Positions 1-64,000 of a stretch of 64,000 bases of DNA are shown here, piece by piece. This DNA is from Photorhabdus sp. CRCIA-P01 (GTDB taxonomy: Bacteria > Pseudomonadota > Gammaproteobacteria > Enterobacterales > Enterobacteriaceae). Every line of letters starts with the position of its first letter. Position 1 is the stretch's first letter. Both the position numbers and the translations under genes were made by a program. Under the pieces are notes generated by a model, which ran no database searches, was not told the DNA's origin, and was given only the letters and a program-made list of their open reading frames with translations. Location of the stretch: positions 62,001 to 126,000 of the forward strand of contig NZ_NMQR01000008.1 of the NCBI RefSeq assembly GCF_003545805.1. The letters are read 5' to 3'.

Positions 1-709
1 TTGCTCGGCTGATCCCTTCCGAAGTAGGAATCGCATCATAACCATTGAATAAGGCAATCCAAGTCACGGTAATGGCGAAAACGACACTTTTAATAAAACA
101 ATTAAGTAAATCTTTCTGCCACTCGATAGCAGACTGCATTGAAGACCAGAAAAAGCCACTGTCAATCCCCTTCCAATCAACACCAACCATCGCACCACCC
201 CAAATACCTACCGCCACAAAAATCAAGGATAATAGCGGCATACTGATAAACCCGGCCCAGAAACGGGGTGCTATCACACGCCGTAATGGATCTACCGCCA
301 TCATCTCCAGGCTGGAAATTTGCTCCGTGGCTTTCATCAAACCGATTTCCGCGGTCAGGGCTGATCCTGCTCGACCAGCAAACAATAGTGCAGTGACCAC
401 CGGCCCCAATTCACGCAACAGAGATATCGCCACCATCATACCAAGACTGGCTTCTGCGCTATATGTTGTTAGTACCAGATACCCCTGTAGGCCAAGCACC
501 ATGCCAATAAACAGCCCTGAAACGATAATAATCAATAATGACCGAACACCCACGCTGTAAAGCTGCTGTCGGAGTAACGGCCATTGTCTGGCGGGTTCTG
601 GCTTGCCAATTATCGCGAGGAAAAGCATAAAACCCGCACGACCAAAAGAGGCAAATACCTCAATGGCCCGTCGGCCAAGTGCCACCAGCACCTGTGTTAA
701 CATTAACAT
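1..709 (-). CDS. mlaE: MlaE, lipid-asymmetry ABC transporter permease (3' end off window)
   Basis: Inner-membrane permease of the MlaFEDB complex, which with MlaC and the MlaA-porin complex moves phospholipids between the outer and inner membranes. I translated the minus strand: about 236 codons are visible, starting MLMLTQVL and containing [22 protein letters not shown] and [14 protein letters not shown], the hallmarks of the MlaE family. About 25 C-terminal residues lie beyond base 1 if the length matches E. coli (260 aa). The start at 709 lies 4 bases after the mlaF stop and has AGGA upstream; an ATG at 703 is an alternative. mlaD, mlaC and mlaB would be expected off the left edge. Confidence 0.95.
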
Positions 710-713
710 CCCA

Positions 714-1517
714 TTATCCTAATAACTCAGTTTTATAATCCCCAGCCGGGAAACGGAAAGGTACCGGCCCGTCAGCAATACCATCAAGAAATTGCCGTAC
801 TCGTCTATCAGAATTAGAGTGCAACTGCCGAGCAGTACCCTCAGCAATAATCTGTTGTTCAGCAATAATATAAGCGTAATCTGCAATGCTCAGAACTTCC
901 GGTACATCGTGGGAAACAACCACACAGGTAACGCCAAGTGCCTTATTCAGTTCATCAATCAACTTCACCAAAACCCCCATCGTAATCGGATCCTGGCCAA
1001 CAAAAGGCTCATCAAACATAATCAGATCAGGATCAAGTGCAATGGCACGCGCCAGAGCTGCACGCCTGGCCATACCACCGGAAAGTTCAGAAGGCATCAA
1101 ATTCGCGGCACCACGTAACCCTACGGCCTCTAATTTCATCATTACCGTGGTCTGTATAATTTCTTCAGGCAGATTCGTATGTTCACGCAGCGGAAAAGCA
1201 ACGTTCTCAAAGACACTGAGATCCGTGAATAATGCCCCAGATTGAAACAGCATACTCATCTTCTTGCGAGCAGCATACAAGTGAGAACGGGATAAAACAG
1301 GAATATTGTCGCCATCAAACCAGATTTCTCCGCGCTCAGGACGTAACTGACCGCCAATCAATCGTAATAGTGTTGTTTTCCCTATCCCAGAAGGCCCCAT
1401 AATTGCAGTGACTTTTCCTCTAGGCACAACTAAATTAATATCAGCAAAAATCAAACGGTTACCACGGGTAAAATACATACCACGGATCTCGATGAGATTT
1501 GCTGTCTGTTGGTTCAT
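714..1517 (-). CDS. mlaF: MlaF, lipid-asymmetry ABC transporter ATPase
   Basis: Cytoplasmic ATPase driving the Mla phospholipid transporter. 267 aa, close to the E. coli length. Walker A GPSGIGKT lies at residues 41-48, the ABC signature LSGGMARR mid-protein, and Walker B LIMFDEP follows it, with the switch His in VVVSHD. It is the first gene of the minus-strand mla operon; its stop is 4 bases before mlaE. It is divergent from yrbG across a 229-bp AT-rich gap (1518-1746) that must hold both promoters; I could not pick out convincing boxes there. Confidence 0.96.
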
Positions 1518-1746
1518 TATTGATAGCCCTTAACGGTTAATAAATTGGCTTTAATATTTGGTTCATATATTAATCATATATACTACAAAAAAACTGGAGA
1601 ATTTTCGCCATTAATGTGATGACAAATTTTACTTTTCTATCCGCCGCCGTCAGAATATACCCCATCTAACTGGGTAGACAATTTTTGTTTAGAAAATCAA
1701 CCAGCGTTAACATTAATTCGGAATATACCTTAACAAGGGATGCTTC

Positions 1747-2721
1747 ATGCTTCTGACCTTTTCACTTCTCATTACCGGGTTGATTTTACTGGTATATGGT
1801 TCCGATAGATTAGTATATGGTGCTGCGATTTTTGCCCGTACTCTGGGGCTGCCTCCATTTATTATTGGTATTACCATTGTTGGCATTGGAACTTCTCTAC
1901 CCGAATTAATGGTTTCAGTTACTGCAATGCTAGATAGTCAACCTGATATGGCCGTGGGTAATGTTATTGGCTCCAACATTACTAATCTGCTACTAATAAC
2001 CGGTGCTGCTGCATTTATTCGCCCGATGGAAGTAAAATCAGATATCCTGCGGCAGGAACTGCTGTTGATGCTACTGCTCACCGCCTTTTGTGGTTATTTG
2101 ATGAGTGATCACTACCTCAGCCGGATGGATGGGTTGGTATTACTCACTTCCGCCATGGTGTATATCTTGCTGATGATAAAAATGGTTGCTCTCCCGCGCC
2201 GTGCAGAAACGGATATTTATACGCAAGAACAGGCTGCCGAATTACCGGTCGAAGGCAATAAACACATTGCCCTACTTTGGATTCTATTAGGGTTACTTAT
2301 TTTACCTATGGCAACTCGTATGGTTATTGATAATGCAACTGTTATTGCCCGCATTTATGGCATCAGTGAATTAGTTATCGGGCTTACTGTACTTGCGGTC
2401 GGTACCAGCCTGCCAGAATTAGCAACCTCTATTGCCGCCGCGTTCAAAGGCGAAGATGACATTGCATTCGGGAATATTATAGGTTCGAATATATTCAATA
2501 TATCAATTGTTTTGGGCCTTCCCGCATTACTCTCACCAGCAGCTATTTCACCTGAATCTTTCCATCGTGACTTTTGGGTAATGATGGTAGCCAGCATAAT
2601 ATTTACTGCATTTTGTCTGGGTCGTAAACACCGATTAAACCGATTTAAAGGTGTCCTGTTATTAAGCTGCTTTATCGCTTATTTTATCGTACTGTTTATT
2701 TCCAATTACAACATTGAATAA
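1747..2721 (+). CDS. yrbG: YrbG, CaCA-family cation/calcium exchanger
   Basis: Inner-membrane antiporter of the calcium/cation antiporter superfamily, role in enterics not settled. 324 aa with two inverted alpha-repeats, seen as GIGTSLPELMVS near residue 58 and AVGTSLPELATS near residue 218, each followed by a GNVIGSN / GNIIGSN motif. These pairs form the ion-binding core of the family. About ten hydrophobic segments. The start has AAGGG about 7 bases upstream. First gene of the forward block leading into kdsD, as in E. coli. Confidence 0.93.
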   Translation: MLLTFSLLITGLILLVYGSDRLVYGAAIFARTLGLPPFIIGITIVGIGTSLPELMVSVTAMLDSQPDMAVGNVIGSNITNLLLITGAAAFIRPMEVKSDILRQELLLMLLLTAFCGYLMSDHYLSRMDGLVLLTSAMVYILLMIKMVALPRRAETDIYTQEQAAELPVEGNKHIALLWILLGLLILPMATRMVIDNATVIARIYGISELVIGLTVLAVGTSLPELATSIAAAFKGEDDIAFGNIIGSNIFNISIVLGLPALLSPAAISPESFHRDFWVMMVASIIFTAFCLGRKHRLNRFKGVLLLSCFIAYFIVLFISNYNIE

Positions 2722-2744
2722 ACACGAATGAGTAGGAAAAAGAA

Positions 2745-3713
2745 ATGCCTAAGATTGATTTTCAGCAAACGGGTAAAAAAGTATTACACATAGAACGTGA
2801 TGGATTAACAGAACTTGAACAACATATAAACGGAGATTTTGACCGTACCTGTGAACTGATGTTCAACTGCGAAGGTAAAGTGATTGTCATGGGGATGGGC
2901 AAATCCGGCCATATCGGGTGTAAAATTGCTGCCACTTTCGCCAGCACCGGTACACCATCCTTTTTCGTTCATCCGGGAGAAGCCAGCCACGGCGACCTCG
3001 GCATGATCACACCTAAAGACATTGTTTTAGCTATCTCAAATTCGGGTGAATCCAGTGAAATTTTGTCGCTGATTCCCGCATTAAAACGCCAAAAAATTCC
3101 GCTTATCTGCATGACTAACAATTACAACAGTAATATGGGAAAAGCCGCCGATATCCACTTGTGTATCAAAATCCCACAGGAAGCCTGTCCGCTAGGTTTG
3201 GCTCCTACAACCAGTACCACTGCAACACTGGTTATGGGTGATGCTTTAGCGGTTGCATTGCTCCAGGCACGCGGCTTTACCGCTGAAGATTTCGCACTAT
3301 CACATCCAGGCGGCACTCTTGGACGCAAACTTCTGCTACTGGTGAGTGATTTGATGAATACAGGCAATGATATTCCAAAGGTTAATCGTGACGCTTCCTT
3401 ACGCGAAGCTCTGCTCGAAATCACCCGACAAAAACTGGGTATGACCGTCATTTGCGATGAAAATATGTATATTGATGGTATTTTTACTGATGGTGACTTA
3501 CGGCGAGTGTTTGATATGGGCGTCGATTTGTACAATGTCAAAATTTCAGATGTTATGACAACAGGTGGTATCCGCATCAAACCGAATGCCCTTGCAGTTG
3601 ATGCATTGAACTTAATGCAATCACACCATATCACTTCCTTGTTGGTCGCAGAGGAAAATAAATTACTTGGTGTATTACATATGCATGACCTGCTACAAGC
3701 GGGTGTGGTGTAA
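2745..3713 (+). CDS. kdsD: KdsD, arabinose-5-phosphate isomerase
   Basis: Converts D-ribulose 5-phosphate to D-arabinose 5-phosphate, the first dedicated step of Kdo synthesis for LPS. 322 aa: an N-terminal SIS sugar-isomerase domain (GMGKSGHIG near residue 51; SNSGESSEI near 99) and two C-terminal CBS domains (roughly residues 205-320). LSHPGGTLGRKLL marks the linker. It starts 23 bases after yrbG and 17 bases before kdsC, so the genes are probably co-transcribed. Confidence 0.96.
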   Translation: MPKIDFQQTGKKVLHIERDGLTELEQHINGDFDRTCELMFNCEGKVIVMGMGKSGHIGCKIAATFASTGTPSFFVHPGEASHGDLGMITPKDIVLAISNSGESSEILSLIPALKRQKIPLICMTNNYNSNMGKAADIHLCIKIPQEACPLGLAPTTSTTATLVMGDALAVALLQARGFTAEDFALSHPGGTLGRKLLLLVSDLMNTGNDIPKVNRDASLREALLEITRQKLGMTVICDENMYIDGIFTDGDLRRVFDMGVDLYNVKISDVMTTGGIRIKPNALAVDALNLMQSHHITSLLVAEENKLLGVLHMHDLLQAGVV

Positions 3714-3730
3714 CCGGAGAAAATGCCTTA

Positions 3731-4294
3731 ATGAGCCAATTAGTTTATTTGGACACCTGTTATGGTCCAGTTAATAAAGACGTTATTGAAAAAGCCTGTA
3801 AAATCCGCTTGCTGATTTGCGATGTTGACGGTGTTATGTCCGATGGTCGGATCTATATGGGCAATAACGGTGAAGAATTAAAAACATTTAATGTTCGAGA
3901 TGGTTACGGAATTCGCTGCTTAATTACTTCAGGAATCGAAGTCGCTATTATTACCGGCCGTAAAGCAAAATTGCTGGAAGATCGAGCAAATACCTTAGGT
4001 ATTACACATCTTTACCAAGGACAAAGTGATAAGGTTTTGGCGTACAAAGAATTGTTAGATAAACTGGGATTAAGACCAGAACAGGTTGCTTACATCGGTG
4101 ATGATCTGATTGATTGGCCGGTCATGGAACAAGTGGGTTTATCTGTCGCCGTGGCAGATGCACATCCATTACTCTTACCAAAAGCGCATTATGTCACCCA
4201 AATTGCAGGGGGACACGGGGCGGTAAGGGAACTTTGTGATTTGGTGCTTTTCGCTCAGAATAAGCTAGAAGAGTCCAAAGGATTATCAATATAG
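3731..4294 (+). CDS. kdsC: KdsC, Kdo-8-phosphate phosphatase
   Basis: Removes phosphate from Kdo-8-phosphate to release Kdo. HAD-superfamily type without a large cap: nucleophile and acid/base in ICDVDGVMSDG (Asp31, Asp33), motif II in IITGRK, and motif III in YIGDDLIDWPVM. 187 aa, the usual length. Sits between kdsD and lptC with short gaps, consistent with the Kdo/LPS-export operon. Confidence 0.96.
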   Translation: MSQLVYLDTCYGPVNKDVIEKACKIRLLICDVDGVMSDGRIYMGNNGEELKTFNVRDGYGIRCLITSGIEVAIITGRKAKLLEDRANTLGITHLYQGQSDKVLAYKELLDKLGLRPEQVAYIGDDLIDWPVMEQVGLSVAVADAHPLLLPKAHYVTQIAGGHGAVRELCDLVLFAQNKLEESKGLSI

Positions 4295-4314
4295 TAGGTT
4301 GAAGTGAAACGAAA

Positions 4315-4893
4315 ATGGATAGAATCAAATCCTGGTTGGTGATAACTCTGGTATTAATCATCCTGGCGTTAATGGGCTGGAACTTGTCTGATTCAGATGA
4401 GACTAAATCATCTTCTGCTACAGATAACAGTCAGCCAACCTATCAAAGTCAGGAAGCCATAACTTTTGTTTATGACCCTACGGGGAAATTGACGTATAAA
4501 TTGGTCGCTGATGATGTCCAGAATTATGCAGAGTCAAAAATTACCTGGTTTACCAAACCGGTATTAATTACTTATGACTCAAATGCCATTGCTACATGGA
4601 CAGTTCGTGCTAACAAAGCCAAACTGACTAATGACAAAATGCTCTATCTTTACGGAGACGTACAGGCTGACAGTCTGACTAATACATCACAATTACAACG
4701 TATTACTACAGAGAACGCTATCATCAACCTGGTCACTCAGGATGTTTCATCCGACGATCAGGTCACACTGATTGGTGTCGGGCTAAAATCCGTCGGTATG
4801 AAAATGCGTGGCAACCTGCGAAACAAAACCGCTGAACTGATTGAAAAGGTTAACACCTACTATGAAATCCAACATGAAAAACAGAATCCGTAA
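4315..4893 (+). CDS. lptC: LptC, LPS export bitopic inner-membrane protein
   Basis: Anchors the periplasmic LPS bridge: takes LPS from LptB2FG and passes it to LptA. 192 aa with one N-terminal transmembrane segment (about residues 6-22, WLVITLVLIILALMGW) and a periplasmic beta-jellyroll. Its last 32 bases overlap the start of lptA, as in E. coli, which suggests coupled translation. Confidence 0.95.
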   Translation: MDRIKSWLVITLVLIILALMGWNLSDSDETKSSSATDNSQPTYQSQEAITFVYDPTGKLTYKLVADDVQNYAESKITWFTKPVLITYDSNAIATWTVRANKAKLTNDKMLYLYGDVQADSLTNTSQLQRITTENAIINLVTQDVSSDDQVTLIGVGLKSVGMKMRGNLRNKTAELIEKVNTYYEIQHEKQNP

Positions 4894-5407
4894 TGCTTTT
4901 ATTGCCAGTGCTATCTTTGCAGTCACTCTTCCCGCCATGGCACTGAAAGATGACACACAGAAACCCATTTCTATCGATTCTGTTAAACAAACCCTTGACA
5001 TGACAGGGAACACTGCCACATTTACAGAAGATGTGATCGTTAAACAGGGTTCTATCGATATCCGCGCTGACAAAGTTGTTGTGACTCGCCCAGATGGCGA
5101 TTCTAAGAAAATGGTTATTGAAGCATTTGGTAATCCGGTAACCTTCTATCAACTACAGGACAATGGCAAACCAATCAAGGGCCGCGGTTCCAAAATGCGT
5201 TATGAAATGGATAAAGAGCTGGTTACACTCACTGGCAATGCCTATTTGGAACAGTTAGACAGCAATATAAAAGGTGATCGTATCACCTATCTCGTCCCAA
5301 CTCAGCAGATGGAAGCGTTTAGTGACAAAGGGAAACGAGTGACAACCGTCCTACTACCTTCTCAATTACAAGAAGAAGGCACTGGGGCTAACAACAAGAG
5401 TAAATAA
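4862..5407 (+). CDS. lptA: LptA, periplasmic LPS bridge protein
   Basis: Forms the periplasmic filament that carries LPS from LptC to LptD. 181 aa from the chosen ATG. A signal peptide is visible (basic start, hydrophobic run, cleavage expected after LPAMA). Conserved family blocks are TRPDGDSKKMVIEAFG, NAYLEQLDSNIKGD and FSDKGKRVTTVLLPSQL. An upstream TTG at 4841 in the same frame was passed over because the ATG gives the normal signal peptide and the same lptC overlap as E. coli; an ATG at 4874 is also possible. Confidence 0.94.
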   Translation: MKSNMKNRIRNAFIASAIFAVTLPAMALKDDTQKPISIDSVKQTLDMTGNTATFTEDVIVKQGSIDIRADKVVVTRPDGDSKKMVIEAFGNPVTFYQLQDNGKPIKGRGSKMRYEMDKELVTLTGNAYLEQLDSNIKGDRITYLVPTQQMEAFSDKGKRVTTVLLPSQLQEEGTGANNKSK

Positions 5408-5413
5408 CGATAT

Positions 5414-6139
5414 ATGGCAATACTAAACGCAGAAAACCTGGCAAAAGCTTACAAAGGCCGTAAGGTCGTTGAAAATGTCAGCCTAAACGTGAACTCCGGC
5501 GAAATTGTCGGCCTGCTTGGTCCGAACGGTGCAGGGAAAACAACGACTTTCTATATGGTCGTCGGTATCGTTTCACGGGATGCCGGGACAATTACCATTG
5601 ATAATGAAGATATCAGCCTACTGCCACTTCACGAACGGGCACGCCGTGGTATTGGTTATTTGCCTCAGGAAGCTTCTATTTTCCGCCGTCTAAGCGTCTT
5701 CGACAACCTGATGGCGGTATTGGAGATCCGCCAGGATCTGACTCAAGAACAACGAAAAGAGCGTGCCGAAGAGCTGATGGAAGAGTTCCATATCAGCCAC
5801 CTACGTGACAATCTTGGTCAATCGCTTTCCGGTGGTGAACGTCGCCGCGTCGAAATTGCCAGAGCGCTGGCAGCCAACCCGAAATTTATTTTGCTGGATG
5901 AGCCTTTCGCCGGCGTAGATCCGATCTCAGTCATCGATATCAAGAAGATCATTCAGCATTTGAGAGATTATGGACTAGGGGTCCTTATCACAGACCACAA
6001 TGTCCGTGAAACATTGGATGTATGCGAACGTGCTTATATTGTCAGCCAAGGGCATCTGATTGCTCACGGCACACCTAATGATATTCTTAATAATGAACAG
6101 GTGAAGCGCGTTTATTTAGGCGAAGGTTTCCGGCTCTAA
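5414..6139 (+). CDS. lptB: LptB, LPS export ABC ATPase
   Basis: ATPase of LptB2FG, which extracts LPS from the inner membrane. 241 aa. Walker A GPNGAGKT at residues 36-43, signature LSGGERRR, Walker [13 protein letters not shown] and the switch His in ITDHNVRE. Starts 6 bases after lptA. The partner permeases LptF and LptG are not in this window, which is normal because they map elsewhere in enterics. Confidence 0.97.
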
Positions 6140-6166
6140 TTTGGCCAGGAGAATTGATTTAACGCT

Positions 6167-7606
6167 ATGAAGCAAAGTTTGCAACTCAGGCTTAGTCAGC
6201 AACTGGCTATGACACCACAGCTCCAACAAGCTATTCGTTTGTTGCAACTTTCTACGCTTGAACTTCAGCAGGAGATACAGCAAGCATTAGAAGCGAACCC
6301 TTTGCTTGAACAGGATGAAGACCATCAAGAAATCAACAATCAGGAACTTCCCGATAACGAAACGGAAGCTATGGATACGCTTGATGCCTTGCAACAAAAG
6401 GATATGCCAGATGAGTTACCCCTGGATGCCAGTTGGGATGAAATTTACACCGCTGGCACACCTTCCGGGACACGCAACGACTATAACGACGACGAACTGC
6501 CACTTTACCAAGGTGAAACCGTTCAAACCCTGCAAGACTATTTGATGTGGCAGGCAGAACTCACCCCTTTTACGGAAACAGATGCAGCAATTGCGACATC
6601 AATCATTGATGCCGTAGATGATACAGGCTATCTCACTGTACCCTTAGAAGATATCCTTGCCAGCATTGGTGACGATCAACTCACTCTGGCAGAAGTGGAA
6701 GCCGTGCTAAAACAGGTACAACATTTCGATCCTATCGGTGTCGCCGCTCGTGATCTAAAAGAATGTCTACTAGTCCAGCTATCAATGTTTCCGCCAGAAA
6801 CACCTTATCTAAAAGAGGCAAAACTGATCGTTTGCGAACATCTGGAGCTACTGGGTCATCGGGATTTTCGCAATTTGACCCGCCTAAGTTGCTTGAAAGA
6901 AGATACACTAAAAGAGGTCATAAATTTAATCCAGTCACTTGAACCGAAGCCTGGCCTGGCAATAAACACCGGCGAATCAGAATATGTCATCCCCGATGTA
7001 CTGATTCGAAAAGAGAGTGAACACTGGCAAGTAGAATTGAATACAGATAGTATCCCTCGTTTACACATTAATCAGCATTATGCAGAGCTTGGGCAACATA
7101 CGCGCAATGAAAGTGACAGTCAGTTTATCCGCAATAATCTACAAGAGGCCAAGTGGCTTATCAAAAGCCTGGAAAGCCGAAATGATACTCTGCTGAAAGT
7201 TACGCGCTGCATTGTAGAGCAGCAACAGGAATTTTTTGAACATGGTGAAGAATATATGAAACCTATGGTTTTGGCAGACATTGCTTTCCAGGTTGATATG
7301 CATGAATCCACCATTTCCAGGGTGACTACCCAGAAATTCCTGCACAGCCCACGTGGTATTTTTGAATTGAAGTATTTTTTCTCCAGTCATGTCAATACAG
7401 AAAGTGGAGGCGAAGCCTCTTCAACTGCAATACGGGCTTTGGTGAAAAAACTGGTAGCAGCGGAGAACCCCGCCAAACCATTAAGTGACAGCAAACTGAC
7501 GAGCATGCTAGCCGATCAAGGCATCATGGTTGCCCGACGGACTGTCGCAAAATATCGAGAGTCGTTATCCATTCCGCCATCAAGCCAACGTAAGCGTCTG
7601 GTTTGA
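6167..7606 (+). CDS. rpoN: RNA polymerase sigma-54 factor RpoN
   Basis: Alternative sigma factor that recognises -24/-12 promoters and needs AAA+ activators; governs nitrogen and other regulons. 479 aa. N-terminal region I is Gln/Leu rich ([16 protein letters not shown]), followed by an acidic region II, the core-binding domain, and near the C-terminus the RpoN box [10 protein letters not shown] that reads the -24 element. It lies 27 bases after lptB and upstream of the nitrogen-PTS genes, the standard arrangement. Confidence 0.97.
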
Positions 7607-7629
7607 AATGAACAGAGAAGGAAGACAAT

Positions 7630-7917
7630 ATGCAACTCAAAATAACCGGCCACAATATTGAAATTACTGATGCATTACGCGAGATTATCACTGCAAAATG
7701 CAGCAAACTGGATCAATATTTCGATAGGATCAACCTGACTCAGGTAATCCTCCGAGTGGAAAAGGTACAACAAATCGCCGAAGCTACTGTACACATTAAC
7801 GGAGGTGAGTTGCACGCATCATCAGAACATGAAGATATGTATGCAGCAATTGATGGACTGGTCGATAAACTAGCGCGTCAATTAACCAAACATAAAGACA
7901 AACTGAGACATCATTGA
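7630..7917 (+). CDS. hpf: Ribosome hibernation promoting factor HPF
   Basis: Short-form HPF (95 aa), which helps dimerise inactive 70S ribosomes in stationary phase. It keeps the family fold markers: start MQLKITGHNIEIT, VILRVEK, and the basic C-terminus KHKDKLRHH. No long C-terminal dimerisation domain. 23 bases after rpoN, with GAAGGAAGA as a good ribosome binding site. Confidence 0.95.
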   Translation: MQLKITGHNIEITDALREIITAKCSKLDQYFDRINLTQVILRVEKVQQIAEATVHINGGELHASSEHEDMYAAIDGLVDKLARQLTKHKDKLRHH

Positions 7918-7980
7918 CAGTTATTTAACAAAGAATGTAGTAACCACAGCGGAGTTTTGCTGTAAAACAGTGTGCAAATA

Positions 7981-8011
7981 CAGGGTGCCACAGATAACCT
8001 ATGGCATCCTG
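7981..8011 (+). other. Hairpin between hpf and ptsN
   Basis: A 10-bp stem, CAGGGTGCCA (7981-7990) against TGGCATCCTG (8002-8011) with one G-T pair, and an 11-base loop. No T-run follows, so it is unlikely to be a strong intrinsic terminator. It could be an attenuator or an RNA processing or stability element within the operon. Confidence 0.5.
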
Positions 8012-8040
8012 TATCAATAAGCACCTAAGTGAATAGGAAA

Positions 8041-8508
8041 ATGAATAATCAAGCAGATTTACTACTAAGCTCTGTGCTTTCCCTAGCATGTACGCGTAAT
8101 AATGTACATTGTTCGAGCAAAAAACGGGCTTTAGAGATTATCAGTGAGCTAGCATCTAAGCAGCTTAAGTTACCAGAAAATGTCGTATTCGAAGCAATAT
8201 TAACCCGAGAAAAAGTAGGTACTACCGGAATTGGCAGTGGTATTGCTATCCCTCACGGTAAGCTGGATGAAGAAAGCTCAGATCAAGCGGTTGGCGTTTT
8301 CCTAAATCTGAAACAACCTATTGCTTTCGATGCCATTGATAATCAACCAGTCGATTTGCTGTTTGCTTTACTGGTTCCAAACGATCAATGCCAAACACAC
8401 CTACACACATTGTCATTGATTGCCAAACGTCTTGCAGATAAAAATTTCTGCCGTCGTTTAAGATCGGCACAAAGTGATGAAGAACTATACGCAATTATCA
8501 CTGAATAA
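8041..8508 (+). CDS. ptsN: PtsN (EIIA-Ntr), nitrogen PTS regulator
   Basis: Terminal phospho-acceptor of the nitrogen-related PTS; it regulates potassium transport and other targets rather than moving sugar. 155 aa from ATG 8041. The phospho-histidine lies in AIPHGKL (His72). The next block, FDAIDNQPVDLLFALLVP, is typical of EIIA-Ntr. A GTG at 8029 in frame adds four residues; the ATG fits the homologue better, though its AGG is only 3 bases away. The C-terminus is about 8 residues shorter than in E. coli. Confidence 0.93.
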   Translation: MNNQADLLLSSVLSLACTRNNVHCSSKKRALEIISELASKQLKLPENVVFEAILTREKVGTTGIGSGIAIPHGKLDEESSDQAVGVFLNLKQPIAFDAIDNQPVDLLFALLVPNDQCQTHLHTLSLIAKRLADKNFCRRLRSAQSDEELYAIITE

Positions 8509-8582
8509 CTGTTGCAATGCATGGATAGCAATAGATAAGAGTGGCTCATAATAACCACTAAGAAATTAAGGGGAGTCGCCTC

Positions 8583-9434
8583 ATGGTGCTGATGATAGTC
8601 AGTGGCCGTTCCGGTTCAGGTAAATCCGTTGCCTTACGCGCACTGGAAGATATGGGTTTTTATTGTGTAGACAACTTGCCGGTAGTATTATTACCGGAAT
8701 TAGCAAATACGCTAGCTGACCGCGATATTTCTGCTGCGGTTAGTATTGATGTAAGAAACATGCCGGAATCACCTGAAGTTTTCGAAGAAGCCCTGACTAA
8801 ACTACCAGCGAGTTTCTCACCACAATTACTATTCCTTGATGCTGAACGTAATACGTTGATCCGCCGTTATAGCGACACCCGCCGTCTGCATCCGCTATCA
8901 AGCAAAAATCTTTCTCTGGAAAGCGCGATTGATCAAGAAAGTGATCTGCTGGAGCCCCTTCGTTCAAGAGCTGACCTGATTATCGACACTTCCGAAATGT
9001 CAGTCCATGAATTGGCTGAGATGCTAAGAACGCGTCTGCTAGGCAAACGGGAACGTGAGTTGACAATGGTCTTTGAATCTTTCGGCTTCAAACATGGCAT
9101 TCCAATTGATGCCGACTATGTTTTTGACGTACGTTTCCTGCCAAACCCACACTGGGACCCCAAATTACGGCCAATGACCGGTCTTGATCGCCCCGTAGCC
9201 GCTTTCCTCGACCGTCATACGGAAGTGCATAACTTCATCTATCAAACCCGCAGTTATCTTGAACTCTGGCTACCTATGCTTGAAACCAATAACCGCAGCT
9301 ACCTGACCGTGGCTATTGGCTGTACCGGCGGTAAACACCGTTCTGTTTATGTGGCAGAACAGTTGGCCGATTATTTTCGCTCCAGAGGAAAAAACGTACA
9401 GTCGCGCCACCGTACTCTCGAAAAGCGAAAATAA
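8583..9434 (+). CDS. rapZ: RapZ, RNase adapter protein
   Basis: Binds sRNA GlmZ and presents it to RNase E, controlling glucosamine-6-phosphate synthase. 283 aa. N-terminal P-loop GRSGSGKS at residues 8-15; the C-terminal RNA-binding domain holds [11 protein letters not shown] and the basic tail [17 protein letters not shown]. Very close to the E. coli protein throughout. Its stop overlaps the ptsO start by one base (TAATG). Confidence 0.97.
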
Positions 9435-9706
9435 TGACTGTCAAGCAAAGACTTGAAATCAAAAATCGGCTGGGAATGCACGCCCGGCCGGCAATGAAAC
9501 TGTATGATCTAGTACAGCTCTTTGAATCTCATGTTATTTTACGCAATGATAGCCATGTTGAAGCCGAGGCCAGCAGTGTAATTGCTATACTGATGCTGGA
9601 TTCAGAAAAAGGCAGCTATATTGAAGTTGAAGCCAGTGGCCCAGATGAAGAACAGGCTCTTGCAGCTATTATTGATCTATTTAATTCGGGATTTGACGAA
9701 GAATAA
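9434..9706 (+). CDS. ptsO: NPr, HPr-like phosphocarrier of the nitrogen PTS
   Basis: Carries phosphate from EI-Ntr (PtsP) to PtsN. 90 aa, HPr fold. The active-site His16 is in RLGMHARPA; the usual regulatory-serine region reads [11 protein letters not shown]. Last gene of the block; translation is coupled to rapZ by the 1-base overlap and transcription stops at the terminator at 9831-9868. Confidence 0.96.
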
Positions 9707-9830
9707 CGTCGCTCACTCACCTGTGGATTATCATATCCTTCACTGTTTTCATTAGCAGCACAAAACAGTTCGTGATCATGATCTCTTTATTTTCCAGTAA
9801 GAACAGCCTACTATCAGGTTAATCATTTTA

Positions 9831-9868
9831 AATAACACCCCCCTCCTCATGGTGCGGGGTGTTATTTT
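9831..9868 (+). terminator. Intrinsic terminator after ptsO
   Basis: Perfect 11-bp inverted repeat AATAACACCCC (9831-9841) and GGGGTGTTATT (9856-9866) followed by TTTT. It ends the long yrbG-to-ptsO block just before rnk, whose own start is 27 bases further on, so it may also sit in the rnk leader. Confidence 0.85.
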
Positions 9869-9894
9869 GTATTGGAATCCATTTGGAGTGTGGT

Positions 9895-10305
9895 ATGACT
9901 AAACCAGCAATTATCATCAACGAATTAGACGCAGAACGTTTAGATTCCCTGTTGGAACAGCCAGCGTTTGCAGATACTAGTATCGCTGACGCTTTGAATG
10001 AGGAGCTGGATCGTGCAGAGATTGTACCGCCAGCAGAAATTCCATCAGATGTTGTGACGATGAACAGCCGGGTTCGTTTTATTGACCTGACAAGCAATGA
10101 AGAGCGGGTACGTACTTTAGTTTATCCAGCGTCACTGCAAGACAGTTCAGACCAGCTTTCTGTTATGGCTCCTTTAGGCGCTGCGTTATTGGGCCTTCGT
10201 ATCGGTGACGAAATCAGTTGGGAATTGCCAAACGGCGAAGAAACCCGAGTCAAAGTATTAGAATTACTTTACCAACCAGAAGCTGCGGGTGAGCTCCACC
10301 GTTAA
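9895..10305 (+). CDS. rnk: Rnk, nucleoside diphosphate kinase regulator
   Basis: GreA/GreB-fold protein that binds RNA polymerase; named as a regulator of nucleoside diphosphate kinase. 136 aa from ATG 9895, chosen because GGAG lies 6 bases upstream and the homologue begins at this Met; the open frame extends 12 codons further through the terminator, which is not plausible coding. The C-terminal FKBP-like half carries [18 protein letters not shown] and ends [11 protein letters not shown]. Convergent with pmbA. Confidence 0.94.
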
Positions 10306-10311
10306 TTCAGC

Positions 10312-10332
10312 CAGCCCATTTGATCCGGGCTG
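10312..10332. terminator. Short GC-rich hairpin between convergent rnk and pmbA
   Basis: CAGCCC (10312-10317) pairs with GGGCTG (10327-10332) across a 9-base loop. It lies in the 54-bp gap between two converging genes, so it may help terminate both, but there is no clear T-run. Confidence 0.4.
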
Positions 10333-10359
10333 ACTAAAGTAATCGGAAACGAGTATCTC

Positions 10360-11700
10360 TTATTGACCAGCGATACTCATTTCCGGCAGTAATACCGAAC
10401 CACATTGGATATTACTGCGAGTTTCAATATCATTCCCAATAGTGACCATATTGGCCCACATATCTTTCAGATTACCCGCAATAGTAATCTCGCTGACAGG
10501 ATACTGAATCTCACCATTTTCTACCCAGAAACCGGCTGCACCACGGGAATAGTCACCGGTTACTGCACTAACACCCTGCCCCATCAGTTCAGTAACCACT
10601 AATCCTGTTCCCATCTGACGTAGTAAACCAGCAAAATCCTCACCTTGCCCTGCAATGCACCAGTTATGGATCCCACCAGCATGTCCTGTACTTGCCATTC
10701 CCAATTTACGAGCAGAATAATTTGTCAGAAGCCAGGTCTGTAATACGCCATCTTTAATAATATCCCTGCTACTGGTGCACACACCCTCGCTATCAAATGG
10801 AGAAGATGCCAACCCTGCCAGCAAATGTGGACGCTCTTCAATCGTCAGCCATGATGGCAGGATTTGTTTACCCAGATGATCAAGCAGGAAAGAAGATTTA
10901 CGGTAAATACTGCTACCACTAATAGCACCAACCAAATGTCCGAAAAGACCCGTTGCAACTTCCGCAGCAAACAGCACAGGCGCCCTCATGGTCGGTAATT
11001 TACGCGGAGATAAACGGGATAACACACGGCGAGCACACTCATGCCCAACCCACTCCGGCGATTTTAAATCTTCAATACGACGACTAATGGTATAAGAATA
11101 ATCCCGTTCCATATCGCCATTAAATTCAGCAATCACACAACTCGACATCGAATGACGACTAGAGCAATAGCTTTGCAACATACCGTGACTGTTGCCAAAC
11201 ACCCGGATACCATAATGGCTGTTAAAACTACCGCCCTCAGTATTGGTAATACGTTTATCTGCCTGTAATGCCGTTTGTTCCGCACGAGCAGCCAGTTCAA
11301 TTGCTTTATCAGTATCCAATTCTGTTGGGTGGAACAAATCAAGATCCGGCGCATCAAACGCCAGTAATTCTTTATCCGCCGGACCAGCACAGGGATCCTG
11401 AGAAGTATAACGGGCAATATCGATAGCAGCCTGGACAGTACGGGCAATAGCATCCGGACTTAAATCTGTTGATGATGCACTCCCTTTACGTTGCTGATGG
11501 TATACGGTGATCCCTAGCGCACCATCACTATTAAATTCTACATTTTCTATTTCACCAAAGCGGGTACTGACACCAATACCCGTTGTTTTATTAACAGCAA
11601 CTTCCGCGGCATCACAACCTTCGGTTGCCAGTTCTAATGCCTGTGAAACTGCATTTTCCAGTTGTTTGCGTTGTTCCGCGATTTGATCAGTGATTTTCAT
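10360..11700 (-). CDS. pmbA: PmbA/TldE, metalloprotease partner subunit
   Basis: Forms a heterodimer with TldD; in E. coli the pair matures microcin B17 and degrades CcdA antitoxin. 446 aa, like the E. coli protein. TldE lacks the zinc motif of TldD and supports the active site. Family blocks seen: LARAEQTAL region, [17 protein letters not shown] and [22 protein letters not shown]. Here it is separated from its partner gene tldD only by darP. Confidence 0.95.
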
Positions 11701-11901
11701 TAATTACCCGTAATTTGATGAATAAAGGGAAAATCTGTCAGGAAAATAGAACCATTTTATCCACAAAAGTAATGCCGAGTGGTAATCAGGCGTTTTTCCC
11801 AGTTACAATACCCAATATTAGGATGTTAACACCCACCGGGCTACAGGTCATGTTCCAAAAATCAACCTGCCAGATCCGGCCTTTTTAAAAGGAAAACTAC
11901 C

Positions 11902-12441
11902 ATGGCAAAGCAGCCTGAAGATTGGCTCAATGATTATCCTGCTGAAGAGGAAGAAGAAGAGATAATTTGGGTCAGTAAAAGCGAAATTAAACGTGATGCC
12001 GAGGCATTGAAAAAGCTGGGGGCAGAATTGGTTGATCTCAGCAAAAATGCGCTTGAACGCATTCCGTTGGATGAGGATCTGCTGGCAGCCATTGAACTTG
12101 CACAGAAGATAAAAAGAGAAGGGCGCCGTCGCCAATTACAATTAATTGGTAAAATGCTGCGTGCCCGGGATGTCGAGCCTATTACCACGGCAATTGATAA
12201 ACTGAAAAATCGTCACAATCAGCAAATCATTTTGTTCCATAAGTTGGAAGAATTACGTGATAAATTGATTGATGGCAATGATGATGTTATTGATGACGTT
12301 GTGGAATTATTCCCACAAACCGATCGCCAGCAATTGCGCACGCTGATCCGCAATGCGAAAAAAGAAAAGGCGGCTAATAAGCCACCTAAATCTTATCGTC
12401 AGATTTTTCAGTATCTTAAAGATATGGCCGAATCAGCCTAA
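11902..12441 (+). CDS. darP: DarP (YjgA), 50S ribosome assembly factor
   Basis: Helps late 50S subunit assembly. 179 aa, highly charged and helical: acidic N-terminus ([18 protein letters not shown]), a central basic block [17 protein letters not shown] and a C-terminal [16 protein letters not shown]. Close to E. coli YjgA along its length. Divergent from pmbA, as in E. coli, and convergent with tldD. Confidence 0.95.
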
Positions 12442-12539
12442 CTATCTAAAACATACAAGACGCTAATTCTGTTAGGGGAAAATTTTAAAGCTTAAGTTCC
12501 CCTTCCAGCGCCTTTTCCGCTTCTTCAAACAGCCAAAAA

Positions 12540-13985
12540 TCAGGCTGTTCCTCCAACGGTCAAGTTGTCCAGTTTCAAAGTAGGCTGACCAACACCAACA
12601 GGTACGCTCTGGCCCTCTTTGCCACAAACCCCAACACCTTTATCCAGTTCAAGATCGTTTCCTACCATAGAGATCTGCTGCATAGCCTCAATACCGGAAC
12701 CGATAAGGGTCGCACCTTTCACCGGCTTGGTAATCTTGCCATTCTCAATCAGATAAGCTTCAGATGTCGAGAACACGAATTTACCGGAAGTGATATCCAC
12801 TTGACCACCGCCAAAATTTGGCGCATATAAACCATTTTCCACACTACCGATGATCTCTTCCGGTGTGGAATGACCTGCCAGCAAATAGGTGTTAGTCATA
12901 CGAGGCATGGGCAGATGGGCATACGATTCACGGCGGCCATTGCCCGTCGGCGCAACTCCCATCAAACGCGCATTCATTTTGTCCTGCATGTAACCTTTCA
13001 AAATGCCATTCTCAATCAATACATTGTATTGCCCAGGAACACCTTCATCATCAATTGCCAATGAGCCACGGCGACCTTTTATCGTGCCATCGTCAACCAC
13101 CGTACAAAGTTCAGACGCAACCTTCTTACCAATCTGACCAGAGAATACGGAGGTACCACGGCGGTTAAAATCGCCTTCCAACCCATGACCAACAGCTTCA
13201 TGCAACAACACTCCCGGCCAACCTGCCCCTAGAACAACCGGCATGGTACCAGCGGGTGCAGCAACAGCGGAAAGGTTCACCAGTGCCATACGAACAGCTT
13301 CACGCGCAAATTGTTCTGCACGGATCTGACCACTAACCACTTCCAGAAAATATTCATAACCGTAACGGCCACCACCACCGCTAGAACCATGTTCACGTTT
13401 GCCGTTATCTTCCACCAGTACCGTGACAGATAAGCGAACGAGAGGACGAATATCAGCCGCCAAGGTCCCATCGGTTGCCGCGACCAATACCTGTTCGTAG
13501 ACCCCTGTCAGGCTGGCATTCACTTCCTGCACTCTCGGATCTTCGGCACGAGCAACCTGATCCACTCGGTGCAATAACGCAATCTTCTCTTCACGGGAGA
13601 AACTTCGCAGCGGATCAATTGCTGCATAAAGCTGAGAATAGTTCACTTCGCCAAAGGTATGGACTTTACCATTCCCTTTTTCATGGACGATGCTACGGGC
13701 AGCCTGTGCACTTTGTTGCAACGCATTCAACGTGATCTGGTCTGCATAAGCAAAACCCGTTTTTTCACCACTGATTGCCCTAACGCCAACCCCTTGATCA
13801 ATATTATAGGAACCATCCTTAATAATCCGATCTTCCAGCACCCAAGATTCATGGTAACTGGACTGAAAATAGAGATCGGCATAATCCAGCCGACGTTCAG
13901 CCAGTTGACCGAGTACTGAAAACAGATCTTGATGGCTTAATTTATTTGCAGCCAGTAAGTGTTCACTGACAGAAGTTAAACTCAT
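12540..13985 (-). CDS. tldD: TldD, metalloprotease catalytic subunit
   Basis: Zinc protease subunit of TldD/TldE. 481 aa, the normal length. The zinc-binding HExxxH motif is visible in [13 protein letters not shown], about residue 261. The C-terminal half carries the Gly-rich beta blocks of the family. It starts 5 bases after the stop of the nitrilase-family gene, so it is last in the yhdP-nitrilase-tldD run. A hairpin (AACAGCC 12528-12534 with GGCTGTT 12543-12549) overlaps its stop codon and may be its terminator. Confidence 0.96.
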
Positions 13986-13990
13986 AATTG

Positions 13991-14848
13991 CTACTCTTTA
14001 ATTTGCGGTATTTTTTCAATCAAGGAAGTCAACTGCGGCCGGAAGCGGTTATGTTTCACCACTTTCATCTGCTCACGCATAATCTTCAAGCTATCTGCCC
14101 TGACATTCAGTTGTAGTGCACTGACTGCATCGGGGTTTTTCTTAATCACTTTCCCCCAACCATCCACTGCCATTGAGTGACCCCACGTCTGACGGGTTCC
14201 ATGTACACCAACCTGAGCTGGCGCTAACAGAATACACTGGTTCTCAATAGCGCGAGCCCGTAACAGTGGCTCCCAGTGAGCTTTTCCCGTTAAACGAGTA
14301 AATGCCGCGGGAACAGATATCAACTCAGCACCTTGCTCACGTAGCGCCTGAAATAACCCTGGGAAGCGCAGATCATAACATATGGTCATTCCGAGACGAC
14401 CAACAGGTGTATCTACAACGGTAATATGTTCCCCGCGCTGGAAAACAGATGATTCATTATATGATCCATGTTCATCATTAATATTGACATCAAACATATG
14501 GATTTTGTCGTAACGTGCGCGAATCTTACCCTGATCATCAAACAATAGACTACTACTGGTAAGTCGTTCAGGATTTTCACGACTGATAAGCGGCATGGAA
14601 CCGATTAATAACCAAACACCATAACGGCGGGCAATCTCACTGACAGCTTGCTGCAAAGGCCCATGATCCTGCTGTTCCGCATGCCTATGATAGCTATCAG
14701 CACTAGCAAACAACAATGCATTTTCCGGGGTCATGACAAACTTGACAGTATCTGGCAACTGCTTAATTTGTTGTTCGATTTGCGCCAAATTATGTTTGAT
14801 ATTCTCACCGCTACATAACTGCAAGAGTGCAACATTAACGTTTCTCAT
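13991..14848 (-). CDS. Carbon-nitrogen hydrolase (nitrilase family, Nit1-like)
   Basis: 285 aa amidase of the nitrilase superfamily, probably a deaminated-glutathione amidase-like (Nit1/Nit2) enzyme; the substrate is an inference. The catalytic triad is visible: Glu in [10 protein letters not shown] (near residue 43), Lys in [10 protein letters not shown] (about 118) and Cys in [13 protein letters not shown] (about 155). Start and stop nearly abut yhdP upstream (4-base overlap) and tldD downstream, so it is one operon. E. coli K-12 lacks this gene between yhdP and tldD. Confidence 0.88.
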
Positions 14849-17800
14849 GTTCCTCTATTCTCCTTAAGTTGACGCAGAACTTCATCAATTTTCGGTTGTT
14901 CAAGATTACCAGTAATCCGGTAACGAATAACGGATATCTTATTCCATAACGGCCCCAAAGCCTTGGTCGCCGCGAATAATGCAGCACCCGCCATCGGATT
15001 GATGACAAAAGCCGTCGCTACCCCCACAGTAGCAGAAATCTCCGGCGTAACGATGGCTTCTATGTTGATCTGTTGGCGAACAAGATCGATCTCACCTTTC
15101 GTTATCACATCGGCAATCAACCCATCGACCCGTAAGTTTTCAGTCTTGAGTATCCCATTTTTTACTGAAACATCACCACGAATGGAATCAAATTCAAAAT
15201 CCTGACTAAAGGTATCGCTGAAATCGAGCTGTAATTTACGCAACAAAGCATCAAAACTGACTAATTTTAGTAATTGGCTAGCACTTCCCCCACCCAATTT
15301 TTCAATAGCACCTTTGCCTAAGTCGCTTTTAAGATTGCCATTCAGCGTCTGGAAATTGGGTTTCCACGGCGTATCCCACCAATTAAAATCAAAACGGAAG
15401 GTAAACGGTGAATTAACAATCGGTACAACTATACCAAGGTAAGATGCCATCTCATCAAACTTTTCACCAGAAAATTGCCCCATAATACGCGTATTATTCC
15501 CTACAGCCCCTTCTTGCCAACGACCTGCCAAATTTAGTTTACTGACACTGTTTTCTACTATCCCATCTCTTAATACCAACGAATTACCTTCTGGAATCAG
15601 GGAACCAGACACCTTCCCAAGCTTCAATCCCATAATCCAACATTCAGAACAGATGATGTCTAATGAAGGCCATTGGTTCAACGAATAACGCAGAGTTGTA
15701 CCTGCCTGAGATTGCTTAGGTAAATCTGATTCAGCTTGCTGAGAGCTATGTTGCAGAGGACTATTTTGTAGAGGACTATTTTGTAGAGGACTATAGTAAA
15801 GATGGCTCAAATTCATTTGCCAAGGGCCACTATTACGGATATTAAGTTTACCGTTGACTTCCCGACTATTAGCCGTGATCAACGTTCCCCAAGGCTGTTT
15901 TTCCACATCCAACGATAACTGATTCCAACGTTGCCCCCCCGCATCCAGTGATGGAAGTGATATATGCAGATGCAGTGGCAACATTGACATTCCTGCCGAT
16001 GAAGAACCAGAAGTCAGAGGCGCAATCAGCCCTAACCACTCTTCCCCCTCAATTGCCGGAAGATTTAATTCCAATAGGGATTTTTCAGGTAAGTCAGGAA
16101 TGTTGTTACTGTTACTTTGTAAAATTCCCCGTGACAGTTGAGTGCTTCTCCCAGCCAAACGCCATTGAGTATTAAATGCATACTGTTTATCCAGAGTGCC
16201 TTTTACTTGCAACTGCTCCATATCACCATCAGCCAGAATATGAAGAGCACGCGGTTCATCCACTTTCAGAGCAGATAAATAACTATCCACTTGTGATAAA
16301 TCAACGTCGATTTTCATATCATATTGAGGCTTGCCCTGAAACGGCAAACTGATACCGATCTTACCTTCCCAATCAACAGAGCCAGAAAACGCTTTAGCAA
16401 TCGCCGGTGAAAATTTAGATAATTTTGCAACAGCCCAACGCGCATTCAGACCAACATTTACTCGGTAGTTTTTGGGTAAACTTTTAGTAGAAAAATCAAC
16501 CGTAACAGGCTGTCCAAGCCATTGGGCCGATAATTTGCCGCTTTGTAAATTACCATTATCAAAGCGAAACCGGCCACTCACATTTTTCATTTCGCTATCT
16601 AGAGGCTTAATCAACAAGTGATTATTTTTTAAAGTCACCTCACCACGGACATCCACATTGCCACCATTGAGTGGAATATCCAAATGCAAATTACCAGCGA
16701 CCTGACCACCAACCTGCAATGTATCCAGCGTTTCACCAACAGAATTTGCTAACGGGCTACGGGTAAAATATTCATGAATATGTTTGCCATCTCCCAGAAG
16801 ATCAGTATCGATTAATAATTTCTTGTTACGATAATTAGAAATTACGGCTGAAAGATTATTCGCTTTCACTTTACCAAGTGCCGTTTGCGGAGCAAGCATC
16901 CATAAACCGTTATTCTGGAAATTAAGATCAATATTGAGATCCAGCAATGCCGGCCAGTTTAGTTGGTACTGAAAAGTCGCATGACGCAATGGAGCAAAAA
17001 TTTGAAACTGGCCATTATTCTTTGCAAATGGGAAATCTTTTGGATTGCCTTGAAAAACAAAAGTCGCGTTTTCTATCTGCCCTTTAATAATTGAAGCGGT
17101 TAGATAGTCAGTCAGAGATGTCCCCATCAAAGGTTCTGGAAAATATCTCCAGGCATCACCTGCATCATAAACCCGTATTCCCGCCAGAATACTCAACGCA
17201 GGAGGTTGTTCTTTGGGCTGTTGATAACGAAAATCACCATTGACCCACAATGATTTCGCCTGCAAATCCAATCCTTGACTCCAAAGTTGTAAGCCTCGTT
17301 CATCTTGCCGCCAGAGTATTTCGCCATGACTTTGGGATATCTCAAACGGTGCCAGGAACATATCTCGATAATCAACGACACTGTCCTTCAATGCAAAACT
17401 CAGTTTGCCTTGTCGCAAGCTACCATTAAAAGAACCAGAGAAATTATCAATAGAAGGCAATTCCTGCCAACGCCGCCAACTGACATTCCGCCATTGCATA
17501 CTGATTCGGGAATCATCGGCCATTTTAGGTGTAATATCGATAGCAAGATACTTTACCAATCCTTGTGGCTGACGATGCGGCCAATCCTTCACAAAATCAG
17601 GCGTCAAAAAAGAAAAAGTCGGTAAAATGCTACTTAGCCGTTCAAGTTGAATGTTTTTTGCTCGGATACGCCAATGATCATGACCATCAGCTCTCTTGGC
17701 TTCCGGCAGATAGAGCACGGATACTTTTCCCGACGGCCATTGCTGACCATCAGTGATCAAATTTGCCAGCTCAGGTGCATCAAACAGCCAACCACCCTCT

Positions 17801-18693
17801 TGGCGACGCATCCGTAACACCAAATCACTGACAGAAAGGTTGTGGGATTTGTTAGCAACTTTCCAATTAGCTTTTCCCTGACGGAGTTGCAGTTGACCGC
17901 CATCAATCCGACCATCTTTCAGCATAATCCAGCTAGACAAACTAAATTCAGCATCTTTCAGCCCAGTATTATCCTGCAACCAATGACTCAACCACGGATG
18001 CATATCAACATTATCTGCCTGCAAATAAATAGTGCCGTTATCCAATACGCCATTAGTGTCATGCAAATCAAATTTAACTTGTATATCCCCATGCTGATTA
18101 TTGATCGAAGAGAGACTAATTTTCCCTTGAGCACGGTGACGATTATCTTTATTCAGCCAAGTTAATTGTGGTAACAGAAGATCAGCGCGTTCACCAGAGG
18201 GAGTAAGAAAAGTAAAACGGCTATCTTGCAGATTAAAATGATCAAATTGCTCCAGAAACAGATCAGAAAATAGATCCGATTGGGAAAACATATTACCACT
18301 TTGATCATTAAACAGCGGTTGATAATAATCTACTTGTAACTGATAAAAAGTAAGATCACGGAAATTCCAACGCATTCTTAGTAAAGACAACCAGATATCC
18401 AATGCAACCGTGATCTTTTTGGCTTTCATATCTGCATTTGCAGTTTTTACACTGATATCACGTAATTCAAAAACAGGCCCGAAAGATTCCCATTCTCCTG
18501 CAATATATCCAGCATCAATAGGTACACCAATAATTGACTCAACTTTAGCGAATAATTGTGGACGGTAATCATTAATATGTGGCAGTAGAAAACGTAGTCC
18601 ACTAACAAGCAAAGCCACAATGATAATGACTATTGCGGCTGTCGCTAATAATACTCCCGGCAGTCGCCTCACACGCATCTCCTTGGTTGCCAA
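14845..18693 (-). CDS. yhdP: YhdP, AsmA-like phospholipid transport protein
   Basis: Large inner-membrane-anchored periplasmic protein that with TamB and YdbH carries phospholipid to the outer membrane. 1282 aa: one N-terminal transmembrane segment (about residues 14-34), a long beta-rich repeat body, and an AsmA-like C-terminal region (IRGDVSVKNGILKTENLRVDG, about 1170-1240, then VATAFVINPMAGAALFAATK). A small insertion of three SPLQN-like units near residue 973 comes from a 15-bp tandem repeat (15751-15795). Overlaps the nitrilase gene by 4 bases and lies 26 bases after rng. Confidence 0.94.
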   Translation of the reverse strand: MATKEMRVRRLPGVLLATAAIVIIIVALLVSGLRFLLPHINDYRPQLFAKVESIIGVPIDAGYIAGEWESFGPVFELRDISVKTANADMKAKKITVALDIWLSLLRMRWNFRDLTFYQLQVDYYQPLFNDQSGNMFSQSDLFSDLFLEQFDHFNLQDSRFTFLTPSGERADLLLPQLTWLNKDNRHRAQGKISLSSINNQHGDIQVKFDLHDTNGVLDNGTIYLQADNVDMHPWLSHWLQDNTGLKDAEFSLSSWIMLKDGRIDGGQLQLRQGKANWKVANKSHNLSVSDLVLRMRRQEGGWLFDAPELANLITDGQQWPSGKVSVLYLPEAKRADGHDHWRIRAKNIQLERLSSILPTFSFLTPDFVKDWPHRQPQGLVKYLAIDITPKMADDSRISMQWRNVSWRRWQELPSIDNFSGSFNGSLRQGKLSFALKDSVVDYRDMFLAPFEISQSHGEILWRQDERGLQLWSQGLDLQAKSLWVNGDFRYQQPKEQPPALSILAGIRVYDAGDAWRYFPEPLMGTSLTDYLTASIIKGQIENATFVFQGNPKDFPFAKNNGQFQIFAPLRHATFQYQLNWPALLDLNIDLNFQNNGLWMLAPQTALGKVKANNLSAVISNYRNKKLLIDTDLLGDGKHIHEYFTRSPLANSVGETLDTLQVGGQVAGNLHLDIPLNGGNVDVRGEVTLKNNHLLIKPLDSEMKNVSGRFRFDNGNLQSGKLSAQWLGQPVTVDFSTKSLPKNYRVNVGLNARWAVAKLSKFSPAIAKAFSGSVDWEGKIGISLPFQGKPQYDMKIDVDLSQVDSYLSALKVDEPRALHILADGDMEQLQVKGTLDKQYAFNTQWRLAGRSTQLSRGILQSNSNNIPDLPEKSLLELNLPAIEGEEWLGLIAPLTSGSSSAGMSMLPLHLHISLPSLDAGGQRWNQLSLDVEKQPWGTLITANSREVNGKLNIRNSGPWQMNLSHLYYSPLQNSPLQNSPLQHSSQQAESDLPKQSQAGTTLRYSLNQWPSLDIICSECWIMGLKLGKVSGSLIPEGNSLVLRDGIVENSVSKLNLAGRWQEGAVGNNTRIMGQFSGEKFDEMASYLGIVVPIVNSPFTFRFDFNWWDTPWKPNFQTLNGNLKSDLGKGAIEKLGGGSASQLLKLVSFDALLRKLQLDFSDTFSQDFEFDSIRGDVSVKNGILKTENLRVDGLIADVITKGEIDLVRQQINIEAIVTPEISATVGVATAFVINPMAGAALFAATKALGPLWNKISVIRYRITGNLEQPKIDEVLRQLKENRGT
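15751..15795. repeat. 15-bp x 3 in-frame tandem repeat inside yhdP
   Basis: Three near-identical units of TTGYAGAGGACTATW at 15751-15765, 15766-15780 and 15781-15795. Read on the minus strand they give repeated Ser-Pro-Leu-Gln-Asn. The reading frame is kept, so copy number could vary without breaking YhdP. Confidence 0.85.
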
Positions 18694-18719
18694 TGCTGTT
18701 ATGTCAGCAAATCAGATGG

Positions 18720-20189
18720 TTACATCATAACTACGTCAAATTGTTCCTGACTGTAGAGCTGTTCTGTCTGAACTTTTACCTGTTTGCCGACAAAAATTTC
18801 CACTTCCGCCAGTGCATGAGACTCCTCCCCTTTCAGCGCTTCGGTCACTGCTGGTGAGGCATAAATAAGGAAACGATCTGCGTCAACGGCCCGGTGCACA
18901 CGCACAATTTCACGCATAATCTCATAACAGACAGTTTCAACAGATTTCACGGTTCCCCTTCCCTTGCAAGTAGGGCAATCGTCGCAAAGTATATGTTCTA
19001 TACTCTCACGAGTCCGCTTACGGGTCATTTCCACCAGCCCGAGTTGTGAAAAACCATTAATCGTGGTTTTAACACGATCTTTACTCAGCACCTGCTCAAG
19101 AGAAGCCAATACCCGTCGGCGATGCTCCTCGCTATGCATATCGATAAAATCGATAATAATAATACCCCCTAGATTACGCAGCCTTAATTGTCTGGCAATA
19201 GCTTGCGTCGCCTCAATATTGGTATTAAAAATAGTTTCTTCCAAATTGCGATGGCCGACAAATGCGCCGGTATTAATATCAATTGTGGTCATCGCTTCAG
19301 TTTGGTCAATAATCAAATAACCACCTGATTTTAATTCAACTTTGCGATCAAGTGCTCGCTGAATTTCATTTTCTACATCAAACAGATCGAAAATAGGCTG
19401 ACTACCGTTATAAAGTTCCAATCTGGCTGTCATTTTAGGAATATATTCGCGAATAAACTCCTGTAACTGAGTAAACGTCAAACGAGAATCCACACGAATA
19501 CGATCAAGGGCTGCTCCGGCGAAATCACGCAAAATACGATGGGCCAAAGCCAATTCGCCATAAAGTTTATTTTTAGTGACATTGCGCTTTTTACGCTCCA
19601 TCACCTTACTCCACAATCGTTTCAAGAAAGCCGCATCCTGAGCTAATTCTTCGTCACCAACGCCCTCGGCTGCCGTCCTAATAATGAAACCACCATGTTC
19701 ATCACAATAGTCAGCAACAATATTTTTCAGACGATTACGCTCTTCTTCACTTTCGATACGTTGTGAAACTCCAACATGAGATGCGCCGGGCATAAATACC
19801 AGATAGCGGGAAGGTAAGGTAATATCGGTAGTTAGCCGAGCGCCTTTGGTGCCAAGGGGATCTTTCACTACCTGAACCATTAAATCTTGTCCCTGGCGAA
19901 CCAACTCAGCAATATCTTTGACATGAAAGTTCTTTTGCTCCTCACCGGCAATACATTCCGTATGAGGCACAATATCTGAGGCATGAAGAAAAGCGGCTTT
20001 TTCCAGCCCAATATCAACAAAAGCAGCCTGCATTCCTGGTAATACCCGACTTACACGGCCTTTATAAATATTGCCGACAATTCCCCTTTTGGCTTCCCTT
20101 TCAATATGGATTTCTTGCAAAATCCCACCATCAATGTAGGCAACGCGCGTTTCGGATGGTGTGATGTTGACTAATAACTCTGCTGTCAT
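18720..20189 (-). CDS. rng: Ribonuclease G
   Basis: Endoribonuclease of the RNase E/G family; matures the 16S rRNA 5' end and decays some mRNAs. 489 aa. S1 domain near residues 35-120, catalytic region with IIIIDFIDM and ITTIDINTG-like Asp residues (here [13 protein letters not shown]), and the zinc-link [11 protein letters not shown], though RNase E-type linkage CPxCxG is the family mark. No long C-terminal scaffold, so RNase G rather than E. ATG overlaps the maf stop as ATGA. Confidence 0.96.
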
Positions 20190-20773
20190 GTGTTCCTCTT
20201 TCCATCAACTAACGCAAAAAACTTTGTGATTAATTCATGCGTTTCCACCAAGGGCAGACCAACAACTGAGTGATAACTCCCATTCAGTGTTTTAACAAAG
20301 CAACCCGCTTTTCCCTGAATACCATAAGCACCCGCTTTGTCCATCGGCTCACCGGTTGCTACATAATCCAAAATTTCCTGCGAGGATAATTGGCGAAAGG
20401 TTACATCTGTAACGACTATATCACTTAAGGTACGCTGACTATCTGATAAGGCAATAGCCGTAATCACCTGATGACACTGACCGGAAAGTGCACTGAGCAT
20501 TTCAACAGCATGTTGTTCACTGTGCGGTTTTTCCAGAATCTTACCATTCAATACAACAACAGTATCCGCTCCCAACACCAGAAAATCCTCTGGTACAATA
20601 GCCACTCCCGCTAGAGATTTATCTTTTGCTAATCGGCTAACATACTGACGCGGAGTTTCACCCTCTTGCCATTGCTCCTTTACCTGAGGAGAAAGAATTT
20701 CAAATTTAAAGTCCAATAATTCAACCAGCTCACGCCGCCTTGGTGAGCCGGAAGCCAGATAAAGGGTTTTCAT
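20186..20773 (-). CDS. yhdE: YhdE, Maf-family dTTP/UTP pyrophosphatase
   Basis: House-cleaning nucleotide pyrophosphatase. 195 aa. Maf signatures: [15 protein letters not shown] at residues 6-20, [16 protein letters not shown], and the specificity block [16 protein letters not shown] followed by [12 protein letters not shown]. The neighbourhood mreD-maf-rng is the same as in E. coli, which supports the YhdE subfamily. Translationally coupled to rng (ATGA). Confidence 0.93.
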
Positions 20774-20854
20774 GATGATATCGTCCTTACTACTACCTAT
20801 CTCATTAGGCTATTTCATTTGCCATTTTGAACCTGGAGCAGAGCTTAATCCTCA

Positions 20855-20869
20855 CGTACTCTAAGTACG
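20855..20869. repeat. Short palindrome between mreD and yhdE
   Basis: Perfect 6-bp inverted repeat CGTACT-CTA-AGTACG within the 199-bp gap 20774-20972. The gap as a whole has no open frame of note. I could not identify the element; it may be part of a dispersed intergenic repeat or an RNA hairpin. Confidence 0.4.
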
Positions 20870-20972
20870 CTCTGGTTATACACACTACTCGTATCCTCAA
20901 GTTATAGGAAAGAATGGCCTGCATCAGTAATGCCTACTGGAATAAGCTCTGTTAAAAACCGCGATCCGACCA

Positions 20973-21461
20973 CTAATGCACATTAAACTGACGACGGATT
21001 TTTCGCATTAACAGGAACAACCACGGCCAAAGAATACCATTGACCAAACTGTTCCAGAATACTTCTGGATGAAAAGCAACGTTTGATAACAAAAATTCTG
21101 CCCAAAAAACGCTGAGATCCATCAGTACCGATAAAGCAATGACAACCAAAGCCTGCTGCCAAAGTGCCATATTGCGAAGTAATTGAAACTTAAATGACAC
21201 CAAATAACTCACAAGGCTGTAAGCCAAAGCGTTAACACCCAGTGTCGCTCCCTGAATCAAATCTACGATGATCCCCAATACAAAACCGGTACCAACACTG
21301 ACTCTATGCGGTAACGCCATCACCCAATAAATCAACAATAGTGCCGACCAAGTTGGCCGATACATATAAATTTGCTCCGGCCACGGCATAATTTGCAGCA
21401 CCATTGCAACCAAGAAAGATAACCAAATGATCCAACGCCCATGACTCCGGTATTGATTCAT
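20973..21461 (-). CDS. mreD: MreD, rod-shape determining membrane protein
   Basis: Small polytopic partner of MreC in the elongasome. 162 aa with about five hydrophobic segments; family blocks [20 protein letters not shown] and [20 protein letters not shown]. Its ATG shares a base with the mreC stop (TAATG), so translation is probably coupled. Last of mreBCD. Confidence 0.95.
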
Positions 21462-22495
21462 TAACGATTTCCCGAATTTATAAATTTAGCAGACGTTATT
21501 GTCGATTCAGCATCTTTCACTCTTTCTGTTGTCTTGGTTGCTTCATCAGAAACAGACGATGGTGCTGGTGGTCCCATTTCATTTGCATATGGCAATACCT
21601 GAGGCATCATTTGCATTAAACGTTCGTTGGCTACACGATAAACCTCTGATGGAGGCAATGGTTCGGATGGATTATTATCCGCCCCCCACAACAACAACAA
21701 ATAACGCAAACGTTGTAATTCTGCCGTTGGCCGAGCATGAATCACAGTATAGGCCCGCTGATTATCGACTTTAACTGACGAAACTACAGCAACTGGGTAA
21801 CCTTCCGGGAAACGACCACCTAACCCAGAAGTCACCAACACATCCCCAACCCGGATATCCGTGTTGCTTGGTAATAACTCAAACTGCAAATCATCAGTAC
21901 AACCTGCACCAGCAATAATAGCCCTGATATCATTACGTAAGACCTGGATTGGTAAAGCATGAGTCGTATCACAAATCAGTAATACCCGGCTAGTAAACTG
22001 ACTGACAGCAACAACCTGACCAACAATACCTTTATCACTGATAACAGGTTGCCCTTCATAAACACCTTCTCTTGATCCCTTATCAATGACGACCTGATCA
22101 CTATAAGGATTAGTCCTACCGGAGATCACCTGCGTCACCATCATGTGTTCATCCTGACGTAAAGGTGATCCCAATAGCTCACGCAAGCGGGAATTTTCCT
22201 GTTTAAGTTGGCCTAACAACAGCATATTGCTATTTTTCATCAATAATTCTTGGCGTAAAGCACGATTTTCCAATCGAAGTTGTTCACGGGAGGCAAGGGT
22301 TTCTGACACACCATCAAGCACTTGACGCGGGCCATTGGCGAGAAAATAAAATGGACTGACTACCGTATCCATATAATTACGAACTTTACTGAGAGCATCA
22401 AGGCGGCTGTCTGCCACAACCAAAGCAATGGCAACAATAACAGCAAAGAAAAGTCGTAATTGCAGGGAAGGCCCTCTGCTAAAAATTGGCTTCAT
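21461..22495 (-). CDS. mreC: MreC, rod-shape determining protein
   Basis: Bitopic protein linking cytoplasmic MreB to periplasmic peptidoglycan synthases. 344 aa from [10 protein letters not shown], which matches the E. coli start; an upstream in-frame Met at 22558 adds 21 residues and is not favoured. One transmembrane segment near residues 12-28, coiled coil about 60-110, then beta domains with [21 protein letters not shown] and [17 protein letters not shown]. The Pro-rich tail of the E. coli protein is shorter here and rich in Ser/Thr. Confidence 0.95.
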
Positions 22496-22605
22496 AAGCT
22501 GCGCTATTCCAAACTGTACTGTTTCATAAACAATGGAATTCCCAAACAGCAATCGCAAGGAGGTCTGAGCTGCCCGTCATTCCCCCCTCACTTGCAAGTT
22601 AACAC

Positions 22606-24308
<1,703 letters not shown>

Positions 24309-25286
24309 ATGAAAGCCTTGCTACTCAAACAACAACAGAATCAATTATCAACATCCATAGAAGAAGTTGATGCTTCTCATCTTCCCGTGGGAGACGTTAC
24401 CGTCGATATTCACTGGTCAACCCTGAACTATAAAGATGCATTAGCAATCACAGGTAAAGGGAAAATTGTCCGCCAATTCCCAATGATACCGGGGATTGAT
24501 TTCTCTGGTATTGTACACAGTACCGAAGATCCCCGTTTTCATATCGGTCAGCATGTATTATTAACCGGCTGGGGAGTAGGAGAAAATCATTGGGGTGGAC
24601 TGGCAGAACAAGCCAGAGTTTCAGGCGAATGGTTGACACCTTTACCTGCCGGTTTGGATAGCAGACAAGCAATGATCATTGGTACTGCTGGCTTTACCGC
24701 AATGTTATGCGTTATCGCCCTGGAACAAGGTGACGTGAAGCCAGAAAGTGGTGATGTTATTGTGACAGGTGCTAGTGGTGGTGTAGGAAGTACGGCGATA
24801 GCACTACTTTCACAACTTGGCTATTCCGTTGTTGCTGTTAGCGGTAGACAAGAAAATCATGAATATTTGTTATCCCTAGGGGCAAAAAAGGTTTTGCCAC
24901 GCCATGAATTTAGCCAACCACCTCGCCCACTGGAAAAACAACTTTGGGCCGGAGCTATTGACACTGTAGGCGATAATGTACTGGCAACAATACTGGCCCA
25001 AACTCACTATAACGGTACCGTTGCCGCCTGTGGCCTCGCCGGTAATGCAAATCTGCCAACAACAGTGATGCCATTTATTTTACGTAACGTACGTCTGCAA
25101 GGCGTAGAGTCCGTCACTGTTCCATCAGTCAAACGCCCCGCCGTGTGGCAACGCCTGCAAAAGCTATTACCTGCTTCTTTTTATCAGCAAGCAACCACGG
25201 AGATAACTCTGGAACAGACCGTGGAATACGCCAATAAATTGATAGCTAACCAGGTTACAGGACGTACATTGGTAAGAGTTCGTTAA
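24309..25286 (+). CDS. acuI: AcuI (YhdH), NADPH-dependent acrylyl-CoA reductase
   Basis: Medium-chain dehydrogenase/reductase without zinc that reduces toxic acryloyl-CoA to propionyl-CoA. 325 aa from MKALLLKQQQ, matching the E. coli start; a Met 11 codons upstream is open but not favoured. GASGGVGSTAIALL (about 152-165) is the NADP-binding loop; other marks are NYKDALAITGKGKIVR and LTGWGVGENHWGGLAEQARV. Confidence 0.94.
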   Translation: MKALLLKQQQNQLSTSIEEVDASHLPVGDVTVDIHWSTLNYKDALAITGKGKIVRQFPMIPGIDFSGIVHSTEDPRFHIGQHVLLTGWGVGENHWGGLAEQARVSGEWLTPLPAGLDSRQAMIIGTAGFTAMLCVIALEQGDVKPESGDVIVTGASGGVGSTAIALLSQLGYSVVAVSGRQENHEYLLSLGAKKVLPRHEFSQPPRPLEKQLWAGAIDTVGDNVLATILAQTHYNGTVAACGLAGNANLPTTVMPFILRNVRLQGVESVTVPSVKRPAVWQRLQKLLPASFYQQATTEITLEQTVEYANKLIANQVTGRTLVRVR

Positions 25287-25494
25287 GAATTGTGATTAGC
25301 CTCTAAAGTACAATGGTTTTATTCTTGACATTTTTTCTGATAAGACCAGTATTTAGCTGCTAAATGCTACGATATCATTATAATGTCGCGCTTTGTCGCC
25401 AAAATGAACTTATGGCTGTTATAAAAAGATGACAAATCGTTAATATAGGATTATGTTGGGCAATTGTTGACAAATTGCCGGAGATACCAGCACA

Positions 25495-25947
25495 ATGGCA
25501 GACAAATTTCACATTTTACTCCTTAACGGCCCTAACCTGAATATGTTAGGAACCAGGGAGCCTGATATCTATGGCAACTTAACGCTTGACGATATCGTCA
25601 GCAAATTGTCTGAAGAAGCCCATCAATCAGGGGTTAAATTCAGTCACCTGCAATCCAACGCAGAGTTTGAGCTGATAAATAGAATTCACTCCGCACAGGG
25701 TAATACTGATTTTATCTTGATTAACCCTGCTGCATTCACGCATACCAGCGTGGCACTGCGTGATGCATTGCTGACAGTGAAGATCCCATTTATTGAGATC
25801 CACCTCTCCAATGTTCACGCACGCGAGCCATTTCGTCATCACTCATATCTTTCAGATCTTGCTGTTGGTGTAATCTGCGGTTTAGGGGTAGATGGCTATA
25901 GCTTTGCATTACAGGCAGCGGTAAACCGCTTGTCAAAACTCAACTAA
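25495..25947 (+). CDS. aroQ: AroQ, type II 3-dehydroquinate dehydratase
   Basis: Third step of the shikimate pathway. 150 aa, dodecameric type II family. Active-site blocks are [19 protein letters not shown] (general-base Tyr at about 28), [33 protein letters not shown] and [12 protein letters not shown]. coli K-12 uses the unrelated type I AroD at a different locus; an aroQ just before accB is the arrangement of Yersinia and relatives. Confidence 0.95.
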
Positions 25948-25976
25948 ATAAAACAGAAGAGTACGGAATCACACTC

Positions 25977-26438
25977 ATGGATATTCGTAAGATAAAAAAA
26001 CTGATCGAGCTGGTTGAAGAATCTGGCATTTCTGAACTGGAAATTTCTGAAGGGGAAGAGTCAGTGCGCATCAGCCGCGCATTAGCTCCCCAGAGTTTTC
26101 CGGCAGCTCAACAATATATTCCCGTCCAAGCACAGCAACCTGCGCTGGCTAGCGCGGTTGCGCTTTCTCAGGCTCTACCAGAAACGATCTCGGCTGCAAT
26201 CGACGGTCACGTTGTTCGTTCCCCATTGGTAGGTACCTTCTATCGTACGCCGAGCCCAGATGCGAAACCGTTTATCGAAATCGGCCAACGTGTCAATGTG
26301 GGTGACACCCTCTGCATCGTTGAATCAATGAAAATGATGAACCAGATTGAAGCCGATAAAGCGGGTGTGGTTAAAGCAATTCTTATGGAAAACGGTCAAG
26401 CTGTTGAATTTGACCAGCCATTGGTCGTCATCGAGTAA
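25977..26438 (+). CDS. accB: AccB, biotin carboxyl carrier protein
   Basis: Carries biotin for acetyl-CoA carboxylase, the first step of fatty-acid synthesis. 153 aa: N-terminal helical part, Ala/Pro/Gln linker (about 40-75), and C-terminal biotinyl domain with the modified Lys119 in [12 protein letters not shown]. Followed by accC after 12 bases, so co-transcribed; aroQ ends 29 bases before. Confidence 0.97.
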
Positions 26439-26450
26439 CGAGGCGCTTCC

Positions 26451-27800
26451 ATGCTTGATAAAATTGTAATTGCTAACCGTGGTGAAATCGCACTGCGTAT
26501 CCTGCGAGCTTGTAAAGAGCTAGGGATAAAAACTGTTGCGGTACATTCATCTGCGGATCGTGACTTAAAACACGTGCTGTTGGCAGACGAAACTGTCTGT
26601 ATTGGCCCGGCAGCTTCTGCAAAAAGCTATCTGAATATCCCAGCAATTATTTCTGCGGCAGAAATCACCGGTGCAGTAGCCATTCACCCCGGCTACGGTT
26701 TCCTGTCTGAAAACGCAGATTTTGCTGAACAAGTTGAACGTTCCGGCTTTATTTTTATCGGCCCAAAAGCAGAAACGATCCGCCTGATGGGTGATAAAGT
26801 TTCCGCTATCAATGCGATGAAAAAAGCAGGCGTTCCTTGTGTACCTGGCTCTGATGGCCCATTGTCTGATGACACAGAGAAAAACAAAGCCATCGCTAAA
26901 CGCATCGGCTACCCTGTGATCATTAAAGCATCCGGTGGCGGCGGTGGTCGCGGTATGCGCGTTGTCCGAAGTGATAAAGATCTGGAACAATCAATCAATA
27001 TGACCCGCGCGGAAGCAAAAGCTGCTTTCAATAACGATATGGTTTACATGGAAAAATTCCTTGAAAACCCGCGTCATATTGAAATCCAGGTACTGGCCGA
27101 TGGTCAGGGTCAAGCCATTTATTTGGCTGAACGTGATTGCTCCATGCAACGCCGTCACCAGAAAGTGGTTGAAGAAGCTCCTGCACCAGGCATCACGCCA
27201 GAAATGCGTCTCAGCATTGGTGAACGCTGCTCCAACGCATGTATTGAAATTGGCTATCGCGGCGCCGGTACTTTCGAATTCCTGTATGAAAACGGTGAAT
27301 TCTATTTCATTGAGATGAACACCCGTATTCAAGTTGAACATCCAGTGACAGAAATGATTACCGGTGTTGACCTGATTAAAGAGCAATTGCGGATTGCCGC
27401 AGGTATGCCGCTTTCAATTAAGCAGAAAGATGTTGTTATTCGTGGTCATGCTATTGAATGTCGTATTAACGCCGAAGATCCGAACACGTTCCTGCCAAGC
27501 CCAGGTAAAATTACCCGCTTCCACTCACCAGGTGGATTTGGTGTACGTTGGGAATCGCATATTTATGCTGGCTACACTGTTCCGCCTTACTATGATTCAA
27601 TGATTGGTAAGCTGATTACTTACGGTGAAAATCGTGACAATGCCATTGCCCGTATGAAAAATGCATTGGCAGAATTGATCATTGATGGCATCAAGACAAA
27701 TATCGAGCTTCAACAGACGATTATGAATGATGAAAACTTTCAGAATGGTGGCACCAATATTCACTATCTGGAGAAAAAACTAGGATTACAGGAAACTTAA
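26451..27800 (+). CDS. accC: AccC, biotin carboxylase
   Basis: ATP-grasp enzyme that carboxylates the biotin on AccB. 449 aa, as in E. coli. ATP-binding loop [14 protein letters not shown] (about 159-172), [15 protein letters not shown], and the catalytic block [18 protein letters not shown]. Ends just before a clear terminator. Confidence 0.98.
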
Positions 27801-27828
27801 AACTGGTTTAATAACATCAATATCTTTT

Positions 27829-27853
27829 AAGGAGCGTTTAAGCGCTCCTTTTC
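27829..27853 (+). terminator. Intrinsic terminator after accC
   Basis: Stem AAGGAGCG (27829-27836) with CGCTCCTT (27843-27850), a 6-base loop, followed by TT. It lies 28 bases after the accC stop and separates accBC from yhdT-panF. Confidence 0.85.
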
Positions 27854-27888
27854 ACAGAATCATAACTATTTCTATAATTATCTCGCAT

Positions 27889-27987
27889 TCACACAGGCAA
27901 ATACTGCTGAACAATTTCACGACCTATTTCAATTGAAGCAGTTGCTGCTGGTGAAGGCGCATTACAAACGTGTAGTGAGCGCATATA
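27889..27987 (-). pseudogene. 3' remnant of an FAD-dependent oxidoreductase (LhgO-like)
   Basis: On the minus strand about 32 codons read [20 protein letters not shown] then [10 protein letters not shown] and a stop. This looks like the conserved C-terminal end of the L-2-hydroxyglutarate dehydrogenase (LhgO) group of FAD enzymes; the family call is from memory. Upstream on that strand all frames close at once, so only the tail of the gene survives. It sits in the otherwise empty 507-bp gap between accC and yhdT. Confidence 0.5.
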
Positions 27988-28308
27988 TGGTGACAAATAT
28001 CAGACTGATTACTATCAGCAATAATTTGATTTGATTGTATTTCACAGTAATAGGCACCGATAAATAAACAGTCTAAACGTGTATATAACATTACAAATTA
28101 TCTTGCCGAAGAAATATGATGAAAATGCGATCAATATATTTAAGAAAATGAATTCTCTTATGTATGGCTATGGTAAAAGAAAATGGATAATTTATTTAAG
28201 CGAAACTCAGATTATTTACTCTATATCACATTTTTCCTGAATAAATTCGCATCTTGCCGTACAATCCTTCCCTTCCCATCCTAATTTATTTAATTACCGG
28301 AAGAACGA
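27988..28308. other. AT-rich gap before yhdT
   Basis: No gene seen in these 321 bases. They should carry the yhdT-panF promoter; I could not choose boxes with confidence. CCGGAAG before the yhdT ATG is the likely ribosome binding site. Confidence 0.5.
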
Positions 28309-28551
28309 ATGGACAGACGATTTGTTCAATCCCATAAAGAAGCACTTTGGGCTGTGTTCCTAACGCTTGCTTACCTTATTGGCTGGCTATTGACAGCCTA
28401 TTTACCCAGTGATGCTCCCGGTGTCACCGGCTTACCTCGCTGGTTTGAAATGGCATGTTTGTTACTACCAGTCGTATTCATCATCCTCTGCTGGTTAATG
28501 GTGACGTTTATTTTCAAAGAAGTCCCGCTGGAGGATGAGAATGCAAAGTGA
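28309..28551 (+). CDS. yhdT: YhdT, small membrane protein (DUF997)
   Basis: 80 aa with two transmembrane segments (about residues 15-33 and 46-68) and an acidic C-terminus. Its fixed position before panF, with the two genes overlapping, suggests a helper of the pantothenate transporter, but its function is unknown. Matches E. coli YhdT along its length, including GxPRWFEMACLL. Confidence 0.92.
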   Translation: MDRRFVQSHKEALWAVFLTLAYLIGWLLTAYLPSDAPGVTGLPRWFEMACLLLPVVFIILCWLMVTFIFKEVPLEDENAK

Positions 28552-29986
28552 CGTTATCTTACCTTTGCTTGGCTATCTTGCACTGGTATTTCTCTTGTCA
28601 GTTTACGCTTATCGACGCCACCAAAAAGGCGCCTTCTTGACTGAGTATTTCCTTGGCAACCGTTCAATGGGTGGCTTTGTATTGGCAATGACCATTACCG
28701 CCACCTATATCAGTGCCAGCTCATTCATCGGCGGGCCAGGAGCAGCCTATAAATATGGTTTGGGATGGGTATTACTGTCGCTGATTCAGTTGCCGGCAAT
28801 ATGGCTTTCCCTGGGGGTGTTAGGTAAAAAATTTGCCATTCTCGCCCGTCGCTATAATGCCGTCACCCTTAATGACATGTTGTATGCCCGTTATGGCAGT
28901 CGTTTTCTGGTTTGGTTTGCCAGCCTAAGCCTTTTAGTCGCTTTTATTGGCGCGATGACCGTTCAATTTATTGGCGGTGCACGCCTGCTGGAAACTGCCG
29001 CGGGTATCCCTTATGGCACTGGATTAATGATTTTCGGTATCTCTATCGCTCTTTATACTGCTTTTGGCGGCTTCAGAGCGAGCGTCCTCAATGATGCCCT
29101 ACAAGGGCTGGTCATGTTGTTAGGCACTGCTCTATTGCTGGTGGCAATTATCTATAAGGCGGGAGGTCTGTCGGAAGCGGTTACCACATTACGAGCAATT
29201 AATCCCGAGCTGGTTTCCCCACAAGGCGCGGACCATATCCTCAGCGGGCCTTTCATGGCATCGTTCTGGATACTGGTCTGTTTCGGCGTAATTGGGTTAC
29301 CTCATACCGCCGTTCGTTGCATCTCCTACCGCGATAGCAAAGCTGTTCACCGTGGGATCATCATCGGAACCATCGTCATGACGATCCTCATGTTTGGTAT
29401 GCACCTGGCAGGAGCACTTGGTCGAGCGATTATTCCCGATCTGACCATTCCCGATCAGGTGATCCCAACATTGATGATCACCGTATTGCCACCATTCGCT
29501 GCCGGAATTTTTCTAGCTGCACCGATGGCTGCCATTATGTCCACAATTAATGCGCAACTGCTGCAATCTTCTGCAACCATTGTCAAGGATCTCTACCTAA
29601 ACTTGTTTCCACAACAAATCGTACGGGAAAAAAGACTCGCCCGGATTTCCAGTTTTTCTACCCTGATTCTTAGTTTGTTGCTACTTTTAGCCGCCTGGCG
29701 CCCACCCGAGATGATTATCTGGCTGAATCTTCTGGCTTTCGGTGGCTTACAAGCGGTATTCCTCTGGCCATTAGTACTCGGCCTGTATTGGGAAAAGGCC
29801 AATGCCTATGGCGCTATCAGTTCGATGATCACAGGGGCAACAAGTTACACTCTGCTCGCTAGTTTCAATATCCATCTATTGGGCTTCCATCCGATCGTGC
29901 CATCATTGCTACTTAGCCTACTGGCTTTCTGGATGGGCAATACCATCGGTCAGCGATTACCGCCAAAAGCAGTCAGACCACACTAA
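28541..29986 (+). CDS. panF: PanF, sodium/pantothenate symporter
   Basis: Takes up pantothenate for CoA synthesis using the sodium gradient. 481 aa, SSS family, about 12 membrane segments. Conserved blocks: TATYISASSFIGGPGAAYK, LYTAFGGFRASVLND and APMAAIMSTINAQLLQSSA. The start is set by the ribosome binding site: GGAGG at 28530-28534 lies 6 bases before ATG 28541 but touches the alternative ATG at 28535. Overlaps yhdT by 11 bases. Confidence 0.96.
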   Translation: MQSDVILPLLGYLALVFLLSVYAYRRHQKGAFLTEYFLGNRSMGGFVLAMTITATYISASSFIGGPGAAYKYGLGWVLLSLIQLPAIWLSLGVLGKKFAILARRYNAVTLNDMLYARYGSRFLVWFASLSLLVAFIGAMTVQFIGGARLLETAAGIPYGTGLMIFGISIALYTAFGGFRASVLNDALQGLVMLLGTALLLVAIIYKAGGLSEAVTTLRAINPELVSPQGADHILSGPFMASFWILVCFGVIGLPHTAVRCISYRDSKAVHRGIIIGTIVMTILMFGMHLAGALGRAIIPDLTIPDQVIPTLMITVLPPFAAGIFLAAPMAAIMSTINAQLLQSSATIVKDLYLNLFPQQIVREKRLARISSFSTLILSLLLLLAAWRPPEMIIWLNLLAFGGLQAVFLWPLVLGLYWEKANAYGAISSMITGATSYTLLASFNIHLLGFHPIVPSLLLSLLAFWMGNTIGQRLPPKAVRPH

Positions 29987-30028
29987 CCCGGTCACTTTTT
30001 AATCTACTTTCAATAAGGAGAATTTTTT

Positions 30029-30919
30029 ATGCCTTGGATACAACTTCGATTAAATACTACAGGACAGCTCGCTGAATCCCTTGGAGATACGCTAATGGAA
30101 AATGGAGCGGTATCAGTCACCTTTCAAGACAGCCACGATAACCCTGTATTCGAACCCCTACCAGGCGAGACTCGTTTATGGGGAGACACAGATGTCATCG
30201 GGCTTTATGATGCTGAAACAGATATGAAAGCCGTTATCAGCCAGCTCGAACAAGTCCCTCGGTTGGGTAAAGGATTCATTCATAAGATCGAACAATTGGA
30301 AGACAAAGACTGGGAACGTGAATGGATGGATAACTTCCACCCAATGCGTTTTGGCAACCGCCTGTGGATCTGTCCAAGCTGGCGCGACGTTCCTGATCCA
30401 GATGCTGTCAACGTTATGCTAGACCCTGGACTGGCTTTTGGTACAGGCACTCACCCAACCACATCGTTATGTCTGCAATGGCTAGACAGCCTCAATCTGG
30501 AAGGTAAAACAGTTATCGATTTTGGTTGCGGCTCCGGCATACTGGCAATTGCCGCGCTAAAACTCGGTGCAACGCACGCCATTGGCATAGATATCGATCC
30601 ACAAGCTATTCAGGCCAGCCGAGACAACGCAGAACGTAACGGCGTGCTGGAGCGTTTAACACTATATCTGGCGAAAAATACACCCACCGATCTTGAATCT
30701 GATGTAGTAATTGCTAATATTCTGGCAGGCCCCCTGCGTGAACTCGCACCTGTAATTGGCGCACTACCAAAACCGGGTGGCCTGTTAGGTCTATCAGGTA
30801 TTTTAACAAATCAGGCAGAAAGTGTTATTCAAGCCTATACTGATAAATTCGTAATCGATCCTGTTGCGGAGCAGGAGGAATGGTGTCGGATATCTGGGGT
30901 AAAAATAGCAACAAATTGA
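30029..30919 (+). CDS. prmA: PrmA, ribosomal protein L11 methyltransferase
   Basis: SAM-dependent enzyme that trimethylates L11. 296 aa. N-terminal substrate domain (about 1-90), then the methyltransferase fold with [15 protein letters not shown] and the SAM loop [19 protein letters not shown], and [11 protein letters not shown] as the catalytic-side motif. Good AAGGAG upstream of ATG. Position between panF and dusB-fis as in E. coli. Confidence 0.96.
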
Positions 30920-31131
30920 AATTATTTTATTTTGTTATAATTCAAGGTATAGATTTTAATCACTTATTGATGATAATCCGTGCTATCAGCAAACTTACTG
31001 ATAGAAAAATCCTGAGTGACAAACTTTACCAATAACACATAACGCCATGTTATTTATGAATAATTATATTTATCCCAGCAGAAAAGCTGGAAAAATGTTG
31101 TAACAAATGACGATTTGCTCAAAGTTTGGCC

Positions 31132-31169
31132 TTTCATATTTTGCGAAAAATGCGTAATATACGCGCCCT
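31132..31169 (+). promoter_or_regulatory. dusB-fis promoter
   Basis: TTTCAT (31132-31137) and TAATAT (31155-31160) are 17 bases apart, followed by a GC-rich discriminator (ACGCGCCC). The stretch from about 31112 to 31185 is very like the E. coli fis promoter as I remember it, including the C-rich start region; that promoter is under stringent (ppGpp/DksA), Fis and growth-rate control, so the same control is inferred here. Confidence 0.8.
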
Positions 31170-31202
31170 TGCAGTCACAGTATGGCCACTCTTTCTTCGT
31201 CT

Positions 31203-32168
31203 ATGCGTATCGGACAATACCAGCTGAAAAACTGTCTTATCGCGGCCCCAATGGCTGGCATAACTGACCGTCCGTTTCGGTCACTATGTTACAAAATGGG
31301 TGCAGGTATGACAGTATCGGAAATGCTTTCTTCCAACCCTCAGGTCTGGAAGACAGACAAATCCCGGCTACGTATGGTTCACAGCGACGAACCGGGAATT
31401 CGTTCCGTGCAAATTGCTGGCAGTGATCCCGATGAAATGGCGGCAGCAGCGAAGATCAACGTCGCTAATGGTGCTCAGATCATTGATATCAACATGGGGT
31501 GTCCAGCCAAGAAAGTGAATCGTAAGCTAGCAGGTTCGGCTTTACTACGTTACCCAGAATTGGTCGAAAAGATCCTTTCTGCCGTTGTAAACGCAGTAGA
31601 TGTTCCTGTTACGCTGAAAATCCGCACTGGATGGTCGCCAGAAGAACGAAACTGTGTAAAGATTGCCCAATTGGCCGAGCATTGTGGTATCCAAGCTCTG
31701 ACGATCCACGGCAGGACTCGTGCCTGTTTGTTTAACGGAGAGGCAGAGTACGACAATATTCGGACAGTTAAGCAGACTGTTGCCATCCCGGTTATTGCCA
31801 ATGGTGACATTACTGACCCGCTTAAGGCCAGAGCAGTGCTTGAATACACCGGGGCTGATGCCCTGATGATAGGCCGCGCTGCTCAGGGAAGACCCTGGAT
31901 CTTCCGGGAAATCCAGCACTATCTGGCAACAGGAGAACTGCTGTCACCGATGCCGATTGGCGAAGTGCAGCATTTAATGAACGAGCATATACAGGAATTG
32001 CACGACTTTTATGGTCCAGGCAAGGGAGCCCGTATCGCACGTAAGCATGTATCCTGGTATCTCCGGGAGCATGCTCCTGATGACCAGTTCCGGCGCACAT
32101 TCAACACCATAGAGGATGCCAGCGAACAGCTGGAGGTGTTGGGGGCATATTTCGAAAATTTTGCGTAA
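31203..32168 (+). CDS. dusB: DusB, tRNA-dihydrouridine synthase B
   Basis: FMN enzyme that reduces uridine to dihydrouridine in tRNA. 321 aa from MRIGQYQL, the E. coli-like start; an ATG at 31182 adds seven residues but falls within the very short leader of the mapped-type promoter. Catalytic Cys in [21 protein letters not shown] block [18 protein letters not shown]. First gene of the dusB-fis operon; its ribosome binding site is weak. Confidence 0.95.
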
Positions 32169-32193
32169 TATAAAGAAAAGAGCTGACAGAACT

Positions 32194-32490
32194 ATGTTCG
32201 AACAACGCGTAAATTCTGACGTACTAACCGTTGCTACTGTAAATTCACAAGATCAGGTAACCCAAAAACCTTTACGTGATTCAGTTAAACAAGCACTGAA
32301 GAACTATTTTGCTCAATTAAACGGTCAAGATGTTAATGATCTGTATGAGCTGGTACTGGCTGAGGTGGAGCAGCCATTGTTGGACATGGTGATGCAATAC
32401 ACCCGTGGCAACCAAACACGTGCTGCCCTGATGATGGGCATCAACCGTGGCACACTGCGTAAGAAATTGAAAAAATATGGCATGAACTAA
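32194..32490 (+). CDS. fis: Fis, nucleoid-associated DNA-binding protein
   Basis: Abundant in fast growth; bends DNA, activates rRNA promoters and aids site-specific recombination. 98 aa, exactly the enteric length. N-terminal beta-hairpin ([19 protein letters not shown]), helices A/B, and the C-terminal helix-turn-helix [20 protein letters not shown]. The start 25 bases after dusB matches the homologue. The N-terminal 30 residues vary most from E. coli. Confidence 0.98.
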
Positions 32491-32509
32491 TCACTCAAGT
32501 TAGTTCATT

Positions 32510-32547
32510 AAAAAAGGCGCTGTACCTCTTGGTAAAGTGCCTTTTTT
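32510..32547 (+). terminator. Intrinsic terminator after fis
   Basis: AAAAAAGGCGCT (32510-32521) pairs with AGTGCCTTTTTT (32536-32547) with one G-T pair; the T-run is within the 3' arm. 19 bases after the fis stop. The A-rich 5' arm means it could also work from the other strand against the decayed MFS gene. Confidence 0.85.
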
Positions 32548-32704
32548 GCCAAACCAAAAATACCCTGTAAATGTACGAATCTGACATGCATGGCAAAGTC
32601 TACGCTATATTAGCTCCCCAAAACCCACACCATCTGCATTCAATCTCTCTTTTACCCTACCTAATTGACTGATTTACCATAATTCCAAATTTTCCAATGT
32701 CAGG

Positions 32705-33191
32705 TTATTCCATAACTGATAGGTTATTTTCAGCTCTCATTAATATGGAATAATGGGTTACAGCCAACAATAGGATAAAACAACCACAACATATCAAGAC
32801 AACACCAAGATGTTGGTTCCAACCCGCTAGCGCCAAACCTCCACCTAACATCAAATAATATAGCAAGCCCAATAATGCTCCTGCCGTTCCCAATCTATCC
32901 GTATAATTGCTCAATGCAGAAGCCAGGATGTTAGGAATTGCCATTCCGTAGGTCATAACAATCAAAATCATATATCGTTGGCCGTCTGCCTATGAGATCA
33001 CACAGACGCCCCCAAACGACCACACCAATAGCAAAAGCGAAAAAATATAAAGATAAAGTTTGAGCGGCCTGTCCAGCGCTCACCTTAAATTCCTTTGCAA
33101 TATTGGTTAATGCCGGGCTATAGATGGTTTCTACAATTTGTGGAAACATCATCAGCGCTGTTGCCAGCGTAAGTCCAAGTTTACGTCGCAT
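32705..33191 (-). pseudogene. Decayed MFS drug-efflux transporter (Bcr/CflA type)
   Basis: Two out-of-frame minus-strand pieces of one gene. The 5' piece (33191 to about 32975) gives the first two membrane segments and the loop motif GRLCDLIGRRP. The 3' piece (about 32971-32705) resumes at the last two segments (ILASALSNYTDRLGTAGALL, then LICCGCFILLLAVTH). About two thirds of a normal 400-residue transporter, including segments 3 to 10, is missing, and the join is frameshifted. The Bcr/CflA label rests on the YSPALTNIAKEF-like start and the DRLGTAGALLG block. Confidence 0.8.
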
Positions 33192-33459
33192 TGTATTTTT
33201 ATTAACCAGTTAGACAATAAAACGTAATTTGTCATCTGTCGCCAATGAATTAGAATTTGCCAGTGATAGTGCCTTTACAATATTTTTCAAGAAAATGACC
33301 GGTCGATCACCAAGGGAATATATGTCTGCTTATAAGGAACGTAATTATTGAGATAATATGCAAGAAATTGCCGACATCAAAAGGACTATTCATCAAAGTA
33401 ACTATTCACTATATGAACATAGATGCCGGCAAATATATCAAATAAAGAAGATAATCAAA
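33192..33459. other. Gap between MFS remnant and ERIC copy
   Basis: No gene recognised. Together with the ERIC copy (33460-33586) it makes up the 442-bp space between the broken transporter and pirB. A short open frame at 33358-33594 runs into the ERIC and is not credible. Confidence 0.5.
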
Positions 33460-33586
33460 TATACCCTATGGATTTCAAGATGCATCGCGACGGCAAGGGA
33501 GCGAATCCCCGGGAGCATAGCAAACTATGTAACCGGGGTGAGTGAGTGCAGCCAACAAAGAGGCAACTTGAAAGATGACGGGTATA
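33460..33586 (-). repeat. ERIC palindrome, copy 1
   Basis: 127 bp with TATACCC and GGGTATA ends. The core reads CGAATCCCCGGGAGCATAG and ACCGGGGTGAGTGAG, matching the ERIC (enterobacterial repetitive intergenic consensus) core to which the ERIC-PCR primers bind. Opposite orientation to the other three copies here. It lies 47 bases downstream of the pirB stop. Confidence 0.92.
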
Positions 33587-33633
33587 AAAGCTAATAACAT
33601 TCTACATACATAAAATATACTTATTAAAAGCTA

Positions 33634-34893
33634 TTATTTTTCATCATCATTTATCAGCTGATAAGATACAGCAATATTTGCGGCCTGACCTGCTAATGGG
33701 TTGTAATCACTGGACAAATATATCCCTGAAATATAGTGACTATCACCAACATAAAATTTCCTATATCGAGATGTTCCAGGATCACCAAATAACAATGAAC
33801 GACCATCACTCAAAGTAAATACGGCTCTATCAACGGCACCATTGCCCCATACTTCCAAACTGGTAATTCGACTACCATTCAGAGAAATAGATGCCGTCTC
33901 ACCAGATATTGTACCTAATCTATGGCTACTACCATCATCAAATACAACTGTCAGCCCTCCTACTCTCGGCGCCCCGCCAATACGCACAATATGCCCCATC
34001 AAAGACTCTATCTTTCTTCTCTTCCCTCCATTAAGAGCTGGTTTGAGAGGTGGAGCCATATCTTGCTCTGGAGTCAATGCCTGAATTCTGGCTTTTGCTG
34101 TTTGACGGTCAAAGAAAGTAGAATAACTTAAAACATCAACATAGATTCTATTATTTACAGACTCAGATTCACTTAATCTATCCCAAATACTGATATATTC
34201 AACCCCATGTAAACGACAGTGACCATGAACAGACATAACATTATTTGCAACAGTGTCAGCCGTCGAGTTATTAAGAGCATCATTAAGCTCTCTATCATAG
34301 ATATTATTAATATAAGTATTAGCCTGTTCTACCGTCTTTTTAATTAACCCTCGGACTTTTTCAACATCAATATCACTAAGCCCAATTTCAGATTTTCTCT
34401 CTAAACCAGCAACCCAATATGTTATCTGCATCATAACCGTAGTAGAAAACATGGGTAATATCTGATAGTTAACATCATTCGAAAAATTATTAAATTTTTT
34501 GTGGTAACCATCTATACTTTCTGCCAAGTTATTAAAAGCACTCCTCGCTTCTTCAGATCCTGGATGCTTATCAAGAAGATCAGCAACAGTTGCCATTCGC
34601 TCTTGTATATATGCAATATCACCCGCAAGGATACCTTTAATTGTCTTTAATGCAGACTCCTCTATCATCCTTTCAATTTGTTTGACAATCCCTTCCCATA
34701 TATTTTCTTTCGATTGAGGCCAGAATAAACCAACTAAAAAAGATATAGCAGGACCAACCGAAGGTATAAAAGATAATCCCCCTATGATTGAATTTTTTAC
34801 AATATCAGTAACATCCCACTCTAATGCACTCGTTTTTACCGCATATTCATTAGCCACAATGGTTCTGAGGTCTAAAACATTTTCTGTATGCAT
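33634..34893 (-). CDS. pirB: PirB, large subunit of the Pir binary insect toxin
   Basis: Pore-forming half of the PirA/PirB toxin active on insect larvae (and, in the Vibrio version, shrimp). 419 aa. Residues about 30-260 are helical with SIIGGLSFIPSVGPAISFLVG, like domain I of Cry toxins. Residues about 290-415 are beta-rich with a jacalin/beta-prism-like repeat (GHIVRIGGAPRVGGLTVVF, ITSLEVWGNGAVDRAVFTL). No signal peptide is visible. Follows pirA by 29 bases with AAGGAT as ribosome binding site, so the two are co-expressed. Flanked by ERICs; AT-rich. Confidence 0.93.
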   Translation of the reverse strand: MHTENVLDLRTIVANEYAVKTSALEWDVTDIVKNSIIGGLSFIPSVGPAISFLVGLFWPQSKENIWEGIVKQIERMIEESALKTIKGILAGDIAYIQERMATVADLLDKHPGSEEARSAFNNLAESIDGYHKKFNNFSNDVNYQILPMFSTTVMMQITYWVAGLERKSEIGLSDIDVEKVRGLIKKTVEQANTYINNIYDRELNDALNNSTADTVANNVMSVHGHCRLHGVEYISIWDRLSESESVNNRIYVDVLSYSTFFDRQTAKARIQALTPEQDMAPPLKPALNGGKRRKIESLMGHIVRIGGAPRVGGLTVVFDDGSSHRLGTISGETASISLNGSRITSLEVWGNGAVDRAVFTLSDGRSLLFGDPGTSRYRKFYVGDSHYISGIYLSSDYNPLAGQAANIAVSYQLINDDEK

Positions 34894-34922
34894 AATGAAA
34901 TCCTTAAATTAAAATAAGATGT

Positions 34923-35324
34923 TTAAACCAAATTTGCCGTAACATAAGCAACTCTATCCGTATTATTATAGATAACAAATTTACTATAATAAAAAGAGCT
35001 GCTAGGCACGTTTAATACCTTATCTTCCCCTAATCCTACATCGATAGAACCAGCCTCAAACCATTCAGAGGTGAAACTATGAGACCAGTAAAATTTAGCC
35101 GTAACACTATTTGCTAGCCCTGTATTTACAACTCTCAGAGAGCTTCTGGACTCTGGAATTATTGGGGTGTCTACTCTAAATACTTCCACACTAGCATGAG
35201 GTGATATAGTCACATCACTCAAAGGACCAACTGCATTTAAATCTCTATGTACTGGAACAGGAGAATCAGAATAAACTTCTGCTTTCTGTGTATCTGAATC
35301 AACAACAATGGTTATTCTAGACAT
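34923..35324 (-). CDS. pirA: PirA, small subunit of the Pir binary insect toxin
   Basis: 133 aa, needed with PirB for toxicity; the PirA fold resembles Cry domain III and may bind glycans. Beta-strand rich: RITIVVDSDTQKAEVYSDS, SLRVVNTGLANSVTAKFYWS, FVIYNNTDRVAYVTANLV. Start at MSRITIV chosen because GAGGA lies 8 bases before; an ATG at 35339 would overlap that site. No signal peptide visible, so release probably needs lysis or another route. First gene of the pirAB pair. Confidence 0.93.
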   Translation of the reverse strand: MSRITIVVDSDTQKAEVYSDSPVPVHRDLNAVGPLSDVTISPHASVEVFRVDTPIIPESRSSLRVVNTGLANSVTAKFYWSHSFTSEWFEAGSIDVGLGEDKVLNVPSSSFYYSKFVIYNNTDRVAYVTANLV

Positions 35325-36211
35325 ATTTATTTTCCTCATTAAAATTCAAATAAAATATACCCAACATACATATAAATAAATAAATAAATATTTTCAAAAA
35401 ACAGCATCACACTTAATTAAAGATACTCTTTAACTATCATAGAACCACTATACCCTTCATCTTTCAAGCTGCTGCTTTGTTAGCTGCTTTCACTCACCCC
35501 AGTCACATAGTTATCTATGCTCCTGGGGATTCGTTCACTTGCCGCCTCGCTGCAACTCGAAATCTATTAGGTATATTACCTTTGAAACTTAATTCCCCAA
35601 TATATTACGTGAACTTTACATACCACAATAACTCACCAGAACATTAAGATATCCATATTATAAGTTAGTTATTAATGAGACATATCTAAAACAAATCACA
35701 ACAATATAAAACTATAGCAGAGATATAGCTTGTGTCAACTTCCCGCTTCAATGAAATCACTATTATTTAAGAATTAGTAAAATTATATGAGATATAAACA
35801 ATATATACAAAAACATTAAAATGGAAATTATTGCCATTATGTTATTCACCTAAAATTATAATATTATTCTCGGTTACTATAGTGCTATATAATTCTATTT
35901 TTTATTTTACAAACTGACCTTTATCCAGTGAACTATAATAATTCACAAATTAACTCACAATATTAAAATAATAATAAATAAAACAGCCTAATATCCTGAT
36001 AATATATTTCTATTATATTCGCACAAATAATATCTTTATTACCAATTGATTATATATTTTACAAGATAACGGATGAACATTCCTAAAAAAACTCCCTTTC
36101 TAATGAAAGAAAATTAGCTTAATAATAGCAAAATAATTTTGACCGTAGATTTTAGCCACTCAAATATACTGAATACAACTCATTGGCCTTTCATTACTCC
36201 ACCAATAAACT
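35325..36211. other. 887-bp AT-rich region upstream of pirA
   Basis: Very AT-rich and free of credible genes. It holds ERIC copy 2 (35449-35575) and should carry the pirA promoter between 35325 and 35448, where I could not fix boxes because TATAAT-like strings are common. From 35576 to 36211 I see nothing recognisable; it may be decayed DNA at the edge of the toxin insertion. Confidence 0.5.
35449..35575 (+). repeat. ERIC palindrome, copy 2
   Basis: 127 bp from TATACCC to GGTATA with the core CTCACCCCAGTCACATAG and GCTCCTGGGGATTCG. Almost identical to copies 3 and 4 near 60 kb. It sits 124 bases upstream of pirA; with copy 1 it brackets pirBA in inverted orientation. Confidence 0.93.
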
Positions 36212-36460
36212 ATGTCGCTTAAATTAAAATATGACGAAAAAACACAGAAAAAAATGAGGGCAGATTTCAAAGCATTTGAAACCACCCCCGTTGCCCCGAC
36301 CCCAGATAATACCAAACTTAAAGCATCATTAATGGCGTCCTCACCTTGGGAAAAACAACCTTCCCAGTACTACGAGGATAATCAACCATCAGAATTCCCT
36401 TTCTGCGAAAAAGAATACGTCTCTATCCTCCCAAATACGCATTTCTCACAGCTTCATTAA
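36212..36460 (+). CDS. Small hypothetical protein, doubtful
   Basis: 82-codon frame, hydrophilic, Lys/Pro rich, no membrane segment or motif I recognise. It lacks a clear ribosome binding site and its last 38 bases overlap the convergent livF end. It may be a chance frame or a fragment. Kept because the first 60 residues look protein-like (balanced charges, no low-complexity bias) in an otherwise stop-rich AT-rich area. Confidence 0.25.
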   Translation: MSLKLKYDEKTQKKMRADFKAFETTPVAPTPDNTKLKASLMASSPWEKQPSQYYEDNQPSEFPFCEKEYVSILPNTHFSQLH

Positions 36461-37124
36461 CCAATAATGCAGACCCACTGTCTTCTAGTACGATCTTACC
36501 GTTTTCCAATACATATCCTCGGTCAGCCAATTTCAACGCCTGATTTGCATTCTGTTCAACCAAAAAAATTGTCATCCCCTCTTCTCTTAACTGTTGAATA
36601 GTGTCGAAAATCTGAATGATAACTATCGGTGCCAACCCTAATGAAGGCTCATCCAGCAACAATAACTGTGGCTGACTCATTAAAGCACGGCCAATTGCCA
36701 ACATTTGCTGTTCACCACCGGACATCGTTCCAGCCTGCTGGTTACGCCTTTCCTGTAGGCGAGGAAATAAATCATAAACCCGCTCAATGCGCTGCTGATA
36801 CTGAGTCTTATCAGCAAAAAAGCCGCCCATTGCCAAATTATCTTCCACTGTCATACGAGCAAACACTCTGCGACCTTCAGGAACAATCGCAATAGCCTCA
36901 CGCATAATACGAGCTGTCGGCCATTGGGTGATATCCTTACCACGAAAAATAATGGAACCTTCTGTCGCTCTGGGTTCACTGCATAAGGTACTGAGCAATG
37001 TTGTTTTTCCTGCGCCATTTGCACCAATCAGAGTGACGATTTCTCCCTGCTGAATATTCAGGCTGACCTGATGCAATACCTGAACTTCCCCATAATGGGC
37101 AGATACCCGCTTAAATTCCAACAT
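36423..37124 (-). CDS. livF: LivF, branched-chain amino-acid ABC ATPase
   Basis: Second ATPase of the LIV-I/LS importer. 233 aa. Walker A GANGAGKTT, signature MSGGEQQMLAIGRAL, Walker B LLLLDEPSLGLAP, switch His replaced by the family-typical Glu-Gln (LVEQNANQAL). Last gene of livKHMGF; starts 2 bases after livG. Confidence 0.97.
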   Translation of the reverse strand: MLEFKRVSAHYGEVQVLHQVSLNIQQGEIVTLIGANGAGKTTLLSTLCSEPRATEGSIIFRGKDITQWPTARIMREAIAIVPEGRRVFARMTVEDNLAMGGFFADKTQYQQRIERVYDLFPRLQERRNQQAGTMSGGEQQMLAIGRALMSQPQLLLLDEPSLGLAPIVIIQIFDTIQQLREEGMTIFLVEQNANQALKLADRGYVLENGKIVLEDSGSALLVNEAVRNAYLGG

Positions 37125-37126
37125 AA

Positions 37127-37900
37127 TTAATACACCTCGCCCAGATATGCCCGGATAACATCCGGGTTGTTACGAATCTCTTCTGGCCGTCCTTGCGCCA
37201 AAGACATTCCTTGATTAACAACATAGATACGATCTGAAATTCCCATCACCAATTTCATATCATGCTCAATCAACAACACAGAAACTTGGTGATGTTCCCT
37301 CAGTTCAGCAATTAGGATATTAAGCTCTCCTGTCTCTTTCGGGTTCAGACCCGCAGCGGGTTCATCTAGCATCAAAATTTCCGGACGTGCTACCATGCAG
37401 CGGGCAATCTCCAAACGCCGTTGCTGACCATATGCCAGATTACCTGCCTGCCTGTTTACCAGTGGTAACAAACCAACCCGTTCTAACCAAGTTATGGCCC
37501 AATCTACGGCCTTGGATTCCGCACGACGGAATGCCGGCGTTTTAAAAAGACCAGCCCAAAGGCCACTTTTCAGATGCTGATGCTGCGCCACTAATAGATT
37601 TTCAATCACCGTCATTTCCCGGAACAACCGCACATGCTGGAATGTTCTGATAACGCCCATACGAGCAATAGCCTGCCCAGATAACCCTTCCAGATGTTTT
37701 TCCCGTAGCTTTATAGTACCGCTAGTCGGACAGTAAAATCCTGTCAGACAATTAAAGATCGTCGTTTTCCCTGCACCATTAGGCCCAATAAGAGAAACAA
37801 TTTCACCCTGATTTAACCTCAGGGCAACGTTATTAACCGCCAGCAAGCCACCGAAGCGCATGGTCAGATCGGAAACCTGCAATAATGGTGTTGCACTCAT
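37127..37900 (-). CDS. livG: LivG, branched-chain amino-acid ABC ATPase
   Basis: 257 aa from MSATPLLQV. This start has GGGAGGAAAGC just before it and matches the homologue; an ATG nine codons earlier overlaps the livM stop as ATGA and is less likely. Walker [10 protein letters not shown], signature LAYGQQRRLEIAR, Walker B ILMLDEPAAGLNP, switch LLIEHDMKLV. The long loop after the ATPase core (RTFQHVRLFREMTV) is typical of LivG. Confidence 0.96.
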   Translation of the reverse strand: MSATPLLQVSDLTMRFGGLLAVNNVALRLNQGEIVSLIGPNGAGKTTIFNCLTGFYCPTSGTIKLREKHLEGLSGQAIARMGVIRTFQHVRLFREMTVIENLLVAQHQHLKSGLWAGLFKTPAFRRAESKAVDWAITWLERVGLLPLVNRQAGNLAYGQQRRLEIARCMVARPEILMLDEPAAGLNPKETGELNILIAELREHHQVSVLLIEHDMKLVMGISDRIYVVNQGMSLAQGRPEEIRNNPDVIRAYLGEVY

Positions 37901-37923
37901 GCTTGCTTTCCTCCCTGTACCTG

Positions 37924-39174
37924 TCATTTCAATTTAACATGACGACGTTTTGTCGGTAGCAACCCTTGCGGGCGCCAAACCATCATCAACACCATCATTG
38001 CCCCTAGCAGCAACATACTGTAGGCATTCAGATCACGCATCATCTCACGGGAAACCACCAACAAAACGGCCGCTAGAATCACCGCAATCTGTGAGCCCAT
38101 CCCTCCGAGTACCACAATCGCCAACACAAAAGCAGATTCAGCAAAAGTGAAGGACTCCGGGCTGACAAACCCCTGCCGAGCAGCGAATAAAGTGCCAGCA
38201 AAACCAGCAAATGCCGCACTGATAGTAAACGCTGCCAGTTTAATGCGGGTTGGACTCAAACCAAGAGAGCGACAAGCAATTTCATCTTCACGCAATGCTT
38301 CCCAGGCACGACCTAACGGCATACGTAGCAGCCGATTAACAATAAATACTGTCAGTATTACCAACAGCAACACCACCAGATAGAGGAAGATGACCCGATC
38401 ACTTGGATCGTATTTCAAACCAAAGAAATTGTGGAAAGTATCCCAACCTCCCTCTTTCACACTGCGGTTAAACTCTAGCCCGAAGAGAGTCGGTTTTGGG
38501 ATCTGGCTGATACCATTCGGACCACCTGTTATTTCAGTATTATTCAACAGTAGAATGCGAACAATTTCACCGAAACCAAGCGTGACAATTGCCAGATAAT
38601 CACCTCGCAATCGTAATACCGGAAAGCCCAGTAAAAACCCAGATAAAGCTGCTGTTAACCCCGCCAGTGGCAAGCTCTGCCAAAACCCTAACCCGTAATA
38701 GTGAGTTAGTAAAGCATAGGTATAAGCGCCAATAGCATAAAAGCCTGCATACCCAAGCACCAACAACCCCGACAGGCCAACCACTACATTCAAACCCAAC
38801 CCTAGCATGACATAAATCAACGTCAGCGTAGCAATATCAACACTACCACGGGAGGCTATGAACGGCCAGATAATCGAAGCAATAATGAGCAATATTACCA
38901 GTCGTTTTTGCCCTTTAGTTGAACCATCGAAATCTGACAGCGACCAGCTTTTAACAGGTATTTTTTTCATCGTCTGTTGAATAACCGGGCGCAATAACTG
39001 GAACAGAAAAACAACCGTACAGCCAATACCAATCCATAGCCATCTCACTTCATCGGCGCGGTGAACGACCAACTTCGTACCGTCCAGCGACAACTGCATC
39101 CCCATCATAAAGGCAAACAACACAAATAAAACGGCTGAGGCAATAACAGCATTCACCCAATTGGCATGTTTCAT
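37924..39174 (-). CDS. livM: LivM, branched-chain amino-acid permease
   Basis: 416 aa permease, about 10 membrane segments, with the longer N-terminal part typical of enteric LivM. Core blocks: [44 protein letters not shown] and [13 protein letters not shown] (the ATPase-contact EAA-type loop). Overlaps livH by ATGA. Confidence 0.96.
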
Positions 39175-40097
39175 ACTTTTTCTACCTCTGGACGGCCTAA
39201 AATCCCAGTCGGCATAAACAACAGCACAACAATGAGCAGAGCAAAGGAAACGGCATCTTTATATTCGGTGCTCAAATAAGCAGAAGTCAGGGCTTCAGAA
39301 ATTCCCAAGACCAAGCCACCAATCATCGCCCCCGGAATACTGCCAATCCCTCCCAAGACTGCTGCGGTGAAAGCTTTCATTCCTGCCATAAAACCGATAT
39401 ACGGATTTATCACGCCGTAAAACTGCCCCAACAAAACACCGGCTACCGCAGCCATTACCGCACCGATAACAAAGGTCAAAGAAATAACTTTGTCAGTATT
39501 GATCCCCAGCAAACCGGCCATTTTCAGATCTTCCGCGCAAGCGCGGCAGGCACGCCCCATACGGGAATAGCGGATAAACATCGTCAGTACCAGCATGGCA
39601 AGAAATGTCACTATCCAGATAGTCAGTTGCATTGCGGTAATACTGGCAGAAAACCCATCGCTTTCACCCAATAGCCACTGCCCGGTAATCAGACTTGGCA
39701 ATGCCAGATCGCGGGAACCTTGTGACAAGCTGACATAATTTTGCAGGAAAATAGACATCCCAATTGCGGAAATCAACGCAATCAGACGCTTGGAATGGCG
39801 AACGGGTTTGTAAGCCACCCGTTCAATACTCCAGCCATAAGCGCTGGCAATCACAATTGATGTTAAAAAGGCAGCAGTAATCAGCAACCAGCCCAGATCA
39901 ATTCCCATCATCATCAGAGCAGCAATCACAATAAAGGAGACATAGCTGCCAATCATATAAACTTCACCATGAGCAAAGTTAATCATCCCGATAATGCCGT
40001 AAACCATCGTATAGCCAATGGCAATCAATGCATAAGTGCTACCCAGGGTAACCCCGTTTAACATCTGCTGTAAAAAATAGAGAAATTGCTCTGACAT
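39171..40097 (-). CDS. livH: LivH, branched-chain amino-acid permease
   Basis: 308 aa from [11 protein letters not shown], identical in position to the E. coli start; 17 in-frame codons upstream are not coding-like. About eight membrane segments; [20 protein letters not shown], the ATPase-contact loop [19 protein letters not shown], and [17 protein letters not shown]. Confidence 0.96.
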
Positions 40098-40158
40098 ACC
40101 TTGTACCTCTGGAATAACAGCCCCTGTCAAGCAGGAGCTGACGGCCATTCGGATGGCT

Positions 40159-41271
40159 TTACTTCACAGAAGTAGAAGAACCGTCCGCATGCCATTCAAA
40201 AATGCCGAACTCGAACCCTTTCAGGTCGCCAGCCTGATTCCAGCTCAGTGTTCCCATCACGGTATCGACCGGATTAGTTTTCAGATCTTTCACCAAATCA
40301 GCAGGTTCCATACTGCCGGTACGGCTCATTGCCGTTGTCAGAGATTGCAGGGCGGCATAGGTTGTCCAGACGAATGGGCCCGTTGGATCCTCTTTCTTAG
40401 TTTTGATTGCATCAACGATCGCTTTGTTTGCCGGAACTTGATCGTATCGTTTAGGCAATGTTACGAACATTCCTTCAGAAGCGGCACCGGCAATATTAGA
40501 CAACGAAGAGTTACCGACACCTTCCGGTCCCATAAAACGGATATTCAAACCCGCTTGTTTAGCCTGGCGCAGAATTTGTCCCATTTCAGGGTAGTAACCG
40601 CCGAAATAGACAAAATCCACATTTTCTTTTTTCAGGCGGGCAACCAGCACTGAGAAATCTTTATCACCGGCAGTAACACCTTCAAACAATACCGTATTGA
40701 CTCCCACCTTTTTCAGTGTATTGAGAACAGAACGAGCCAATCCTTCACCGTATTGCTGTTTATCGTGAACAATTGCCAGCCGTTGAGGCTTGATATTTTC
40801 AACAATATATTTCGCTGCCGTTGGGCCCTGATCAGAATCCAGCCCAGTGGTACGTAGAATCATTTGGTAGCCACGAGTTGTCAGATCAGCATTAGTTGCC
40901 GCGGGTGTAATCATAATCACACCTTCATCTTCATAGATATCAGATGCCGGTTGAGTCGATGAAGAGCACAAGTGGCCGATAACATAGCGAATGTTATCAT
41001 TAATCACTTTATTAGCGACGGCCACAGCCTGTTTCGGGTCACACGCATCATCATATTCAACACCCACCAGCTTATTGCCATTAATACCACCGTTAGCATT
41101 AATATCCGCAATCGCCTGACGTGCACCAGTAAATTCCATATCACCATATTGAGCAACTGGGCCAGACATTGCCCCCACAATCGCCACTTTGATCTCTTGT
41201 GCCCACAGAGAGTGACTCATCATCATGACAATACAACCTGCTAATAGTCTCTTACCTACTATGATTTTCAT
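40159..41271 (-). CDS. livK: LivK/LivJ, periplasmic branched-chain amino-acid binding protein
   Basis: Binds leucine and probably isoleucine and valine for the importer. 370 aa. Signal peptide with cleavage expected after LWAQ or SLWA. Type I periplasmic binding fold: [43 protein letters not shown], Cys pair in [11 protein letters not shown] and GHLCSS forming the known disulfide. First gene of the operon, 61 bases before livH. Closest to E. coli LivK, but it is the only binding protein here, so it may serve both LS and LIV roles. Confidence 0.94.
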
Positions 41272-41661
41272 TTTATTTATCCCCGTGTTGTTATTGGTCT
41301 AATTTATTGTGTTTGCCTTCAAGATCACCCATTATCTGACAGGAAATCATGACCTTTTGTGATTGATGGTTAGATAAAGTAATTTTTATTAATAAGACTT
41401 TATTTTTCATGTTATTAAAATAGTATTTCATGCTTAAAATCAAATTAACAAGGTAGCTAAAAGCATTAATTACAGAATAAAATACCGCCATAGTTGATTG
41501 GAATTTAGACGAAATACAGTGTGATATTCTGGTTAAATATTAGTAAAGCAATCTTTAACTCGGAAGATCGATCACATTAAAAACATTTTTTCCAGTAACG
41601 TATAAAAATAGTCACACAACATTCCGACTGTTTATTCATCTACAATTGATATGGAAAAACC
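41272..41661. other. 390-bp gap between divergent livK and panZ
   Basis: No gene recognised. AT-rich, and must carry the livK operon promoter on the minus strand (Lrp-controlled in E. coli) and the panZ promoter. I could not assign operators. Confidence 0.5.
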
Positions 41662-42060
41662 ATGAAGTTAACTATCGAACAACTGATTGTTTTATCAGCA
41701 CAAGATATGATTGATTTGGGGAAAATCTGGCCTCGGCAAACGCCAGAACAATGGCAAATCCATCTAAAAAACGGCAATAAACTGTTCGCCGCCCGTTTCA
41801 ATGACAGATTGTTGGCCGCAGTAAAAATCACTCTCAGCAATCAATCCGGCCTGCTTGAAGATTTATGTGTTCGTGAAATAACACATCGCCGGGGTGTGGG
41901 TTTATATCTGGTCAATGAAACCAAGGCCCGGCATCCTGCTGTTAAACAGTGGAAGCTAAGTCTCAAGGGTTTCCCTGATGCCAACGAACCAGCATTAAAA
42001 GGTTTTATGAATGCCTGTGGTTTTCGTTATGACACCACTTCAAGCTATTATTTGGGCTGA
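41662..42060 (+). CDS. panZ: PanZ (PanM), PanD maturation and feedback factor
   Basis: GNAT-fold protein that triggers self-cleavage of pro-PanD and blocks PanD when CoA/acetyl-CoA is high, limiting beta-alanine and pantothenate. 132 aa. Acetyl-CoA loop RRGVGLYLV; start MKLTIEQL and IWPRQTPE match YhhK. Sits opposite livK as in E. coli. Its 3' end overlaps the convergent glycerate kinase by 13 bases. Confidence 0.9.
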   Translation: MKLTIEQLIVLSAQDMIDLGKIWPRQTPEQWQIHLKNGNKLFAARFNDRLLAAVKITLSNQSGLLEDLCVREITHRRGVGLYLVNETKARHPAVKQWKLSLKGFPDANEPALKGFMNACGFRYDTTSSYYLG

Positions 42061-43187
42061 CTCATCTTCCAGACGGCAGCCACATTGCGGGCTGTCACCC
42101 GCAAATTCTCACGCCCGCAAGCAAGAGCATCCGAAAGAGAACAAACGCCGGGCATAATTGAGAAAACAGCATCCAACCCATGCTCATGAACGACGTTATA
42201 GTCCTGACTCATACCGCCAACCAATGCAATGGTTGGAATAGCATACTTTTCGGCAATACGGGCAACGCCGATGGGTGTTTTACCGTAAATAGTCTGGCTA
42301 TCTATCCGGCCTTCCCCAGTAATAACCAGATCAGCACCTTGTACTACTTTCTCCAGTTCCAGCGTGGAGATAACAATATCAATTCCCGGTTGTAATTTAG
42401 CTTTAAGACAACCCAGTAAAGACGCTCCCATACCACCGGCGGCTCCTGTACCAGGTACATCAATGACCTTCATTTTTGTCAGGAATTCAATTTTTTCACC
42501 GTAATGACGCAAGGCAGCATCCAATTCTTTCACCCTTTCTGGGGTCGCCCCTTTTTGTGGTCCGAAAACAGCAGATGCACCAAACTCACCACATAACGGG
42601 TTAGACACATCACAGGCGACGATAATTTCAGTCCGATTCAAACGAGCATCCAAACCAGAAAGATCGATTTTAGCAAGCCGATTTAGCGCCGCCCCGCCAG
42701 CCACCAACTCTTTTCCATCAGAATCAAGCAAACAAGCCCCCAACGCCTGCATCATACCGGCACCACCATCATTAGTCGCACTACCACCGATACCGAGGAT
42801 TATCTTACTGACACCTTTATCCACAGCAGACAATATCAGCTCTCCGGTGCCATACGTCGTGGTTATCAGCGGATTACGCTTTTCCATCGGAACCAGATGT
42901 AAGCCAGAAGCCGCCGCCATTTCAATAACAGCGGTTTTTCCATCACCCAGCACGCCAAAAAAACTATCCACCGGCAGATTTAACGGACCGGTAACAGGCA
43001 AATGGATAACTTGCCCATCGGTGGCGGCTACCATTGATTCAACCGTACCTTCACCACCATCCGCCATCGGCAGTTTAATGTATTCAGCTTGTGGATAGAT
43101 TTCACGAAATCCCTGTTCTATCGCTTCAGCAACCTGCAAGGCACCAAGGCTCTCTTTAAATGAATCAGGTGCAATAACAACTTTCAT
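42048..43187 (-). CDS. garK: Glycerate kinase, GarK/GlxK family
   Basis: Phosphorylates D-glycerate, giving 2-phosphoglycerate in E. coli GarK. 379 aa, type I family. Blocks: KVVIAPDSFKESLGALQVAEAI-like start (APDSFKESL), ADGGEGTVE, GIGGSATNDGGAGMMQALG, GEGRIDSQTIYGK. No galactarate or glyoxylate catabolic genes lie beside it, so GarK versus GlxK cannot be told. It occupies the place of livJ in the E. coli gene order. Confidence 0.92.
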   Translation of the reverse strand: MKVVIAPDSFKESLGALQVAEAIEQGFREIYPQAEYIKLPMADGGEGTVESMVAATDGQVIHLPVTGPLNLPVDSFFGVLGDGKTAVIEMAAASGLHLVPMEKRNPLITTTYGTGELILSAVDKGVSKIILGIGGSATNDGGAGMMQALGACLLDSDGKELVAGGAALNRLAKIDLSGLDARLNRTEIIVACDVSNPLCGEFGASAVFGPQKGATPERVKELDAALRHYGEKIEFLTKMKVIDVPGTGAAGGMGASLLGCLKAKLQPGIDIVISTLELEKVVQGADLVITGEGRIDSQTIYGKTPIGVARIAEKYAIPTIALVGGMSQDYNVVHEHGLDAVFSIMPGVCSLSDALACGRENLRVTARNVAAVWKMSQPK

Positions 43188-43224
43188 CGGATTAGTTTGG
43201 TTGTAAGACTCTGAAAGAAGGAGT

Positions 43225-43256
43225 AAAAAAGGCGATAAATCATTATCGCCCTTTTA
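43225..43256 (-). terminator. Intrinsic terminator after rpoH
   Basis: On the minus strand, stem GGCGATAA / TTATCGCC (43231-43250, 4-base loop) followed by TTTTTT. A-rich flank on the other side makes it bidirectional in form. Separates rpoH from the glycerate kinase gene on the same strand. Confidence 0.85.
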
Positions 43257-43296
43257 ACTTATTAATCGTGAATGCGTTAACGCAAAATCACTTTAT

Positions 43297-44154
43297 TTAT
43301 GCTTCAATTGCTACACGCAGTTTTTTCATGGCATTCTTTTCAAGCTGACGTACACGCTCCGCAGAAACACCATATTTATCAGCCAGCTCTTGCAGGGTAG
43401 ATTTGTTATCATCATCCAACCAGCGGCAACGGATAATATCCTGACTGCGCTCGTCTAAGCCTTCTATCGCTACCGACAATTTATCAGCGGCATGGTTTTC
43501 CCAGTTATCCTCTTCAATGCCATCTGCAAAATCAGAAGCTTTATCCTGAAGATACAGAACTGGGGCAACCGGCAAGCCTTCCTGACTATCATCATCAGCA
43601 GACATATCAAACGCCATATCCTGTGCTGACATACGAGATTCCATCTCACGCACATCTTTACTGGTCACACCAAGTTCTTTGGCGACCATTTCCACTTCGT
43701 CCTGATTAAACCAACCTAAACGCTGTTTAGTTTTACGCAGATTAAAAAACAGCTTGCGCTGTGCTTTAGTTGTCGCGACTTTAACAATACGCCAATTACG
43801 CAGTACATATTCGTGGATTTCAGCTTTAATCCAGTGAACAGCAAAAGAAACCAGACGCACCCCCACTTCCGGGTTAAAACGACGTACTGCTTTCATCAAG
43901 CCAATGTTCCCTTCCTGAATTAAATCCGCCTGGGGCAGGCCATAACCAGCATAACTGCGAGCGACATGAACAACGAAGCGCAGATGAGACAGAATCAGCT
44001 TCTTAGCTGCATCCAGATCTCCCTGGTAATGCAGCCTTTCAGCCAGTTCCTTCTCTTCCTCTGCTGTCAGCATCGGGTAGGTATTAGAGGCACGGATATA
44101 GCCCTCTAGACTTCCTTGAGGAACTAACGCTAAGGTTTGCATTTCTTTGGCCAT
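43297..44154 (-). CDS. rpoH: RpoH, heat-shock sigma-32
   Basis: Directs transcription of chaperones and proteases. 285 aa. Region 2 holds [20 protein letters not shown]; the RpoH box, unique to sigma-32, is [18 protein letters not shown]; region 4.2 is [27 protein letters not shown]. The 5' mRNA of E. coli rpoH folds as a thermosensor; I did not model it here. The 246-bp upstream gap (44155-44400) must carry its promoters. Confidence 0.98.
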
Positions 44155-44400
44155 TCAAATCCTCTCAAATAAGGTTCAAATCGTTAGTACAGATTACATC
44201 AGTATTTATAAACCAATGCTCAACATACAGCGGTACAGTCTATCACCAGAATGTGCATATTCAAGTTACAGATGCGTAGGGTTGTAATAATTTCAGGACA
44301 GATAAAATCCACCGTGGAATCACGAAACAAAAAATAGCAGATTGTTTTATATTTATGCAAGTAACTTTATTTGTACCAGCCATAACAAGCATTAAGTCAA

Positions 44401-45375
44401 TTATTCTGGCGTAAAGTGGCGCAAATGCTGGGTTGTCGCCAACCAAGCAGCTACCCAACCAATCATCGCGGAGAGCAAAACTAGCAGCAGGGATTCATCC
44501 CATGAAAGCCCATGTAAATTAAACGTGGTACCAAACACACTGGCAACCTGTGTGACAACATCAGAGAGCTTCCATACCAACAGAGCCGAGAGTATCAATG
44601 ATAACATCGCACCAAGCCCCCCTAACAAAGCGCCGCCATTGAGGAATGGACGCAAAATAAAACCATCAGTCGCGCCAATCAGCTTCATCACGTTAATCGT
44701 ATCACGATGGCTGAAAATACTGAGGCGCACACTATTACCGATGACCAAAAACAGCGCAACGATCATCAGAATACCGATCACTGTCGCAATCTGACCGATA
44801 AGACCGGTCAGCGCCGCCAAACGGGCAAACCAGCTATCATCCATCCGAACTTCTTCAATACCTTTGACCTGAGAAACCCTGTCACGCAATGTAGTCAAAG
44901 TCTGTGAGCTCTGAAAATCAATTTTCGGCGTAATGATAGCGACTGCGGGTAGGGGATTCTCTTCCAGCATATCCAGCGCACCGCCAAAACCAGACCAAGT
45001 GCGGAACTCTGTCATCGCTTCCTGACGCGAGAGATAGTTAACATTATCCACACCATCAAGTGCTTTCAGTTCGCTTATTAATTTTTGAGCGCTATTATCA
45101 TCCAGTGATTTATCGAGATACACCGTCAATTGAGGGGTGGGATACCATTTTTCCGCAGCCTGGCTGACATTCTTCCACACAATGTAACAAACGCTTGGTA
45201 ATGTCAGAGATATCGCAATAACCATAATCGTCAGCAGAGTTGCCAGTGGCTGACGCAACATATCTGTCAGCGCATTCATCCAGGCATAGCGCCACTGCTC
45301 ACGCCATCCTCCTTGTAAAACTTTACTTTTCGATCTTGTTACTTTCCCCGCTGCCTTACGCACATTTTTAACCAT
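44401..45375 (-). CDS. ftsX: FtsX, divisome ABC-like membrane protein
   Basis: With FtsE controls periplasmic amidase activation (via EnvC) at the septum. 324 aa, four membrane segments (about residues 42-62, 192-215, 245-270, 295-315) and a periplasmic loop between the first two. Blocks: [48 protein letters not shown]. Its start overlaps the ftsE end by 8 bases. Confidence 0.95.
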
Positions 45376-46033
45376 GATGTTCTCCCACCATACGGCCCTG
45401 GCCCAGAGTCAGAATACGATATTTCCGTCGTTCAATCAGTGCCATATCATGGGTCGCCATCAGCACCGTCACCCCTACCCGGTTAAACTCTTCAAACAGC
45501 CGTAAAATGCCCTCTGACAATTCACCATCAAGATTACCGGTCGGTTCATCCGCCAACAAAACAGTTGGCTTATTCACAACCGCACGAGCAATGCCAACAC
45601 GTTGTTGTTCACCACCCGAAAGCTGAATTGGAAAATTTCTCGCTTTGTCCAGCAGACCAACCTTATCCAGAGCAGCGGAAGTCCGACGACGGATATCCTC
45701 AAAACTTGCACCTGAAATAACCAGCGGCATTGCCACGTTATCGTATACCGTCCGATCCAGCAGCAGATGATGATCTTGGAAAATCATACCAATCTGACGA
45801 CGTAGAAAAGGTACCTCACGGCTTTTTAACCGACTGATATCATGACCGGCAAACCAAATATGCCCAGCGCTAGGTCGCTCAATGCCACAGATGAGTTTCA
45901 GCAAGGTACTTTTACCTGCCCCTGAGTGACCAATTAGAAATGCCATTTCCGCAGGGCACAAATGAAAATTCACCCCTTGCAGGGCTTGCCGTCCCCCCAG
46001 ATAAGCTTTACTGACCTGTTCAAAGCGAATCAT
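45368..46033 (-). CDS. ftsE: FtsE, cell-division ATPase
   Basis: ATPase partner of FtsX. 221 aa. Walker [10 protein letters not shown] at residues 35-43, signature [14 protein letters not shown], Walker [13 protein letters not shown], switch MATHD. Starts 5 bases after ftsY. Order ftsY-ftsE-ftsX, followed by rpoH, is the enteric one. Confidence 0.97.
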
Positions 46034-46038
46034 GGTAA

Positions 46039-47514
46039 TTAATCCTCTCGGGCAAAAAGTGCCTCTATAAAATCATCTGCCTTAAATGGTCTCAGATCTT
46101 CAATGCCTTCACCGACACCAATATAACGGATAGGAATTTCAAACTGATCAGCAATGGCAAAAATCACCCCACCTTTGGCAGTCCCATCCAGTTTTGTCAG
46201 TGAGATACCTGTCAGCCCAACAGCTTCATGGAACAATTTAGCCTGACTTATCGCATTCTGGCCGGTGCTGGCATCCAATGTCAGCATAATTTCATGTGGC
46301 GCATCTTCGTCCAGTTTTTTCATCACCCGGACAATTTTCTTCAACTCTTCCATTAGGTGAGATTTATTTTGCAAACGACCTGCGGTATCTGCAATCAGTA
46401 CATCTACACCTTTCGCTTTAGCTGATTGAATAGCATCGAAAATCACGGAAGCGGGATCAGCACCAGTATGCTGCGCCACCACCGAAATATGGTTGCGATC
46501 CCCCCACACTTGTAACTGTTCAACCGCGGCGGCACGGAAAGTATCCCCGGCCGCCAACATGACAGATTTACCTTGCGCCTGGAACTGACGTGCCAATTTA
46601 CCAATTGTTGTCGTTTTACCAACACCATTAACACCAACCATTAGAATGACATACGGTGTTTTTCCTTCGATATCCAGCGGTTTATCAACTTTAACCAGAA
46701 TGCCAGACATCTCTTCTTTCAATTTGGCATACAACGCTTCTACATCTTTTAGCTCTTTACGGCTGGCATGCTCTGTCAAACTGCTAATGATTTTACGGGT
46801 AGTCTCGACACCAACATCCGCAATCAATAACTGCTCTTCCAATTCATCAAACAGATCATCATCGATCTTTTTGCCACTGAATAGGCTGAGAAAACCGGAA
46901 CCCAGATTCTGACGGGTTTTAACCAGACTGCGTTTCAAACGAGAGAAAAAACCCTCTTTAGTCGGGCGCTCTTGCTCTTTTAATATAACTGGCTTTGGCT
47001 GTTCAGTTTGTACCTGTTGTGCAGCTAATCTTGCGGCTTCTTCTGCAAGACGTTGTTGTTCTGCCTGCTCCGCGGCTAATCTTGCAGACTCTTCGGCAAG
47101 ACGCTGTTGCTCTGCCTGCTCCGCTGCCAATTTTGCTGCATCTTCAACAAGACGTTGTTGCTCTGCCTGCTCCGCGGCTAATCTTGCAGACTCTTCGGCA
47201 AGACGCTGTTGCTCTGCCTGCTCCGCGGCTAATCTTGCAGACTCTTCGGCAAGACGCTGTTGCTCTGCCTGCTCCGCAGCTAATCTTGCAGATTCTTCGA
47301 CAAGACGTTGTTGTTCCGCCTGCTCCGCAGCTAATCTTGCAGATTCTTCGACAAGACGTTGTTGTTCCGCCTGCTCCGCAGCTAATCTTGCAGATTCTTC
47401 AACAAGACGTTGCTGTTCCGCCTGCTCCGCCGCCAATTGTTCTTCTTTTTGCTGCTCTTCCTGACGGCCACGCCCAAACCAGGAGAAAAAGCCTCTTTTT
47501 TTCTCTTTTGCCAT
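46039..47514 (-). CDS. ftsY: FtsY, signal recognition particle receptor
   Basis: GTPase that docks SRP-ribosome complexes at the membrane. 491 aa. N-terminal A domain starts with the membrane-targeting basic helix KKRGFFSWFGRGR and then has eight 17-residue repeats (residues 27-162). The N domain follows, then the G domain: GVNGVGKTTTIGKLA (G1), DTFRAAAVEQL (G2-like I-box), DTAGRLQNKSHLMEEL (G3), TKLDGTAKGG (G4), GVGEGIEDLRPF (C-terminal). The conserved NG core is complete; only the A domain is unusual. Confidence 0.97.
   Translation of the reverse strand: MAKEKKRGFFSWFGRGRQEEQQKEEQLAAEQAEQQRLVEESARLAAEQAEQQRLVEESARLAAEQAEQQRLVEESARLAAEQAEQQRLAEESARLAAEQAEQQRLAEESARLAAEQAEQQRLVEDAAKLAAEQAEQQRLAEESARLAAEQAEQQRLAEEAARLAAQQVQTEQPKPVILKEQERPTKEGFFSRLKRSLVKTRQNLGSGFLSLFSGKKIDDDLFDELEEQLLIADVGVETTRKIISSLTEHASRKELKDVEALYAKLKEEMSGILVKVDKPLDIEGKTPYVILMVGVNGVGKTTTIGKLARQFQAQGKSVMLAAGDTFRAAAVEQLQVWGDRNHISVVAQHTGADPASVIFDAIQSAKAKGVDVLIADTAGRLQNKSHLMEELKKIVRVMKKLDEDAPHEIMLTLDASTGQNAISQAKLFHEAVGLTGISLTKLDGTAKGGVIFAIADQFEIPIRYIGVGEGIEDLRPFKADDFIEALFARED
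47029..47436. repeat. 51-bp x 8 in-frame tandem repeat in ftsY A domain
   Basis: Eight units of 51 bp encode LAAEQAEQQRLxEESAR, with small variations (LVEDAAK in unit 6, LAEEAAR in unit 8). Each unit is a helical, charged heptad-like segment. Units 1-3 (LVEESAR) and units 4, 5, 7 (LAEESAR) form two sequence classes, a sign of recent unequal duplication. The long open frame on the opposite strand here is only a by-product. Confidence 0.95.
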
Positions 47515-47672
47515 TAGCTACTACACTCCTCAAGGTTAAATCATGGCGTTATAACAGGGAATAATAACGAAATTAGAAGCAGTCTAACATTTTCGTAATA
47601 GCTCAACACATATCAATCACGAATTTCGTGGTAAATTAATGCCTGTAAGTCTTAACAACTGTTACGCAAATT

Positions 47673-48257
47673 ATGGCAAAGAAACCACAACGGCAATCGA
47701 TGGGACAAATCCGCATTATTGGTGGAAAATGGCGAGGCCGGAAATTACCTGTACCAAATAGTCCCGGATTACGTCCAACGACAGATCGCGTCAGAGAAAC
47801 GCTATTTAACTGGCTAGCTCCGGTTATTCAGGAAGCACACTGCCTGGATTGCTATGCAGGAAGCGGAGCGCTTGGATTAGAAGCACTTTCTCGTTATGCG
47901 GCACAGGTTACCCTGATTGAATATGAACGTAATATAGCCAAACAGCTTTCCGCGAATTTGGATCTGCTCAGTGCCCAAAATGCCGAGGTCATTAACGACA
48001 GTGCATTAACCTATTTATCTCAACCAGGAAAACCCTACAATGTCGTTTTCCTTGATCCTCCTTTTCGTAAAGGCATGCTTAACGAAACCATAAAATTGTT
48101 GGAAGAACAAAATTGGCTGGCAGATGAAAGCTGGATTTATGTTGAGGCTGAATCTGAATCAACGGCTATTGATGTCCCTGTTAACTGGCAACTTCATCGT
48201 GAAAAAGTAGCCGGACAAGTCGCATACCGGCTCTATATCCGTTATTTACCTGCATAA
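47673..48257 (+). CDS. rsmD: RsmD, 16S rRNA m2G966 methyltransferase
   Basis: Methylates G966 of 16S rRNA. 194 aa. RIIGGKWRGRKLPVP start block, LRPTTDRVRETLFNWL, SAM loop CLDCYAGSGALGLEALS and catalytic VVFLDPPF. Divergent from ftsY across 158 bases, as in E. coli. Confidence 0.96.
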   Translation: MAKKPQRQSMGQIRIIGGKWRGRKLPVPNSPGLRPTTDRVRETLFNWLAPVIQEAHCLDCYAGSGALGLEALSRYAAQVTLIEYERNIAKQLSANLDLLSAQNAEVINDSALTYLSQPGKPYNVVFLDPPFRKGMLNETIKLLEEQNWLADESWIYVEAESESTAIDVPVNWQLHREKVAGQVAYRLYIRYLPA

Positions 48258-48280
48258 CGATTACTTTGGAGTACACACTG

Positions 48281-48562
48281 ATGTTTATTCAATTGGGCAA
48301 ACTGTTAATGATCTGCGTTTGGGGATTTCTGATCTTTAACTTGATCCATCCATTTCCAAAACCCTTGAAGTATTTTATGGATGTCGCCATGATTTTCATG
48401 GTGGTCATGCATGCATTTCAAATGCTGCTTATGAAAGCCAGTCAGCCAAAAGACCAAAAACTCTCTGGCCTGATGCAAACCAAGATCTTCTTTTTTGGTG
48501 TCTTTGAGCTACTGTCAACGCAGAAAAAGCAACTGGAAGAGAAAAGTCATCGCCTTAAATAG
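48281..48562 (+). CDS. yhhL: YhhL, DUF1145 membrane protein
   Basis: 93 aa, two to three membrane segments, function unknown. Start at MFIQLGKLL has GGAG 9 bases upstream; an earlier TTG at 48266 is less likely. LIFNLIHPFPKPLKYF and KIFFFGVFELLSTQKKQ are the family marks. 23 bases after rsmD, so probably co-transcribed. Confidence 0.9.
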   Translation: MFIQLGKLLMICVWGFLIFNLIHPFPKPLKYFMDVAMIFMVVMHAFQMLLMKASQPKDQKLSGLMQTKIFFFGVFELLSTQKKQLEEKSHRLK

Positions 48563-48835
48563 TGGACACGGCCCCAACCCCCGGAAAATATATACAATTA
48601 TGTGAATATGTGAGGAATGATTCATTTCATTCCCCCTTCCGGTTATGCATTAAAAAGCTGTCACTATCTGTCTCAGCACAGCTTAGTGCCTGCTTTCTTT
48701 GCTGAACAAATAAATTATTTCCTAATTCACTGCCTATTTCCGCACAGATACTTAAACCAATCTCTATTATTTAAGTCTATATTTTGCTAGTAAAAAAGTA
48801 GATCCCTTACCCATCACTTATTTTAAGGAACAAAT

Positions 48836-49462
48836 ATGAGCTGGCCATTTATTGCGGTGTTTTTTTCTGGTTGGTTGTATGTTGACGCAGCTTACCGTGG
48901 TCCAAACTGGCAAAGATGGCTATTCAGGCCAGTCACTCTGCTATTGTTGTTATTGTGGGCATGGCAAGCGCCTGAACTGCATATTTCAGGCTATTTAATC
49001 TGTCTTGGGTTATTTACTGCCTTAATATCAGATGCTCTGCGCATGCTCCCCAGTAAGTATTCACTACTCTCTATAAGCACATTATTCCTCTGTTATCTGC
49101 TCTACACGATAAGCTTTGTATTACAGATGAATTTCAGTTTCTTCTTCCCATTGCCATTAATTCTACTGGTTCTGGGCTCCATTATTCTGCTGGTTATTTG
49201 GAATAAACTGGAGGAAATGCGCTGGCTGGTCGTTGCCTCAGTCATCATGCCCCTGATCATGGTGTGGATGGCAGGTGAACAATACTTCGCTCTCAATACA
49301 GCATACAGTTTCTCCCTATTGGCAGGCAGTACCTTGTTGCTACTGTCACAGAGTTTCTGGCTGATCAACCATTACCGTTTCCAGTTCAAATCTTCTAAGG
49401 CGGTTGTAGCAACCTGTTATTTTATCGGCCATTTTCTGATTATTCGTTCTATTTATCTTTAA
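48836..49462 (+). CDS. yhhN: YhhN, TMEM86-family membrane protein
   Basis: 208 aa, about eight membrane segments; the family includes animal lysoplasmalogenase TMEM86B, but activity in enterics is not shown. Blocks: FSGWLYVDAAYRGPNWQRWLF, FTALISDALRMLP, and the end YFIGHFLIIRSIYL as in E. coli YhhN. AAGGAA lies 7 bases before the ATG. The 273-bp gap before it (48563-48835) shows no gene. Confidence 0.92.
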   Translation: MSWPFIAVFFSGWLYVDAAYRGPNWQRWLFRPVTLLLLLLWAWQAPELHISGYLICLGLFTALISDALRMLPSKYSLLSISTLFLCYLLYTISFVLQMNFSFFFPLPLILLVLGSIILLVIWNKLEEMRWLVVASVIMPLIMVWMAGEQYFALNTAYSFSLLAGSTLLLLSQSFWLINHYRFQFKSSKAVVATCYFIGHFLIIRSIYL

Positions 49463-49534
49463 TAAAAAGATTAAGTTGAAAATGGATATCAACATTCAGC
49501 CACACAATTTACCAACTTATTTTCTCTTTTTTAT

Positions 49535-49566
49535 TTGACTCTGGAGTGGGCTCCAAAGTGTAGAGT
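49535..49566 (+). promoter_or_regulatory. zntA promoter with ZntR (MerR-type) operator
   Basis: TTGACT (-35, 49535-49540) and TAGAGT (-10, 49561-49566) are separated by exactly 20 bases, the overlong spacer that MerR-family activators untwist. The spacer holds the dyad ACTCTGGAG/CTCCAAAGT. It is very like the E. coli zntA promoter. zntR itself is not in this window. Confidence 0.88.
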
Positions 49567-49606
49567 TTGATCATATCTTTGAGTAAACTTTATCCAGGGG
49601 GAGCCC

Positions 49607-51886
49607 ATGTACTCAAATTCAAACAAAAATAGTGCTCATCAGCATAACCACCAGCATGGAAGCTGCTGCGCTACTACCACTTGTCCAGATCAGGCTAAAC
49701 AGGTTAGTGAGCATTTACATCATCATGAACATGATGATACCTGCTCACATGAACATAACCCTTCCCATGATACACAAGAAACACAAGCGCCTGAGCTTTT
49801 GGCAAGTCAACGTTTCAGTTGGGTTGTTAATGGCATGGATTGTCCAAGTTGTGCCCGCAAAATTGAAACCGCGGTCAGCAAAATTCCAGAGGTGAAACAA
49901 GCCAAGGTTCTATTTGCTACTGAAAAACTGGTCGTGGATGCCGATATAGATATACGTTCGGCAGTTATCCAAGCCGTTAATCAGGCTGGATTTGACTTAC
50001 ACAACCCAGATTCAAATCAGAAAGCGCCCAAAAGCAGCCGTTGGAAAGAATTTGCACCGATCATCACTCTTTCACTGATGATGCTGATAAGTTGGGGAAT
50101 CTCCAGCATCAACCCCTCATTTGGCCGTATTGCCTTTATTATCACCACCGTGATTGGATTGGTGCCTATTGTCACCAAAGCCTGGAAACTCATACGATCA
50201 GGCACGCCATTCGCCATTGAAACCTTGATGAGTGTTGCCGCAATCGGTGCGCTATTTATTGATGCCACCGCCGAAGCGGCAATGGTACTGCTGCTGTTTA
50301 TGCTTGGTGAAATGCTAGAATCCTACGCCGCCGGCCGTGCACGTCGAGGGGTGAGTGCATTGATGGCATTGGTCCCGGAAGAAGCACTGCTGGTAAGAAA
50401 TGGTGAGAAAAAAACTGTCCCGGTCGCAAATCTACGCCCCGGAGATATTATTGAGGTTGCACCAGGCGGACGTTTACCCACTGATGCTGAATTACTCAGT
50501 TCATTCGCCAGCTTTGATGAAAGTGCGCTGACAGGCGAATCTATTCCGGTTGAACACATGCAGGGAGAAAAAGTCCCGGCAGGTTGTCTGTCCGTGGATC
50601 GTTCAGTCCAAATGAAAGTGCTGTCTGAACAGGGCAACAATGCCATTGACCGCATTTTGCAACTGATTGAAGAAGCCGAAGAACGCCGCGCACCGATTGA
50701 GCGCTTTATTGACCGTTTCAGCCGAATTTACACTCCGCTGATTATGCTGTTCTCTGCGTTGGTTATCATTATTCCACCCATTGTATTCAGCCAACCTTGG
50801 GAAACATGGATCTACCGTGGTCTTACTTTGCTACTGATCGGTTGCCCTTGTGCTCTAGTGATTTCCACACCCGCCGCAATTACCTCTGCCCTTGCAGCAG
50901 CAACCCGCCGAGGGGCCTTGATTAAAGGGGGTGCGGCGCTGGAGCAATTGGGGCTAATTACCACAATCGCTTTTGATAAAACCGGTACGCTGACCGCCGG
51001 TAAACCACAAGTCACAGATATACAACCAGCAGAAAATATCAGCGAATCTCAATTATTAACTTTAGCTTCCGCAGTAGAAAGCGGCTCCCACCACCCACTG
51101 GCTAAAGCCATTTTGCAATACGCAGAAAGTAAAAACGTTAATATTACCGAAGCTGAACAGCGTAAAGCATTAGCGGGGGTAGGTGTTGAAGGTCAGTTAG
51201 ACGGTAAACGTATTCTCGTCAGTGCGCCCGGAAAACTGCCAGAAAACACGTTATCTGATCGTTGGAAACAAAGAATTGTTCAGTTAGAAGATTGCGGTAA
51301 AACTGTTGTTGCCGTGATGCATGATGAACAATTTGCCGGCCTTATCGCAATGCAAGATACGTTACGTCAAGATGCAATTGATGCTATCCGTTTACTGAAA
51401 GATCAAGGCATTAAATCAGTGATGTTGACGGGAGATAACCCACGTGCAGCAACTGCAATTGCAGGTCAGTTAGGAATAGATTTCCGCGCCGAATTAATGC
51501 CGGAAGATAAAGTCAAAGCTGTTATGAAGCTGAATAAAGATCATAACACAATGATGGTCGGTGACGGCATCAACGACGCACCCGCAATGAAAGCTTCCAG
51601 TATCGGTGTAGCAATGGGAAGTGGAACCGATGTCGCGCTGGAAACCGCAGACGCAGCATTAACTCATAACCGCCTGACAGGTTTATCGGAAATCATCACC
51701 CTTTCCCGCGCAACGCACAATAATATCCGCCAAAATATTGCGATTGCCCTGGGGCTAAAAGGGATCTTCCTCGTCACCAGCCTATTGGGTATCACAGGCT
51801 TGTGGATGGCAGTATTGGCGGATTCTGGTGCAACCGCTCTTGTGACAGCAAACGCGGTAAGGTTATTGAGGATTAAACTGAAATAA
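49607..51886 (+). CDS. zntA: ZntA, zinc/cadmium/lead-exporting P1B-ATPase
   Basis: Pumps Zn(II), Cd(II) and Pb(II) out. 759 aa. The N-terminus is His/Cys rich (about residues 11-54), then a heavy-metal domain with GMDCPSC at 76-82. Membrane metal site CPC in LIGCPCALVIS, phosphorylation motif DKTGTLT, HP motif SGSHHPLAK, ATP motif MVGDGINDAP. About 27 residues longer at the N-terminus than E. coli ZntA through the His/Cys-rich part. GGGGGAG lies before the ATG. Confidence 0.97.
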   Translation: MYSNSNKNSAHQHNHQHGSCCATTTCPDQAKQVSEHLHHHEHDDTCSHEHNPSHDTQETQAPELLASQRFSWVVNGMDCPSCARKIETAVSKIPEVKQAKVLFATEKLVVDADIDIRSAVIQAVNQAGFDLHNPDSNQKAPKSSRWKEFAPIITLSLMMLISWGISSINPSFGRIAFIITTVIGLVPIVTKAWKLIRSGTPFAIETLMSVAAIGALFIDATAEAAMVLLLFMLGEMLESYAAGRARRGVSALMALVPEEALLVRNGEKKTVPVANLRPGDIIEVAPGGRLPTDAELLSSFASFDESALTGESIPVEHMQGEKVPAGCLSVDRSVQMKVLSEQGNNAIDRILQLIEEAEERRAPIERFIDRFSRIYTPLIMLFSALVIIIPPIVFSQPWETWIYRGLTLLLIGCPCALVISTPAAITSALAAATRRGALIKGGAALEQLGLITTIAFDKTGTLTAGKPQVTDIQPAENISESQLLTLASAVESGSHHPLAKAILQYAESKNVNITEAEQRKALAGVGVEGQLDGKRILVSAPGKLPENTLSDRWKQRIVQLEDCGKTVVAVMHDEQFAGLIAMQDTLRQDAIDAIRLLKDQGIKSVMLTGDNPRAATAIAGQLGIDFRAELMPEDKVKAVMKLNKDHNTMMVGDGINDAPAMKASSIGVAMGSGTDVALETADAALTHNRLTGLSEIITLSRATHNNIRQNIAIALGLKGIFLVTSLLGITGLWMAVLADSGATALVTANAVRLLRIKLK

Positions 51887-51908
51887 TGAAAATCGTCTAG
51901 CTATTTAA

Positions 51909-51938
51909 GGATATGAGTCTTATTTCCGGCTCATATCC
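51909..51938 (+). terminator. Hairpin after zntA
   Basis: Perfect 9-bp stem GGATATGAG (51909-51917) with CTCATATCC (51930-51938), 12-base loop, 22 bases after the zntA stop. No T-run follows, so a weak or Rho-assisted terminator, or an mRNA 3'-end stabiliser. Confidence 0.55.
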
Positions 51939-52036
51939 TGTGCTATAGCCAGATAAGTTCAGTGGTGAAAACTCATTGGCATTCAAAGGCACGGTAGAAA
52001 AACAAAAACGTTCATTTCTCAACTCGGCGGTTATAT

Positions 52037-52291
52037 TCAGAATTGATTCTCTTTTTTTCTAACCAGATAGCGATAAGGCATTTGTTCCGTTTCTTGAGCA
52101 ACTAACTGGTGCTCCATAAAACGGCAAAAACTGGGAATATCACGCGTAGTTGCCGGATCATCAGCAAGAATTAATAACATCTGTCCTGCTTCCATATGAC
52201 GCACGGTTTTCCGCACCATCATTACTGGTTCAGGACAGCGAAGCCCTTGTGTATCAAGGGTCTTGTCTGGATTAGTAAACACATCGGGCAT
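52037..52291 (-). CDS. tusA: TusA (SirA), sulfur carrier protein
   Basis: Takes persulfide from IscS and passes it to TusBCD for tRNA 2-thiouridine. 84 aa; CPxP motif with active Cys19 in [10 protein letters not shown]. Other marks: [18 protein letters not shown]. Between zntA and yhhQ as in E. coli, on the opposite strand. Confidence 0.96.
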
Positions 52292-52404
52292 AACTTATCT
52301 CTACAATTTCAGGCAAACTATAAAACTGGATTATATTATAAAAAAACCAGCAAAAATTAACTTTACATACGGCATTTTGAATTCGTGTACAACCGACGTA
52401 TCAT

Positions 52405-52453
52405 GTGAGGCGCCGTCCGTTAAAACGGCGGATCTTTCATTGGGTTCCCTCAC
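52405..52453 (+). promoter_or_regulatory. Structured leader before yhhQ
   Basis: Nested stems: outer GTGAGG (52405-52410) with CCTCAC (52448-52453), and inside it CGCCGT (52411-52416) with ACGGCG (52425-52430), loop CCGTTAAA. The inner and outer 5' arms are contiguous, leaving a 17-base one-sided bulge. It ends 23 bases before the yhhQ ATG, with AAAAAGG between. It does not clearly fit the preQ1 riboswitch consensus that I remember, though the downstream gene would suit one. Confidence 0.5.
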
Positions 52454-52476
52454 CCCATTATCCAAAAAGGTACAAT

Positions 52477-53151
52477 ATGTTTTCATCAGCTACGATTATA
52501 CAACAGCGAACTACTGCTTTAATTTGGCTTTCGTTATTTCATATTCTGATTATTATTTCCAGTAATTATCTGGTGCAACTACCTGTCTCTATTTTCGGTT
52601 TTCATACCACTTGGGGAGCCTTTACTTTCCCATTTATTTTTCTTGCAACCGATTTGACGGTTCGTATCTACGGCGCACCACTGGCAAGGCGAATCATCAC
52701 TACCGTAATGATCCCCGCTTTGCTGATCTCTTATATTATTTCTGCTCTATTTTTCCAAGGAAAGTGGCAAGAGTTTACTGCGCTGTCTGAATTCAATCTC
52801 TTTGTTGCCCGTATTGCCTGCGCCAGCTTTATGGCTTATTTCCTTGGGCAGATACTGGATGTATACGTCTTCAATCGTCTGCGCCGGAGACGTAATTGGT
52901 GGGTCGCTCCCGCAGCGGCTATGTTTTTCGGCAATTTACTTGATACCATTGCCTTTTTCTCTATCGCTTTCTATCACAGTACCGATGCTTTCATGGCGGC
53001 TAACTGGATCGAGATTGGGCTAGTAGATTATTGCTTTAAATTATTAATCTGCTTACTCTTTTTTCTACCCGCTTACGGCATTTTGTTGAACCTGATTCTC
53101 AAGTATTTCTTTGCCTATAAAACTAACAACACCCACATTCAAGTTCGCTGA
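52477..53151 (+). CDS. yhhQ: YhhQ, queuosine-precursor (preQ0/preQ1) transporter
   Basis: Inner-membrane importer of 7-cyano-7-deazaguanine for queuosine-tRNA synthesis. 224 aa from MFSSATIIQ; 24 in-frame codons upstream would run through the leader hairpin and are not used. About six membrane segments; SSNYLVQLPVSIFGFHTTWG, FLATDLTVRIYGAPLARRII and the amphipathic block RLRRRRNWWVAPAAAMFFGN match E. coli YhhQ. Confidence 0.94.
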   Translation: MFSSATIIQQRTTALIWLSLFHILIIISSNYLVQLPVSIFGFHTTWGAFTFPFIFLATDLTVRIYGAPLARRIITTVMIPALLISYIISALFFQGKWQEFTALSEFNLFVARIACASFMAYFLGQILDVYVFNRLRRRRNWWVAPAAAMFFGNLLDTIAFFSIAFYHSTDAFMAANWIEIGLVDYCFKLLICLLFFLPAYGILLNLILKYFFAYKTNNTHIQVR

Positions 53152-53375
53152 TCTTTATACGCCCAGCAAATACCTGTCCAACCCACTAGCTTCCCCAAAC
53201 GCAGCCAGGCCCAATGGAGAAAAAGGGCCTGTTCCAGTACAGAGATCCGGGCATAGATCAAAAAAACACACATTTCCCACGACAAAATGGGCATAACAAC
53301 TTTATTTATCCATAACCAACCATTAATTTTTATAGGTGGTGTTAGTCTGTTAAGTAATTTAAGTACTTTTTTCAT
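53139..53375 (-). CDS. Small Trp-rich membrane protein, doubtful
   Basis: 78-codon frame with two hydrophobic stretches (about residues 20-42 and 50-72) and seven Trp, basic start MKKVLKLLNR. It is divergent from gldA and overlaps the yhhQ 3' end by 13 bases. No clear ribosome binding site, and I do not recognise the family. The pattern (basic N-terminus, two spaced hydrophobic segments) is more protein-like than most shadow frames. Confidence 0.3.
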   Translation of the reverse strand: MKKVLKLLNRLTPPIKINGWLWINKVVMPILSWEMCVFLIYARISVLEQALFLHWAWLRLGKLVGWTGICWAYKDQRT

Positions 53376-53473
53376 CCGAAGACAGTTTACTGGTCTGTCA
53401 CATTTTGCTCCCTGTTTGTTAAGAAAATTTATACAGCAAGCAGATATTGATTTTCCACAAAAGGAGTAGTTTT

Positions 53474-54574
53474 ATGCTGAAAATTATTCAATCCCCATCC
53501 AAATATATTCAAGGACCTGATGCCCTGCTCCATATTGGTAAATACACAAAAACCATCGCCGATCACGTTTTGGTTATCATCGGTAATTCCGCGATGAAAT
53601 TGGTGGGAGATACCGTTCATAACAGTCTGGAACAGTATGAAATCACCCGTCATTTTGAACTGTTTGGCGGCGAATGTAGTCGGGATGAGATTAAACGCCT
53701 GTCTGACATTCTTAAAAAACATGAATGCCAAGCCGTTATTGGTATCGGTGGCGGCAAAGTACAAGATACCGCAAAAGCGGTCGCTTACGAATCCAGATTA
53801 CCTGTTCTGATTGCCCCCACTATCGCTTCCACTAATGCCCCAACCAGTGCTCTCTCTGTTATTTACAGCGATGATGGCAAATATGAAGACTATCTGTTTC
53901 TCCCAACAAACCCAGATATTGTCCTAATCGATACCAACATTATCGCTAAAGCCCCAACCCGTTTTCTCATTGCCGGAATTGGCGACGCACTGGCAACTTA
54001 CTTCGAAGCCCGCATTTGTGGCTCCGGCCATAAACCTCGAATGACAGATGGAGGGATATCCCGTACCGCAATAGCCCTCTCTCATCTCTGTTACGAAACT
54101 TTGTTGGAAGAAGGCTATAAAGCAAAACTGGCTGTTGAAGCCGACGTCAGTACACCTGCGGTGGAAAATGTCATCGAAGCTATTACTTACTTAAGCGGCC
54201 TAGGCTTTGAAAATACGGGTGTAGCCGCCGCTCATTCAGTACACAATGGCTTTACTGTATTGGAAGAATGCCACCACATGTACCACGGCGAAAAAGTCGC
54301 CTTCGGGATATTAGTTCAACTAATACTGGAAAATAGCCCAAATGAAGAATTAGATACTTTACTTGATTTCTGTGTACAGATGGGACTACCGGTTACTCTG
54401 GATCAACTTGGCGTGAAAGATGGTGAAAAACTGAAAGAAAAAGTGATGGCAGTAGCGAAAGCGAGTTGTGCCGAGGACGAAACCATTCACAACATGCCTT
54501 TTGAAGTGACACCGGAAAAAGTGTACTCCGCTATTATGGCTGCTGACCGGATGGGACGCGACTGGCTGTATTAA
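53474..54574 (+). CDS. gldA: GldA-type glycerol dehydrogenase
   Basis: Zinc- and NAD-dependent alcohol dehydrogenase (iron-type fold) oxidising glycerol to dihydroxyacetone; may also act on D-lactate-like substrates. 366 aa from MLKIIQSPSK, with AAGGAG before the ATG. Metal ligands intact: Asp171 (GIGDALATYFEAR), His254 (AAHSVHNG), His271 (MYHGEKV). NAD loop GIGGGKVQDTAK. Residue 121, Asp in E. coli (IASTDAP), is Asn here (IASTNAP). Not beside dhaK or other glycerol-fermentation genes. Confidence 0.92.
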   Translation: MLKIIQSPSKYIQGPDALLHIGKYTKTIADHVLVIIGNSAMKLVGDTVHNSLEQYEITRHFELFGGECSRDEIKRLSDILKKHECQAVIGIGGGKVQDTAKAVAYESRLPVLIAPTIASTNAPTSALSVIYSDDGKYEDYLFLPTNPDIVLIDTNIIAKAPTRFLIAGIGDALATYFEARICGSGHKPRMTDGGISRTAIALSHLCYETLLEEGYKAKLAVEADVSTPAVENVIEAITYLSGLGFENTGVAAAHSVHNGFTVLEECHHMYHGEKVAFGILVQLILENSPNEELDTLLDFCVQMGLPVTLDQLGVKDGEKLKEKVMAVAKASCAEDETIHNMPFEVTPEKVYSAIMAADRMGRDWLY

Positions 54575-54584
54575 ATTTGACAAG

Positions 54585-54608
54585 AGCGGGCAAATTGTCC
54601 GCTTTTAC
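54585..54608 (+). terminator. Intrinsic terminator after gldA
   Basis: Stem AGCGGGC (54585-54591) with GTCCGCT (54597-54603), one G-T pair, then TTTTACTTTTTATT. Ten bases after the gldA stop. Confidence 0.85.
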
Positions 54609-54799
54609 TTTTTATTCAAACAACTAAAGTTCGGAAATGAAAAAGGATAATCTTGGCTAATACAATGCATATCCACTGAAAAGCAAATCATTTCTGTTAA
54701 TACTGCTTGTAGTGAAGTAAAAATCAATCAACTGAGTTGTTGAGCAACGAGAAAACGCACTGTTCAAAATCAGTGCGTTAGGAAACAAATTTATCGAGT

Positions 54800-55231
54800 C
54801 TATTCAGGCCAAAAATTTTCATCCATTATTTGCTCAAACGTCCAAGGACAAGTTTCAGGAAATACACTACGCCTAATATTAGTTTCCCTCTCTGCTGCAA
54901 TAATGGCATCCCCATAAGCATCAGAGGAAATTTCGCTAAGCTCTGACTTTAAGCTGGGATTTTTTTTAAGACGACGGGATATTTTTCTTCTCTGTTCTTC
55001 AATCGTAAGCTTCCAGCTCCGACCTTGCCGTTCAGATTGGAATTGCCATTTTAGGAGGTGAAGAAACAGTACCTCAAGACGAGATTCCAGCTCGTTTCTT
55101 TGGCTATTTCCCATACTCTCTATTTCCTCCGAAAGGTTTTCCCTGTCCAATTGATTCAGATTACCGGAACGAAGCAAACCTGCCTGCTCCTGCGTCCAAC
55201 CATAAAAATCGCTGTCATAACGTGTCGTCAT
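54800..55231 (-). CDS. DUF29 family protein
   Basis: 143 aa, helical, highly charged, function unknown. Family marks: an N-terminal YDSDFYGWTQEQAGLLR, LDRENLSEEIESMGNSQRNEL, LLKWQFQSERQGRSWKLTIEEQR, and the ending FPETCPWTFEQIMDENFWP. Start at MTTRYDSD is set by GGAGGAC just upstream; 22 earlier codons are not DUF29. Stand-alone gene between gldA and glpT; DUF29 genes are scattered in cyanobacteria and proteobacteria, so it may have been acquired. Confidence 0.85.
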   Translation of the reverse strand: MTTRYDSDFYGWTQEQAGLLRSGNLNQLDRENLSEEIESMGNSQRNELESRLEVLFLHLLKWQFQSERQGRSWKLTIEEQRRKISRRLKKNPSLKSELSEISSDAYGDAIIAAERETNIRRSVFPETCPWTFEQIMDENFWPE

Positions 55232-55423
55232 GGGTCCTCCACTTGGTATATCAGCTATACAACTGTATAAATTATGAGTCTGGCAGATTATTGGCATACC
55301 GTCAAAACAGTATATTTATCATCAAAATCGATTAGCAACCCATTCACCATAAATTGGAAAAATCCCTTCGTTTAGAAGGATACATACAGAGTAATAAATA
55401 GAAGATGCATAAAAACTGTGGTT

Positions 55424-55443
55424 TTTGTTTGATAAAGAACAAA
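55424..55443 (+). promoter_or_regulatory. Probable GlpR operator
   Basis: Perfect-arm palindrome TTTGTTTGATAAAGAACAAA. Its middle 16 bases differ from the GlpR consensus TGTTCGATAACGAACA at two symmetric positions. Sits 292 bases before glpT. Suggests glycerol-3-phosphate induction of glpTQ. Confidence 0.7.
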
Positions 55444-55487
55444 AACGAACCAAAAACGCTCACCAACAATTAAATAAAGCTCGTTAT

Positions 55488-55503
55488 TGTGACAATGGTC
55501 ACA
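55488..55503 (+). promoter_or_regulatory. CRP-cAMP site upstream of glpT
   Basis: TGTGACAATGGTCACA is a perfect TGTGA-N6-TCACA CRP motif. Its closeness to the GlpR-like operator is the expected arrangement for catabolite-controlled glp genes. Confidence 0.85.
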
Positions 55504-55734
55504 ATTTCATTGGTAAATCACATTTTAAAAAGCTAACAAATCACTCAGAATTACCGCCAGGGCAAAACAACTTTAACAACTGAGTGTTGTTTCACAGATA
55601 GGTTGAGTGATTTCGACTATCATAATTTTCGTTATGGAAAATAACCACTTACAAAACCTTTCATTTTCCCATCCGGTGTCACCAGTCAACCGGCAAGCTG
55701 TTTATATAACCAAAAATGCCATCGGAGGCAAAAT

Positions 55735-57087
55735 ATGTTAAGTATTTTCAAGCCGGCACCTCATAGGTCCCGACTGTCAACAGAACAGATAGATCCAGTC
55801 TATCGTCGCTTACGCTGGCAAATTTTTATAGGGATCTTCTTTGGTTATGCAGCTTACTATCTGGTAAGGAAAAACTTCACACTTGCAATGCCTTATCTGG
55901 TTGAGCAAGGTTTTTCCAAAGGTGAGCTCGGTTTCGCACTATCAGGGATCTCTATCGCATACGGCTTCTCCAAATTCATCATGGGCTCCGTATCCGACCG
56001 TTCTAACCCACGAGTCTTCTTACCAGCGGGTCTGATCCTCGCGGCTCTTGTTATGCTGTTTATGGGTTTCGTACCCTGGGCAACTTCCAGTATCACTATC
56101 ATGTTCGTACTGCTGTTCTTATGTGGTTGGTTCCAGGGTATGGGTTGGCCTCCTTGTGGTCGTACTATGGTGCACTGGTGGTCACAGAAAGAACGTGGCG
56201 GTATCGTTTCTATCTGGAACTGCTCACATAATGTTGGTGGTGGCTTACCACCATTGCTATTCCTGTTAGGCATGGCGTGGTTCAATGATTGGAAAGCCGC
56301 GCTTTACATGCCGGCTTTCGCCGCCATTCTCCTTGCATTGATTGTGTTTGCCTTAATACGTGACACACCACAATCCTGTGGCTTGCCACCAATAGAAGAG
56401 TATAAAAACGACTATCCTTCTGATTATACAGAGAAAAATGAAAAAGAGTTAACAGCTAAACAGATTTTCATGCAGTATGTATTACCGAACAAGCTACTGT
56501 GGATGGTTGCTATGGCTAACGTATTTGTTTATCTGCTGCGTTACGGTATTCTCGACTGGTCACCAACCTATCTGCGTGAAGCCAAGCATTTCGCACTAGA
56601 TAAATCTTCATGGGCTTATTTCCTGTACGAATATGCCGGTATTCCAGGCACGCTACTCTGTGGTTGGATGTCAGACAAAGTATTTAGAGGTAACCGTGGT
56701 GCAACCGGTGTGTTCTTTATGACGCTGGTGACTATCGCAACTATCGTATTCTGGTTGAACCCAGCAGGTAACCCTACTGTAGATATGGCTTGCATGTTGA
56801 TTATTGGCTTCCTTATCTACGGCCCAGTGATGCTAACTGGTCTACATGCCCTTGAGCTGGCGCCAAAGAAAGCCGCTGGTACAGCCGCTGGCTTCACTGG
56901 CTTATTTGGTTACTTAGGTGGCTCTGTTGCTGCAAGTGCCATCATCGGCTACACCGTTGAATTTTTCGGTTGGGATAGCGGCTTTATGGTGATGATTGGT
57001 GGTAGTATTTTGTCCGTTATTCTATTGCTAATCGTTACGATTACCGAAAAAAAACATAAACAAGAAATCGCCCAACAACATGGCTAA
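55735..57087 (+). CDS. glpT: GlpT, glycerol-3-phosphate/phosphate antiporter
   Basis: Imports glycerol-3-phosphate in exchange for phosphate; also the entry route of fosfomycin. 450 aa, 12 membrane segments of the MFS organophosphate:phosphate antiporter family. [18 protein letters not shown] carries the substrate Arg (about residue 45), and [16 protein letters not shown] and [13 protein letters not shown] are the loops. Followed by glpQ after a terminator-like hairpin. Confidence 0.96.
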
Positions 57088-57129
57088 CCTCTGTCATTAA
57101 ACTGTGACATATCACTGATAATATTAATT

Positions 57130-57163
57130 AAGCCACAGCATTATATATGCTGCGGCTTTTTTC
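57130..57163 (+). terminator. Terminator or attenuator between glpT and glpQ
   Basis: Stem AAGCCACAGCA (57130-57140) with TGCTGCGGCTT (57148-57158), one mismatch, and a run of six T (57157-57162). Because glpTQ is one operon in E. coli, this probably sets a partial stop that lowers glpQ expression. Confidence 0.8.
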
Positions 57164-57266
57164 AGTATCTAAGTTAAGAGATTATGTCAGTCAGTGTTAT
57201 TAACACAGCCAAACACACAGTTTAATGAGATAAATTTTATCTCATCGCTAAAACGGAGAAACACAC

Positions 57267-58343
57267 ATGCAAGCTCCAATCAAGACAATGATAATGGGTA
57301 TTATTTTAACTTCATCGATGTCAGGCATCACTCAAGCGGCAGATAAGATTGTTATCGCCCATCGAGGCGCGAGTGGATATCTGCCTGAACATACTCTACC
57401 GGCTAAAGCCATGGCTTATGCCGAAGGTGCTGACTATCTGGAACAAGATCTGGTCATGACTAAAGATGATGAACTGATAGTCTTACATGACCATTACCTT
57501 GATCGTGTCACTGACGTTGCCAATAAATTCCCTGGCCGTGCTCGTCAAGATGGACGCTACTATGCTATCGACTTTACCTTATCCGAAATCAAGTCATTAA
57601 AATTCACGGAAGGCTTCGATATTAAAAATAATCAGCAGGTACAGAACTACGTCAATCGTTTCCCGATATGGAAATCTGATTTCCGAATCCACACTTTTCA
57701 GGAAGAAATTGAATTTGTTCAGGGATTGAACAAATCTACCGGCAAAAATATCGGTATTTACCCTGAAATCAAAGCACCGTGGTTCCACCAGAAGGAAGGA
57801 AAAGATATTTCTACTAAAGTGCTAACCGTGCTGAAAGCGTATGGTTACACCAAGAAAAGCGACAAAGTTTACCTGCAATGTTTTGATACCAACGAACTCA
57901 AACGCATCAAAAACGAACTGGAACCCAAGCTAGGCATGGATCTGAAACTGGTTCAACTTATCGCTTACACCGACTGGAATGAAACTTATGAAAAACAATC
58001 AGACGGTAAATGGACAAATTACAGCTATGACTGGATGTTCAAGCCAGGTGCTATGAGAGAAGTAGCACAATACGCTGATGGCATCGGCCCTGATTACCAT
58101 ATGATCGTGGCGGAGTATTCCACACCAACCAATATTAAGTTAACTAGTCTGGTAAAAGAAGCTCACACCAATAATCTGGAAGTCCATCCATATTCGATTC
58201 GAGTTGATCAACTGCCTAAATACGTCACCAGCGGCGATCAACTTTTCGATATTATTTATAACCAAGCGGATGTAGACGGTGTATTCACCGATTTCCCTGA
58301 CTTAGGCGTGAAATTCCTACAAAAACAGCATCAACATAAATAA
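57267..58343 (+). CDS. glpQ: GlpQ, periplasmic glycerophosphodiester phosphodiesterase
   Basis: Hydrolyses glycerophosphodiesters to glycerol-3-phosphate and an alcohol; GlpT imports the product. 358 aa. Signal peptide with cleavage expected after TQA. Catalytic HRGASGYLPEHT (His34-type and Glu), DYLEQDLVMTKDDELIVLHD as second block. GGAGAAA before the ATG. Paired with glpT for scavenging from phospholipid breakdown, useful inside insect tissue. Confidence 0.96.
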   Translation: MQAPIKTMIMGIILTSSMSGITQAADKIVIAHRGASGYLPEHTLPAKAMAYAEGADYLEQDLVMTKDDELIVLHDHYLDRVTDVANKFPGRARQDGRYYAIDFTLSEIKSLKFTEGFDIKNNQQVQNYVNRFPIWKSDFRIHTFQEEIEFVQGLNKSTGKNIGIYPEIKAPWFHQKEGKDISTKVLTVLKAYGYTKKSDKVYLQCFDTNELKRIKNELEPKLGMDLKLVQLIAYTDWNETYEKQSDGKWTNYSYDWMFKPGAMREVAQYADGIGPDYHMIVAEYSTPTNIKLTSLVKEAHTNNLEVHPYSIRVDQLPKYVTSGDQLFDIIYNQADVDGVFTDFPDLGVKFLQKQHQHK

Positions 58344-58395
58344 GATGCAAACAGGGCGACTTTTAATCTAGTGCCCTGTTCCTGTTGCTTAACAA

Positions 58396-59373
58396 TTACG
58401 CCTTACTTATCGAAAAGGCCATAACATCACTGAGCTTTTCAGCCCCCAAAGCCAACATCACCAAACGATCGACACCAAGCGCCACACCTGCACACTCCGG
58501 CATCCCTTGTTTCAGGGCGCCAACCAAATTTTCATCAATCGGTCGAACAGGTAAAACTAACTCTGCGCGTTTACGGTTATCCTGTTCAAAACGCTGACGC
58601 TGCTCATGACTATCAGTTAGCTCACGGAAGCCATTTGCCAATTCAACGCCTTTAAAATAGACTTCAAAACGCTCTGCCACCCGATGATCTTCTTTACTGA
58701 TTTCCGCCAGAGAAGCCTGAGAAGCCGGAAAATGATAGATAAAAGTTGGCTTTTCAGTACCGATATGCGGTTCAACACCAACAGCAAACAAAAGTTGCAA
58801 TAAAGTATCTCGATCTTCTTCTACATCAGCAATATTACTCAGATCCAATTTGGCGGCGACTTCACGCAACTTTTCTTTCTCTGCTGATAGCGGGTCAATA
58901 TCCAAATAACGCAGGAAAGCCTGTTGATAAGAGAGTGATTCTGCATTTTCACAGTCAAGGATCTGTTGAAGTAAGTCATCAACTTCATTCATCAGACGAT
59001 ACATATCGTAGTGAGGCCGATACCATTCCAGCATGGTAAATTCAGGATTATGATAACGCCCCGCCTCTTCATTACGGAAGCAGCGACCGAGCTGATAAAT
59101 AGGGCCGCTTCCTGCCGCCAGCAGGCGCTTCATGTGATATTCCGGGCTTGTCATCAGATAAAGAGTCATACCATCCGCAGCACCTGGACCAACAAACTCC
59201 GTCTGAAAAGGAAACAATTGAATATCAGTCACTGTAAACTGACCCATCGCAGGCGTTTCAACTTCCAATACCCCACGATCTGCGAAAAAGCGCCGTATTT
59301 CTGCTAAAATAGTCGCTCGTTTCAACAAGTTGGCGATAGGTGCGCTTGGCTGCCAGTTTGCTGTTTCGCTCAT
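58396..59373 (-). CDS. epmA: EpmA, EF-P lysylation enzyme
   Basis: Class II lysyl-tRNA-synthetase-like enzyme that attaches (R)-beta-lysine to elongation factor P. 325 aa from [10 protein letters not shown] as in E. coli; 20 earlier in-frame codons are not used. Motif 2 [22 protein letters not shown], motif 3 [12 protein letters not shown]. It lacks the tRNA-binding N-terminal domain of LysRS, the key difference. Divergently placed to frd, as in E. coli, though two extra genes now separate them. Confidence 0.96.
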
Positions 59374-59513
59374 GTAAATGACTCCAAAATAAAACCAAAC
59401 GTGCAGTCTACCTGCATCACACATATCAGACAAATTATTACCGTCAGATAAACAATAAAATAGTGATCGATTTTGCCTGACACAACAAAGCCAATACCAA
59501 ACAAAACCACTAT

Positions 59514-59930
59514 TTACTCTAACAGAGTTATCAATTTAAAGTGGCAAAATCCGTCCATATTGGTTTTATCAGGTTTAATATAATTAATACCTTTTATGCT
59601 AAGCCTAGTCAGATATTTTCCATTATCTGCCTTTAGCGCTATTACATTATCGTCAACATCTTCTACAGTAAACGTAGAAGAAGCATCAATATTCAATTTT
59701 GCAGCTTCAATATAATTACCACCAGGCCGTTCAACTCGACTCAAATAGAGCCCATTGTCTGCCCGAAGTGCCATCGTATAAGCATTAAATAGCGTCACTA
59801 CATACCGTGAAGAAGTACCAAGTGTATATCTTCCAGCCTGGATGTAATTAACCTTTCCTTGACTGAATCGACTCAAATAAAGTCCATTATCTGCCATCAA
59901 TGCGATAGTGTGCTCTGATAATGCCATCAT
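59514..59930 (-). CDS. Three-repeat beta-trefoil (fascin-like) protein, paralog A
   Basis: 138 aa, unknown function. Three repeats of about 44 residues each open with an [17 protein letters not shown] strand: [15 protein letters not shown] (about 8), [15 protein letters not shown] (about 52), [15 protein letters not shown] (about 95), followed by NYIxAxK and a Phe/Tyr strand. This three-fold pattern is that of a beta-trefoil, like the fascin and lectin families. No signal peptide or membrane segment. Close paralog 600 bases away. Possible carbohydrate or actin binding is inference only. Confidence 0.8.
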
Positions 59931-60026
59931 ACCCTCCGTTTAAATATAATTAATTACTTAGAGAATACCATCTAAACCTCATATCAACTTTCTATGATCA
60001 TAGAAATAAAACTCCCTTATTGAATA

Positions 60027-60154
60027 TATACCCTTCATCTTTCAAGCTGCTGCTTTGTTGGCTGCTTTCACTCACCCCAGTCACATCGTTATCTATGCTC
60101 CTGGGGATTCGTTCACTTGCCGCCGCGATACATCTTGAAATCCATAAGGTATAT
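60027..60154 (+). repeat. ERIC palindrome, copy 3
   Basis: 128 bp with TATACCC and GGTATA ends and the ERIC core CTGGGGATTCG. It lies 97 bases upstream of paralog A (transcribed to the left). The right arm ends with a variant (GCCGCGATACATCTTGAAATC) unlike copies 2 and 4. Confidence 0.93.
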
Positions 60155-60378
60155 AATTATTAAACAACCAGAAGCAATTGTCATATTTAAATTAAAAGTA
60201 AGATATTATCAGAAAATTGAAAAATAATTTAAAACGATAATTATAATATTACCAATACATTAATAATCAAATCATTATGAAATATAATTAATATCTTATC
60301 CGGTGTATTAAGTGACTAACTCTATTGTTTTATTATTAAAATAATAGTGGTCAGTTTTACTTGACCACCACAATACTC

Positions 60379-60505
60379 TATACCCTTCATCTTTCAAGCT
60401 GCTGCTTTGTTGGCTGCTTTCACTCACCCCAGTCACATAGTTATCTATGCTCCTGGGGATTCGTTCACTTGCCGCCTCGCTGCAACTCGAAATCTATTAG
60501 GTATA
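60379..60505 (+). repeat. ERIC palindrome, copy 4
   Basis: 127 bp, nearly identical to copy 2. It ends 26 bases after the stop of paralog B (60531), so it lies in that gene's 3' untranslated region and may act as a long RNA hairpin there. Confidence 0.93.
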
Positions 60506-60530
60506 TAAACAAAAATCATCCATTATCCAA

Positions 60531-60944
60531 TTACAATTTTATAACTTTAAACTGGCAATACAAATCTAAATCGTACTTATCCGGTCTAATATAGTTAAAA
60601 ATACCACCTGCATTGATCCGACTCAGATATTTACCATTATCTGCACACAAAGCTATTACATTATCGTCGATATATTCTAAAGTAAAATTAGAATAAATAT
60701 CAACATCTGATTTTGTCGCCGCAATATAATCGCCACCCGCCAGAGAGACCCGACTTAAATAAAGGCCATTGCTTGCACGAAGTGCTATTTTATTGTAACT
60801 CAATTGTGTTGCGGAATATTTTGTATAAATATCAATAATAGATTTATTAGCTTCAATAAAATCAAGCCCTCCTCCTCGATCAATTCGGCTTAAATAGCAT
60901 CCATTATCTGCCTGTAATGCAATAGGACTACTTGATAATCCCAT
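60531..60944 (-). CDS. Three-repeat beta-trefoil (fascin-like) protein, paralog B
   Basis: 137 aa, same architecture as paralog A: repeats at [30 protein letters not shown] and VIALCADNGKYLSRI. The third repeat of both begins with the same DDNVIALxADNGKYL. Two Cys (positions about 16 and 103) are not in paralog A. No signal peptide. ATG with AGGAGAATATT-like site upstream. Function unknown. Confidence 0.8.
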   Translation of the reverse strand: MGLSSSPIALQADNGCYLSRIDRGGGLDFIEANKSIIDIYTKYSATQLSYNKIALRASNGLYLSRVSLAGGDYIAATKSDVDIYSNFTLEYIDDNVIALCADNGKYLSRINAGGIFNYIRPDKYDLDLYCQFKVIKL

Positions 60945-61622
60945 AATATTCTCCTATTTAAATATATTATTTATAGCGCATTAATTTAAACACCTCATTT
61001 TACTATTCCTGTAAACATAAAATCTTTTCAATGAATATATACAACTAATACGATTATTAAATACCAAAATATATTTTAGTATTTATTTTGAACAATATAA
61101 CCATTTAAGACTTAATTATAACATTCATTAAACATAAATAACTTTCACATTTAAATTATAAAACCATAAACTATAAATAAAAATTCATTTGAAATTATTA
61201 ATTGCAATATTATAAAAATAAAATCCCCAAATCCTATTGCATTTAAGTAATTTCTGACATCAGCAAAAAACAACAGAAAAATCAAATTCACATTGTATAG
61301 CCTTGATGCTCAGTTCCATTATGAGCTCTCCTATTCTCCTTAGATAATAACGCTATCGATCAATGCCTAATAAAGTAACTAATTCTTGACTCAGATCAAG
61401 TTTTAGTGAGCAAATCCAACAAAATACCCTTTCATATCAAATTTCCTTTATTTGCAATTCGTTATACTTAATTTCATACAGAAAGTAATAAATAGTTACC
61501 CATTAACCACCGAATTTTACCTACAGAATTTTGCTATATAAGAAACAATAACAACAACATGGTAGGAAAGTTACGACGATTTTGCTGACTAATTAATTTC
61601 ACTTAAACAATGGAGAAGCACA
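60945..61622. other. 678-bp region upstream of frdA and paralog B
   Basis: Strongly AT-rich, no gene. Carries a FNR-like site at 61386-61399 and the frdA promoter; the rest (about 60945-61340) shows nothing recognisable. Confidence 0.55.
61386..61399 (+). promoter_or_regulatory. Probable FNR box for frdABCD
   Basis: TTGACTCAGATCAA differs from the FNR consensus TTGATnnnnATCAA at one base. Centre is about 230 bases before the frdA start, so the leader would be longer than the E. coli one if this is a class II site. FNR control of fumarate reductase is well established in E. coli; application here is inference. Confidence 0.6.
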
Positions 61623-63419
61623 GTGCAAATCTTTAATGCCGATCTCGCTATTATCGGAGCCGGAGGCGCTGGTCTACGTGCCGCAATTACCGCCGCTGAA
61701 GCTAATCCTCAAATGAAGATTGCTCTGATCTCAAAAGTTTACCCAATGCGTAGTCACACAGTGGCAGCAGAAGGTGGATCAGCAGCCGTCACCCAAGCTC
61801 ACGACTCCTATGACTTCCATTTCAACGACACAGTATCCGGTGGTGACTGGTTATGCGAGCAAGATGTTGTTGAATATTTCGTCGAACATTGCCCGACAGA
61901 AATGATCCAACTAGAACAGTGGGGCTGTCCGTGGAGCCGTAAAGAAGATGGTTCCGTCAATGTGCGTCGTTTCGGTGGTATGAAGATAGAGCGTACCTGG
62001 TTCGCTGCGGATAAAACTGGCTTCCACATGTTACATACGCTATTCCAAACCTCTTTTAAGTATCCTCAAATTCAACGCTTTGATGAGCATTTTGTCCTCG
62101 ATATTCTGGTGGATGAAGGACAAGCACGCGGCTTGGTTGCACTAAATATGATGGAAGGCACCAAAATTCAGATTAGGGCTAATGCCGTTATTATGGCAAC
62201 CGGTGGCGCAGGCCGTGTATACCGTTACAATACCAACGGCGGTATCGTGACCGGTGATGGTATGGGCATGGCATTCCGTCACGGCGTACCACTGCGTGAT
62301 ATGGAATTTGTTCAATATCATCCAACCGGCCTGCCAGGTTCCGGTATCCTAATGACAGAAGGTTGTCGTGGTGAAGGCGGAATTCTGGTCAACAAAGATG
62401 GCTACCGCTATTTACAAGATTATGGCCTCGGCCCTGAGACTCCATTAGGCAAACCTGAAAACAAATATATGGAACTGGGTCCCCGTGACAAAGTCTCTCA
62501 GGCTTTCTGGCATGAATGGCGGGCCGGTCGTACTCTTTCAACTCCGCGTGGCGATGTGGTTTATCTGGATCTACGCCATTTGGGAGAGAAGAAATTACTT
62601 GAACGCCTACCCTTCATCTGTGAACTGGCAAAAGCGTATGCCGGTGTTGATCCCGTTAAAGAGCCCATTCCGGTCCGACCTACCGCACATTACACTATGG
62701 GCGGTATCGAAACTGACCAGAAATGTGAAACCCGTATTAAAGGGCTGTTCGCTGTTGGTGAATGTTCTTCTGTTGGCCTGCATGGTGCAAACCGCCTTGG
62801 TTCCAATTCTCTGGCTGAATTGGTGGTCTTTGGCCGTCTGGCTGGTGAAGAAGCAGTAAAACATGTTCAACAAACCAAACCTGTTAATGACCGCGCATTG
62901 GATGCCCAAGCACGTGATGTAGTCGCACGTTTGAACAACTTACTGAAACAGGAAGGGGCGGAAAGTTGGTCAAAAATCCGTGATGAAATGGGTATCTCAA
63001 TGGAAGAAGGCTGCGGTATCTATCGTACTCCTGAACTCATGCTAAAAACGATCGATAAGATCACTGAACTAAAAGATCGCTTTAAACGGGTGAAGATCAC
63101 TGATAACACCAATGTGTTCAATACTGATCTACTGTACACCATTGAGCTAGGCTTTAGCCTGGATGTGGCTGAATGTATGATTCACTCCGCAATAAACCGT
63201 CAAGAGTCCCGTGGCGCTCATCAACGTTTAGATCAAGAGTGTACCGAACGTGACGATGAAAATTTCCTAAAACATACGCTTGCTTTCTATAAGCCTGGAG
63301 GTGTCCCTCACCTGGAATACAGCGATGTAAAAATCACCAAATCCACACCCGCAAAACGTGTATACGGCGGTGAAGCCGCGGCACAAGAGAAAAAGGATAA
63401 GGAGCAGGAGAATGGTTGA
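61623..63419 (+). CDS. frdA: FrdA, fumarate reductase flavoprotein
   Basis: FAD subunit that reduces fumarate to succinate in anaerobic respiration. 598 aa. GTG start, as in E. coli, with GGAG upstream. FAD loop [27 protein letters not shown] (His for covalent FAD about residue 45), active-site block [13 protein letters not shown] and [19 protein letters not shown]. Overlaps frdB by 8 bases. Confidence 0.97.
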
Positions 63420-64000
63420 TATGAACACCCTGAGAATGGAGGTCATGCGCTATAACCCGGAAAGTGACCATAAACCCCATTTTGCAACCTATGAGATTCC
63501 TTATGATGAGCAGACTTCTCTACTTGATGCCCTAGGTTACATTAAAGACAATCTCGCTCCCGATCTCTCTTACCGCTGGTCTTGCCGTATGGCTATCTGT
63601 GGCTCTTGCGGCATGATGGTTAACCGCGTGCCCAAACTGGCCTGTAAAACCTTCCTGCGTGATTATCCTCAAGGAATGAAAGTTGAAGCGCTGGCTAACT
63701 TCCCCATTGAACGTGACCTGATAATAGATATGACCCACTTCATTGAAAACCTGGAAGCTATCAAACCATACATCATCGGGAATGACCGTAGACCTTCTGA
63801 AGGTCCAAATATTCAAACTCCAGCACAGATGGCAAAATATCATCAATTTTCCGGCTGTATCAACTGTGGCTTATGTTATGCCGCTTGCCCTCAGTTTGGT
63901 CTGAACCCTGAATTTATCGGCCCGGCCGCGATCACGCTGGCTCACCGTTACAACCTCGACAACCGCGACCACGGTAAGAAGAAACGTATGCCCCAACTTA
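63412..64000 (+). CDS. frdB: FrdB, fumarate reductase iron-sulfur subunit (3' end off window)
   Basis: Electron-transfer subunit between FrdCD quinol and FrdA. 196 codons visible of about 244. The [2Fe-2S] cluster ligands are in [18 protein letters not shown] and [10 protein letters not shown]; the [4Fe-4S] motif [15 protein letters not shown] is seen. The final Cys cluster lies beyond the window. ATG at 63412 overlaps the frdA end; frdC and frdD should follow off the right edge. Confidence 0.95.

Follow-up and report, generated by a model that had tools for sequence, protein, structure and literature searches.

The window, that is, the whole stretch of 64,000 nucleotides analysed, contained two small ORFs encoding paralogous proteins, designated a and b, which were located between epmA and frdA, as the preliminary description of this DNA had placed them. 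The genes epmA and frdA are named after their families, and the repeats are called ERIC-like. The features were as follows:

58396-59433, minus strand: epmA, the left border of the locus
59514-59930, minus strand: gene a, 138 aa, predicted leaderless beta-trefoil with three 44-aa repeats; residues equivalent to the CBM92 sites RGSS / KDSS / KDFC
60027-60160: first ERIC-like repeat of the locus, upstream of gene a by about 100 bp
60379-60515: another ERIC-like repeat, immediately 3' of gene b
60531-60944, minus strand: gene b, 137 aa, predicted leaderless beta-trefoil with three repeats; residues equivalent to the CBM92 sites KDYT / KDYS / KDYC
61623-63419, plus strand: frdA, the right border of the locus
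33459-33586: ERIC-like repeat elsewhere in the window
35449-35576: ERIC-like repeat elsewhere in the window

The a and b proteins had an identity of 53%, and each carried three copies of the motif IALxADNGxYLSR, as had been described; for the two proteins together, the motif was exact in three of the six repeats and differed by one residue in the remaining three. The repeat period was 44 residues (132 nt), with a single exception of 135 nt in gene b. At a self-shift of 44, the number of identities was 36 in a and 22 in b, and neither value was reached in any of 2000 residue shuffles; the highest values obtained by shuffling were 18 and 20, respectively, so that b lay closer to the chance limit than a. 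Repeats were tabulated for 17 of the 22 proteins compared (all except G001_b, G003_a, G008_a, G009_a and G023). No signal peptide was visible in a or b, since the first strand begins at residue 8 in both predicted models (residues 1-10 had a mean pLDDT of 76 and 69), in line with the preliminary description. NCBIfam matches were at chance level only, and a Fascin family search of the own genome gave 0 matches, as did its 14 controls.

Matches were found at the epmA-frdA locus in 12/12 genomes of the genus that were searched, and three paralogue classes (a, b and c) were distinguished in Photorhabdus. Intact copies of a and b were present in G000 and G004, of a and c in G002, and of all three classes in G003, G008 and G009; G001 had a, b and c with one broken copy, G006 had b, and G007 had b and c with a remnant, while G005, G010 and G011 (3/12) had a remnant only. 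The class-a-like remnants of G005 (L050), G007 (L051), G010 (L054) and G011 (L055) comprised the C-terminal 44-61 residues and all lay between epmA and frdA. No match to a third gene (c) was found in the window genome, from which c was probably lost. The preliminary description had regarded the genes as an accessory insertion, epmA and frdA presumably adjoining directly in E. coli; this view had to be abandoned, because the locus was kept, as genes or remnants, in every genome of the genus searched. A recent insertion or mobile-element cargo at the window locus was ruled out by this distribution together with a c-like gene that one genome of the sister genus has in the corresponding position.

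The sister genus (g13), which is probably Xenorhabdus, had a match in 5/30 genomes, and at this locus in 2/30, namely, a c-like gene between frdA and epmA in G1034 and a 31-residue remnant beside epmA in G1026; in G023, G1020 and G1022, the gene was located away from epmA-frdA. In the tree of 26 proteins (midpoint rooting, for drawing only), class a (100/99) and class b (99/99) each separated, and three sister-genus sequences with 63-69% identity grouped with c (85/92, open branch). The c-like form is probably the oldest, and a and b probably arose within the genus or before it. Outside the genus, no trefoil match (E up to 1e-5) was found at 23 epmA-frdA loci, the sample being the best-scoring 27 epmA loci, of which 23 had frdA in the stretch and four were shown without frdA; between epmA and frdA in G023 (L074) and G139 (L089), the only matches had E 0.06 or were weaker. 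Two points had been raised earlier about homologues, their limitation to Photorhabdus and Xenorhabdus and their proximity to toxins. At this locus, the family was found in the genus and the sister genus only. The neighbours in the 55.7-64 kb stretch of the window were an MFS gene, glpQ, epmA and frdAB, and no toxin genes were found among the genes of that stretch.

In wider samples, a search with the single protein a found matches in 5/295 genomes of the taxonomic family, three of these in the genus, and the profile search found 4/394 in the order, 2/398 in the phylum and 2/369 in the class (own genome counted). Two relatives were modules of larger proteins: G558, another genome of the order, encoded a GH5 protein with a trefoil module, and G325 encoded a 568-aa protein (L058:4343-6049) with an endonuclease/exonuclease/phosphatase-family enzyme and a C-terminal trefoil that passed the Fascin, FRG1 and DUF7910 cut-offs. 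In G299, a stand-alone trefoil of 142 aa (L057:8672-9100) lay amid conjugation or T4SS-type genes, as read from the neighbouring ORFs; these surroundings look like an integrative element, and the relative was present in 1/9 genomes of its genus. In tblastn, protein b matched 0 phage records, and its single plasmid match was weak (Acaryochloris; E 8e-3, covering 53% of the query); the G299 relative had no phage and no plasmid match, and the G1022 relative had no plasmid match. Of 57 pattern stretches in the viral-contig scan, 0 were confirmed, and the PHROGs matches were no better than E 0.054 and 0.097.

The median dN/dS was 0.26 for class a (21 pairs, range 0.08-1.08), 0.14 for class b (28 pairs, 0.08-0.23) and 0.16 for class c (15 pairs, 0.06-0.24), with values of 0.07 for epmA and 0.08 for glpQ (36 pairs each) as a comparison. 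The value of 1.08 belonged to one of the 21 class a pairs, G003_a and G009_a, the distances of which were very small. Selection was purifying, and a was held less strictly than b and c. Since intact copies across species showed these low medians, a and b are real genes. They are also dispensable, as follows from the genus genomes that had been reduced to a remnant, and a housekeeping role, the outcome against which the preliminary description had set its own interpretation, was unsupported on the same grounds.

Both a and b were predicted with high confidence as 12-strand beta-trefoils, so that the fascin- or lectin-like trefoil suggested earlier from the spacing of about 44 residues was borne out by structure prediction and comparison. 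For both models, fascin domain 3 came first among the structural matches, alone or in a tie, and the other nearest solved folds were amaranth agglutinin, CBM92 and FRG1. Among 23 members, the two commonest Pfam matches (E up to 0.01) were FRG1 in 19 and Fascin in 15. The window proteins scored 17.6 and 17.1 bits for Fascin (PF06268; cut-off 23.1 bits), which was exceeded by the G1022 relative from the sister genus (25.6 bits), and 26.5 (a, narrowly below) and 18.5 bits for FRG1 (PF06229; cut-off 27 bits). The beta-trefoil fold is shared with Fascin, but its four tandem trefoils per chain are not, there being one trefoil per gene of 137-138 aa; the third beta-trefoil of human fascin 1 (residues about 259-383) had 18-21% identity in the listed rows. 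The agglutinin chain (1jlx, which we take to be from Amaranthus caudatus) was longer (299 residues, of which about 157-299 matched) and had 17-18% identity. FRG1 (2yug, 8i0w), for which both proteins fell under the cut-off, is a eukaryotic nuclear protein. The CBM92 beta-1,6-glucan-binding modules (7zoh, 7zon, 7zoi) have the three-subdomain trefoil in common with a and b (profile E 4.6e-6); however, they are attached to enzymes, whereas the ORFs here stand alone, and their WExF motif is replaced here by [YFSH][STC]x[FY]. Genes a and b are paralogues in a small family of leaderless single-domain trefoils related to the fascin/FRG1/CBM92 group.

According to the part of the CBM92 study available (PMC11039641), one Trp-Glu pair per subdomain, together with Arg955 and Asp959 (as printed; beta subdomain), holds glucose, and some CBM92 members are likewise without the WExF motif. 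In the alignment, the CBM92 Trp, Glu, Arg955 and residue 959 corresponded to Tyr34, Ser35, Lys28 and Asp32 of the repeat unit; residue 959 was Asn in the aligned CBM92 chain sequence, the numbering was obtained by residue count from the match range, and the mapping is by sequence only. The site table covered 22 proteins with 66 sites (the relatives G1020, G1034, G1022 and G299 lie outside it). Trp-Glu was replaced at all 66 sites, none of the 22 proteins contained any Trp, and the Glu place was occupied by Ser, Thr or Cys throughout; moreover, no Ricin-type Pfam match (CBM13, QxW) was listed up to E 5. Judged by these replacements and the lack of Trp in the 22 proteins, neither CBM92 nor QxW lectins fit the family. 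Lys and Asp were always present in class b (24 sites) and class c (18 sites), with Tyr at 23 and 17 sites, respectively, and G023 had the Tyr set at 3/3 sites. As aligned, the candidate Lys-Asp-Tyr-Ser/Thr/Cys set stands three times in b and c where CBM92 has Trp-Glu. In class a, site 1 was Arg-Gly-Ser-Ser in 7/7 copies, site 2 had Tyr in 4/7, and site 3 had Tyr in 2/7 and Phe in 5/7; two of the three sites of the window a protein were without an aromatic residue. Given the missing set at site 1 in every copy and these two window sites, divergence of class a towards a different ligand or function is probable. At the Tyr places, G1022 had Pro, Pro and Glu, and G299 had Asp and Ser, the third site of the latter having Trp beside Ser (Trp, no Glu); since Tyr was not kept in these two relatives, it appears to be a feature of the Photorhabdus-type branch.

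The preliminary description knew of no characterised protein of this kind from Photorhabdus; the family, however, was already in print. In the available part of a 2008 paper, plu4122 of P. luminescens TT01 was listed as a putative toxin that "contains Fascin domain, function unknown" (PMC2422844), and in that of a 2009 paper three P. asymbiotica copies, pau03744, pau03746 and pau03747, were annotated with "Fascin domain" (PMC2717986). The plu4122 gene had been chosen by motif similarity and then assayed, the upstream fragments used being 250-400 bp; its upstream region raised reporter expression 6.3-fold (+/- 2.8) with Galleria homogenate, and in larvae the reporter was heterogeneous, with few bright and many faint cells (PMC2422844). 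Apart from these two papers, none was found for plu4122, the genes numbered next to it or the pau genes, and the papers listed for Photorhabdus with fascin or beta-trefoil included no other on the protein, judged by title and the start of the abstract. The gene set is real, conserved, of a known kind and, as far as searched, still uncharacterised.

In G006, the 26-nt motif printed for plu4122 was found exactly and once in the 11-kb stretch, immediately preceding the b copy, which was 90% identical to the window b and located between epmA and frdA. The published work on plu4122 could be tied to this locus and to class b by this exact motif, the locus, class and promoter motif all agreeing for the G006 b copy. 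Upstream of the window b, the TATTTAAAT half of the motif was present and the -35 half was absent; since only this half is there and the data come from plu4122, it is by extrapolation that the window genes may be regarded as inducible. The promoter scan gave 15 sites vs 14.2 in shuffles. With respect to the published set, G001 (presumably P. asymbiotica) had full a, b and c and one broken copy, which corresponds to the number of P. asymbiotica genes, whereas the window strain keeps a and b without a c match and G006 keeps b alone.

In 3/21 intact Photorhabdus copies, an ERIC-like repeat ended 14-18 nt before the ATG:

L045:5750-5897 (G006): ERIC-like repeat
L052:8605-8748 (G008): ERIC-like repeat
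L053:5884-6029 (G009): ERIC-like repeat

The repeat of G006 contained the -35 half of the plu4122 motif, so that an insect-induced promoter may owe part of its sequence to a mobile repeat; no paper on an ERIC-supplied promoter in Photorhabdus was found by title among the matches listed. It should be noted that the Shine-Dalgarno sequence directly adjoins the -10 half as printed. Transcription starting at the normal spacing would therefore begin within the Shine-Dalgarno sequence, and the printed plu4122 motif may not be a real promoter.

The reading tentatively favoured, at somewhat less than even confidence, is that of a leaderless, insect-phase, host-directed and probably glycan-binding trefoil with three putative sites in b and c and with a diverged; it was preferred to an actin bundler. 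The protein would be made in the insect phase and would be released with no signal peptide, through lysis or some other route, like the leaderless Photorhabdus lectins. Proteins b and c would bind surface glycans of the host or of competitors via up to three equivalent pockets, in each of which Tyr would replace the stacking Trp of CBM92 and Lys and Asp would stand at the places of Arg955 and Asp959; three such pockets would provide avidity or cross-linking. In other Photorhabdus lectins, too, no signal peptide is recognised, yet PLL2 and PLL3 occurred in the extracellular fraction, according to the part of the source available (PMC12203525). Against this reading, function does not follow from a common fold, and lectin and fascin rank level; by the aligned residues, the Trp-Glu sugar pair of CBM92 is absent and the pocket Tyr is not kept in distant relatives. 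The heterogeneous plu4122 reporter in larvae and the reduction to a remnant in 3/12 genus genomes also count against it. Confidence in it was lowered by the -35 half missing upstream of the window b and by the Trp at one G299 site. Doubtful, yet worth stating, is the further proposal that the proteins may form a lectin class of their own, namely, a trivalent leaderless trefoil with Lys-Asp-Tyr-Ser/Thr/Cys sugar pockets instead of the CBM92 Trp-Glu and with three Photorhabdus paralogues differing in the number of working pockets, switched in some species by a promoter part borne on an ERIC-like repeat.

A role in or on the bacterium itself, with its own polysaccharide or another cytosolic ligand as the target and no direction towards the host, is rather unlikely. 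The lack of a visible export signal, the GH5 (polysaccharide-degrading) context of the G558 trefoil module and the window b upstream region without the -35 half of the insect-induced motif are consistent with it, but the induction of plu4122 by insect homogenate (reported in the available part of PMC2422844) argues against it, as does the restriction at this locus to the 12 genus genomes and two sister-genus genomes (one with a remnant), with none among the 23 other loci.

A mimic of fascin, which would reach the insect-cell cytosol and bind or disturb F-actin, is unlikely; interference with actin bundling was the hypothesis of the plu4122 authors (the available part of PMC2422844, 2008). The rank of fascin domain 3 in both models, the predominance of FRG1 and Fascin among the Pfam matches and the neutral to basic character of class a proteins (pI 6.1-9.2) speak for it. 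Single actin-binding trefoils exist, hisactophilin being one. However, the Pfam Fascin cut-off was missed by both window proteins, fascin itself consists of four such domains, class b proteins are acidic (pI 4.9-6.5), and no delivery signal is present: about 7 residues precede the first strand vs 50-70 disordered N-terminal residues in the payloads of PVC, as given in the available part of the source (PMC11495950). Delivery as a PVC (eCIS) payload was ruled out by this short N-terminus, which contains no leader. Least probable of all is a leaderless cytoplasmic defence protein or feeding deterrent, resembling fungal cytosolic trefoil lectins and acting on grazers (nematodes, amoebae, insects) after ingestion or lysis, since the matches are no better than those of many trefoils and the proposal overlaps the host-directed glycan-binding reading, the target being the sole difference.

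If b and c bind glycans, a compact, easily made insect-phase lectin would be added to the Photorhabdus set, in which the beta-propeller lectins have already been studied, and a trefoil of the fascin/CBM92 type would be able to change its binding chemistry with the three-fold design retained. If actin is bound, the proteins would provide a test of the bacterial fascin mimic hypothesised in 2008. Under either reading, the paralogues with graded pocket loss represent natural controls. The member plu4122 was noted in 2008; what makes the gene set interesting is the altered three-fold site and the ready tests rather than its discovery.

Two resemblances were observed in addition. The 35-residue peptide Hact-3 (PDB 7lt7) resembled one family repeat (E 7.2e-5); it is taken to be from the coral Heliofungia actiniformis and may represent a fragment of a trefoil protein of animal origin, and Hact-4 of this species is described in the available part of PMC12767216. 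At 60341-60506 and 59983-60154 (minus strand), both ERIC-like repeats of the locus resembled Ysr49 and V_AS5 of Rfam under the gathering score, and sRNA families of the Ysr49/V_AS5 type may in part be derived from repeats.
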